From: a virus
Strand: one strand, 5' to 3'
DNA length: 40,159 nt
Virus record (IMG/VR): IMGVR_UViG_3300035670_013243
Span: 1-40,159 of that record
Shown here: positions 1-40,159 of the stretch, one piece after another
Position numbering within the stretch: the first letter of the stretch is position 1
Layout: each line of letters begins with the position of its first letter
Translations under genes and position numbers: made by a program
The notes under the pieces: model-generated
Seen by the model: only the letters and a program-made list of their open reading frames with translations
Database searches by the model: none
Told to the model about the DNA's origin: nothing

Positions 1-168
1 CAAACACAAGTGCAAGCACTACAAGCACAAAACCTACAAGCTTCTGTTAAAGAACTTGCATCTGCTCTTGAATCACTTAAGTCAGAACAAGTAGCAGCAG
101 TGGTTGATCCTGTAGCTGCAACAGAACCACCTCCAGCAACTACTTCTTCAAAGAAAAAATCAGCTTGA
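1..168 (+). CDS. C-terminal end of an unknown protein (5' end outside window)
   Basis: An open frame runs from base 1 to a TGA at 166-168 and encodes the last 55 residues of a protein. The visible part is rich in Gln, Ala, Leu and Glu with heptad-like spacing, which suggests a coiled coil. It ends in a Pro/Thr/Ser stretch and a basic Lys-rich tail (SSKKKSA). A hairpin terminator follows within 30 bases, which supports this as a real gene end. The family cannot be told from this fragment. Confidence 0.75.
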   Translation, partial: QTQVQALQAQNLQASVKELASALESLKSEQVAAVVDPVAATEPPPATTSSKKKSA

Positions 169-194
169 TTTAAACCAATTTTAGAAACCAATCA

Positions 195-231
195 CGCTCT
201 AGTGGTTATACTGCTAGAGCGTTTTCTTTTT
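195..231 (+). terminator. Rho-independent terminator after the first gene
   Basis: A perfect 8-bp stem (CGCTCTAG at 195-202 with CTAGAGCG at 214-221) and an 11-nt loop are followed by TTTTCTTTTT. It ends the plus-strand gene at 168. The last codons of the minus-strand HNH gene overlap it, so the two transcripts converge here. Confidence 0.85.
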
Positions 232-553
232 CTCGTTCTAAATACTTTACCGAGTCTTCTATAACATTTGGATTTTCTTTTTTCCAATTGTTTAAATGAC
301 CAATCTTAAAATGACACCTGTGAGTTTTTGTTTCACATAACGTTATAAGATTTTCTTCATCAAGTTCAAGTTCTGGATATAAATGAAATGGCTTTATGTG
401 GTGAACTTGCAGATTGGTTTCTGAACCACAAGCTGCACACGTTGGAAACGATTTTAAATGGATTTTACGAACATCATCCCAACGAGGTGATCGTAGCTTT
501 AGTGGTTTACCTTTAACGGCTTCCTTAATGGCTTTATAAAGGCGTGTAAGCAT
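206..553 (-). CDS. HNH endonuclease, free-standing (probable homing endonuclease)
   Basis: This 115-residue protein has a compact zinc-stabilised HNH nuclease domain. Visible elements are C39-x2-C42, the catalytic-type pair H51-H52 in LQVHHIKP, N68 in NLITLC, and C73/H78/C80/H81. HNH enzymes of this size in phages nick or cut DNA, and many are mobile homing genes. It lies downstream of the capsid gene and next to a GIY-YIG homing gene, which supports mobility. The start at 553 has TTGGAG about ten bases upstream, but the ATG sits in a hairpin (551-573). A role as a packaging-associated HNH nuclease is possible, although the terminase is far away. Confidence 0.85.
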   Translation of the reverse strand: MLTRLYKAIKEAVKGKPLKLRSPRWDDVRKIHLKSFPTCAACGSETNLQVHHIKPFHLYPELELDEENLITLCETKTHRCHFKIGHLNNWKKENPNVIEDSVKYLEREKENALAV

Positions 554-573
554 CTTGATATATCTCCAAGATG
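551..573 (-). promoter_or_regulatory. Start-codon-sequestering hairpin of the HNH gene
   Basis: On the coding strand CATCTTG (573-567) pairs with CAAGATG (557-551). The GGAG ribosome site is in the 9-nt loop and the ATG is in the 3' arm. This would limit translation from transcripts that include the whole hairpin. T4 homing endonuclease genes such as I-TevI are known to be controlled by RNA hairpins of this type. Confidence 0.6.
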
Positions 574-590
574 TAAATAGTACAAAAGCA

Positions 591-622
591 GAAGGGCAGC
601 CTTTTGAGCTGCCCTTCCTTTT
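591..622. terminator. Hairpin terminator between the two homing endonuclease genes
   Basis: A perfect 10-bp stem (GAAGGGCAGC at 591-600, GCTGCCCTTC at 608-617) encloses loop CTTTTGA. CTTTTAT follows on plus and TGCTTTTG on minus. It lies just past the stop of the minus-strand GIY-YIG gene and probably acts on that transcript. Its loop is identical to that of the hairpin at 1651-1679. Confidence 0.75.
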
Positions 623-645
623 ATCTAGTCACTTGCACAGGGTAT

Positions 646-1569
646 TTACCCCATATCAAGAGAGGTCACTATTGCTAGAGCATATCCAAACACAGATTTA
701 CACTTTCCGTTTAAAACCTTGATCAACGTTGAATATGGCAAGCCTAAGTCTTTACATTGTTGCTTGACATTTGAAGTTAATACAATCTCTAAACCTTCAT
801 GGTTAACAAGTTTTAATCCTACGTATTTGCCACCGCTTATCTTTTCTTTATGCTCTTTACTTAAAGGTTTTCTAACTTGTCCTTTTTTACTAGTGTATTC
901 TGGTTCTTGTTCTCCTACAAACCACCCTCCAGAACTCTTTAGTTTGCCTTTTACTAGCTGATGAAAAGCTTTATAGCTTAATCCTCTATCCAAACAAAAC
1001 TGTCGAACAGAACCGCTTATAACAACCTTTTCACCAGTCTCTTTGTTGGTTACAGTTATGTTGTTCTGAGATTGTTCTTGCCATTGCTTATATGCATTTT
1101 GTCTGGATTGTTCTTTTAGTTCGGGAGTTTGCCACACTTCTTTTAACTTGGCTGTGTGTTTTGCACGACGCTCCTCATTAAATGGTTTACATCGTCCATC
1201 CGTTAATGGATCGATTTGTTTCTTATTGCGTGAACCACCACGACTATCCATTGCATATGGAACTAAGTTGTAGCAGTTCTTTTGATTATCATACCATTGA
1301 TCGATATGAAACTGCTCTCGCTCGACTCTGGTTTTCCTATCACCCATCACAGTCTCAATAACTTCAAATAAGAAAACCTCAGATCCACACTTGTTATAAT
1401 CATTTTGCAAAAACTTATTTAGGTGCCTTCCAGCTTCTAGTTCAGTTTTATGTCCCCTTGCTCTATCCTTAAAACGATATGTAGACCCGATATAAATCCT
1501 ACCATTTTGTAGATTTAGAATCTTGTATATACCACCTTCATTGCCTTTATCATGAAAGATTAGTTCCAT
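646..1569 (-). CDS. GIY-YIG homing endonuclease with NUMOD-type DNA-binding repeats
   Basis: This 307-residue protein opens with a GIY-YIG nuclease domain (GIY at 13-15, YIG at 26-28, then R and H in the RARGHK segment and a Glu further on). The C-terminal half holds two related about 45-residue modules, each with a short strand followed by a helix-turn-helix ending in a Gly/Phe-rich turn (around 172-217 and 255-300). Between them is a NUMOD3-like segment (KPLSKEHKEKIS). This architecture matches segmented phage homing endonucleases, where the repeats give target specificity. It is flanked by two look-alike terminators, as expected for insertion between terminator and next gene. The likely target is a neighbouring gene in a related phage. 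Confidence 0.92.
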   Translation of the reverse strand: MELIFHDKGNEGGIYKILNLQNGRIYIGSTYRFKDRARGHKTELEAGRHLNKFLQNDYNKCGSEVFLFEVIETVMGDRKTRVEREQFHIDQWYDNQKNCYNLVPYAMDSRGGSRNKKQIDPLTDGRCKPFNEERRAKHTAKLKEVWQTPELKEQSRQNAYKQWQEQSQNNITVTNKETGEKVVISGSVRQFCLDRGLSYKAFHQLVKGKLKSSGGWFVGEQEPEYTSKKGQVRKPLSKEHKEKISGGKYVGLKLVNHEGLEIVLTSNVKQQCKDLGLPYSTLIKVLNGKCKSVFGYALAIVTSLDMG

Positions 1570-1589
1570 ATATCACCTCTTAGATATAT
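1568..1589 (-). promoter_or_regulatory. Start-site hairpin of the GIY-YIG gene
   Basis: On the coding strand ATATATC (1589-1583) pairs with GATATAT (1574-1568). The loop TAAGAGGT contains the ribosome site, and the first bases of the ATG fall in the 3' arm. It has the same design as the hairpin of the neighbouring HNH gene although the sequences differ. Translational control is inferred by analogy with T4 I-TevI-type genes. Confidence 0.55.
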
Positions 1590-1650
1590 ATTATCACACA
1601 AAGACTGTTTTGGATATGGATTGTTTGTTTTGCCTAATCTCTAAAATGCA

Positions 1651-1685
1651 GAAAGAGCGGGCTTTTGACCCGCTCTTTCCTTGTT
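1651..1685. terminator. Terminator of the head operon
   Basis: A perfect 11-bp stem (GAAAGAGCGGG at 1651-1661, CCCGCTCTTTC at 1669-1679) has loop CTTTTGA. On the minus strand it lies just after the capsid-gene stop at 1708 and is followed by TGCATTTTAG. It very likely ends the abundant capsid transcript. Confidence 0.85.
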
Positions 1686-1707
1686 ATCCTAGTTTTTCAG
1701 GACTTTT

Positions 1708-3663
1708 TCAAATGATTGACATATCGAGGCAGGTCACGGTGGCGTAGAAGTCTGCACGTACCATCTTCTTGCCGTAACGTGTCATGATGCCCTTACGTGG
1801 TGTAAAGTCCTCTTGACCGTAGATTACGGGGGTGAGGATGAGTGGTACGTATGGAGCGTAGATATAACCGCTTTCAAGGAAGGTTGAACCCTTAAGACCA
1901 ACAAGGATCTTGTTTACTGGGAAGTATGGGTCAACAAACACGCTGTAGCGACCGTTTACTGTACCTACTGCTTCTGCACCAATGCTCATGTTGTCACGAA
2001 CTTGGCCATCGCCGTCGATCTTGTAGTTGGCACGGTAAGCAACAGTTGCTTCAAGAATGGTACCCACTTCTGGTGAGCACACGATGAAGTTACCTGAACC
2101 ACGAAGAGTCTTCTTGTGGATGACGTTGGCTGCGTCGGTGATGGTTTCGATAAGTGTTTCGTACCATTCACGGACTGTGCCGGTGAATTGTGGACCTGGG
2201 TATACAGTGTTTGTACGAGCAACTTCGGTACCAGTGTACTTGTTGACGAAGCGACCTGGGGCACGGCTCCAGAAGTAGTTAGCTGCTTGAGCTTGTGTAA
2301 GTAGGTCGTTGAGAATTTCACGGTCGATATCCAATGTGATCATTTCAGAAAGGATATTTGTGAGTTCTGCTTCAACGTCGATTGAGTAGAATGCTGTGAG
2401 GTCTTGGGCCATTTCTGGTGACCAGCGTGCACGTAGCTTACGGGTTGTTGCTGTAACAGCTACTGAATCGATTTTGATGTCAACGTCTGGGATGCGTGGT
2501 GATGCATCAACAGCGAAGTTTGATTCAAAGCTTGGGATGGTAAGGGCTGAACCATCTGAATTAACTGAGAGAGCGTCAGCGATTGGTGCTGAAGCTGTTA
2601 CTTGTGTGGTTACGCTACCGAGAGATACGGCTGCAACGCTTTGTGCGTTTGCAAGGCCCATTGCAAAGAGAAGGTGTGAACCGTTGAATGGATCTGGTGT
2701 AAAGGTTGAGCTAGTTCCAGCATCAGTCCAGTTACCACGCTTTGTAAAGCGACGGAAGTTGAGAACTGCTTCGCCTTGTTGATAAGTTTGTGGAGGTGCT
2801 GTAAAGGTTGAAGTTGATGAACCAAGACCTGTTACTGCAATTTGTTCAACCGAGGTAAGGTCTGCACCATTGATTGCTGTTGTTAGTTGTGAGGCTGACA
2901 CAACTAAGAAGGTATAATCGAGCACACTGTTTTCAACGTCTGTTGAAAGAAGTGGATCATAATCTACAAAACGTGCGTTGTAACCAACGAAACCTGCTGA
3001 AGCTGATACTGATGAACCTGTGAGCCATGTTGTTCCACCGGTCCATGCACCAAGAGCAACTACGCCTGTTGCGAGTTTGCCTTGTACGTGTACCTTTGAG
3101 TAGCCAGAACCGATGAGGTTGTATTGACCACCAGCGGCGAGTGAACCGCTTGTGCGGATTACTGAACCGGATGGGTTGGTGTATACTGATTGACCACGAG
3201 CATATGTTGCTGCACCAGGATCTGCTGATGTAGAAAATTGGTTAGCGGCTGTAGCAGCGTCACCACCGACGTATGAACCGTAGGTGTAATCTAGATAGAA
3301 GAGTAGACCTGATGGAAGGCTCATTGGTTGTACGCTGACGATTTCGTTGGCTACGAGGCCAGCGAATACACGGCGTACGATTGGGAATGCTACGTTGGTG
3401 AAACCTGCCACTTGACCAGAGGATGCAAGTGATGCACCACCGGTTGAGAGTGAAAGGCTTTCGTTGAGCATTGAAGAGCCACCCTTGAGAACTTCTACAG
3501 CTTGGTTTTCAAGAAGGCGAGCCATCTTTTGCTTGCCAGAATTTGAAAGACCTTCTAGAAGACCTGTGCGTGACCATTTGCCGACCATGCGTTCATCGCC
3601 AGCAGTTGCTGCGGTACGTTGAATACCTTCAGCGAGTTGTGATAGGGTTAGTGTACGTGACAT
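1708..3663 (-). CDS. 23: Major capsid protein, T4 gp23-like
   Basis: This 651-residue protein is the hexamer-forming HK97-fold capsid subunit. The N-terminal segment GLLEGLSNSGKQKMARLLENQ matches the gp23 pro-region, and NVAFPIVRRVF...VQPMSLPSGLLFYLDY (about 90-127) is the family hallmark. The helix with MAQDL...IDVEAELTNIL (about 415-440) marks the second conserved block. [L]-x-E candidate cleavage sites for the prohead protease occur in the pro-region (LLE at 36-38 and 51-53 area). T4 gp23 has 521 residues, and the extra length lies mostly between the two conserved blocks, so the surface insertion is enlarged. AAGGAG precedes the ATG. It is last in the head operon, as in T4. Confidence 0.97.
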   Translation of the reverse strand: MSRTLTLSQLAEGIQRTAATAGDERMVGKWSRTGLLEGLSNSGKQKMARLLENQAVEVLKGGSSMLNESLSLSTGGASLASSGQVAGFTNVAFPIVRRVFAGLVANEIVSVQPMSLPSGLLFYLDYTYGSYVGGDAATAANQFSTSADPGAATYARGQSVYTNPSGSVIRTSGSLAAGGQYNLIGSGYSKVHVQGKLATGVVALGAWTGGTTWLTGSSVSASAGFVGYNARFVDYDPLLSTDVENSVLDYTFLVVSASQLTTAINGADLTSVEQIAVTGLGSSTSTFTAPPQTYQQGEAVLNFRRFTKRGNWTDAGTSSTFTPDPFNGSHLLFAMGLANAQSVAAVSLGSVTTQVTASAPIADALSVNSDGSALTIPSFESNFAVDASPRIPDVDIKIDSVAVTATTRKLRARWSPEMAQDLTAFYSIDVEAELTNILSEMITLDIDREILNDLLTQAQAANYFWSRAPGRFVNKYTGTEVARTNTVYPGPQFTGTVREWYETLIETITDAANVIHKKTLRGSGNFIVCSPEVGTILEATVAYRANYKIDGDGQVRDNMSIGAEAVGTVNGRYSVFVDPYFPVNKILVGLKGSTFLESGYIYAPYVPLILTPVIYGQEDFTPRKGIMTRYGKKMVRADFYATVTCLDMSII

Positions 3664-3727
3664 TTGTTAATTCTCCTTATTCGTTGTTTAATAGTACCTA
3701 AATGGTAACTTATCTCTAACTATGCAC

Positions 3728-4768
3728 TTATCTTGCGTTTCTCTTTACACCAGCAAGGATTTGCCAGCGTGAAGTGTCGAAGCTTGGTTCTACATATGAT
3801 TCTGTAAGCATACGACCTGGACGTTGTGCTGATTCTTTAATCATTGCACCGTTTTTCATTCCAGCGTTTAGTACACGAACAAGACGGTTGTAGATTTCTT
3901 TTGCTTCTGCAATTGTGTTGGCACTGTCGAGATACTCAACGATTTTGCGTTTTTGTGCCCCGGTCAATTCGTCCCTCACGAAAAGCTTGTTTACATACAA
4001 TGAGCGAGCGGTGAGAAGTTGTGTTTCATGAAGTTGACCACGAAGAGTCTTGGTTTCATTCACAGCCTTACGAACAATCTTGCGTGATTCCATAAGAGCT
4101 TTTTCTGAAGATTCCTCTTCTGGAGCTTCAACTTCTTCGTCATCTTCTTCTACTTCAACTTCTTCATCGCCCATATCTTCTTCGGCGCTCATATCTTCTT
4201 CGGCGCCCATATCCATATCTAGTTCTTCATCTTCTCCGCCCATATCTTCTTCGTCCATGTCAACGTCAAGTTCATCACCATCAAGTGATACATTAACGTT
4301 TTGAACGTCTTCACCAGAAACACCATCTAGATCAATGGTGAGTGAAAGCTTGTCTTCCGCTTGTTCACGAAGAGCCTTAAGACGTGCACGAGCTTTGCGT
4401 GCTTCCGTTATAACTTCTTCGTTACTGAGCTCAAGAACAACTTCGTCGTTTTCTCTGTACATATCTTCTTCATCAACGGGTTCTTCTTGCATTTCTCCCA
4501 TAAGTTCACTGATTTCTTCTTCTAGTTGTTCTAGAAGAGATTCTGGTGATGGTTTGCCTGGCCATTCTTTCTTTTGCTTGGTTGGGAATGGAGCACTTTC
4601 GGCTTCAGCTTTGACACCCTTTGGATTACCAGAAACTCTATGAGCATGTTCTGCTGAACCGCCCTCTGAATCACCAGCAGGATCAACCTTGCCTACTGCA
4701 TCTTCAAAACCTTCTGCGCCTTCGAAAAGTGATCTAACTAAATCTTTCAATGAATTCTTGTTTGCCAT
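3728..4768 (-). other. Possible internal translation start giving a 346-residue scaffold
   Basis: Met433 of the 778-residue frame (ATG at 4768-4766) is preceded by AAAGGG with seven bases between, as good a ribosome site as any in the operon. The product MANKNSLKDLVRSLFEG... begins with a short amphipathic helix ending in a LFE-G site, like other virion proteins here. Its size is close to T4 gp22 (269 residues). In-frame nested scaffolds are known in other phages (lambda Nu3 within C). Whether both products are made cannot be told from sequence. Confidence 0.5.
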
Positions 4769-6064
4769 TTTATTACCCTTTACTAGTGGATTTTGCTTAT
4801 AACTAGTGATTACGTTCAGATTTTCATATAGCAATCCCAATCTGTCTTCATTGAAAGAAAATAGTCTAGGGGATATTGCATTTTTTGCCTTTAAACCAAG
4901 CAAGTTGTTATATAGTGAAAACAATTGTTTTTCATACGCTTCTTTAAGAAAAGAAACATTTTCACTAGACTTGTTGCGTAGTGATTCAACCAAACCTTCT
5001 GTACGATCAAGGCTTGTTTTGAAATTCTTGTATTCTGTTACAGGAGCAGGAGCAGCCGGTGCAGCAGGAGCAGGAACACCCGCAGCTGCTGGGGCTGGTG
5101 TAACAGGTGGTTGTGCAGGATTTGGATCTTGACCAGCCATTGCTGAATCCATTGGTCCTGGTACTGCTGGAGGTGCTGGTACTGCTGGTACTGCTGGAGG
5201 TGCTCCTGGTGCTGCTGGAGGTACTGCTGGAGGTGCTCCTGGTGCTGCTGGAGGTACTGCTGGAGGTGCTGCTGGAGGTGCTCCTGGTACTGCTGGTGCT
5301 GCTGGTACTGCTGAAGGTCCACCAACAATATTATTAACTGGAACTCCAGGTTGTTCAGTTTGTACAGATGCTGGACCAGCTGGAGGCAATGCTGCTGGAT
5401 CAGCTGGATCAGCTGCTGGAGGAGCGGCTGGGGCAGCTTGTTCACGCAATAGTTTTTGCACTGCACGATAAATTTCTGCAAGAGATTCTGGTGGTGGAGG
5501 TTCTGCTCCTGGTGCAGCTTCTGGTGATGGTGGAGGTGGAGCACCTTCTGGAGAAGCCATGACTTCTGGAGTTACTTCCTCGGATGGTGGAGATACTGCT
5601 GCTGGAGTTTCTACTGTACCTGTTGCTGCTGGTGTTGTTTCTTTTTGGAAAAGAGCATCTACAGGAATAACGATTTGTTGTTCTCCAGCTGGTCCAATAT
5701 CAATTTTACCAATAACATCTGAACCAGGAGTTTTGATTGGTGGTGCAGCAGCAGAAACTGCTGGTGTCATTCCTGGCATTGGTGGTTTGACTTCAGCACC
5801 ACCTGGGGCTGCCGCATCAATTGGTCCTGTTGAACCTGCGTCTGGAGATGGTGGTGGTGGAGGGGGTGGAGGTGCATCAGCAGAAGCTTCTGGTGCAGGA
5901 GGTGGTTCCTCTTGTTCCAAGATAATCCCTGAGATTTCTTTATCAATCATTTGTTTAATTAATGGTTGAACTGCTTCTAACACTGCATTTTTTGCTTCTG
6001 CTGCTGCTGCCTCACGAAGCTTCTTTGCTTCAATCAATGCTTCTTGGTACAAGGGTGTTGACAT
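3728..6064 (-). CDS. Prohead scaffold/core protein with a long Pro/Ala-rich N-terminal half (gp22 position)
   Basis: This 778-residue protein lies between protease and capsid genes, where T4 has scaffold gp22. The N-terminus is helical (YQEALIEAKKLREAA). Residues about 50-330 are very Pro/Ala-rich with tandem APPAVPP-type repeats. From Met433 it reads like an independent scaffold protein: SLFEG site, highly acidic repeats (DMGGEDEELDMDMG and similar), then a helical basic C-terminus with LLTARSLYVNKLF. Acidic, helical, protease-cleaved proteins are typical of T4-type cores. A strong internal start exists at 4768. Function is inferred from position and composition. The long Pro/Ala arm is unusual and may be a tether or a separate gene fused on. 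Confidence 0.75.
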   Translation of the reverse strand: MSTPLYQEALIEAKKLREAAAAEAKNAVLEAVQPLIKQMIDKEISGIILEQEEPPPAPEASADAPPPPPPPPSPDAGSTGPIDAAAPGGAEVKPPMPGMTPAVSAAAPPIKTPGSDVIGKIDIGPAGEQQIVIPVDALFQKETTPAATGTVETPAAVSPPSEEVTPEVMASPEGAPPPPSPEAAPGAEPPPPESLAEIYRAVQKLLREQAAPAAPPAADPADPAALPPAGPASVQTEQPGVPVNNIVGGPSAVPAAPAVPGAPPAAPPAVPPAAPGAPPAVPPAAPGAPPAVPAVPAPPAVPGPMDSAMAGQDPNPAQPPVTPAPAAAGVPAPAAPAAPAPVTEYKNFKTSLDRTEGLVESLRNKSSENVSFLKEAYEKQLFSLYNNLLGLKAKNAISPRLFSFNEDRLGLLYENLNVITSYKQNPLVKGNKMANKNSLKDLVRSLFEGAEGFEDAVGKVDPAGDSEGGSAEHAHRVSGNPKGVKAEAESAPFPTKQKKEWPGKPSPESLLEQLEEEISELMGEMQEEPVDEEDMYRENDEVVLELSNEEVITEARKARARLKALREQAEDKLSLTIDLDGVSGEDVQNVNVSLDGDELDVDMDEEDMGGEDEELDMDMGAEEDMSAEEDMGDEEVEVEEDDEEVEAPEEESSEKALMESRKIVRKAVNETKTLRGQLHETQLLTARSLYVNKLFVRDELTGAQKRKIVEYLDSANTIAEAKEIYNRLVRVLNAGMKNGAMIKESAQRPGRMLTESYVEPSFDTSRWQILAGVKRNAR
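5160..5320 (-). repeat. Tandem 33-bp coding repeats in the scaffold gene
   Basis: Near-identical units of about 33 bp made of GGTGCT, GGTACT and GGAGGT triplets recur. They encode an 11-residue Pro/Ala/Val/Gly unit such as APPAVPPAAPG. Slippage at such repeats would change the length of the arm without breaking the frame. Confidence 0.75.
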
Positions 6065-6120
6065 ATCTATAAGCTCCTAAAACTCACTTAATCTTATATA
6101 TGCTTGGCAAAGGAAATATT

Positions 6121-6756
6121 TCACGTTAATGGACGGGGAAACTGGCCACGGGCTCTTTGTTCAGTTGGTGTACCAGAACCACCAGAACCAACACCAAGAG
6201 TAAATCTACGCACTTTTCCTGTAACCTTTTCATTTGGTGCAACACCGTCTACTCTTCCCAGACTGTCTACGTTTTGATGCACTTCGACGCTTGGATTGTC
6301 GAAAGGTTCGGGCACTGCGCCGTTGATGCTACTAGAAACAACTGCTAGGTTTGTTGGATTAATACCAGCTGCTTCGCCGGGAGATGCAATAGTTGGAGAA
6401 TATGGTGTTCCAAGACCTGTTCCAACACCAACAGTAACAGTACTTTTGTCTCTTACCGCAACATATTCAGGATCAAGACTTCCACCAGCAACGGCTTGTG
6501 GTTCAAAACTTCTACGATATTGTGGAAACATAGCGTTTTCGCCGTTATATGCTTCCATTTTTTCTTTTGCGACTCTTAGAAGCTCCCTCTGCCCGTCTAG
6601 CGTATTTCTGGGAGCACCTGCTGCACCGCTTGGGGTATCAAATGCATCGATTAGCCCGGCATCATTTCTTTTTCCAAGATATGTTGCGTTTAGACCAGTA
6701 CCAACATTCATCGACGCTGGTGGTGTTGTTGTTTCGTAATCGGTTCTTGTTGCCAT
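6121..6756 (-). CDS. Unknown virion-associated protein in the head operon
   Basis: This 211-residue protein is rich in Gly, Pro, Thr and Ser with little predicted helix apart from residues about 50-75 (NTLDGQRELLRVAKEKMEAY). No family is recognised. Composition and its place between protease and scaffold suggest an extended structural or core-bound protein. The start has AAGGAG, nine bases upstream, next to a stable 8-bp hairpin. T4 has small core proteins gp67 and gp68 in this part of the operon, but upstream of the protease, so equivalence is not claimed. Confidence 0.7.
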   Translation of the reverse strand: MATRTDYETTTPPASMNVGTGLNATYLGKRNDAGLIDAFDTPSGAAGAPRNTLDGQRELLRVAKEKMEAYNGENAMFPQYRRSFEPQAVAGGSLDPEYVAVRDKSTVTVGVGTGLGTPYSPTIASPGEAAGINPTNLAVVSSSINGAVPEPFDNPSVEVHQNVDSLGRVDGVAPNEKVTGKVRRFTLGVGSGGSGTPTEQRARGQFPRPLT

Positions 6757-6767
6757 GATCTATTCTC

Positions 6768-6795
6768 CTTGTAGATGAATGTATTGTTCTACAAG
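6768..6795 (-). promoter_or_regulatory. Hairpin directly upstream of a ribosome site
   Basis: CTTGTAGA pairs perfectly with TCTACAAG around a 12-nt loop. On the coding strand the 3' arm ends exactly where the GGAG ribosome site begins. It may protect the mRNA 5' end, tune translation, or mark a processing point inside the head operon. Confidence 0.45.
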
Positions 6796-6829
6796 AATAA
6801 CTATAGATCAAGTTGTATTTTAGACGAGA

Positions 6830-7366
6830 TTATTCGAAACTACCCTTTTTAGCACCAGGAAGATGACCTTCGCCTGTGCCTCTAGGTCCACCAGGACGAT
6901 TGCTTATTGGTGAGTTAAAAGCTAAACGTGCCCAAGTTGAAGCAGAATTCTGTTGAGTCTGTTGCTGCTGATATTGTTGCTGAAGTGCTGCAACAGCATT
7001 TGGATCTCTTGGAGGAAGAGGATTACGTCCTTGTGGAACATAACCAAAAGAAGGAGAAGAAGGTGCTGTATTTTCTCCAAGTAATGCAAGATTAACTCCA
7101 GCAGGAAGAGTCATTCCATTTGGCATAATACCTTGTTGTTGCATTGGAAGTGAAGTAACAGCTGTGTCAGCAAATATTTGTTCCATAATAGGATTGCCTC
7201 CAGCAGCCATCTTTATTCTTGGATCTTGCATAACATTTCGTTGTTGTAAAATGTTTGCACGTTCAGCAAGCATTCCACCAACCATATGATCTAATGCACC
7301 TTCAGCAACCAACTCTTTTAGGCATTCTTTAACGATTGCTTTGAACTCTGTTTTTTGAATCTTCAT
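6830..7366 (-). CDS. Unknown head-operon protein with capsid-targeting-like N-terminus
   Basis: This 178-residue protein begins with an amphipathic helix (FKAIVKECLKELVAEGA) ending in a VAE-G site. The rest is Gln/Pro/Gly-rich and probably extended, including QQQYQQQQTQQN near 130-141. N-terminal helices of this type are common on virion proteins of T4-like phages, and in T4 the analogous leader of internal proteins directs packaging and is cut by gp21. The gene lies directly after the protease. No enzyme motif is seen, so it is probably a minor core or internal head protein. Confidence 0.7.
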   Translation of the reverse strand: MKIQKTEFKAIVKECLKELVAEGALDHMVGGMLAERANILQQRNVMQDPRIKMAAGGNPIMEQIFADTAVTSLPMQQQGIMPNGMTLPAGVNLALLGENTAPSSPSFGYVPQGRNPLPPRDPNAVAALQQQYQQQQTQQNSASTWARLAFNSPISNRPGGPRGTGEGHLPGAKKGSFE

Positions 7367-7405
7367 GGTATGTTATTTCTTATTGGCTAACAGCTATAGA
7401 TTGTT

Positions 7406-8017
7406 TCAAGGTTTTTTGCGTAAAGCTAATATTTCATTTGCTGCACGGTCTACAAGATCGCTTTTGGTGAATATGTTTTTTACAATACTGGCATCATACT
7501 GTTTAGCTTCTGCCATCATAAACGCACCTGGAGTACTTGGCTCACTCACAAAGTCCCAGCAAATAATTTGTAAGTCATCTTGAACAACGTTAACGTTGTT
7601 TTCTCTTTGGAGAGAACCTAGTGCTCTGCTAGAGATTCCTGGTTTACACTTACGAGTAATAAGAGCTTCAATAATCTTTCCAGATGGAGTTGGTAGAATC
7701 TCTACTTTTCCGTACACTATATCACCTTCCATCCAAATCTCACGAATAACGTGAGAGATGTTTTTCATGTTTACGATTGGTTCGTTAGCATGGTCAAGTT
7801 CACCAAATGCACGGTTCTCACGAATAAGTTTTTCGTAGTTACGAATTTCACGTTCAAGAATATGTCTTGGGTATACACGACCATTTTGGTTGAGTGTATT
7901 TGCTTTTTGAAGAACACCATTAAGGATTAATGGTTTACCTTCTTCGTACTTGCTGGCATCGTCGTCATTATACTCAAAGGCTGTAAACTCTTTGAGAAGA
8001 AACTTTTTATCGCTCAT
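7406..8017 (-). CDS. 21: Prohead protease, T4 gp21-like
   Basis: This 203-residue protein is a clear member of the herpesvirus/T4-type serine protease family (U9/S80). It matures the prohead by cutting scaffold and capsid proteins. NGVLQKANTLNQNGRVYP (33-50) is the family signature. The catalytic His is H76 in GELDHA and the Ser lies in GISSRALGS (129-130). WDFVSEPSTPGA follows. It overlaps the upstream 290-residue gene by 4 nt (ATGA) with AGAGG as ribosome site, so the two are translationally coupled. Substrates are likely the capsid protein, the scaffold and proteins carrying [L/I/F]-x-E leaders. Confidence 0.97.
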   Translation of the reverse strand: MSDKKFLLKEFTAFEYNDDDASKYEEGKPLILNGVLQKANTLNQNGRVYPRHILEREIRNYEKLIRENRAFGELDHANEPIVNMKNISHVIREIWMEGDIVYGKVEILPTPSGKIIEALITRKCKPGISSRALGSLQRENNVNVVQDDLQIICWDFVSEPSTPGAFMMAEAKQYDASIVKNIFTKSDLVDRAANEILALRKKP

Positions 8018-8886
8018 TTTGCTTTAACCTCTCCTTCTAGTTTTGATAAGCCAAGATAGAAGGTTACAAGTTCTTCAGTAATAACTGAAGTATCATTGTA
8101 GTCTTTTTGAAGGGTGACACGTATTTCGTTTAGTTTATTTAACAAAACAGTGTCACCAGAAAACTCATGTGAGTGTGCAGCTACAGTTCCAATAAAACGT
8201 TTCTTAAGCTTATCCAAGCTTTCTACCAGTTGAGTTTTGGCTGCTGCATCGTCTTTGCTAAACACAAACAAACGAATAATGTCTTTTTGTTCCAAGTTAA
8301 GATTGGTATACTTTTTGTTAACTTTTTCTGCCATGATGTTAACAACAAGACGATCAACGTCTTCGTTTGTCATGTTAGCAGCTTCATTAACTTGTTCTGC
8401 TGAGATACGTTTCTCCAGCATAAACTCAACAAGTCGTTCTTCAAGTTGTACCGTTTCAGAAACAGCTTCTTTAAGAGTTTCATCTCTCCAAGTATTTAAT
8501 AGTACTTGAATGGTTGCAAGTTTTTTGTAGTCTGGAATTGTTTCTTCAAAGAAGAGTTCTGCGTTTAGATTTGCATTCACTTCATGAATCAAGCTTGTTT
8601 TTTCTAAATCCAGTCTTGCTTGACTTTGAAGCTTTACTGATTCACGAACTCTATTAATGAGGTATAAAGCTTGTTCACGGCTAGCAACGTTACTTTCAGA
8701 CAATGCCTTAAAAAGCTTTAGCTCTTTGTAAGTGTCTGTTCCTCTGTTAAAGTGTTTTTTAAGTAACGTTTTTGCTTTGGTGATATCGGAGTCTCTTCCA
8801 TCTAGAACAGCTTTGCCGATGTATCGTGCGAAGAACTCGTATAGTAACCCAGTGTTTCGTTTCTTGTTGTGTTTTAGCTTTTGCAT
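8014..8886 (-). CDS. Conserved head-assembly protein of unknown role
   Basis: This 290-residue, largely helical and charged protein lies between portal and protease genes. Its opening (KKRNTGLLYEFFARYIGKAVLDG) looks like a conserved block, and the rest reads as long helices without enzyme motifs. In T4 the core proteins gp67 and gp68 lie here, but they are much smaller. I infer a core or portal-associated assembly protein. AAGG lies a few bases before the ATG. The stop overlaps the protease start by 4 nt, so stoichiometric production with the protease is likely. Confidence 0.75.
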   Translation of the reverse strand: MQKLKHNKKRNTGLLYEFFARYIGKAVLDGRDSDITKAKTLLKKHFNRGTDTYKELKLFKALSESNVASREQALYLINRVRESVKLQSQARLDLEKTSLIHEVNANLNAELFFEETIPDYKKLATIQVLLNTWRDETLKEAVSETVQLEERLVEFMLEKRISAEQVNEAANMTNEDVDRLVVNIMAEKVNKKYTNLNLEQKDIIRLFVFSKDDAAAKTQLVESLDKLKKRFIGTVAAHSHEFSGDTVLLNKLNEIRVTLQKDYNDTSVITEELVTFYLGLSKLEGEVKAK

Positions 8887-8952
8887 TCTTTTACCTTGCT
8901 TACAGATATATTAGATAGCTGCTTGCCGCTAGCTGTTTCATAAATAGAACAT

Positions 8953-11900
8953 CTATTCTGATTTCAACTCTTTTTCTATAAGGAATAATTCGTCGTTAAC
9001 TTCGTCTTCTTTGGTATTGTTAACAACTTCTACATCGGAACCAACACGCTTGGGATATAATGCTTCGTTAAGCTTTCTAAGCGATGTTTGCATTTCTTTT
9101 GTCAAACCAAATGGCAAACGGTCGTTCGTGTTGAAAAGACTTTTTTCCATCTCGGATTCTTCTAACACAAACTTGCGTATTGATTCTGTGTCGAATGGAT
9201 CTTTTGCATAACGATTATTTGTGATATCCAACATTTTTTTGAAGTCTGGCATAACAAGTGCCCTGTCTCCAGTAAACGCTTTGCTTCTTCTAGACTTTCT
9301 AAAACTCTTATCTAGGTTGGGTGTTGGACTAAAGCGTATAGGAGCACCACTGTTGTTCCCAGATTTTTCTTCACGCTCTTTTGCTCGACGAGCTTGATAC
9401 TCTTGCTCTTGTTCTTGATTTTGTTGTTCAAGCTTACGAACTTCTTTTTTGTCTGGGCTGTATGGTGAAGTGGGAACTTCATAGTTGCTTTTGTCAAAGA
9501 TGTCAATATTACTGTCAATGCTTTTATCAAACGGAGGATTCTCTGCAATCTTTTTAAGCTCTGCCATTGTAACTTGGTCTTGCCGAGCTTCTTGTTTGAT
9601 TATATTGATTTGTTCTGGGCGCAAGCTAAGAATCTCGGTTTGAATGTAGTTAAAACTTAGCAAGCCAGTTTCTTTTGATAACTCTAAAGCTTTGGCTGCA
9701 ATCTCAAGCTTGCTAGAAATAAGAGCTAGTTTTTGTTGCACCGCAACAGTTGATGGATTAGAAAACTTTAAATCAAAGTTCAATAAATCATCACCCGAAA
9801 ATCCAAGCGCATAAAGATGAATCATTGCAAGCTTGTTTAGTTCTGCAATCAAAATCTTTTGCAACTGACCAACTGTTCTAGAAAACCTAATATCTTCTTG
9901 AGCTAATGTTGCTTTAGAAGAAATAGCTTCATCATAGGTAAGATAAGCTTTTGGTACCATCAAAGCAGCAATAAGCTTCTTGTGAATATATTCTACGTCT
10001 TCGATAGCTGTAGCATTTTGTCCTCCAGCCAAGGATTCAATCTTGGTTTGATTGTTTGGTCTGGTTGGCAAGAAATAATCTTCATCAATAGCAAGAGGGT
10101 TATATCTAAAGTCTTGACGACCTGTTTGTTGCTCGATAACACTTGCTCCACGCATAGACTCTTTAACAGCTTCCATATAGCTTGGAATATCGTTTGGATG
10201 CACTGCTGATACGTCTACATAAAACACTCTGCGTTCTGGAGAGCGTACAAGACGGTAAACCAACATGCTGTCTTCCATCATGGTTAGCTGTCTCCAAGGT
10301 CTTCTTGCAGACTCTAGAAAGCTTGTACCATATGGAAGAAACAAGTCGTTGCCAAGAATACGGAAATGTAGCATTTGCCAGTTTTCTAGATACTTGCCGC
10401 CTCTTGTGATAAGACGGAATCTAACAGCATATGGGTCATGCTTATCAAAACCTTCTTCACGTTCTACTTCGTTTACTGGTAAAGGTTCTACGTTGATAAC
10501 ACCGTAGTCTGGTACAACTTCAACATACATGAAGTAGTCACCGTTTTTAACAAGGTTACGAACCATACGTCTGGCATTAAACTCGATATTCATTACGTCA
10601 TAAAACAGTTCTTCTAATGCACGTTGGATTTGTGGAACATCGCTGTAAATGTGAAAGGTTCTACCATTTTCGTCTGTGGCACAAGATTCGTCGGCATAAA
10701 CGTTTAATGCTGTCGCAATGTCTGCTGTGTTATGGGCGATTAAAGAATCGGTTGCAAAGTTTTTAAAGCCGTCAACAGTGATATCATACAAGTCTGTAAC
10801 GCCATAATATTCGACACTTACAACTTTTAGATTTTCATAGGTTGAAGCAAACTCTTTCCAGTTATTAAACCCATTTTCTTTAAGTCTTGCATTTATTGGA
10901 ATAACTGAAACGTTTAAACGTTTGGCAAGATTTCGTTGGCTTAAACCTTTTGAATATGCATTGCAGATTTTTTCAAAAGTTAAGTCGTGTAGATAACGAT
11001 TGTTGTTTGCCCCTTGATTTTCTCCGTTATATGGTTTCCAACCAGAACAATAAGCTTTTGCAAAAGACACAAAGTTCTCAAAACCTTTTGTCTTCAACTT
11101 TCTCTTAATAGTGTTTATATCTGTATCGAAAGCTCTTGCAACTGCATAAAGGTTAAAACTATTTTCATCACACCATTGAAGTATTCTTTCAAACTTGATA
11201 TCTTTTCTTTCTGCTGGATTATTTTCTTTCATCCATGCGGAATGACGTTCTTTGAACTTTGCAATCCAATCATGGTTAGTTTCTTTGTCCCATTTTTTGC
11301 CGTTCAATGTTTTTGCGTGTAAAGCTTGATGATCGGTTTCGGTCATTATTTCCAAGTTTTCTAGACGATTATCATGGGCTTTAAAGTTTTTGTGATGAAC
11401 AACCTCGTTTAACTCTAGCGATCTACCAGCTACAAACTTGCCCAGTAATCTATGTTCAGCAATCCATCTAGATGGACTATCTTCTTTGTTCATAGTATAG
11501 ATTAACTGATAACAGTTATCTTGAAGTTCTGGACCTGTTTCTTTTCCAACCAATGAACGGCGATAAAAAGGCATCATTGCATCACCGGGTTTAAGATCAC
11601 GAATCTCGCAATATGTACCATCACGTTTCATTAAACGATGGTCTTCTGTTCCAACGATTTCTTTACCGTTATCAAAAACCACACGATAAGCATGTGTTGT
11701 TGTTGTATGTCTTGCTTGACGAGCTACTGCTGGAACAATCGCTTTTTTATTGTGGTCATAAGAATAAACAATAAATTCTTTTTCAAGACCATATTCTTCT
11801 GTGAGCTGCTTAAGAGTTTTATATCCTCCCGGCACAGCAATCTTTGTATCACCATGCAAGCAGTTTTCCATTTCTGCAAACTCAGCATAACGAGACATAC

Positions 11901-12108
11901 GATCAAGAATACCGTATGCACCCATAACAGAAAATGGAGATGCCTCACGCTTAAATCCAGCAGCACCATAATAGCCAAGGTTGTTTTGAACTACTTGATT
12001 GTCGTAGAAGTTTTTATAGTCCTGACCACGAATCTTTCTACGTATTGCTGGACCGCTGCGAAATAATCTCGTCAGTCGCTGATAAAAACTCTTTTCTTTT
12101 TTAGCCAT
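8953..12108 (-). CDS. 20: Portal protein, T4 gp20-like, interrupted by an intein
   Basis: This 1051-residue precursor forms, after splicing, a portal of about 673 residues (T4 gp20: 524), the dodecameric head-tail gate and packaging motor dock. Extein residues 1-82 include SPFSVMGAYGILDRMSRYAEFAEMEN. The second extein starts at T461 and continues TADIATALNVYADE, restoring the usual portal block. Later markers are NGDYFMYVEVVPDYG, the SPERRVFYVDV region and a long helical section (PKAYLTYDEAISSKATLAQEDIRFSRTV). The C-terminus is acidic. It is the first gene of the head operon, with AAGG upstream, and is divergent from the plus-strand run at 12152. Confidence 0.97.
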   Translation of the reverse strand: MAKKEKSFYQRLTRLFRSGPAIRRKIRGQDYKNFYDNQVVQNNLGYYGAAGFKREASPFSVMGAYGILDRMSRYAEFAEMENCLHGDTKIAVPGGYKTLKQLTEEYGLEKEFIVYSYDHNKKAIVPAVARQARHTTTTHAYRVVFDNGKEIVGTEDHRLMKRDGTYCEIRDLKPGDAMMPFYRRSLVGKETGPELQDNCYQLIYTMNKEDSPSRWIAEHRLLGKFVAGRSLELNEVVHHKNFKAHDNRLENLEIMTETDHQALHAKTLNGKKWDKETNHDWIAKFKERHSAWMKENNPAERKDIKFERILQWCDENSFNLYAVARAFDTDINTIKRKLKTKGFENFVSFAKAYCSGWKPYNGENQGANNNRYLHDLTFEKICNAYSKGLSQRNLAKRLNVSVIPINARLKENGFNNWKEFASTYENLKVVSVEYYGVTDLYDITVDGFKNFATDSLIAHNTADIATALNVYADESCATDENGRTFHIYSDVPQIQRALEELFYDVMNIEFNARRMVRNLVKNGDYFMYVEVVPDYGVINVEPLPVNEVEREEGFDKHDPYAVRFRLITRGGKYLENWQMLHFRILGNDLFLPYGTSFLESARRPWRQLTMMEDSMLVYRLVRSPERRVFYVDVSAVHPNDIPSYMEAVKESMRGASVIEQQTGRQDFRYNPLAIDEDYFLPTRPNNQTKIESLAGGQNATAIEDVEYIHKKLIAALMVPKAYLTYDEAISSKATLAQEDIRFSRTVGQLQKILIAELNKLAMIHLYALGFSGDDLLNFDLKFSNPSTVAVQQKLALISSKLEIAAKALELSKETGLLSFNYIQTEILSLRPEQINIIKQEARQDQVTMAELKKIAENPPFDKSIDSNIDIFDKSNYEVPTSPYSPDKKEVRKLEQQNQEQEQEYQARRAKEREEKSGNNSGAPIRFSPTPNLDKSFRKSRRSKAFTGDRALVMPDFKKMLDITNNRYAKDPFDTESIRKFVLEESEMEKSLFNTNDRLPFGLTKEMQTSLRKLNEALYPKRVGSDVEVVNNTKEDEVNDELFLIEKELKSE
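10729..11862 (-). mobile_element. Intein with HNH homing endonuclease domain inside the portal gene
   Basis: Residues 83-460 of the portal precursor form a 378-residue intein. Block A is CLHGDTKIAVPGGYKTLKQL with Cys1. Block B is GTEDHRLM. The endonuclease core is NEVVHHKNFKAHDNRLENLEI, an HNH motif, followed by helix-turn-helix segments likely to bind DNA. The C-terminal blocks are YYGVTDLYDITVDGFKNFAT and SLIAHN, with Thr as +1 nucleophile. All residues needed for standard class 1 splicing are present (Cys1, TxxH, terminal His-Asn, +1 Thr). The insertion lies within the conserved EM..TADIA portal block, a typical choice for homing elements. Confidence 0.95.
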
Positions 12109-12151
12109 TGCTTAACCTTGTGTTGACAAACCTTAAGTATTCTAGCTTGAA

Positions 12152-12565
12152 ATGAAAAATGACAAATACAAGCAGCTAGCTATATACAGGTCGCTCATGT
12201 CATTGCCAGATTACTTAAAAGAAAAAATCGATTACGTTGCTTCATATGTTCAAAACAATGTTACCGATTGGTTTTTATTGAAACGAATAATCCTACAAGC
12301 AATACCAGGACAATATAGAAAAACTGTTGGTTTATCAAAACGTCATCGCAGCACAAAGAAAATGGTGCTGAATGACATGGATAAAGAAGTGATAGCATAC
12401 TGGGAACTAATTACAGGTGTAAAGCTATGGATCGACCCAAGTAGATTACATGACCCCAAATGGGTTAGCAGACCGAAGGGATGGGCTTTAAATGGTGGCA
12501 AAGAACGATTATTACAAACAGAAACTGAACGAAAAAAGAATGGAAATTCTCCTTCAAATTATTGA
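12152..12565 (+). CDS. Unknown protein, first gene of the plus-strand run
   Basis: This 137-residue protein has a basic centre (PGQYRKTVGLSKRHRSTKK) and an aromatic segment (LWIDPSRLHDPKWVSRPKGWALNGG) that looks structured. No family is recognised. It is divergent from the portal gene across only 43 bp. A TTGACA box lies there, but without a well-spaced -10. Its 3' end overlaps the next gene. It may be a small DNA- or head-binding protein, though this is only a guess. Confidence 0.65.
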   Translation: MKNDKYKQLAIYRSLMSLPDYLKEKIDYVASYVQNNVTDWFLLKRIILQAIPGQYRKTVGLSKRHRSTKKMVLNDMDKEVIAYWELITGVKLWIDPSRLHDPKWVSRPKGWALNGGKERLLQTETERKKNGNSPSNY

Positions 12566-13628
12566 AGAAGAAGTTGATTCTGCTTGTGAACAGTTTCTGC
12601 TAGAGCAATATGACGATGATTCGTCAGGTGAAAGCAAAGGCTTAAAAAGAATCATTGATAGAAGTAATACTGTTGGCATGTTTTTGTCACCTATAACAGA
12701 TATATGGAATGCTATTAAGTTTCGTGCCGGTGAATTTGCTATTAAAGGTGCCAGGACTGTCTCTGAATTGATTGGCAGTACTTTTGCAGCAATATTACCA
12801 TTTAATGATCCAAAAGCTATCGACACAATCAACCAAAAAATGGGAGATTGGGAAGATGAAGCTTTAAGCGTTTTAGATCACGAATTTGCAAAAGAACGTA
12901 AAGAGCTAGGGCAAGGCTGGGAAACGTTTAAAACCGATTTTTGGGGTATTGGTTTTGTTGCTTCTCCAATGAATGCTATAGCTGGTCTTGCGGTTGGTGG
13001 TAAAGCTTTAGATGCAGCTTTCTCTGTTTTGGACGTTGCAACCCGTGGGAGCGCAGGAAGATTAGTCGATCTTTTGTCTGGAGAGCGTGCACGACGTAGT
13101 AGATATTATGAGGCCGTAGAGCGTGAAACAGCAAAACCAAAGTTCAAAGATCTTCCAGAAGATGAAAAGAAAAAAGTGTTTGATGAACTTATGAAGAATC
13201 CAGAGATTGTAAAGGCTGCTGAACAATGGAGCACAGAAAACTTACCAAAAGTTATGAGTAGTATTGTAGGCAACATGAATAGAACAATTGCTGATAACGC
13301 TAAAAGTGGAAGAATCACTCCAGCAGAACTAGCTAAGTACAAAGCCATGGCACCAAACTTTACCAAAACACTGTTTGATAAAATCAAAGGAAAAAGCAAA
13401 AAATTCAAAATACAACCACCACCCGCTGCTTTGGCAGCAGCTAGCAAGGCAGTTGAAGCACAAATTAAAAGCATGCCAGTTTTGCCAGCAGCACAACCTC
13501 AACAAGTTCCTGCACAAGTTCCTCAACAAGCTCCTGCACAAGTTCCTCAACAAGTTCCTGCACAAGTTCCTCAACAAGCTCCTGTCTCTGCGCAACCAGT
13601 TGCACAAGCACCACAACCTAAGCGATAA
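12540..13628 (+). CDS. Putative virion/internal protein with leader helix and QQVPAQVP repeats
   Basis: The frame is open from 12492, but I prefer ATG 12540, which gives MEILLQIIEEEVDSACEQFLLEQ. This amphipathic leader with IIE-E and LLE-Q sites is like other virion proteins here, and the choice reduces overlap with the upstream gene. The product is 362 residues. A Gly/Ala-rich hydrophobic stretch (about 145-190, WGIGFVASPMNAIAGLAVGGKALDAAF) might contact membranes. Charged helices follow, then a Pro/Gln repeat tail. There are no enzyme motifs. The mix of leader, membrane-active segment and disordered tail suggests a packaged or injected protein, by inference only. Confidence 0.65.
   Translation: MEILLQIIEEEVDSACEQFLLEQYDDDSSGESKGLKRIIDRSNTVGMFLSPITDIWNAIKFRAGEFAIKGARTVSELIGSTFAAILPFNDPKAIDTINQKMGDWEDEALSVLDHEFAKERKELGQGWETFKTDFWGIGFVASPMNAIAGLAVGGKALDAAFSVLDVATRGSAGRLVDLLSGERARRSRYYEAVERETAKPKFKDLPEDEKKKVFDELMKNPEIVKAAEQWSTENLPKVMSSIVGNMNRTIADNAKSGRITPAELAKYKAMAPNFTKTLFDKIKGKSKKFKIQPPPAALAAASKAVEAQIKSMPVLPAAQPQQVPAQVPQQAPAQVPQQVPAQVPQQAPVSAQPVAQAPQPKR
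13500..13583 (+). repeat. 24-bp coding tandem repeat
   Basis: About 3.5 units alternate CAACAAGTTCCT/CAACAAGCTCCT with GCACAAGTTCCT, encoding QQVPAQVP/QQAPAQVP. The third-base and Val/Ala variation follows the units, so they arose by duplication. Confidence 0.85.
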
Positions 13629-13666
13629 AGTTATACAAAAATCTCAACGTTTAAATATGATATGCT

Positions 13667-13680
13667 TATCCACAAGGATA
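13667..13680 (+). promoter_or_regulatory. Small hairpin masking the ribosome site of the chaperonin operon
   Basis: TATCC pairs with GGATA around ACAA, taking up the AAGGA ribosome site that precedes ATG 13690. A TATGATA box lies just upstream (13656-13662) and could be a -10 element. A very similar hairpin occurs at 27667-27683. Confidence 0.4.
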
Positions 13681-13689
13681 GGCACACAT

Positions 13690-13968
13690 ATGGGACGTAA
13701 GAAGCAAGCAGTTGAACCGGATGAAATGCCGGAAAACCTTTCTGAACTCAAACCTATTGTAAATGAGTTTGTTGACAGAATGCGTACATTGGAAAACGAA
13801 GAAGTTACTTTGCGTGAAGCAAAGAAAGAACTTGTTGACGAATACGCTACAAAGCTTGATACCAAAACTCTTAAACTAGCTTTGCGTTTGGTTGATCTCA
13901 AAAAGAAAGTGCAACACAAGCACTACTTTGACCTATTCCTTGAGATTTTAGAAAGAGATGAACCATGA
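13690..13968 (+). CDS. Small helical protein, first gene of the GroEL operon
   Basis: The 92-residue product starts at ATG 13690, since the open frame further upstream lies inside the previous gene. It is acidic and basic in alternation and almost wholly helical (NEFVDRMRTLENEEVTLREAKKELVDEYATKLDTKTLKLALRLVDLKKK). This gives a likely coiled-coil or helical bundle. It overlaps the next gene by 4 nt (ATGA), the first of four such overlaps leading to GroEL. No family is recognised. Confidence 0.8.
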   Translation: MGRKKQAVEPDEMPENLSELKPIVNEFVDRMRTLENEEVTLREAKKELVDEYATKLDTKTLKLALRLVDLKKKVQHKHYFDLFLEILERDEP

Positions 13969-14453
13969 GCGCAACAAAACAAAATCGTAAGCTAGATTTC
14001 ATTCCAGAGATTCTTTATGAGTCACCAAACTATCCCGGTGAAAAAGTTTCTCCAATCCCTTATATGGTTATTCCAAAAGACAAGGATATGCCTGTAGGAT
14101 TGTTTCTTATGCGTTATACACAAACAGGTGAATACGAAGTTGGTGATTCTGGAAAACCAGAAGAAATCATGGATGGTCCACATCCTCATATGTTTGTTGA
14201 CTTTAAACATGTTGAAGCTGTTCTTCATGAATCTTTCCCCAATCTTCATATGGGAGATGCTGTTGATAAGATTCGTGTTGGTTTAGGTCTTAAGCCTCTT
14301 GCCAAAGCTCGCAAAGATGGCAATGATCTTCTTGATAGAGTTGTTGCTAAAGCAAACGATATTGCTGCAACAGCTTTTGACAAACAAAAAGAACGTAAGT
14401 TACAATACGAAGATAATCTTAAGAAAGATATGAAAGAGGATCAAGCACAATGA
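13965..14453 (+). CDS. Unknown protein in the GroEL operon
   Basis: This 162-residue protein has a beta-rich N-terminal domain (FIPEILYESPNYPGEKVSPIPYMVIPKDKDMPVGLFLMRYTQTGEY) with the segment GPHPHMFVDF, and a charged helical C-terminus. No family is recognised. Start and stop both use ATGA overlaps, so it is translated with its neighbours. It may be a partner or substrate of the chaperonin encoded three genes on, but only the context says so. Confidence 0.78.
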   Translation: MSATKQNRKLDFIPEILYESPNYPGEKVSPIPYMVIPKDKDMPVGLFLMRYTQTGEYEVGDSGKPEEIMDGPHPHMFVDFKHVEAVLHESFPNLHMGDAVDKIRVGLGLKPLAKARKDGNDLLDRVVAKANDIAATAFDKQKERKLQYEDNLKKDMKEDQAQ

Positions 14454-14860
14454 GATTTCATGCCAGTGTTATTGAAGACATTATTTTGAACTGCCGCAAC
14501 TTTGGTGGCCATGCAAGTGAACGTAAGCTTCGTGAAGTTCTTGGAGCAAAACGTTATGCGATTTATTCTGGAGACAGAAGAGATATGGTGTTGGTTGATG
14601 CTGAACGTTATATGAAAGAAGCGTTTCAGCGTGGATTATCAACCAATCAAATTGTACCAATGGCTTTGCATCCAAAAGCCTTTGAGAAGATTATGTATTT
14701 CTTTGACTTGTATTCTGGATATGATACCGAACAGAAGTTTCGCAGTTCTATTTCCAGACTAGAGTTTACACCATATGAACGTAAGCTTGGTGATGGCAAA
14801 GGTGAATCGATTCTAGTTCTAACAGAAGATTACGCTAAAGCGTTGCAAGGATCGCCATGA
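14450..14860 (+). CDS. Unknown protein in the GroEL operon
   Basis: This 136-residue protein contains mixed helix and strand segments (ASERKLREVLGAKRYAIYSGDRRDMVLVDAERYMKEAF) and ends in a basic/acidic helix. No catalytic motif is recognised. It has ATGA overlaps at both ends. Conserved gene size and coupling suggest a defined complex with neighbours. Confidence 0.75.
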   Translation: MRFHASVIEDIILNCRNFGGHASERKLREVLGAKRYAIYSGDRRDMVLVDAERYMKEAFQRGLSTNQIVPMALHPKAFEKIMYFFDLYSGYDTEQKFRSSISRLEFTPYERKLGDGKGESILVLTEDYAKALQGSP

Positions 14861-15396
14861 GCTTTGCTATTGGACAAGTGATATATGTTCTTAGCGACAA
14901 AACTCAAACAGTTTTGCCGGGTATTGTACAAGAAGAGATTCATCACCGATCCATTGATGGAGAAAAAGTTTCATACCGTGTTGCTATTGGTCCACAAGGC
15001 AAACAACGTGTTGTAGATCTTGCAACCGTTGACGGCGAAGTTTATGGTGACTTGAACGAAGTAAGAAACGTTTTAGTCTCTAGACTTACAGCCTTTGTTG
15101 ATGATCTTTGTAACACAACAAACGAACGTGTTAACCAATGGTACCATAACACTCAAAGAGCAACAACAACAGCAACAAGCAATGGAAAACTTGATCCAGC
15201 AGCATTGATGAATGAAGTTGCAGCTGCACCATCTCCGCAAGTAAACGGATATGCAAAACCAACAATTAATGGTGTAAATGGCATTAATGGCTTAAGAAGC
15301 GTATTATCTGATCCAGAACTAAACACTCGTGAATTTATTGATTCCGATGGTACAATCCGTAAGATTTCTATCAACATTCCACAACAGAACATATGA
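14857..15396 (+). CDS. Conserved unknown protein with SH3-like N-terminal domain, upstream of GroEL
   Basis: This 179-residue protein opens with a small beta-barrel-like domain (IGQVIYVLSDKTQTVLPGIVQEEI...SYRVAIGPQGKQRVVDLATVDGEVYGDLNEVR). A short helix and a disordered Ala/Gln/Asn-rich tail follow. The first about 90 residues resemble a conserved hypothetical of marine T4-like phages as I remember it, with no assigned role. It overlaps GroEL by 4 nt, so it is the most direct candidate for a chaperonin partner, but it does not look like GroES. Confidence 0.75.
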   Translation: MSFAIGQVIYVLSDKTQTVLPGIVQEEIHHRSIDGEKVSYRVAIGPQGKQRVVDLATVDGEVYGDLNEVRNVLVSRLTAFVDDLCNTTNERVNQWYHNTQRATTTATSNGKLDPAALMNEVAAAPSPQVNGYAKPTINGVNGINGLRSVLSDPELNTREFIDSDGTIRKISINIPQQNI

Positions 15397-17156
15397 CAAA
15401 ACCTACCGAGCAAGAACAAGTTCAAGAAGTTACTTTTGGTCAAGAAGCACACAGTAAACTTTTAGAAGGTGCTGAAATCCTTTATAAAGCTGTTAAATCA
15501 ACAATGGGTCCAAGTGGCCACAACGTTATTATTGACAATGGTAAAACAGCTCCTCTTATTACCAAGGACGGTGTAACTGTTGCCAAGAGTATTAACTTAC
15601 GTTCAAAGCTTCCAAGTTTAGGAGCAGAGTTAATAAAAGAAATTGCTAGCAAGACTAATGAACAGGCTGGAGATGGTACTACTACTGCTACTGTTCTTGG
15701 TTATGCTATGCTTAAGCAGGGTATTAAGATGACTGCCACCGGACGTTCTGCGATTGAAATCAAACGTGGAATGGATTGGGCAACCAAAAAAGTTATTGGA
15801 TGGTTGGCAGAACATGCTATTCCAGTGCGTAACGACGAAGACATTATTAACATTGGAACAATTTCTGCTAACGGCGATAGATCTATTGGTGAACTTCTAT
15901 GTAATGCTATCTCAAAGGTTGGTCAAGATGGAATTATTACCATTGAACCAGCTAAGAGTGTTAAAACAACATTAGATGTTGTAGAAGGTATGCAGTTTGA
16001 TTCTGGGTTTGTTAGTCCTTATTTTGTAACAAACCAAGAAAAAATGACCGCAGAACTTAATGACCCTTACATCTTAATCACCAACAAAAAGATTTCTTCA
16101 CTACAAGAGATTCTACCTGTTCTAGAACTTGCAGCAAACGCAAGCAAACCTCTTCTTATTATTGGTGATGAAATTGAAGGTGAAGCTCTTCATACTCTTA
16201 TTGTTAACAAGATGAAAGGTGTTCTTTATACTTGTGCGGTAAAGGCTCCAAGTTATGGAGAGAATCGTGTTGATGTTTTGTCTGACATTGCTCTTGTAAC
16301 AGGTGGAAAAGTTTTTGATGCGAGTTCAGAGAAGTCTATCAAGAATGCAACTCTTGCGGATTTAGGTCAATGCAAGCGTGCAATTATTGGTAAAGGTTCA
16401 ACAACTCTTGTAGGTGATGATACAGGTTCACGCAAGGAACTTATTTCTCAACGTGTTGAGCAATTAAGAACTCTTCTTACTGCCAACGTTGGTTTAGATG
16501 ATTTAAAGCGTGAGAATACCAAAAAGCGTCTTGCAAAGCTAGCTGGAGGTATTGCTGTTATTAAAGTTGGTGGTTCTACAGAAGTTGAAATCTTTGAAAA
16601 GAAAGACCGTGTTGAGGACGCTTTAAATGCCACGATAGCGGCTGTTCAAGAAGGAATACTACCTGGGGGTGGTACAGCTCTTTTCTACGCCTCAGAATGG
16701 CTGCAAAGAGAGATAGCAAGTCATGAATTGATTCGTCGGCATACTTCTGAAGTTCCCGAAGCACTTGCAACCGAAGATGAAATAGCTGGAGCAAAAGTTA
16801 TATACGAAGCTTGCCGTCAACCTTTAAGAGTTATTGTAGAAAACACAGGCAAGAGTTCAGATGTTGTTATGAACCAACTTCGTTCATATGATAGTCAAAG
16901 ACTTGTAAGTCTTCTTCATGATATTGCTGGAGACACAAACCGTCCAGAAGATATCGTTGGAAAGAAAGCAGAAGTTTTGCTAAACCAACGTTTACGTCAA
17001 GGATATGATGCAAGTCGTCACGTTTATTGTGACTTAATTGAACAAGGTATTATTGACCCCCATAAAGTAGAACGTTATGCAATTGAACATGCTTGCTCAG
17101 TTGTTGGGTTGCTACTTACAACAAATTGTGTTGTTGTTATTAACAACGAAGGATAA
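15393..17156 (+). CDS. groEL: Phage GroEL-type chaperonin (Hsp60)
   Basis: This 587-residue protein is a full-length group I chaperonin subunit. Signatures are STMGPSGHNVII, KDGVTVAKSI, and NEQAGDGTTTATV with the ATP-binding Asp at 94 (E. coli D87). GGIAVIKVGGSTEVE and RVEDALNATIAAVQEGILPGGG carry the hydrolytic Asp near 408 (E. coli D398). The apical domain (IGDEIEGEALHTLIVNK) is intact. The C-terminal Gly-Gly-Met tail of bacterial GroEL is missing, and the C-terminal equatorial part has an insertion (around 510-545). Phage GroELs are known mostly from large phages. No GroES homologue is visible in the window, so it may use the host's GroES, act without one, or pair with an unrecognised neighbour. 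Confidence 0.97.
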   Translation: MTKPTEQEQVQEVTFGQEAHSKLLEGAEILYKAVKSTMGPSGHNVIIDNGKTAPLITKDGVTVAKSINLRSKLPSLGAELIKEIASKTNEQAGDGTTTATVLGYAMLKQGIKMTATGRSAIEIKRGMDWATKKVIGWLAEHAIPVRNDEDIINIGTISANGDRSIGELLCNAISKVGQDGIITIEPAKSVKTTLDVVEGMQFDSGFVSPYFVTNQEKMTAELNDPYILITNKKISSLQEILPVLELAANASKPLLIIGDEIEGEALHTLIVNKMKGVLYTCAVKAPSYGENRVDVLSDIALVTGGKVFDASSEKSIKNATLADLGQCKRAIIGKGSTTLVGDDTGSRKELISQRVEQLRTLLTANVGLDDLKRENTKKRLAKLAGGIAVIKVGGSTEVEIFEKKDRVEDALNATIAAVQEGILPGGGTALFYASEWLQREIASHELIRRHTSEVPEALATEDEIAGAKVIYEACRQPLRVIVENTGKSSDVVMNQLRSYDSQRLVSLLHDIAGDTNRPEDIVGKKAEVLLNQRLRQGYDASRHVYCDLIEQGIIDPHKVERYAIEHACSVVGLLLTTNCVVVINNEG

Positions 17157-17162
17157 AAGACA

Positions 17163-17516
17163 ATGGCTGTAGGAGATTATGTAAGAGTTGGTCATGGCAG
17201 TACTGTGCATGGTATTGCACCAGATAACGTTCCTGTATATGAATTAGAAAAAGATGGTTACGGCGAAATACGTTGTGACATTAATGGATGTGCTTTTCCA
17301 AGACCTATTGGTGGAGTTAGAGGTAACTCTGTTGCCAAGATTGTTGGTGAACCTATCAAAGTTCAACGTTCATATGTTGAACGTATGAATGAAAGCACTA
17401 AAAGTTTTGGCGGCTCAGACTTCGTTATGCTTTTCCCAGTATACTTTGAACACTATCAAAAACAAGCATTTATTCAACAGAATCATATGCATCTAACTCA
17501 TGGACAACTCACCTAA
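17163..17516 (+). CDS. Unknown small protein directly after GroEL
   Basis: The 117-residue product starts seven bases after the GroEL stop with AAGGA as ribosome site. The N-terminal part is beta-rich (AVGDYVRVGHGSTVHG...YGEIRCDINGCAFPRPIGGVRGNSVAKIVGEPIKV), which suggests a small barrel of SH3 or KOW type. The C-terminus is helical and His/Gln-rich. A cryptic co-chaperonin is possible from position and size (T4 gp31: 111 residues), but I see no GroES mobile-loop signature and do not claim it. Confidence 0.75.
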   Translation: MAVGDYVRVGHGSTVHGIAPDNVPVYELEKDGYGEIRCDINGCAFPRPIGGVRGNSVAKIVGEPIKVQRSYVERMNESTKSFGGSDFVMLFPVYFEHYQKQAFIQQNHMHLTHGQLT

Positions 17517-17781
17517 TAAAAACTGCTTGCCTTGCAAATATGCTTCAGTTGTTTTTTTCATTGCCTTGGATATGATTATATCTTTTGGTGGTGGAGTACA
17601 TGAAACAGCTTGGATATTATTGCAACTACTATTGGGTAGCTTCTATGTCAAAAGTGCTGTATTAGAAGAAACAAAACAAACCGAGTTAAAAGCAAAACAA
17701 ATAAAAGTAAGCACATTGCTGCTATGTCTTATGTCAGGATTAGTATTCAGACATATTGTATTGAGTTATATGTTGTCTTGA
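17500..17781 (+). CDS. Small membrane protein
   Basis: The 93-residue product has two or three hydrophobic segments (ASVVFFIALDMIISFGG, TAWILLQLLLGSFYV and STLLLCLMSGLVFRHIVLSYML), separated by a charged KQTELKAKQIK loop. It is probably an inner-membrane protein. Its start overlaps the upstream gene by 17 nt. Holin or antiholin is one option for a small phage protein with these segments, but there is no lysis cluster beside it. Confidence 0.65.
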   Translation: MDNSPNKNCLPCKYASVVFFIALDMIISFGGGVHETAWILLQLLLGSFYVKSAVLEETKQTELKAKQIKVSTLLLCLMSGLVFRHIVLSYMLS

Positions 17782-17785
17782 TTCC

Positions 17786-17810
17786 TTCTCTTGGTTGTCT
17801 TCCACAAGGT
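17786..17810 (+). repeat. Short gene-fragment repeat matching the KTSC gene
   Basis: TTCTCTTGGTT-TCTTCCACAA-GGT is almost identical to 36231-36256 inside the KTSC-domain gene, with one substitution and one inserted base. It lies in the 41-bp gap between two genes. Read in one frame it gives LLLVVFHK, close to LLLVIFHN of the KTSC protein, so it is probably a relic of a copied or recombined gene piece. Confidence 0.55.
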
Positions 17811-17822
17811 CAATAACAAAAT

Positions 17823-18089
17823 ATGTTACCTCCAATAACCGAACAAGAAAAAGCTGTATACACTCTTAGATTGCAGCTACAAAAAGCTACCGAAGAGCTT
17901 TTAGCTGAAGTTTATGAAGCTGGATATACAGGTTATGTGGATATATGGCCTGTGATTAAGTCCAACAAAAAACAACTTATATTAGAAGTTGAAAGCAAAA
18001 AGGTATTAACCGCATCTTCTTCTTTAAGTCATAACGAAGCAATGAGATATCATGTGCAACAAGGCAAGGGCTGCAAGCGTATTAAATAA
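17823..18089 (+). CDS. Unknown small protein upstream of primase
   Basis: The 88-residue product has an N-terminal helix (EQEKAVYTLRLQLQKATEELLAEVYEAG) followed by a short beta-like part. No family is recognised. AAGG lies about 15 bases upstream of the ATG. The next gene has its own promoter-like region, so this may be the last gene of the chaperonin run. Confidence 0.65.
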   Translation: MLPPITEQEKAVYTLRLQLQKATEELLAEVYEAGYTGYVDIWPVIKSNKKQLILEVESKKVLTASSSLSHNEAMRYHVQQGKGCKRIK

Positions 18090-18091
18090 CT

Positions 18092-18129
18092 CTTGACTTT
18101 TTCTATTATTGCTTGTACCATATGTACAA
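18092..18129 (+). promoter_or_regulatory. Promoter-like region with operator-like palindrome before primase
   Basis: TTGACT at 18093 is followed after 17 bases by TACCAT, a weak sigma-70-type pair. TTGTAC-CATAT-GTACAA (18113-18129) is a perfect 6-bp inverted repeat overlapping the -10 and the presumed start of transcription. It could be a repressor site or an RNA hairpin. Promoter calling is tentative. Confidence 0.4.
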
Positions 18130-19088
18130 TGCATACACAAGGGATGGCCATAGATTTTATTGAACGTTGCTTTGGTCCAGCAAAACTTACCAATGCTGGA
18201 TTGAATGCAAACGTTTGTTGTCCTGTATGCGGAGATACAGATAAAAAGAAACTTGCTATTCGTACCGATAACTGGCTCACGAAATGCTGGAAATGTGGTT
18301 ATAAAGCAAGAAGCATTTATGGTCTATTAAGGCGTTATAAGCCCGTACAAGCCGAAGAGTTTATCACTCAGTTCGATGGTGCATCTCTTGTCAGTGACGC
18401 CGAAGAAAATGCCTTTAAAAAGGAACTAGAGGTACTTCAACTACCAACAGGTTTCCAGTTGTTAGCTGAGTGGTTAGATAACGAAGATGCTCCAGCTTAC
18501 ATTAGGCAAGCAACAAAATATCTTGAAAGTCGTGGATTAACAGAACGTGATTTTTGGTATTTCAAGTTTGGTGTAACCGAGCTAGACAAAGCATACAAGA
18601 ATCGTGTGATTGTTCCTTCTCATGATGTGGAAGGTAACTTAAACTTCTTTACGGCAAGAGCCTACAAAAGCTATATCAAACCAAAGTATTTCAATCCAAG
18701 GTTTCGTAGAGAAACAGTTGTATTCAACGAAATCAATATCGATTGGGATGATGAACTAACAATTGTTGAAGGTCCGTTTGACATGTTCAAAGTCAATGAC
18801 AATGCAACATGTTTGCTGGGTAAAGAACTAACAAAACAATGTGCGTTGTTTCAAGCTATTGTAACTCATAACACACCTGTATTGCTTTGTTTGGATAATG
18901 ATGCATTAAGAGCAACGCTGGACACAGCTAAGTTGTTATATGAATACAACATTAATGTAAAGATATTAGAGCTACCCGAAGACATTAAAGACCCCGGTGA
19001 TATATCAAAAGAACGATTTTTAGAGTTGCGTGAAACAAACAGTGTAGAGTTCGATGAAATGTATTACTTGAGAAACATTATCAAGTAG
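18129..19088 (+). CDS. DNA primase with CHC2-type zinc finger and Toprim domain (T4 gp61-like)
   Basis: Counted from ATG 18129 the protein has 319 residues; ATG 18144 is an alternative (314), and neither has a well-spaced ribosome site. The zinc finger is C31-x2-C34 and C53-x2-C56 (CPVCGD...CWKCGYKA). The catalytic core includes RVIVPSHDVEGNLNFFTARAY. The Toprim domain has LTIVEGPFDMFKV (Glu) and LLCLDNDA (Asp-x-Asp-like), followed by PEDIKDPGDI. It makes RNA primers for lagging-strand synthesis. There is no fused helicase. It sits directly upstream of the recombination nuclease. The upstream frame beginning TTG 18093 overlaps the promoter-like box and is not preferred. Confidence 0.93.
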   Translation: MHTQGMAIDFIERCFGPAKLTNAGLNANVCCPVCGDTDKKKLAIRTDNWLTKCWKCGYKARSIYGLLRRYKPVQAEEFITQFDGASLVSDAEENAFKKELEVLQLPTGFQLLAEWLDNEDAPAYIRQATKYLESRGLTERDFWYFKFGVTELDKAYKNRVIVPSHDVEGNLNFFTARAYKSYIKPKYFNPRFRRETVVFNEINIDWDDELTIVEGPFDMFKVNDNATCLLGKELTKQCALFQAIVTHNTPVLLCLDNDALRATLDTAKLLYEYNINVKILELPEDIKDPGDISKERFLELRETNSVEFDEMYYLRNIIK

Positions 19089-19114
19089 TATATGCTTGAC
19101 TCTGGAGAAACCTT

Positions 19115-22100
19115 ATGCCTAAGTTTGCCTTTGTTTCTGATATTCACTGGAGAGGTATCACCCGTCACGATGAATATACCGACGTTTTTAACAAGCTTTT
19201 TCATCAACTAAAAACTGATGTTAAACCTGATTATATTCTTTGTGGGGGTGATATCTTTCATACCAAAACTATGTCGATTACACCAGAAGTAATCGATAAA
19301 ATCACATGGATGTTTAATGAACTTGCATCCATTGCTCCTGTGTATTCTATTCTTGGTAACCATGACGGTAACCTAACCAACGATAATCGTCAAGATACCA
19401 TTTCTCCTATTGTTTCTGCAATCAACAATCCTCGTATCACTTTGTTCAAAAAAAGCGGCAACCAAATCATTCCAAAAACAAACATAAACCTATGTGTTCT
19501 ATCATGTTTTGATGAAGCTGGATGGAACAACGTTCAAACTGATGAAGACTTAATCAACATTGCGATGTTTCACGGCTCTGTAAGAGGCTGTGCAACGGAT
19601 AGTGATTGGGTTATGACTCATGGAGAAGCTGAAATCTCCATGTTTGAGCGTTTTGACTTTGCTTTGCTGGGAGATATTCACAAGCAACAGTTTCTTGGAT
19701 ATCGTGCACATGAAGGTATTACAAGAGACATGAAGCCTTGGATTGGTTATCCCGGCTCGCTTATCCAGCAAAACTATGGTGAAGATACAGTTAAAGGATA
19801 TCATGTTTGGGATATTCGTTCTGCTGATGATTGGGATGTAACCTTTCATCCAGTAGCTAACGATTATCAGTTTATTACTGTTAACTGGAAAGGCGATGTA
19901 GCTTCTACTGTTTCAGAAGCACTAAAGGTTGCAGGAAAAACTCTGCAACATAAACGTGTTCGTATTGTTTCCAATCAAACGGTCTTTCATCTACAAATGA
20001 AAGAACTGTATGATGAACTCAAGAATAAACACAAAGCTTCTGAGGTTGTATTCAAGGCGGGCAAGAACGACAACATTAGCGAAAGTGGATCTGATGAAGA
20101 AACACACGCTAAGACAACAAGCCTAAGAAACTCTCCAGAAGTTCTCTGTGAGCTATATGACAGTTTTATTGAGAAAGATCATAAAGTACCTTTGACCGAT
20201 CAACAAAAAGATCAAGCAAAGGCGCATATTCAAAAGTCTTTGGAGAAAGTACGTCAATCAGAAGATGATGCAGCCAGAGATGTTGTGTGGTCTATCAAAG
20301 ATATGCAGTTCTCTAACCTATACCGTTACGGTGAAGATAACTACATCAACTTTTCTAACCTTAGTGGGATTACAGGAATCTTTGGACCAAACAAAGTTGG
20401 CAAAAGCTCTATCGTTGGCTCTCTTATGTTTGGGTTATTCAACACCACAGATCGTGGCCCTGTAAAAAGTGCTTACATCATCAACAAAAACAAGCGTGAA
20501 GGTTATGCAAGAGTAACTTTAAACGTTTCTGGAACTGATTATGTTGTTGAGCGTTCGGTTGCTAAGGCATCAAAGCGTGGTGGTAGATACGATGATGAAA
20601 AGGCTGCAACAAAGCTTTGTTTGTCTCGGCTGGAGAGTGATGGAACAGAAGTAGAACTTGTGTCAGAAAACAGTGAATCCAGAACTGATACAGACAAAGT
20701 TGTTCGAAAGCTTATTGGTACATCACAAGACTTTTTGCTCACTGCCTTTTCCAATCAAGGTGGAATGAATCGTTTTATCGATGAAGGTGCAACTCAACGT
20801 AAAGCTATTCTTAACCGTTTTCTTGACTTAGATATCTTTGAAAAGCTATACAAGATGGCAAACGAAGAGTTGCAAAAGCATAACACTCTTAGCAGCAAGT
20901 TTCGTAACGTCAACTGGAACGAAGCAAAAATTGAATGTCAAGCGTTGATTGATTCTTGTAATCAAGATATTCTTCTATCCAAAGAAGATCTGGAAGCAAA
21001 GCAAGCAAAGCGTGAGAAGCTTCGTGGTTGGTTGCAGCAACATGGTGCAGACAAGCAGGCTGATTTGCGTCGTAAAGTTGCACAAGCTTCTGATAAAAGC
21101 AAACGTCTTGAAGATAAGATTGGAATGCGGAATGCAGAGATGCAAGGCCATAAAGATGGTTGTGACAAGTTGAATAACACAATTCAAACACTAAAGAATC
21201 ATATGGCTAGCATCGATTTTCTTCTTCTAGAAGAAAAAGCTTTAAAGCTTGACAAGCTATCGAAGAAATATTTCAACTTAAAAGTTGATGTTTCAGCAGA
21301 GCAACAAAAACTTGCTTCTCAAGCAAAGAGCATTAAGAAGCTTGATGTGGTTCCTTGTGGTGACAGTTATCCCACTTGTCATTATATCAAAGACAGTCAT
21401 GCTGACAAAGCTTCACATGAAACACAAAAGAAAATTGTTGAAGATATTCTTTCAACATATGAAGCTGTGAAAGCTGACTTTGATTCTTTGCAGAAAGAAA
21501 AGATTGAGGAACAAATCAAGGCATATCAGCGTTGGGAAAAAGAGTTGGAAGCATCTCAACAACAACTTACTTTTTATGAAACCTTGATGAATGGTAGTAT
21601 TGATACAATTGTTTCTTTGCAGCAAGAGCTGGAAGCAGCCAAAGTTGACTACAATTCTTTTGTAGAAGAATTAAGCAAGCAAGAAGACCTTGGTGCAAGT
21701 CTTGAAGAAGAACGAGTAATTGCTGCAAGCATTCGTGAAATTGAAAACAAGTTGCAAGGTTTATATGTTAAGCTTGGGGGTTATACCAACAAGCTTGAGC
21801 AACTAGACAAAGAAGCAACCGAAGCAGCTAACATTATTGAAGAACAAAAAGTATATGATTCAATCGTGCAAGCTTTTTCTAAGAACGGTATTCCAGCTTA
21901 TGTGCTTAAGAACAAGCTTCCAGAGATTAATGCAGAGCTTAACAATATTCTTGCTGGTATTGTTTCATTCCGTATCTTTCTAGAAACAGAAGTTGGCAGC
22001 AACAGTCTTGATGTGTTTATTGAAGACAAGGACTCTAGAAGGGTTATAGAGCTTGCTAGTGGCATGGAGAAGATGATTGCCTCACTTGCTATTCGTGTGG

Positions 22101-22327
22101 CTCTAATAAGCCTCTCAAGCCTCCCAAAACCTGATATCTTTATCATTGATGAAAGCTTTGGAGCGTTGGACAGTTCAAACTGTGCAAAGGTTATTGAGTT
22201 GCTTCAAACGATTAAGAATCGGTTTAAGAGCATTCTGATTATCTCTCACGTTGAAGAGATCAAAGAAGCAGCAGCGAATATTGTTACAATTTATGATAAC
22301 GGAGTAGAGAGTAGCGTCAACTGCTGA
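19115..22327 (+). CDS. Single-chain Mre11-Rad50 (SbcD-SbcC / T4 gp47-gp46) fusion
   Basis: One open frame of 1070 residues carries both halves of the double-strand-end processing complex. Residues 1 to about 330 are an Mre11-type phosphoesterase: DIHW (D9, H11), GGDIFH, LGNHDGN, FHGS and GDIH metal-binding motifs. A helical linker (about 330-395) resembles the Rad50-binding tail of Mre11. From about 398 follows Rad50: Walker A GPNKVGKSS near 424, Q-loop SNQGG near 546, two long coiled-coil arms with a hook region CGDSYPTC near 747 (not the usual CxxC), signature LASGMEKM near 979, Walker B DIFIIDES near 1005, and D-loop. In T4 these are two genes. TGGAG precedes the ATG. No in-frame stop or second ribosome site is evident at the junction. 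Confidence 0.95.
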   Translation: MPKFAFVSDIHWRGITRHDEYTDVFNKLFHQLKTDVKPDYILCGGDIFHTKTMSITPEVIDKITWMFNELASIAPVYSILGNHDGNLTNDNRQDTISPIVSAINNPRITLFKKSGNQIIPKTNINLCVLSCFDEAGWNNVQTDEDLINIAMFHGSVRGCATDSDWVMTHGEAEISMFERFDFALLGDIHKQQFLGYRAHEGITRDMKPWIGYPGSLIQQNYGEDTVKGYHVWDIRSADDWDVTFHPVANDYQFITVNWKGDVASTVSEALKVAGKTLQHKRVRIVSNQTVFHLQMKELYDELKNKHKASEVVFKAGKNDNISESGSDEETHAKTTSLRNSPEVLCELYDSFIEKDHKVPLTDQQKDQAKAHIQKSLEKVRQSEDDAARDVVWSIKDMQFSNLYRYGEDNYINFSNLSGITGIFGPNKVGKSSIVGSLMFGLFNTTDRGPVKSAYIINKNKREGYARVTLNVSGTDYVVERSVAKASKRGGRYDDEKAATKLCLSRLESDGTEVELVSENSESRTDTDKVVRKLIGTSQDFLLTAFSNQGGMNRFIDEGATQRKAILNRFLDLDIFEKLYKMANEELQKHNTLSSKFRNVNWNEAKIECQALIDSCNQDILLSKEDLEAKQAKREKLRGWLQQHGADKQADLRRKVAQASDKSKRLEDKIGMRNAEMQGHKDGCDKLNNTIQTLKNHMASIDFLLLEEKALKLDKLSKKYFNLKVDVSAEQQKLASQAKSIKKLDVVPCGDSYPTCHYIKDSHADKASHETQKKIVEDILSTYEAVKADFDSLQKEKIEEQIKAYQRWEKELEASQQQLTFYETLMNGSIDTIVSLQQELEAAKVDYNSFVEELSKQEDLGASLEEERVIAASIREIENKLQGLYVKLGGYTNKLEQLDKEATEAANIIEEQKVYDSIVQAFSKNGIPAYVLKNKLPEINAELNNILAGIVSFRIFLETEVGSNSLDVFIEDKDSRRVIELASGMEKMIASLAIRVALISLSSLPKPDIFIIDESFGALDSSNCAKVIELLQTIKNRFKSILIISHVEEIKEAAANIVTIYDNGVESSVNC

Positions 22328-22337
22328 TATTCCAAGA

Positions 22338-22393
22338 AGCTTGAAATCGTGTTTATCAAGCTAATCGCAACATCAAGTTTTTTAACTTTGATG
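22338..22393. terminator. Convergent hairpins between the Mre11-Rad50 and nucleotidyltransferase genes
   Basis: Two hairpins fill the 54-bp convergent gap. AGCTTGA/TCAAGCT (22338-22362) is perfect. CATCAAGTT/AACTTTGATG (22371-22393) has one bulge, a TTTT loop, and the minus-strand stop codon inside. Neither has a textbook U-tract after it, so this is a probable but imperfect two-way terminator. Confidence 0.4.
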
Positions 22394-23467
22394 AAAAAAG
22401 TTTTTAACCATCTCAAGACCTGACCGAACCTTTTCTCTATCACTTTCTGCTCTTGCAATTGCTTCTGGTGTTGAAGCTTTATCTCTTTTGGCAGAAGCTA
22501 TATCTTTTTCTGCTTTCTCTTGATAAACTTCCATGAATTTTGACAAGAAATCATTGGCAGAAGAAAATTGTGCCAAAGCTCCTTTGCCATAAAGTTTGTT
22601 TTTTTCAAAACTTGCGGCCAAACCTTTTACAGCTTTAACCAAAGTTAAAACTTTGATGTTGTCAACATTTACGCCAGGATTCTGCAAGAGAAGATTATCA
22701 ACATTAGCTGTGCTTGGATCTTTGCCTGTAATCAATGAATATTCATGCTCAAAAATATCTTTGACAAAATTTTCTGGGTCTGTTGTAACTGTAACAATAT
22801 TAAAATCTCTGCGTGTTGTTGAATAAGGTTTTCTTGCTTTGTCTTTAATACCAAGCTTATATTGAGCACCAGCATGTTGAATACTCATATCAAGAATAGA
22901 ACCAAGGGCTGAAAACATATTACCCATCAAAAGACCTTTAACGCCTCTTTCTGGAGTTGCACGATATCTACCCCAACGCTCCACAGACTCTTGATGAACA
23001 ATCATATCTACTTGAACCCATTTATCTTCATCAATTTGAAGAATAGGATGTGCTCCCTTAGAATCTGGATGAACAAAGTCAAGATTAGATTCAGAAATAT
23101 ATTCTTCTAACAGCTTTATCCAATATCCTTGAACTTGACTTAATGTTAAGTCTTTGTGTTCTGGTAAATTTGGAACAACGAGTTGTAAGTCAATATCTCC
23201 GTAGATTTTGTCTTCTGGGTCTACGTCGTGATACGCAGAACTTCCAAGGGGAGTTCCTATTCTTGTTGCTGGTATCTTTTTTGCTTTCAGAAACTTATTG
23301 AATCCTTGTATTAGTTTTTCACTAACTGCTAAAGCTTTTTTAACGGTTGATGGATTGATAACAGTTGATTGAGTTGCTACTGAATCCCAACCACCTTCAA
23401 TCAGACTGTTAATAATAGCTTCCTTAAGAATAAGCTTGATATAGTAAGAATTTCTAATTGTTTTCAT
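22382..23467 (-). CDS. Nucleotidyltransferase-fold protein with capsid-targeting-like leader
   Basis: The 361-residue protein shows a Pol-beta-type nucleotidyltransferase core: GTPLGSS (71-77), then GDIDLQL with D91 and D93, and a third acid D154 in VQVDMIV. The gap between GSS and DxD is longer than usual. The N-terminus (MKTIRNSYYIKLILKEAIINSLIEGG) is an amphipathic helix ending in LIE-G, a plausible prohead protease site. The C-terminus is helical and charged. The family transfers NMP to RNA, protein or small molecules, or makes cyclic nucleotides; the substrate cannot be read here. It follows a 59-residue gene with a similar leader on the same strand. Packaging in the head is inferred. 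Confidence 0.8.
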   Translation of the reverse strand: MKTIRNSYYIKLILKEAIINSLIEGGWDSVATQSTVINPSTVKKALAVSEKLIQGFNKFLKAKKIPATRIGTPLGSSAYHDVDPEDKIYGDIDLQLVVPNLPEHKDLTLSQVQGYWIKLLEEYISESNLDFVHPDSKGAHPILQIDEDKWVQVDMIVHQESVERWGRYRATPERGVKGLLMGNMFSALGSILDMSIQHAGAQYKLGIKDKARKPYSTTRRDFNIVTVTTDPENFVKDIFEHEYSLITGKDPSTANVDNLLLQNPGVNVDNIKVLTLVKAVKGLAASFEKNKLYGKGALAQFSSANDFLSKFMEVYQEKAEKDIASAKRDKASTPEAIARAESDREKVRSGLEMVKNFFHQS

Positions 23468-23487
23468 TTCAAAGTACCTTGAATCTA

Positions 23488-23667
23488 TTATCTTTTGGCT
23501 TTAGCTTTGCTACGTGCTCCAAGAATTTCAAAGTCATCGCCTGTTAGTTCACCATCATAGTTAACATCAAGTTCATCTTGATCTCCTTTTAGCTCTTCTT
23601 TTTCTTCTATCACTTCTTCAACAGCTTCACGGATAAGTTGCTTTAGTTGTTTTACTGTAATACGCAT
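23488..23667 (-). CDS. Small protein with leader helix and EF-hand/dockerin-like loop
   Basis: I start this at ATG 23667 (AAGGA ten bases upstream) rather than at the far end of the frame, which lies in the divergent promoter gap. The 59 residues comprise an amphipathic leader (MRITVKQLKQLIREAVEEVIEE) of a type frequent on marine phage virion proteins. A loop follows with the spacing of a Ca-binding EF-hand/dockerin motif (DVNYDGELTGDDF), and then a basic tail. It lies 20 bp upstream of the nucleotidyltransferase and shares its leader style. It may be a packaged or scaffold-bound small protein. Confidence 0.75.
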   Translation of the reverse strand: MRITVKQLKQLIREAVEEVIEEKEELKGDQDELDVNYDGELTGDDFEILGARSKAKAKR

Positions 23668-23738
23668 TTTAATATCATCCTTGTTAGAATGTCGATAAAT
23701 AGATTTAGATTGGAATAATGTAATAGTATTCTTTGTAT

Positions 23739-23756
23739 GTAGCTGATGATAGCTAC
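23739..23756. promoter_or_regulatory. Palindrome in the divergent gap
   Basis: GTAGCT-GATGAT-AGCTAC is a perfect 6-bp inverted repeat between the divergent 59-residue (minus) and 95-residue (plus) genes. CGATAAATAG at about 23693, one strand-appropriate variant of the T4 late motif TATAAATA, lies upstream of the plus gene. The gap (123 bp) should carry promoters for both directions, but none is certain. Confidence 0.35.
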
Positions 23757-23790
23757 GATTCTTTAACCTCTTAGAACGAGAATATATCAC

Positions 23791-24078
23791 ATGGCAAAGC
23801 GTTCAGTTCGTCTATCAGAGTCAGATCGTTTTCTTCTTGAGACACTTGGTAAGTTTTGTGTTCGTGCAAGGCATTCAAGTTGGGAGAATCTTACACATGC
23901 AAATGATGTAGAAGCTGTAGGATTTCTAAATGAAATGAGTCCGTTGCTAACTTGTCTTGAATATCGGTCACTTATGCAAGGGTGGGGCGATGTACGTAAT
24001 CTAAACGATGAAACAGCTCTAAATCGAGCGGTGGATTCAATTACACAAAGGCTACAGGAGCGTACAGAATTGTTTTGA
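23791..24078 (+). CDS. Unknown small protein upstream of the tRNA genes
   Basis: The 95-residue product is helical and basic at the N-terminus (AKRSVRLSESDRFLLETLGKFCVRARHSSWENL). No family is recognised. It is followed by a stable hairpin and two tRNA genes on the same strand, so they may share a transcript. Confidence 0.7.
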   Translation: MAKRSVRLSESDRFLLETLGKFCVRARHSSWENLTHANDVEAVGFLNEMSPLLTCLEYRSLMQGWGDVRNLNDETALNRAVDSITQRLQERTELF

Positions 24079-24102
24079 TCACACTAGTTAACTAACACAT
24101 AC

Positions 24103-24128
24103 ACAAGGGAATGTAAAAGTTCCCTTGT
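24103..24128 (+). terminator. Hairpin between a small gene and the tRNA pair
   Basis: A perfect 9-bp stem (ACAAGGGAA with TTCCCTTGT) has an 8-nt loop and is followed by only TT then CGGGCCC. The weak U-tract and the tRNA starting four bases later suggest a partial terminator or an RNA-processing signal for tRNA 5' maturation. Confidence 0.5.
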
Positions 24129-24131
24129 TTC

Positions 24132-24202
24132 GGGCCCATAGTTAAATGGGATAACTTCTGATTTGCATTCAGAAATTTGCAGTTCGATTCTGCATGGGTC
24201 CA
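24132..24202 (+). tRNA. tRNA-Ala (anticodon UGC)
   Basis: The cloverleaf is complete. Acceptor GGGCCCA pairs with TGGGTCC, including the G3-U70 wobble that is the identity mark of alanine tRNA. The anticodon arm is TCTGA-TTTGCAT-TCAGA and the T arm is TGCAG-TTCGATT-CTGCA, with A73. The D arm is short. The CCA end is not encoded. Reads codon GCA and others by wobble. Confidence 0.93.
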
Positions 24203-24217
24203 CAAAATAGCAATAAA

Positions 24218-24292
24218 GCCGTTGTAGCATAGTGGCTATGCCCCATACTTGTAATATGGATCAGGTTGGTTCGATTCCAATCAACGGCTCCA
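24218..24292 (+). tRNA. tRNA-Thr (anticodon UGU), CCA encoded
   Basis: Acceptor GCCGTTG pairs perfectly with CAACGGC. The anticodon arm is CCATA-CTTGTAA-TATGG with anticodon TGT, and the T arm is TTGG-TTCGATTC-CAA. U73 is followed by an encoded CCA at 24290-24292. It lies 15 bp after tRNA-Ala. Confidence 0.93.
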
Positions 24293-24301
24293 AACAATAA
24301 A

Positions 24302-24336
24302 GGCACCAAGGCAATCCCTTTGGTGCCTTTTGTGTT
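24302..24336 (+). terminator. Terminator after the tRNA pair
   Basis: GGCACCAAGG pairs with CCTTTGGTGCC (one bulge) across a short loop, then TTTTGTG. It ends the small-gene/tRNA transcript. Confidence 0.75.
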
Positions 24337-24430
24337 ATAAACTGCCTTTAGCAGTGGCCTAAGGGCCAAAAAGAAGTTTCATTTTGAGCGCACTATATAT
24401 ATGTAGCCGATATGGCTTTTGATTTCGAAA

Positions 24431-24445
24431 AGCGTATGATACGCT
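24431..24445 (+). promoter_or_regulatory. Palindrome upstream of the lysozyme-like gene
   Basis: AGCGTA-TGA-TACGCT is a perfect 6-bp inverted repeat 28 bp before the ATG at 24473. TATATATATG about 30 bp further upstream may be a -10-type element. It could be an operator or a 5' hairpin. The rest of the gap 24337-24430 shows nothing else I can name. Confidence 0.35.
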
Positions 24446-24472
24446 AGAAATCGCTAATAAAGGAAAAGAATA

Positions 24473-24946
24473 ATGATTTCACCAGTAGAAGCAATAACTG
24501 CTATCCTTGCTTTGTTTCCTTACATGTCAGGAAATAACCGACAATGTATTATTAACAACAGAGCACAAATTGAGCATGTTCTTGTAGAAGCTCAAAGACA
24601 ATATCCACAGATGCCAACAGAAGTTTTTGTTGCTGTAGGTTTTCTGGAAACACATCTTGGATGCGATCAAGGTGAAGGTGGGAATTGGGGAGCCCCGATA
24701 TCTCCAACAAGACGCCACGTTGCAGGAACACCAATGCAAGCTGCAACAGCTTTGTGGCATTCATATGAAGTTTGTAGAACATGGGAAGGTGCAGCCCGTA
24801 GATTTAGGACCGGATTGTGTCACCCAACAACAACAGGAACACCATACGCTCGACGAGCAATAAACGTAGCAAATCGCTTGCGCTCACAAGTAGAAAACAC
24901 ACAAAGACTTTGTGTCACAACCCCAGTAAATAACAGAACAATGTAA
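24473..24946 (+). CDS. Putative peptidoglycan lytic transglycosylase / lysozyme-like protein
   Basis: The 157-residue protein has the layout of an SLT/goose-type lysozyme domain. VFVAVGFLETHLGCDQGEGGNWGAP (about 50-75) places a catalytic-type Glu after a helix. WEGAARRFRTGLCH...TGTPYARRAINVANRL resembles the closing segment that carries the conserved Tyr. Such enzymes cut the glycan strand during entry or lysis. There is no signal peptide, though the first 18 residues are mildly hydrophobic. AGGAAAAG precedes the ATG. Several Cys residues could form disulfides, in keeping with an exported or virion enzyme. The assignment rests on pattern only. Confidence 0.65.
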   Translation: MISPVEAITAILALFPYMSGNNRQCIINNRAQIEHVLVEAQRQYPQMPTEVFVAVGFLETHLGCDQGEGGNWGAPISPTRRHVAGTPMQAATALWHSYEVCRTWEGAARRFRTGLCHPTTTGTPYARRAINVANRLRSQVENTQRLCVTTPVNNRTM

Positions 24947-24947
24947 A

Positions 24948-24989
24948 ATACCTTTAGATATTCTTTTTAATATCCTATGATAAAGGTAT
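24948..24989 (+). promoter_or_regulatory. Two-tier hairpin burying the uvdE ribosome site and start codon
   Basis: ATACCTTTA (24948-24956) pairs with TAAAGGTAT (24981-24989), and inside it GATATT (24957-24962) pairs with AATATC (24969-24974). The AAAGG ribosome site and the first two bases of the ATG are all in the 3' arm. TATGATA in the internal loop could be the -10 of a promoter giving a shorter RNA free of the hairpin, as is known for T4 gene e. Confidence 0.6.
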
Positions 24990-25911
24990 GAGTCTAGGTG
25001 TTTGCTGTCAATGGTTGGAACCATATACCAAGCGTGATGGTTCTGTTGTATATGAAAACTCTATCAACGAGCGTTCACTTCAACTAGGCCGCTTTCAAAA
25101 AGATTTGTATTCCAAATCTTACATTCGTGAAGTTTATATCAATAACATTAATGAACTATTGCGTGTTGTTCCCAAGTTGACAGCTAACAATCTTAAGTTG
25201 TTTCGTATGTCTAGTGGTTTGTTTCCTCTAGCAGAATACAACCAAGATATTCTTAACAATGACGAGCAAATTAGTTTACTGCTTGGTAAGCTTGGAAGGG
25301 CCTTTACGGGCGCTGGAATTCGTGTTACTACACATCCCGATCAGTTTGTTGTACTTAGCTCAGATAATCCTGTAACGGTTAACAATGCTATTAAAGAGCT
25401 ATCGCATCATGCGTGGGTATTTGATAAGATGCATCTTCCAGCTTCACCTTATGCTGCCATCAATATTCACGGTGGCAAGTCTGATAGGTTGGGGCAACTT
25501 ATTCAAGTTGTACGTAATCTACCAGATAACGTGCGTTCTAGACTCACATTTGAAAACGATGAAAGTGCCTACAACCTTGTAGACTTGCTAAAGGTTAATT
25601 CTGTTACTGGTGTTCCTGTTGTATGGGATTCACATCATCATACATTTAACGATGGTGATTTGTCTCTAGACGATGCATATAGCCTGTCTGTATATACATG
25701 GAAAGCTAGCGGGTGCAAACCATTGCAGCATTTGTCTAACACTACACCTGGACTAGAAAATGGTAATTTTACTGATAGAAGGAAGCATAGTGATTTTATT
25801 CACTATATTCCAGATTGTCAGCGAGAAGGTTTGTTGGTTGATGTGATTGATGTTGATGTAGAAGCCAAGATGAAGAACTTGGCTGTTATGAAACTAAGAG
25901 CAGTTATTTAG
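24988..25911 (+). CDS. uvdE: UV damage endonuclease (UvdE/UVDE family)
   Basis: The 307-residue protein is a TIM-barrel metal-dependent nuclease that nicks 5' of UV photoproducts to start alternative excision repair. Family motifs in order: LGVCCQWLEP at the start, FRMSSGLFPLA (about 73-83), HPDQFVVLSS (about 117-126), INIHGGKSDR (about 157-166), LTFENDES (about 192-199) and VVWDSHHHTF (about 212-221). These supply the metal-binding His, Glu and Asp residues. Length is near that of bacterial members. It converges with the next gene, overlapping by 8 bp at the stops. The start lies in a strong hairpin. T4 uses an unrelated enzyme (DenV) for this task. Confidence 0.95.
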   Translation: MSLGVCCQWLEPYTKRDGSVVYENSINERSLQLGRFQKDLYSKSYIREVYINNINELLRVVPKLTANNLKLFRMSSGLFPLAEYNQDILNNDEQISLLLGKLGRAFTGAGIRVTTHPDQFVVLSSDNPVTVNNAIKELSHHAWVFDKMHLPASPYAAINIHGGKSDRLGQLIQVVRNLPDNVRSRLTFENDESAYNLVDLLKVNSVTGVPVVWDSHHHTFNDGDLSLDDAYSLSVYTWKASGCKPLQHLSNTTPGLENGNFTDRRKHSDFIHYIPDCQREGLLVDVIDVDVEAKMKNLAVMKLRAVI

Positions 25912-27322
25912 TTTTGATATTGCATTGCATGTTATTGATGACACCACCTTTGGTGCTTCTCACTTCAACAATGTATGTATCCCCTGTAGTTGTACCAATT
26001 TTTATTGTGCATTGTTTGCTCTTCTTAGACCTAGATGCACCGAGATAAAACGGATAAGTGACATTTACACTTATAACGTTACCAATAACTTTTTTAGTCT
26101 TTTGGAGAGTTGACAAGTCGATGATTTTATACTTTCCTCCAGAAAGTTGTCTGAAATAAACGTATCCATAACCAAGCTGTGCAACAAGAAATTTTTGCAC
26201 AGTAGCAAAGTCTGCTCTAAAATTTGATTGTTGAGGCTTGGAAAATGTTTTGTTGATATAATCTGTTAATCCTTTTGCAACTAGATTTTTGTCAACACCA
26301 CAAGCGAGTAAAAATTCATCGGTTGCTGGTGAAGATGCTGAAGGTTGGGCCTTTACAACATTTTGTCCACTTTTGTTCTTAGTAAGAAAAAAGGCCCCAG
26401 AATAACCAGTATTAGCAAAAGTAGCACCAGAAACATTTTTAAGACTTACGTATATTTCTTCATCATTTTTAAGAATGATTGTCATATCACTTAAGATAGG
26501 ACCAACATTTGTTGCTACAGAAGTTAAAGGACGTTTAACTCTGGTTGAACCTCCAGCAGTTTTAACAACTCTTTTTATTTTTGTTTCTTCGGTATCTTCT
26601 ACACCATAAATCTGATTCAAAGCTTCTAATAGAGCATTATAAGCTTTGCCTTTTCTAGAAGAAATTGAATTCTTTATGGCTTTTTCAAATTTTTGTCCTT
26701 CATTTGCACCTGCACTAAACACAATTGGCACAAAACTTTTGTCTGGGGCTTGAACGTAATATGTAGAATACTTGCCGCTTTTTGCTACGAATTTACCAGT
26801 TGACATACCTGGAGCAACGATTTTTAGCTTAAAACCACGCAAGGCATTTTTTATTGCTTTTGCAATATCTTGCTTTGGATCAACTAGCCGTAATCTATAA
26901 GCACGATCTTTTGTTCCACCAAACTTTAAAAGTCCACCAGACTTGCTTACCAATCTTAAAGCAAACGCCTTGCCCCCAACTCCAATAGCTTCCCCAAGCA
27001 CAGTTCCAGAAAAAATATCTGGTGGTTCAGTTTCAAGTGCTTTTTTTAGCTCTTCAACACCACTTCCGTCGTTTGCATTTGAAGTTGTATTATCTGTCTC
27101 TGAAGAATTCTCTTCGTCAGATGTGTCAACATCTTTTTCCCGTTCTTCAGTATATTCTAATGTTGCAGTAATTAAATCCGCATCAGATTCTATTGCATCA
27201 GAAGCTTCAGAATCTTCTATTGTAACCAACCCATCTTCATCATTATCAACAACCATTACATTTTCTGGTGTCGGTGATTCTTGTTGCTGTTCAAAAAGAA
27301 TCTTTAAAAGTTTAATTGACAT
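25904..27322 (-). CDS. Large protein with leader helix and possible PD-(D/E)xK-like nuclease core
   Basis: I start at ATG 27322 (GAGGG eight bases upstream), giving 472 residues. The leader MSIKLLKILFEQQ has a LFE-Q site. Residues about 20-100 are acidic and disordered. The rest is mixed alpha/beta with a segment LSDMTIILKNDEEIYVSLKN (about 288-307), followed by TFANTGYSG. The D...E-x-Y-V-S-L-K spacing is like degenerate PD-(D/E)xK nucleases, but a second acid before the Lys is lacking, so this is only a suggestion. The C-terminus is beta-rich and basic. Placement opposite uvdE says little. Packaging in the head is possible given the leader. Confidence 0.7.
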   Translation of the reverse strand: MSIKLLKILFEQQQESPTPENVMVVDNDEDGLVTIEDSEASDAIESDADLITATLEYTEEREKDVDTSDEENSSETDNTTSNANDGSGVEELKKALETEPPDIFSGTVLGEAIGVGGKAFALRLVSKSGGLLKFGGTKDRAYRLRLVDPKQDIAKAIKNALRGFKLKIVAPGMSTGKFVAKSGKYSTYYVQAPDKSFVPIVFSAGANEGQKFEKAIKNSISSRKGKAYNALLEALNQIYGVEDTEETKIKRVVKTAGGSTRVKRPLTSVATNVGPILSDMTIILKNDEEIYVSLKNVSGATFANTGYSGAFFLTKNKSGQNVVKAQPSASSPATDEFLLACGVDKNLVAKGLTDYINKTFSKPQQSNFRADFATVQKFLVAQLGYGYVYFRQLSGGKYKIIDLSTLQKTKKVIGNVISVNVTYPFYLGASRSKKSKQCTIKIGTTTGDTYIVEVRSTKGGVINNMQCNIKTK

Positions 27323-27368
27323 GGAATACACCCTCTAATCTGTTATACTAATATATAGGCTAACAAAA

Positions 27369-27662
27369 ATGCAATCTTTAATTCATGACAACAAACAAGT
27401 AACTGTTTTACACAACGGAAAAGTAGTGGTAGTAGCTCCTGTAAACCATAACAAAATCATTGTTCCATTCCACTGTCCGTTGTGCGAGTATCCAATGAAA
27501 ACAGCAGACGATGCCAATAGCTATCGTGAAGTGCAAACCTGTTACATGTGTCACTTGTATTGGAAAAGTAGTAGCACAACACCAGACAAGCAAAGCAACC
27601 GCTGGAAGAGCTATATGGAACGCAGACACATGGCTTTCCTTCCACAAATACAGTTCAAATGA
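27369..27662 (+). CDS. Zinc-ribbon protein of unknown role
   Basis: The 97-residue protein has a small beta-rich start and a zinc ribbon C36-x2-C39 ... C58-x2-C61 (FHCPLCEYPM and QTCYMCHLYW), then a basic tail. Similar small zinc-ribbon proteins occur near terminase genes in marine T4-like phages as I recall them, but their function is not known to me. TTATACTAATATATAG upstream may contain its promoter. Confidence 0.75.
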   Translation: MQSLIHDNKQVTVLHNGKVVVVAPVNHNKIIVPFHCPLCEYPMKTADDANSYREVQTCYMCHLYWKSSSTTPDKQSNRWKSYMERRHMAFLPQIQFK

Positions 27663-27666
27663 ATAC

Positions 27667-27683
27667 TTATCCCTAAAGGATAA
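27667..27683 (+). promoter_or_regulatory. Hairpin masking the ribosome site of the pre-terminase gene
   Basis: TTATCC pairs with GGATAA around CTAAA, taking up the AAAGGA site three bases before ATG 27687. It matches the hairpin at 13667-13680 in stem sequence. Confidence 0.45.
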
Positions 27684-27686
27684 ACT

Positions 27687-28145
27687 ATGCCTATTCAACA
27701 ACGTGCCAGATATAGATTGTTAACCAATCTTCTTGATACTTCATTTGGTAAATCTTCTGAACGTCAATACCCAAATCATTTTGTTAAGATGACAATGCCA
27801 CTTGAAAACACCATTCAAGTTAAAGCACAAATTCTTGTTAACCTCGGTGGTTCAGCAAACGCTTATATCGAAAGCCGTAAACGCTTTCGTGAAGAACTAC
27901 TAGAAATCATTGGCAAACGCTTAGAACGTATCACAGACGAATACAAACTTGCAGCAGAAGCCGCAGCAAACGAACAACTGCTTTCATATCGTAAACAACC
28001 ATACGAAGCAGAACCAGAAAAAACTGTTAAACTCTCTGTCGATAATCACTCTATTCAAGAATGGCTTGAACACGTTTCTATGAGTGCTTACCGTAATAAT
28101 AAAACCTGTATATATCACTTACATTGTGTTGTAAGTGTGTCATAA
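27687..28145 (+). CDS. Unknown protein before terminase (candidate small terminase by position)
   Basis: The 152-residue protein has a central helical coiled-coil-like section (KRFREELLEIIGKRLERITDEYKLAAEAAANEQLL). In T4 the small terminase gp16 (164 residues) lies directly before gp17, and size and helix content fit, but there is no recognisable DNA-binding motif. The last dozen residues (KTCIYHLHCVVSVS) fall in sequence that looks intergenic and includes a hairpin, so the original stop may have been lost by a small frameshift. Confidence 0.6.
   Translation: MPIQQRARYRLLTNLLDTSFGKSSERQYPNHFVKMTMPLENTIQVKAQILVNLGGSANAYIESRKRFREELLEIIGKRLERITDEYKLAAEAAANEQLLSYRKQPYEAEPEKTVKLSVDNHSIQEWLEHVSMSAYRNNKTCIYHLHCVVSVS
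28116..28137 (+). terminator. Hairpin before the terminase gene
   Basis: CACTTACA pairs perfectly with TGTAAGTG around TTGTGT. It overlaps the end of the upstream frame and lies 22 bp before the terminase ATG, which has no clear ribosome site. There is no U-tract, so it may regulate rather than terminate. Confidence 0.4.
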
Positions 28146-28159
28146 TATTCCTATCATAA

Positions 28160-29809
28160 ATGCCGCTAACAAAAAAAGAACAACTCGATGAAATAATGAA
28201 GTGTGGACAAGACCCGTGCTACTTCATTAAAAAATACCTTTACATCCAACACCCAGTAAAAGGTAGACTACCATTCGAACTATATCCCTTCCAAGAAGAA
28301 TGTATCCAAGGCTTCCTAGATTACAAATTCAATATCGTTCTTAAATCCCGACAGCTAGGATTGTCTACAACAACATCTGCTTACTGCCTTTGGATGGCTA
28401 TGTTTAGACAAGATGCCAACATCATGATCATGGCAACAAAGCTGGAAACCAGCAAAAACATGATTCAAAAAATCAGAACAACATTCAAAATGCTGCCAGC
28501 ATGGATGTTAAACTTGTTGGATTTAAAAGAACCAGAAGCAGAATCTGTCAAATATATCAAGTTTAACAATGGTTCAAAGATTGCTGCAATTCCAACATCT
28601 GCTGATGCAGGTCGTGGTGAAGCATTGTCGCTGCTTATTGTCGATGAAGCTGCACACGTTGATGTGCTAGAAGAACTATGGTTAGGTCTATACCCCACTC
28701 TGTCAACAGGTGGTAGAGCAATCATCTTCTCAACTCCTAATGGCAAAAACTTCTTCTACCAACTCTGGGCTGGAGCAGATACAGGAGATTATGAAGAAGG
28801 TAAGGTAGGATTACACTGCAAAGGTGTTGGTCCAAATAAGTTCCATGGTATTAAACTCCCTTGGTACGTACATCCAGAAAGAGATGAACAATGGTTCGAA
28901 GACCAAGCCAAACCAATGGATGCAAGAGGTATCGCACAAGAACTTCTGTGCGGCTTCGAAGGCTCCTCTTCAACCTTCTTTGACCAAAATACTATTGATT
29001 GGGTTAGAAATACTTCCCAAACTCCAATTGGCTTTACTGGCCCAAATAACAAAGGTCAAGATTTACATATCTGGAAAACTGCTATTCCCGATCACAAGTA
29101 TATCATTGCAGCAGACGTTGCAAGAGGCGATGCAGAAGATTACTCAACCTTTCATGTGTTCAATGTAAATGAAAGCGAAGTTGTTGCTGAATATATGGGC
29201 AAAATTCCTCCAGATAGATTCGGAGAATGGCTTATTGAAATTGGCAAAAGATACAACGATGCTCTTATTGTAAATGAAAAGAATACCGTTGGTATTGCCA
29301 CAGCTATTAAACTAAGAGATGCTGAGTATCCTAACTTGTATTATGACCAAGACCTTCAAGATAAAATGATTAGTATGACACCAGACGAAAAGAAAGATGT
29401 TTTGCCTGGGTTTACAATCAAACCAAATAACCGTGAAAAAATTCTTGAAAACTTAGAACAAGTTATCAGAAACCATCAACTAAAGATTTATTCATTACGC
29501 TTTGTATCACAAATGGAAACGTTTGTTTGGAACGGTAAACGTGGACAAGCATTAAAGAAACGTCATGACGACCTTATCATGGCAATGGCTATTGGCTTGC
29601 AAATCTTTACACCAATGGCTCATGAAAAAGGTTATCTTGGCTCATTAGAAGTTAACAAAACCATTTCAAATGCATTGCTTGCTGGAATGAGCCGAGGCTT
29701 TCGTGATGTAAAACAAAAAGTTAATGGCAAACCAGTTCCAGCAGGAGTCAATCCCGACAATATCAAAAACGAATTAGAGTTTCGCAAAGAGTTTTGGTGG
29801 CTGTATTAA
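28160..29809 (+). CDS. 17: Terminase large subunit, T4 gp17-like
   Basis: The 549-residue packaging motor has both domains. The ATPase has an adenine-motif-like YPFQEECI, Walker A variant KSRQLGLST (62-70), Walker B LLIVDEAAHVD (about 157-167) and coupling motif FSTPNG. The RNase-H-fold nuclease has IIAADVARGDAEDYS (about 314-328), ALIVNEKNTVG and the late acidic RHDDLIMAMAIG. T4 gp17 has 610 residues. It docks on the portal and fills the head with DNA. The gene is about 16 kb from the portal and on the other strand, unlike T4 where they are close. Confidence 0.97.
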   Translation: MPLTKKEQLDEIMKCGQDPCYFIKKYLYIQHPVKGRLPFELYPFQEECIQGFLDYKFNIVLKSRQLGLSTTTSAYCLWMAMFRQDANIMIMATKLETSKNMIQKIRTTFKMLPAWMLNLLDLKEPEAESVKYIKFNNGSKIAAIPTSADAGRGEALSLLIVDEAAHVDVLEELWLGLYPTLSTGGRAIIFSTPNGKNFFYQLWAGADTGDYEEGKVGLHCKGVGPNKFHGIKLPWYVHPERDEQWFEDQAKPMDARGIAQELLCGFEGSSSTFFDQNTIDWVRNTSQTPIGFTGPNNKGQDLHIWKTAIPDHKYIIAADVARGDAEDYSTFHVFNVNESEVVAEYMGKIPPDRFGEWLIEIGKRYNDALIVNEKNTVGIATAIKLRDAEYPNLYYDQDLQDKMISMTPDEKKDVLPGFTIKPNNREKILENLEQVIRNHQLKIYSLRFVSQMETFVWNGKRGQALKKRHDDLIMAMAIGLQIFTPMAHEKGYLGSLEVNKTISNALLAGMSRGFRDVKQKVNGKPVPAGVNPDNIKNELEFRKEFWWLY

Positions 29810-29870
29810 TCTATACGTTTTAGATACCTTTTATGCCACTCTACACTAAACACTAGGAGAACTATTACTC

Positions 29871-30626
29871 ATGGCAAACAAAATCAATGTAGGTAACCCA
29901 GAAGTTACAACCAAAACAAACATCTTAGACATTGACCTTCCAACAGAACTAGAAAATGCAATCTCAACAGGCTGGGAGCACTTTGATGCTCTTTGTGCTG
30001 GTGATGGTATGATTCCTTCCACTGTAGCTATTCTTACAGGGCTTCCAGGCTCTGGTAAAACTACCTTTGCAATTCAAATTGCAGACTCTATCACAGGAAC
30101 AGGAAACCTTGCTCTCTATAACACTTGCGAAGAAAGCATCTATCAAGTAAGACGTACAGCTAAACGTATGCAACTACAACATGGATTCATTCCAGCATAT
30201 CACAATGACGTAAATGACATTCTTAAACATGCCGACGAAATTCGTGCAGAAAATCCCGGCAAACAACTATTCCTCTTCATTGATTCACTTCAAACAGTGT
30301 CATGCAATGACATTGATCCAAAAACAAACAAAGTATATTCTCAACAAGCTCAAACTATTCAATCAGCTTGGAGAATTGCTGAATGGTGCAAGAAAAACTA
30401 TACCAATGCTATCATCATTGGTCAAGTAACCAAAGACGGCACCTTCGCAGGTAAACAAGAAGTTAAACACGCTGTTGACATGCATATCTCTCTTCACCTA
30501 GACACAGATCGTAGAAGCGAGACATATGGTGATAGAGTTGCGCAAGTAGAAAAGAATCGCTTTGGCACAGGCGGGCTTTACTTCCCCTACGAGGTTACTA
30601 GCAAGGGAATTCAGTTCAAAGATTAA
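29871..30626 (+). CDS. Minimal RadA/Sms-like RecA-fold ATPase
   Basis: The 251-residue protein is a single RecA-type core. Walker A is GLPGSGKTT (57-65), the sensor segment is NTCEESIYQVRRTAKRM, Walker B is LFLFIDSLQTV, and GQVTKDGTFAGKQEVKHAVDM is the RadA block. The diagnostic KNRFG motif is at 228-232. Bacterial RadA adds an N-terminal zinc finger and a C-terminal Lon-like domain, and both are missing here. RadA drives branch migration during recombination. No UvsX-like recombinase is seen in the window, so this may serve phage recombination or act as a helicase-like motor. AGGAG lies nine bases before the ATG. Confidence 0.88.
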   Translation: MANKINVGNPEVTTKTNILDIDLPTELENAISTGWEHFDALCAGDGMIPSTVAILTGLPGSGKTTFAIQIADSITGTGNLALYNTCEESIYQVRRTAKRMQLQHGFIPAYHNDVNDILKHADEIRAENPGKQLFLFIDSLQTVSCNDIDPKTNKVYSQQAQTIQSAWRIAEWCKKNYTNAIIIGQVTKDGTFAGKQEVKHAVDMHISLHLDTDRRSETYGDRVAQVEKNRFGTGGLYFPYEVTSKGIQFKD

Positions 30627-30646
30627 TCAAAACCAGTACCGACACA

Positions 30647-32317
30647 CTAAAGAACAGCTTTGATAGCTTCCAAACTTGCAAAAAACGCTTGGATTTCTTG
30701 ATTTGGACTATTAGCAAAAGCTTGAGCAAAAGCTTTATAACTATTAGAATCCTTTAAGGCAGTACCTCCAGCGGGCGCAGGCAAACTAGCTACGTTTTGA
30801 CTAATATCGCTAACTGCTTTAACGATATTTTCGGCAGGCGCATTGAATACCGCTCTATATTTTTCTATTTCACTCTGGAAACTTACTACTTTTTTACCGC
30901 TGCCATCAACAAGATTTCCGTCTGCATCCATTCCAACACCAATACCACCTGTTATTGCTGCAACATCTTGTTGTGGATTTCTACGAGGAGTATCATATGA
31001 AGAGCTATAGCCAGTATATGAGTCTTTAAAGAAATCTGCTAGTTTCGATGTTGCCCAAGCTATAGCTCCTGCTAATGCAGTAAGAAGTAATGCCGTAAGA
31101 ACAAACTCGTTTAATTGAATCTTGTTAACAACTTCTCCTGTTCTTGCATATTCCGACAAAACTTGTTTTTTTAAATACAACTTAGCAAGTTGTTGCTGTC
31201 TCGGTGTTAAAACAGATTCAGAAACTTGTTTTTGACCAATTTTCGTAAATGCGTCTTGTAAAGCAGAAGATTGTGTTAATATTTCTCCAAGAGCACCTTC
31301 TCCTTTATTTGCACCAATTATTGTAGAAATGGCTCCACCTATTTTGTCTATGGCAGGATTTGCTTGCTGTGGTGGTGTAGCTTGTGTTTGTGGTGTAGCT
31401 TGTGTTTGTGGTGTAGCTTGTGTTTGTGGTGTAGCTTGTGTTTGTGGTGTAGCTTGCTGTGGCAGTGGCCCTGCTGCTGCTGCTGCTTGCTTTGCCTGAT
31501 TTAAATCGTTGGCAGAAAAGTTTCTAGGTAATTGAATGCTTCTAATTTGCTTCAGATAATTTTTAAGTTCTTCTACCGTATTGATTGGAACGTTATTTGT
31601 TTGCGCTTGTCTTAAAGCGGCAATAGCACCTTGCATAACTTTTCCTTTTATTTGTTGTTCCAACAAAGATATTTTTGTTTGAGCTAAAGAAGCAAGATAT
31701 TCTGAGCGTTCAATCAATCCAACTTCATATAGCTTTTTATTCATCTTGAATCTATCAATGATTGATGACTCTGCTATTGCTTCTTTTGGCTGTGTTGTTC
31801 CTGCTGCTGGTGCTGCTTGTTGTGGTTCTTGGGTTTTTGGTATTTTAGGATTAATTTTATTGAACTCTTCTGCAAAATCAGCAGAAGTTTTAGCAAGACC
31901 GTTTGTATCATTTGAGATTCTGTCTGTCATTGCTTTTGCAGCTAAAGCAGATGCGTCAATGGCTTGTTTTAGTTTACCTTGAGAAACAGTGGCTGCTTGT
32001 TCAAGATCACTAAATGCATTGTCCTCTGACAAAGCATCAAATATTAATTTTGCTTCATTGGTGGCTTTTCCATCCCAGGGCTTTAAAAAAACTTTCAGAA
32101 ACCAAGCTTGATTTGAACCGTTTGCACTCAAATTTTGAATTACACTAGCAATCTCATTGATTTTTTCACTTTTTATTTTATCTTCTTTGCCGCTAAAAAG
32201 CTTCTTAAACCATTTTGATTCTTGTTTTTTTCTCAAATGTTTAGTTGACCATTCTTTCAAAGCAATGATTGGAACACGCTGATCGTTTTCTGGGTTTAAT
32301 GTAAGTTTGATTGCCAT
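30647..32317 (-). CDS. Putative virion protein with repeat linker and one membrane segment
   Basis: I start at ATG 32317 (AAAGG nine bases upstream); the frame extends to a TTG three codons earlier. The 556-residue protein has a charged helical N-terminal half, an Ala/Gln/Thr/Pro linker with ATPQTQ repeats, and a hydrophobic helix (FVLTALLLTALAGAIAWATSKLADFF) likely to cross or enter a membrane. Its C-terminal part is rich in Ala, Ser and Asn. No enzyme motif is seen. The layout resembles injected internal proteins or tail-associated membrane proteins. It converges with the RadA-like gene and is divergent from the sigma operon. Confidence 0.7.
   Translation of the reverse strand: MAIKLTLNPENDQRVPIIALKEWSTKHLRKKQESKWFKKLFSGKEDKIKSEKINEIASVIQNLSANGSNQAWFLKVFLKPWDGKATNEAKLIFDALSEDNAFSDLEQAATVSQGKLKQAIDASALAAKAMTDRISNDTNGLAKTSADFAEEFNKINPKIPKTQEPQQAAPAAGTTQPKEAIAESSIIDRFKMNKKLYEVGLIERSEYLASLAQTKISLLEQQIKGKVMQGAIAALRQAQTNNVPINTVEELKNYLKQIRSIQLPRNFSANDLNQAKQAAAAAGPLPQQATPQTQATPQTQATPQTQATPQTQATPPQQANPAIDKIGGAISTIIGANKGEGALGEILTQSSALQDAFTKIGQKQVSESVLTPRQQQLAKLYLKKQVLSEYARTGEVVNKIQLNEFVLTALLLTALAGAIAWATSKLADFFKDSYTGYSSSYDTPRRNPQQDVAAITGGIGVGMDADGNLVDGSGKKVVSFQSEIEKYRAVFNAPAENIVKAVSDISQNVASLPAPAGGTALKDSNSYKAFAQAFANSPNQEIQAFFASLEAIKAVL
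31374..31451 (-). repeat. 18-bp perfect tandem repeat in coding sequence
   Basis: GGTGTAGCTTGTGTTTGT is repeated four times without change plus a partial fifth copy, encoding (ATPQTQ)n on the minus strand. The lack of any silent changes points to recent expansion. Confidence 0.92.
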
Positions 32318-32407
32318 TAGCCACAACCTTTGATATTACCCTAAATAGTCTAGGATTAAATACTTGCTTTTGAGAATATGATGTGTTAGTTTGGTAGTAT
32401 GATAGGT

Positions 32408-32839
32408 ATGAGTGACACTAACTGGCTAACACACTTGAATAATCTTGTTGCATATTCAAATTATCATGGTGTTTATGTTGAGTTTAAACGTGGTTGTGAA
32501 GATTCTTACACCGCTGACGTTCAAAAAATTACAATCAATAGCCAACGTACACTAAAAAATCAAACGTATATTTTGCTGCACGAACTTGGTCATCACAATA
32601 TACTGAAAGATGGAATGCTTTGCAAAAAGTTTGCTGTGCTCAATCAAGAAAATGTTGCACGTAACCTTTCCAATCGTATCCTAAGCTTAGAAGAAGAAGT
32701 TATCGCTTGGCATATTGGAGAAGGTATCGGTCGCTCATTAAGCATTCCTTTGGATGCTAGCTTCCAAATTTTAAAGTCTCGCTGCCTTAAAACCTACGTT
32801 GATTCAATCGCATCAAAAAAAGTAAGGAACAACCAATGA
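32408..32839 (+). CDS. ImmA/IrrE-like zinc metallopeptidase
   Basis: The 143-residue protein (start at ATG 32408; an ATG three codons earlier is possible) has H58-E-L-G-H62 in ILLHELGHHNIL and a Glu cluster in LSLEEEVIAWHIGEGIG (95-101), the likely third zinc ligand. This layout is typical of the ImmA/IrrE minimal peptidases, which cut transcription regulators in phages, conjugative elements and Deinococcus. It overlaps the sigma gene by 4 nt, so the two are made together. Substrate unknown. A regulator of phage or host transcription is the natural guess. Confidence 0.82.
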   Translation: MSDTNWLTHLNNLVAYSNYHGVYVEFKRGCEDSYTADVQKITINSQRTLKNQTYILLHELGHHNILKDGMLCKKFAVLNQENVARNLSNRILSLEEEVIAWHIGEGIGRSLSIPLDASFQILKSRCLKTYVDSIASKKVRNNQ

Positions 32840-33570
32840 CACTAAAAACAAGCACAAACGAAGAAGATATTGAACTGTTCAAGAAATATCAAACAACAAA
32901 AGTATTGGATGAAAATGGCAAGCTATTGAAGGCAGACATAAAGCTACGGAATGATTTAGCTCAACGTAATGCCAAGCTTGTCACATTTGTAATCAACAAG
33001 TTTTACTCCAAAAAGCAAAAGCACAAGGAACTACGAAGTGATTTACTTCAAGAAGGTCATCTTGGTTTGTTTGATGCTATTGATGGATTCAAGCCAGAGC
33101 TAGGATTTAAGTTTTCTACATATGCTACATGGTGGATTCGTCAAAGCGTAAACTCTTATCTTCTAGATCAAGAGCCAATGCTTCATATTCCCAGTCATAT
33201 TCGTACTGCACGAAATAAACTGTTTAATCTTGCCAAAGAACGTTCAACAGCATTCAAGGATATCAGCAAAGATATGCTTGAAGAGCTTGGCATGACAGAA
33301 AAGATGTTTGCGTCTGTGACAGCAGCAATTAAAACTAAGTCATGGAATGTTCAGTCAATTGACGAACCATTGAGTTCAAGTATGGATAAAACGTTGAGAG
33401 ACGTTATTCCAAGCGTTGAAGCTGATATGTTGGTTGGTGTTGACAACAAGCGTATTCTACTAGCGGCAAAAGAAGCTTTTATGAAGCTTAATTTGCGAGA
33501 GAAGTGTGTGTTGTTGGAGCGTTATGGAGTTGATTGCAGCAAAATTGTAGCAAAGGAGAATGCGAAATGA
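32836..33570 (+). CDS. Phage sigma-70-family factor lacking a full region 4
   Basis: The 244-residue protein has a strong region 2 (SDLLQEGHLGLFDAIDGFKPELGFKFSTYATWWIRQSVNSYL, about 68-109), including the -10-binding and core-binding parts. A region 3-like part follows (HIPSHIRTARNKLF...DISKDMLEELGMTEKMF) and the start of region 4 (AFMKLNLREKCVLLERYGV). The sequence then stops before the -35-binding helix-turn-helix. T4 late sigma gp55 likewise lacks a normal region 4. It probably directs RNA polymerase to late promoters that have only a -10-like element. ATGA overlaps couple it to the genes on both sides. Confidence 0.92.
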   Translation: MTLKTSTNEEDIELFKKYQTTKVLDENGKLLKADIKLRNDLAQRNAKLVTFVINKFYSKKQKHKELRSDLLQEGHLGLFDAIDGFKPELGFKFSTYATWWIRQSVNSYLLDQEPMLHIPSHIRTARNKLFNLAKERSTAFKDISKDMLEELGMTEKMFASVTAAIKTKSWNVQSIDEPLSSSMDKTLRDVIPSVEADMLVGVDNKRILLAAKEAFMKLNLREKCVLLERYGVDCSKIVAKENAK

Positions 33571-33848
33571 ATCAGAAGTATATAACTATCGAAGAGGGTG
33601 AAGACTATCGCACCATAGCAACCAAGATGACAGCATTAGGATATAAGATGAATCATGCAACTGCAAGAAACATTCTTTTGTCTGGAATGCGTAAATTCAT
33701 GTTGAATATGTCAGAATCTCTTGGTAGACCTCTTACAGACGAAGAATGTAGTATGTTAGTAATGAGACAAGACATTCATGAAGTACTGGGAGATATTCTT
33801 CCCCTCTGTTTATCAGAGGAAACACAACAATGCCCGGTGGCAAAATAA
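33567..33848 (+). CDS. Small HTH protein resembling a separate sigma region 4 (possible gp33-like partner)
   Basis: I start at ATG 33567 (AAGGAG nine bases upstream, ATGA overlap with the sigma stop), giving 93 residues. The segment EDYRTIATKMTALGYKMNHATARNILLSGMRKFM has the arrangement of a sigma-4.2 helix-turn-helix (an iA..mg...ARn...ALrKl pattern). Since the upstream sigma ends just before this element, the two look like a sigma factor split into two coupled chains. T4 uses gp55 plus gp33, the latter replacing region 4 on the polymerase flap. Function is inferred from motif and context. Confidence 0.75.
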   Translation: MNQKYITIEEGEDYRTIATKMTALGYKMNHATARNILLSGMRKFMLNMSESLGRPLTDEECSMLVMRQDIHEVLGDILPLCLSEETQQCPVAK

Positions 33849-34264
33849 CCGCAAAACAAGAATTGCCTGATTTACAAAGTTATCTCGCTCGCAAACGTTA
33901 TCCGTTAGATAAATGGCTTGTAGCAAATAACATTACCTCCACAGAAGCCCTTAATAGCCTTATTAGCTCCAACAAATGGATTGTTAGTCCAGAACTACAT
34001 CATTTGATTTCCGAGCTGTTAAAACCCATTTATATACCTCCTGCACCAATTGTTGAAGCTGTTGTTTCAGCTCCAGTAGTTGTTGAGCCTATTGAAACGG
34101 TTTTAAAGGAAGAAACTGTGGTAGAACAAGTTGTTGAACAACAAACAAACCTCGCAACCGAGGAACAAGTTGTTTCATCAGAACCAGAGGAGAATATTCA
34201 AATAGTTGAAGAATCTTCTATGGTGCCATATCAATCATTCAAAGAAAGGAAAAAGTCTAGATAA
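33830..34264 (+). CDS. Unknown acidic protein downstream of the sigma pair
   Basis: The 144-residue protein has a small N-terminal helical domain (LPDLQSYLARKRYPLDKWLVANNITSTEALNSLI) and a long disordered Val/Glu/Pro tail ending in a basic KERKKSR. It overlaps the upstream gene by 19 nt with GAGG as ribosome site. No family is recognised. It might be a polymerase- or clamp-binding accessory protein, given its operon. Confidence 0.7.
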   Translation: MPGGKITAKQELPDLQSYLARKRYPLDKWLVANNITSTEALNSLISSNKWIVSPELHHLISELLKPIYIPPAPIVEAVVSAPVVVEPIETVLKEETVVEQVVEQQTNLATEEQVVSSEPEENIQIVEESSMVPYQSFKERKKSR

Positions 34265-34266
34265 TC

Positions 34267-34440
34267 ATGAGTTCCCGTCATCAAAAAGAAAAACGCCTTC
34301 GCCCACAAAGAGATCCATATAAAAGAACTCAATTCAATCAATCAAAGTATTTGCTGTTAGGGAAAACGAACGAGGCTGCCCCAGCAGATGAAGATTTGGA
34401 AGATTACGAGGATAGTGCCGATTACGATGATGTGAAATAG
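34267..34440 (+). CDS. Small basic-acidic protein, end of the sigma operon
   Basis: The 57-residue frame starts two bases after the previous stop and ends at TAG 34438-34440. Its N-terminal half is strongly basic (SSRHQKEKRLRPQRDPYKR) and its C-terminal part is very acidic (DEDLEDYEDSADYDD). This dipole could bind nucleic acid or polymerase. Tight spacing and composition support a real gene. No family is recognised. Confidence 0.6.
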   Translation: MSSRHQKEKRLRPQRDPYKRTQFNQSKYLLLGKTNEAAPADEDLEDYEDSADYDDVK

Positions 34441-34497
34441 TTCAAGAATACTTTTAGACTTTGTTTATTGTGTGGCATTCTAAGTCTACCGAAAGGC

Positions 34498-34520
34498 GCT
34501 ACGGCAAACAACCCCGTAGC
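34498..34520 (+). promoter_or_regulatory. 5' hairpin of a strongly expressed single gene
   Basis: GCTACGG and CCGTAGC form a perfect 7-bp GC-rich stem with a 9-nt loop, ending 23 bp before the ATG and just before an AAAGG ribosome site. It is placed to stabilise the mRNA or control its translation. The upstream gap from 34441 probably holds the promoter (TTTAGACTT...CATTCTAAG), which I cannot define with confidence. Confidence 0.5.
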
Positions 34521-34543
34521 AAAAAATGAAAGGTAGAAACATC

Positions 34544-34828
34544 ATGTCATACGAAACAACCAACTCATCATTCACCTCACTTGCTCGTATCGGTTCCGGC
34601 TCAAACCCACGCAACACTCTTCGCTTCACTCCAACCAACTCAACGGATATTGGTGTAAGCGTAGAACAACCAGCAAGCAAGAAGGCTATGACAATGGAAG
34701 TAATCGTACCAATCTCACGGTCAAAGGTTCGTTCTCGTCGCACTGCTCGCTTCACACTCAATGGTGTTCAAGCTCGCAAGCTCTACGAAACACTTAGTAA
34801 GTTCTACGCTGAACGTGATCAAGGCTGA
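34544..34828 (+). CDS. Small basic protein, probably highly expressed, own transcription unit
   Basis: The 94-residue product starts at ATG 34544, with AAAGG ten bases upstream. It is Ser/Thr-rich with a basic beta-type centre (MTMEVIVPISRSKVRSRRTARFTLNG) and a C-terminal helix (VQARKLYETLSKFYAE). Codon choice (CGT, CTC, AAC, GGT and ATC more often than in neighbours) suggests heavy expression. A 5' hairpin and a strong terminator bracket it as a one-gene unit. A DNA- or RNA-binding role fits the charge but is not shown. Confidence 0.75.
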   Translation: MSYETTNSSFTSLARIGSGSNPRNTLRFTPTNSTDIGVSVEQPASKKAMTMEVIVPISRSKVRSRRTARFTLNGVQARKLYETLSKFYAERDQG

Positions 34829-34864
34829 TTAGCTAAACCTTAGAAATAGACTAAAGCTAAGAAA

Positions 34865-34898
34865 GGCAAGGTGTTAAGCATCTTGCCTTTTTTCTTTT
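34865..34898 (+). terminator. Strong rho-independent terminator
   Basis: GGCAAGGTG and CATCTTGCC (one G-U pair) enclose loop TTAAG and are followed by TTTTTTCTTTTT. It ends the 94-residue gene. Confidence 0.92.
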
Positions 34899-34914
34899 TA
34901 GGCTATTTATATAC

Positions 34915-35571
34915 ATGAGCATTAAGATAACATTACAAGACTTTGGTAAACTAGTTAAACCAAAAATACTTGTTGAAGCTTATTTGCTTTGCAACAAAGA
35001 TGTTGATGCCGGTGATTGGTGGAAAAAAGTTGTAACACTTGATGCAAACTCAAAGTCTTATAGATGTGATACCATTCAAAGCATATACGGTACCTCTCTA
35101 AACCATCTCTTTGAAAGCATAGATATTGAAACTTATGTTGGCGTTGTTAGTTCATTCATTGTATTCCATCAAGGAGCATACAAGTTTGTTAACAACCGAG
35201 AAGAAGCGGAAAAAATTCTTAGTAGCAACAAACGTTATGTGGTTCGTGGAGTTGGATTAAAACTATATTACACAAAAGATTTAACTGCTGGTTGGGAACC
35301 AACCGAAGTTTCAACAATTCAATGGTTCTATCGTCCCATGCATCTTATTGATTTAGAAACAATTGAATCCTATGAATCAATTTGTGTTGGAGACATGCTT
35401 GTATTCAAAAAAACACAGGCTTTGGTTACTGGCATTAAAACATTGAAACGTAAAAAGTTTTGGGCTACTTGCAGCTGGACAAGAAAGAAAATCACTATTC
35501 TAAACGGTAGCACCGGACATCAAATGCGCTTAAACACAAATCGTCCATTCACCATTCTTAAAAGCAAATAA
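34915..35571 (+). CDS. Unknown protein
   Basis: The 218-residue protein has mixed alpha/beta content with many aromatic residues in the centre (YVGVVSSFIVFHQGAYKFVNN, RYVVRGVGLKLYYTKDL). It ends in a basic beta-rich part (KTLKRKKFWATCSWTRKKITIL). No family is recognised. CTATTTATATAC lies directly before the ATG with no ribosome site, so the message may be leaderless or the box may be a promoter overlapping the start. Confidence 0.7.
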   Translation: MSIKITLQDFGKLVKPKILVEAYLLCNKDVDAGDWWKKVVTLDANSKSYRCDTIQSIYGTSLNHLFESIDIETYVGVVSSFIVFHQGAYKFVNNREEAEKILSSNKRYVVRGVGLKLYYTKDLTAGWEPTEVSTIQWFYRPMHLIDLETIESYESICVGDMLVFKKTQALVTGIKTLKRKKFWATCSWTRKKITILNGSTGHQMRLNTNRPFTILKSK

Positions 35572-35748
35572 TCATTCTTCGTCAAATCCCTCGTCCTCTT
35601 CAGATTCCAATTCTGTACGTACACGATCCACAATCGATATCACATCATCAACAGTTGACATTTCATCAGCTTCCAAAAGAGTTTTGTATTCATCCATAAA
35701 CTCTTCCAATCTATCAATCAATCTAGAAAGCACTCTCACACTTGACAT
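35572..35748 (-). CDS. Small acidic helical protein
   Basis: A 58-residue frame, MSSVRVLSRLIDRLEEFMDE and onwards, ends EDEGFDEE. It is an acidic helix pair. The stop abuts the stop of the plus-strand 218-residue gene with no gap. The start overlaps the upstream 111-residue minus gene by 13 bp, with GAGGA upstream. Strong codon periodicity and packing support it although it is short. Function unknown. Confidence 0.7.
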   Translation of the reverse strand: MSSVRVLSRLIDRLEEFMDEYKTLLEADEMSTVDDVISIVDRVRTELESEEDEGFDEE

Positions 35749-36071
35749 AATTTCTTGTTATCCTCTTCAATAATTTCAAACTGTTTTTTGCTGCCAATAA
35801 TCCATCCGAACATATCACTATATAAGCACTTGTAATAAAAACTACCATGCTCGTCTTGCATTTTGTTTAACAACACAAAACTTTCATTTGTTGGTTTAAG
35901 AGTTGTAGATGGCTGTGGAAGCTTGCCTAAAGCACTTGTTAGAATACTGGGAAGCCAGCTATTCTTCTTGTTTCTTTCTTCTAACACAAGATTTAAATCT
36001 GAATATACCACAACAAATGATTGCAATGCATTCTTTTTACTTTTGATATGACATAAAGAACCAATACGCAT
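35736..36071 (-). CDS. Unknown small protein
   Basis: The 111-residue protein has a beta-rich start (RIGSLCHIKSKKNALQSFVVVYSDLNLVLEE), a Pro/Ser linker, and a second beta part (FVLLNKMQDEHGSFYYKCLYSDMFGWIIG). This could be two small SH3-like barrels. It is coupled to the 58-residue gene downstream and divergent from the KTSC gene. No family is recognised. Confidence 0.68.
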   Translation of the reverse strand: MRIGSLCHIKSKKNALQSFVVVYSDLNLVLEERNKKNSWLPSILTSALGKLPQPSTTLKPTNESFVLLNKMQDEHGSFYYKCLYSDMFGWIIGSKKQFEIIEEDNKKLCQV

Positions 36072-36121
36072 TTAAAAGCTAACTCCTTTTTTCGTAGCCC
36101 TAACGCTAACTATAACTTAGT

Positions 36122-36376
36122 ATGGAAACACTTGAATCAAAAACCTTTGTTGGAGACAACAGATATCTCAATCATGTATTCAAACAAAGTAAAACACTAG
36201 CATATTGCAAATATGATACTATTCATTCTCTTCTCTTGGTTATCTTCCACAACGGTACAGAATACGAATATTCTGGTGTAGATTTAGCCACATACAACGA
36301 GCTAATAACAGCACCTTCTGCTGGTAGCTATTTCAGTAAGATTTTACGCAAGTATAAGTTTGTTAGGCTCAAGTAG
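36122..36376 (+). CDS. KTSC-domain protein
   Basis: The 84-residue protein is essentially one KTSC domain. LLLVIFHNGTEYEYSGVDLATYNELITAPSAGSYFSKILRKYKFVRL carries the G-x-x-Y-x-Y-x-G-V start and the S-A/G-S-Y-F...I/L-R pattern of the family. KTSC domains occur alone or fused in many phages and bacteria and are suspected of nucleic-acid binding; the role here is unknown. A fragment with nearly the same DNA sequence lies at 17786-17810. Confidence 0.85.
   Translation: METLESKTFVGDNRYLNHVFKQSKTLAYCKYDTIHSLLLVIFHNGTEYEYSGVDLATYNELITAPSAGSYFSKILRKYKFVRLK
36231..36256 (+). repeat. Partner of the short repeat at 17786
   Basis: This part of the KTSC gene matches 17786-17810 with one substitution and one inserted base. 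Here it is inside an intact frame, so this copy is the likely source. Confidence 0.55.
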
Positions 36377-36390
36377 CTACTTATTGACAA

Positions 36391-37599
36391 ATGAAGCTTA
36401 AAAACATACTTTTTGCAAATGAAAACACTGGAGATTTTTCTGGGGCAGGAACATTTCAAGGTGGACCCTACGGATTTGGTAATCGTTATCAACTAACCAA
36501 CTCACAAGTATGGCCAGGATTACAAGACCCTGATGCTGACTTACCTCCCAATCCTTCTTTCAGACCTGCTATAGATGCTCAACGAGATCCAAAAGACAGT
36601 GAATATGATTCTCTTGAAAGTTCAGAGGTTTATGATAATCGTCCACACCTTCTTCCAGGTGAAGACACTGTGCGTGATGAACTGTTAAATAAACCAGATT
36701 ATGAACCAAACTATTTTTACGAACCATTAAACGAAGACCCAGCAAGAGTTCTTTACAGAGACTTGCCAGGCTTTCCAGCAATGAATACTCTTTCTGAACC
36801 TATAGATCACGTACCAGAAGACGAAGATCCAGACAGAACAGAGCCAGAAGAAGAACGTTATAACATTCCTCACTTGCTTCCTTCCCCAAGAGAAGGTAAG
36901 CGTGGAGTTCCGTTTGGACATGGGCCTGTTAATGTTCCAGGTGAAGGAACGCTTGAGTTGCAACCTGGAGACATTGGTGTGCAAGCAAGTATGTACAGCC
37001 CAACAGAACCCGATGGAAACGAGTTAAATCTTACAAAAAAACGCAATCAAACACTTAATCGCTGGAAAGAAACAACACAAGTTGATAAAGGTCATACTAA
37101 CAGAGACGAAGTGTTTAATCATCTTGTAAAGCCTGTTAACTACATCAAAAAAGAGTTTGGCCAACAAGATTATGTGAAAGATTTAGATGACGAAGATGAT
37201 GTTGTGATACAAGCTGGAGGACAAGGAGTTATTTCACATCCAATAAAGCATGTTCCTGGTAACGTGAATATCTATAAGAAAGGCAATCCCGGTTATTCAT
37301 TGGGAGAAGCAAAGGAACCTAAAATGGCAAAGAAAGAACCAAAGCGTGAGCTAGAAGACTACGTTCCAAAAGATTTAGACAAGAAAATGCCAAAAGAAAC
37401 TTATGGCAATGGAATGGGACAAGTCATGATAGCCTATCCTTTTCCTCGTGAAGATCGTGAAATTAAAAAATGCAAACCTCTTGAACCAGAACAAAACTAT
37501 ATTCCTTATCAATATGATCGCAGCCATATCGATACAATCATTGTTACCAAGCTATTTGAAAAGCTTGCAAGTTTAGCTAAATCTGAAAAGAAGAAGTAG
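36391..37599 (+). CDS. Unknown Pro/Asp/Glu-rich protein with a repeated C-terminal helix
   Basis: The 402-residue protein is rich in Pro, Asp, Glu and Tyr and looks mostly extended (PHLLPGEDTVRDELL, PHLLPSPREGKRGVPFGHGPVNVPGEG). HLLP-type segments recur. It ends in an amphipathic basic helix (TKLFEKLASLAKSEKKK). A diverged copy of that tail stands alone at 39315-39371, and the next protein starts with a similar helix (AKLFLKLAES). A structural or packaged protein is the most likely role. The ATG has no strong ribosome site. Confidence 0.7.
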   Translation: MKLKNILFANENTGDFSGAGTFQGGPYGFGNRYQLTNSQVWPGLQDPDADLPPNPSFRPAIDAQRDPKDSEYDSLESSEVYDNRPHLLPGEDTVRDELLNKPDYEPNYFYEPLNEDPARVLYRDLPGFPAMNTLSEPIDHVPEDEDPDRTEPEEERYNIPHLLPSPREGKRGVPFGHGPVNVPGEGTLELQPGDIGVQASMYSPTEPDGNELNLTKKRNQTLNRWKETTQVDKGHTNRDEVFNHLVKPVNYIKKEFGQQDYVKDLDDEDDVVIQAGGQGVISHPIKHVPGNVNIYKKGNPGYSLGEAKEPKMAKKEPKRELEDYVPKDLDKKMPKETYGNGMGQVMIAYPFPREDREIKKCKPLEPEQNYIPYQYDRSHIDTIIVTKLFEKLASLAKSEKKK

Positions 37600-37603
37600 T
37601 GAA

Positions 37604-38440
37604 ATGAGTCTGCAAACTTTGTTAGAGGCCAAGCTGTTTCTCAAGCTTGCAGAATCCAGAGAACAAGATCTAGAAAATCTTCATATTGCAAATGAAGTGT
37701 TTGAAAACATTGTTGCTTTTATTCGGAAGCTTAAAGGTGACACAGCCAAGTTTTCTGATAAATTTTATACCGATGACGCAGGAAGGTTTAAAGGTTTTCA
37801 TCTAACAACAAACCTTCCTAAGAGTCAAAGAATACCAGAAGTATTTGACTTGTTTATTGAGTTTGTTGACCGTGGTTTAAACAACATCAAACCAACAATT
37901 AAAGCCAAGGCTAGAAGGGTTATGAGCCCCGATAAAGCCAAGATAGAAGAATTTCACATCCAACTATTCATTGATGTTCCCGAGGCTGCTAATAAGCCTG
38001 TAAAAGCCTACAATAAATGGTTTGCTAGCAACTTGTTGTTGGCTTTGGAAAAGAGCAATTATCGTTCATCATTTGTTCATGAGTTTACTCACACGCTTGA
38101 CTTTAGAAGAATAAATCCAAATTACTTGATTGACAGAGCTAAACGCAAACTAGCTAAAATTCAAGCAGGTGTTAAAAAGGATTTTGGTGAATACACCAAC
38201 GATCCTTTGGAATTGAATGCTTATTATCAGCAAGCTTTAAGTGATTTTCATGAGAAGTTACTGGGAAAAAATACAGTTGAAGAATGGAATGATTTTGTTG
38301 GAAGAACACCGCAAGAATTTGCTGAAAACATTCTAAGCAATTATTTACGTCCACAAGTAATTCGAGGTTTAACACCGGAAAACAAAAAACGTTTTATGAA
38401 GCGTTTGGCAACAACTTGGGAATATCTTAGGATAAGCTAG
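37604..38440 (+). CDS. HEFTH zinc metallopeptidase-like protein with leader helix
   Basis: The 278-residue protein has H159-E-F-T-H163 in SSFVHEFTHTLDFRRI. About 40 residues later, E203 in YTNDPLELNAYYQQ is the likely third ligand, as in gluzincin-type peptidases of phages and plasmids. The first residues (MSLQTLLEAKLFLKLAE) form an amphipathic helix with a LLE-A site, like other possibly packaged proteins here. It begins four bases after the 402-residue gene and is probably co-transcribed with it. Substrate unknown; a protease carried in the virion is one possibility. Confidence 0.8.
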   Translation: MSLQTLLEAKLFLKLAESREQDLENLHIANEVFENIVAFIRKLKGDTAKFSDKFYTDDAGRFKGFHLTTNLPKSQRIPEVFDLFIEFVDRGLNNIKPTIKAKARRVMSPDKAKIEEFHIQLFIDVPEAANKPVKAYNKWFASNLLLALEKSNYRSSFVHEFTHTLDFRRINPNYLIDRAKRKLAKIQAGVKKDFGEYTNDPLELNAYYQQALSDFHEKLLGKNTVEEWNDFVGRTPQEFAENILSNYLRPQVIRGLTPENKKRFMKRLATTWEYLRIS

Positions 38441-38448
38441 TTATATAC

Positions 38449-38526
38449 ATGACATTTGCCCAATATTTTGTTGTTGGTGTTTTATTGTTTATCATGCTTT
38501 TCTTTGCTCCGAACAAAGAAGATTAA
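38449..38526 (+). CDS. 25-residue single-pass membrane micropeptide (tentative)
   Basis: MTFAQYFVVGVLLFIMLFFA followed by PNKED is a textbook single membrane helix with a charged tail. The ATG follows TTATATAC, the same arrangement as before the gene at 34915. It has no ribosome site and is very short, so chance cannot be excluded. If real, it may modulate lysis or the host membrane. Confidence 0.4.
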   Translation: MTFAQYFVVGVLLFIMLFFAPNKED

Positions 38527-38711
38527 ATACCTAATCCATCGGTTTTTGAATTTTTAGAACGATAAAAATTGGTATTACAACATAAGCAAATAGAGTTTTC
38601 TTTTATGTGAGATTTGCTAAAAACAATCCAACATTCAGAAGAACAAAAGAATTTTTTCGTGCCTTTTTTAACTTTTGCTTGATACCTATTTTTTTGTAGT
38701 GTATACTGTTT
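38523..38711 (-). pseudogene. Fragment of a zinc-finger protein, no start codon
   Basis: A 62-codon open stretch on the minus strand has no ATG, GTG or TTG at its head but encodes FFCSSECW...ICLCCNTNFYRSKNSKTDGLG. This matches the CxxC...F...DG.G / YCSxxC pattern of zinc fingers found on HNH and related phage proteins. It seems to be a gene remnant cut at its 5' side, beside the tRNA-Arg-like element. Confidence 0.5.
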
Positions 38712-38764
38712 TTAGCAATGAAAACAAACAAGGTCAACTAGCTTAGACATACTAGACTCCATCT

Positions 38765-38839
38765 GCCCTTATACCGGCTCTGTCTTCTAAACAGTAGTAC
38801 CGTAATCGGATTATGCAGGTTCGAATCCTGCTGAGGGCG
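38765..38839 (+). tRNA. tRNA-Arg(UCU)-like element with missing D arm (pseudo-tRNA or unusual tRNA)
   Basis: Acceptor GCCCTTA (38765-38771) pairs with TGAGGGC (38832-38838). The T arm GCAGG-TTCGAAT-CCTGC is perfect. An anticodon arm CTGT-CTTCTAA-ACAG gives anticodon TCT (38786-38788). Only 8 bases stand where the D arm should be, and about 20 bases (with TAATCGGATTA, which looks like a D loop) fill the variable region. The order suggests rearrangement or decay of a normal tRNA-Arg. It could still fold with a compensating variable arm. Confidence 0.55.
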
Positions 38840-38890
38840 CTAACGATAAATAATATGTTAAACTAGAAAAACTTAGAAAAGCAGCTTTAC

Positions 38891-38918
38891 GCAGGTTCGA
38901 TTCCTGCCGGGAGTGCCA
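38891..38918 (+). other. Orphan 3' end of a second tRNA
   Basis: A perfect T arm (GCAGG-TTCGATT-CCTGC) is followed by CGGGAGT, G73 and an encoded CCA. No matching 5' acceptor (ACTCCCG) or anticodon arm lies upstream at the right distance. It is a tRNA remnant or the scar of recombination at a tRNA 3' end, and stands six bases before the lipoprotein gene. Confidence 0.7.
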
Positions 38919-38923
38919 AAGTA

Positions 38924-39313
38924 ATGTTGAAAAAAATTCTACCGATTTTACTTTGTTTGTTCTTGAATAGCTGTATGAGCCAAACAAGATATACAACAAC
39001 ATTACCAAACATAGGCACATATCAACATACTCAATCTTACTTTGTTGAACGCCTAACATCTTTAGGATGGAGAATTTTTACAAGGCAAACACAAAGAGGA
39101 CATATTGTTGCAGCAAACAATGAAACAGGCACATCAAGAGATGTGGTTTTGATTGAGCTGACTCCAAACAGGAATAACAATATAGTATCTCTTTGGATTA
39201 GAACCGAAGTAAGAAACAGTCGTGGTGATGAATGGACAAAGCCTGCTTCGGTTTGTGAAGGCTATAACTGGGCAAGAGAACAACAACTTCTTTCAGAAAT
39301 TCTATCTCGGTAA
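38924..39313 (+). CDS. Predicted phage lipoprotein
   Basis: The 129-residue protein begins with a lipoprotein signal (MLKKILPILLCLFLNSC). It has a basic start, a hydrophobic core and a lipobox-like LNS-C17, after which lipid would be attached. The mature about 112 residues are mixed alpha/beta, with VERLTSLGWRIFTRQTQRGHIVAAN and a C-terminal helix. Phage lipoproteins may block superinfection (T5 Llp-like) or act as outer spanins, but there is no spanin partner nearby and the domain is not recognised. GATAAATA, one base off the T4 late motif, lies at about 38845. There is no ribosome site. Confidence 0.7.
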   Translation: MLKKILPILLCLFLNSCMSQTRYTTTLPNIGTYQHTQSYFVERLTSLGWRIFTRQTQRGHIVAANNETGTSRDVVLIELTPNRNNNIVSLWIRTEVRNSRGDEWTKPASVCEGYNWAREQQLLSEILSR

Positions 39314-39314
39314 A

Positions 39315-39371
39315 ATAATCACAAAACTCTTTGCAAAGCTTGCAAAACTAGCCAAATCCGAAAAGAAGTAA
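39315..39371 (+). pseudogene. Orphan gene tail copied from the 402-residue gene
   Basis: Right after the lipoprotein stop, in another frame and without a start codon, the sequence encodes IITKLFAKLAKLAKSEKK and a stop. The 402-residue protein ends IIVTKLFEKLASLAKSEKKK. The two differ mainly at third positions and by few residues, so this tail was once under coding selection. It is the remnant of a related gene whose front was lost or replaced. Confidence 0.65.
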
Positions 39372-39421
39372 AAAGCTTTACCTGAAAAATATATCGTGTT
39401 ATATTTTTCTTGGAGAAAAAT

Positions 39422-40159
39422 ATGAGTCTACCAATAAACCAAGTATATCTTGGTGATTGTCTTGAGCTTATGAACAAGCTTGATGATAACTCTGTTGATA
39501 TGATTTTGTGCGATCTCCCATATGGCACAACCGCTTGCGCTTGGGATGTAATCATTCCATTTGAAGAGATGTGGAAACAATATCGCAGAGTAACAAAACC
39601 AAACGCAGCAATCGTTTTAACAGCAGCACAACCATTCACTTCTGCCTTGGTTGCAAGCAATATTAAGTTCTTCAAACAAGAACTTATTTGGAGCAAAGGC
39701 AAAGGTAGTTATCCGTTGATAGCAAAAAAACGTATCATGCAAGCCCATGAAAACATTCTTGTCTTTTGTTATGGCAGACTGCCATACAACCCACAAATGA
39801 TGCCGGGAAAGCCTTATAAAGCCCCAAGGACAGGTGGAAATCGCACAAACTCAATAACAGGTACAAAAGCAGATAAAGCTGGATTCAAACAAGAAGATAA
39901 CACAGGATTCCGTTATCCCTTGTCTGTACTTGACTACAGCATTCACTGTGGAAGCAAATTGCATCCATCGCAAAAACCAACAGAACTTTTTGAGTATTTG
40001 ATCAAAACATATTCAAATCCTGGTGACGTTATTCTCGACAATACCGCTGGAAGTGGAACAACAGGCGTTGCGGCTGTCAACACAGGAAGAAACTTCATCC
40101 TTATGGAAAAGGAAGAAAAATATTGGCAAGTTTGCAAAGATCGTATAGGTGCAAAATGA
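39422..40159 (+). CDS. DNA methyltransferase of the N6-adenine/N4-cytosine type (beta order)
   Basis: I start at ATG 39422, since TTGGAG (39410-39415) is its ribosome site. The 245-residue protein has catalytic motif IV as DLPY (31-34) in LCDLPYGTTAC, ahead of the AdoMet-binding motif I near the C-terminus (DVILDNTAGSGTTGVAA). This order is class beta. SQKPTELFEYLIKTYSNPGD is the usual helix before motif I. It methylates phage DNA, most likely against host restriction, or as an orphan regulator. No restriction partner is in the window. The stop is the last base of the window. Confidence 0.93.
   Translation: MSLPINQVYLGDCLELMNKLDDNSVDMILCDLPYGTTACAWDVIIPFEEMWKQYRRVTKPNAAIVLTAAQPFTSALVASNIKFFKQELIWSKGKGSYPLIAKKRIMQAHENILVFCYGRLPYNPQMMPGKPYKAPRTGGNRTNSITGTKADKAGFKQEDNTGFRYPLSVLDYSIHCGSKLHPSQKPTELFEYLIKTYSNPGDVILDNTAGSGTTGVAAVNTGRNFILMEKEEKYWQVCKDRIGAK

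Follow-up and report, generated by a model that had tools for sequence, protein, structure and literature searches.

The window analysed here, that is the whole stretch of DNA under study, is a 40,159-base piece of an uncultured virus record, in which a phage terminase large subunit is encoded at 28160-29809. Three genes follow one another in series on its plus strand between 32399 and 33848, coding for an ImmA/IrrE-like peptidase, a sigma factor and a small helix-turn-helix (HTH) protein, and at both junctions stop and start codons overlap in ATGA (Table 1). This coupled layout, with the HELGH motif of the peptidase, the truncated sigma and the HTH protein, had been noticed in a preliminary description and was confirmed in all of its parts. 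The peptidase-sigma ATGA is likewise present in L002-L005, L009 and L101, the sigma-HTH overlap of -4 in L002-L009 and L013-L015, and a counterpart of the ORF that follows the HTH gene lies downstream in L002-L009, L097 and L169. Since the truncation point is kept in relatives and the MNH core of the HTH partner is invariant, the layout is not a product of chance. As to the start of the peptidase, relatives begin at a position aligned with the ATG at 32399, so that 32408 is regarded as an alternative in-frame start (143 aa). The probable operon promoter is situated about 9 nt before this ATG, in a near-leaderless arrangement; eight close relatives were aligned, most of which keep it.

Table 1. 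Features of the peptidase-sigma-HTH locus, with positions in the window.
Feature	Position	Strand	Basis
Probable operon promoter, AAATACTTGC ... TGTTAG	32358..32389	+	Conserved upstream of the peptidase gene; inferred
ImmA/IrrE-like (M78-type) zinc metalloprotease, 146 aa	32399..32839	+	phrog_87, motif conservation
ATGA stop/start overlap, peptidase-sigma	32836..32839	+	Sequence
Sigma-70 family protein, 244 aa, no region 4.2	32836..33570	+	Profiles; truncation conserved
Sigma region 2, residues 42-112, including FSTYATWWIRQ	32959..33171	+	Pfam PF04542
Region 4.1-like sigma end (LREKCVLLERYGV...)	33493..33567	+	NCBIfam alignments to residue 234-235, then none
ATGA stop/start overlap, sigma-HTH	33567..33570	+	Sequence
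HTH partner protein, 93 aa	33567..33848	+	Family A3, AF2 model
Predicted helix-turn-helix, residues 14-51	33606..33719	+	Model secondary structure, conservation
MNHATARN in the predicted helix-turn-helix	33648-33671	+	Conservation
Next ORF of the operon, 144 aa, unknown function	33830..34264	+	19-nt overlap with the HTH gene

Region 2 of the sigma was recognised by the Sigma70_r2 profile with E 4.6e-12 (46 bits vs a curated cut-off of 24), and the protein as a whole matched phrog_351 (E 6.7e-40) and RpoD_Cterm (E 5.6e-29, model positions 2-194 of 238). Alignments to the RpoD, RpoS and SigBFG models reach only the start of region 4.2; the C-terminus of the chain, LREKCVLLERYGVDCSKIVAKENAK, lies just past region 4.1, and the helix-turn-helix of region 4.2 is missing from the sigma chain in the window as well as in its relatives. 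The earlier observation of a sigma with a strong region 2 that is cut before the -35 helix-turn-helix is therefore borne out by the Pfam and NCBIfam alignments. Close relatives of this sigma (73-89%) and distant ones (about 30-44%) share the same endpoint, after which a member of the HTH family is encoded. The canonical 4.2 motif was found in none of the 107 sigma rows having an HTH partner (rows include repeated loci) and in 64 of 72 partnerless rows (repeats included), the others being full-length with a diverged 4.2; the HTH partner was not found with any full-length sigma examined, and annotated phages with related sigmas have 4.2 in the same chain and no HTH protein. Regions 2, 3 and 4.1 of the window sigma thus align with those of full-length RpoD-like sigmas of phages and hosts, with which it shares phrog_351, whereas in these 4.2 stays in-chain and no gene for an HTH partner lies close by.

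The AF2 model of the HTH protein (mean pLDDT 79.5) contains helices at residues 14-23 and 30-51 and two further ones. Throughout family A3 (51 sequences) T7, M21, G25, M28, N29, H30, R34 and N35 are invariant, and a core of MNH[AS][TS]ARN is nearly invariant across the HTH family. Searches with the family against Pfam (51 members) and PHROG matched no named family, a profile search against PDB sequences and a Foldseek search of the model against the PDB were both without match, and the best BFVD match was an unnamed protein of an uncultured phage; where cultured relatives were sought, the protein occurred in none of the phage records searched. When the family was compared with sigma region 4 by hhalign, 82 of 100 column shuffles reached the observed score, and the comparison with T4 gp33 returned a probability of 0.2. 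The preliminary description had called the protein sigma-4-like, a homology for which none of the searches by Pfam, PHROG, PDB, hhalign and Foldseek gave a match, and had proposed a profile search against gp33, which yielded nothing by hhalign; in addition, gp33 (phrog_254, PF16805) was unmatched in 8 phages searched, the T4 control being detected by the same search. It had also named the lack of a region 4 fold as telling against its reading; such a fold was indeed not found, which leaves the proposal that the protein acts in place of region 4 unaffected. As there is no detectable homology to region 4, our claim is limited to the protein occupying the place of region 4.2 and does not extend to descent. 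Most likely, it represents a 4.2 that has diverged strongly, or else 4.2 was replaced by an unrelated HTH.

Linkage of the two genes was assessed by searching for the HTH family, which gave 224 viral places, 80 of them read, and three genome contigs. Counted once by contig name and with the window included, 90 contigs were available, in 88 of which the HTH gene shares the strand of a truncated sigma and lies downstream of it, at distances from an overlap to about 1 kb. An HTH gene without sigma in a contig of 38.6 kb (L149, a fragment) counts as evidence against a two-chain reading. Each of the 14 large records contains a single HTH copy. Sigma and HTH form one ORF of 357 aa in L170, a contig assigned to a Flavobacteriales genome bin, the HTH directly following 4.1, exactly where region 4.2 belongs, in this one case only. 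The model of this fused protein, built on alignment A5 (the earlier A4 had sigma C-termini on the HTH), gives matches of about 270-350 columns to the sigma factors in solved holoenzyme structures; as its pTM is 0.42, it does not establish how the HTH is seated.

Overlap of the two frames and the existence of a fused ORF in L170 might also suggest that programmed frameshifting joins both ORFs into one sigma. However, whole genes lie between the halves in L010-L012, L016, L017 and the L110-L168 clade, the spacing of sigma and HTH is variable, and a slippery heptamer was not seen by eye at the junction; a fusion by frameshifting, to which we attach practically no weight, is rejected on account of these intervening genes. 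A sequencing frameshift is excluded for the same reason, and because the arrangement is repeated in independent contigs.

Between sigma and HTH, L022 and L111-L168 (e.g. L114, L116, L124, L153) encode a protein of 66-95 aa for which a single membrane helix is predicted at the N-terminus and whose C-terminal part is conserved, with a stretch resembling DLNxRLxxLQxxxFS. Its gene usually overlaps the sigma gene by 4 nt, and a strongly hydrophobic segment was detected in 24 of the 36 loci examined. The protein could anchor or inhibit the sigma. A different insertion was observed in L011 and L012, where a GIY-YIG homing endonuclease-like gene (by eye) separates the sigma and HTH genes.

In a tree of the sigma core, a branch (100/95) separates all split sigmas, which form three deep groups, from the other sigmas; long-branch rows were excluded from it, and an earlier tree with those rows broke up the split group. 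The topology indicates that the split arose once and was maintained in at least three deep lineages of phages. At the level of sequence, near-perfect linkage, complementary truncation, natural fusion and single origin uphold the idea that sigma and HTH protein are one functional unit. We consider it probable that together they constitute a two-chain (split) sigma factor. The first chain, with regions 2, 3 and 4.1, would bind the host core RNA polymerase and recognise and melt the -10 region, and the second, made alongside by coupled translation, would occupy the place of region 4.2, docking on the beta flap beside the 4.1 stub and touching upstream DNA. Binding to RNA polymerase, joint action and timing are what we infer from the arrangement. 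Domain 4 of sigma factors bridges the polymerase flap and the -35 element, and activators and anti-sigmas usually act on it. With a separate domain 4, the presence, amount or removal of the small subunit might switch the promoter class or the need for a -35 element.

Promoter sequences were considered with regard to what the HTH might read. A strong two-box class, AATAcCTTTAGAtA - 17 bp - TATTCTA, was the top result of an unbiased dyad search and is present at 24951, 34451 and 23702 (+) of the window and in G001 and G002, many of its sites lying only about 5 nt before ATG and thus being apparently leaderless. Two-box promoters with a spacing of about 17 bp occur in most phages examined (including G003, G005, G006, G007 and G009), and leaderless mRNAs are suggested in G006 by a GGTA box that precedes CATG by about 9 nt. 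The -35 boxes vary among phages (TTTAGA, TTGAC, GTGAA, TGTA) while the HTH core is nearly constant, so that a -35-reading role of the HTH is not supported; nor do the two-box promoters settle what the HTH reads, since the host sigma may read them. This failure of the MNH[AS][TS]ARN core to track the boxes would fit an HTH protein that is a regulator of sigma, either an anti-sigma or a co-activator such as gp33 or AsiA, acting on a -10-only (extended -10) sigma without 4.2. Such a reading, which we regard as unlikely, also accommodates the lack of homology to region 4 and the presence here of gp55-type-bearing phages without detectable gp33, and it has a precedent in T4 gp33, which with a fold unrelated to sigma region 4 takes the sigma-4 site (PMC7892883). 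Nevertheless, the fusion in L170 puts the HTH precisely at the 4.2 position, the strict one-to-one linkage with truncation fits a missing domain better than a regulator, and a co-activator that replaces domain 4 nearly equals a two-chain sigma anyway. A T4-like late box, TATAAATA or TATAGTTA, was sought as well and rejected, as genome-wide it was not in excess of shuffles. Individual TATAGTTA boxes were observed 34-59 nt before starts at 6121-6756 (-) and 35736-36071 (-) of the window and at the orthologues in G001 and G002; the box is a possible late-type promoter, but not in excess genome-wide.

The peptidase carries HELGHH and matches the PHROG metallo-protease family phrog_87 (E 4.9e-8). 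The window protein stays under the curated cut-off of the M78 profile (14 bits vs 22, E 0.043), weak matches to which were obtained in 8 of 13 peptidase relatives (best 1.9e-4), and the nearest solved structure is IrrE (E 0.06-0.08). The HExxH zinc motif (H61, E62, H65) and the downstream E99 and E100 are invariant in these 13 relatives, as are A103 and W104 of the EExxAW stretch. Directly upstream of sigma, the peptidase gene was found in 18 of the 90 contigs, the fused L170 among them; in the remaining contigs it is absent or elsewhere, about 3 kb off in G006 and far off in G007. Because of this limited adjacency the peptidase is considered accessory, and its supposed part as a built-in controller is not sustained, although catalytic residues are kept in the clade that has it. 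In the clade of the window, sigma may be under protease control.

These data also bear on the possibility that sigma and HTH are the equivalents of gp55 and gp33 in a T4-like late pair, activated via proteolysis by the co-translated peptidase. Adjacency in the 18 contigs with conserved catalytic residues, ATGA coupling of peptidase and sigma in several, and G005, G010 and G011, in which no gp55-type sigma was seen (records may be incomplete), would be in accordance with it. Yet a separate gp55-type sigma is encoded in G001, G003, G004, G006, G007, G008 and G009, the HTH has no homology to gp33, and the peptidase is missing near sigma in most split-sigma phages, so that we hold a late pair of this kind to be quite improbable. 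T4 gp55 belongs to phrog_234 and T4 gp33 to phrog_254, and the sigma of the window is matched by phrog_351 and not by phrog_234. A separate gp55-type sigma of its own is present in the 260-kb contig carrying the nearest relative, as in at least six other large phages; the split sigma is hence not the only phage sigma there and probably not the late one. As no gp55-type protein was observed in the marine-type records G005, G010 and G011, the sole phage sigma there could be the split one. What was initially described as a two-chain late sigma under peptidase control is accordingly retained as a sigma/HTH unit; the homology to region 4 or gp33 and the peptidase as built-in controller are not supported, and the term 'late' is doubtful, as several of these phages carry the separate gp55-type sigma. 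It was also observed that the gp55-type sigma adjoins a glycosyltransferase-like gene (G001:67810-68658, also G003, G006, G007 and G009) and that in these five phages it has a conserved C-terminal part, LSPKQLxxxMxxxKKHYR.

A more comprehensive scenario for the two-chain sigma is put forward tentatively, at somewhat less than an even chance: in the forebear of several large-phage lineages, a single event cut an RpoD-like sigma inside domain 4, and a small non-homologous HTH acting in trans took over from its -35 domain. A detachable domain 4 would then determine which promoters are chosen, and clade-specific regulators, namely the metalloprotease in one clade and the small membrane protein in another, would act on the split point.

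The idea of a two-chain sigma is itself already known from T4 gp55/gp33 and from SigO-RsoA, and in the literature on phage split sigmas only a remark on T4 and SigO-RsoA were found. In SPO1, which belongs to a different phage group, late transcription requires the proteins gp33 and gp34, of which one is sigma-like; they are likened to the present pair by description, not by sequence. T4 gp55 and gp33 have been called 'a split sigma' (PMC2988020), and as in the phages studied here a phage sigma without a full domain 4 is accompanied by a small separate protein, which in T4 occupies the site of domain 4 on the beta flap. Unlike gp55, the first chain is here RpoD-like and reaches into region 4; furthermore, the sigma and HTH genes lie side by side and are coupled, no relation of the small protein to gp33 could be detected, and several phages possess a gp55-type sigma besides. 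In Bacillus subtilis SigO-RsoA, the sigma regions are divided between chains of roughly 22 kDa and roughly 9 kDa (PMC10141391), a two-chain division to which ours is likened by description, not by sequence; SigO-RsoA is cellular, whereas the present split sigma occurs in large phages and involves an HTH family of its own. The title of a work cited on SigO-RsoA speaks of membrane-protein control, which recalls the small predicted membrane protein between the genes in one phage clade, a likeness that is only suggestive. A jumbo phage review (PMC7824862), where it deals with gp33 and with sigma factors of the minimal and the complete type, does not describe an RpoD-like sigma cut in domain 4 with a linked HTH, and such a sigma, cut inside domain 4 and paired with a linked HTH subunit, appears to be undescribed.

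A domain 4 that is a separate subunit, stable in many large phages, would offer a clean way to probe domain 4 alone. That several phages carry the split sigma together with a gp55-type sigma suggests a stepwise re-programming of the host RNA polymerase. The HTH family is unnamed in the family libraries searched, and, being without solved relatives and without a cultured member in the phage collection searched, it presents a defined target.

Three minor features of the window may be added. At 34526-34828 (+) a 100-aa protein of unknown function is encoded, which also occurs close to the sigma of L010 and at the L170 fusion locus. A tandem ATPQTQ repeat extends over 31329-31499 within the large minus-strand ORF 30647-32326, its plus-strand reading consisting of GVACVC repeats, and a tRNA gene is located at 38765-38839 (+) (Rfam RF00005, 37.2 bits).
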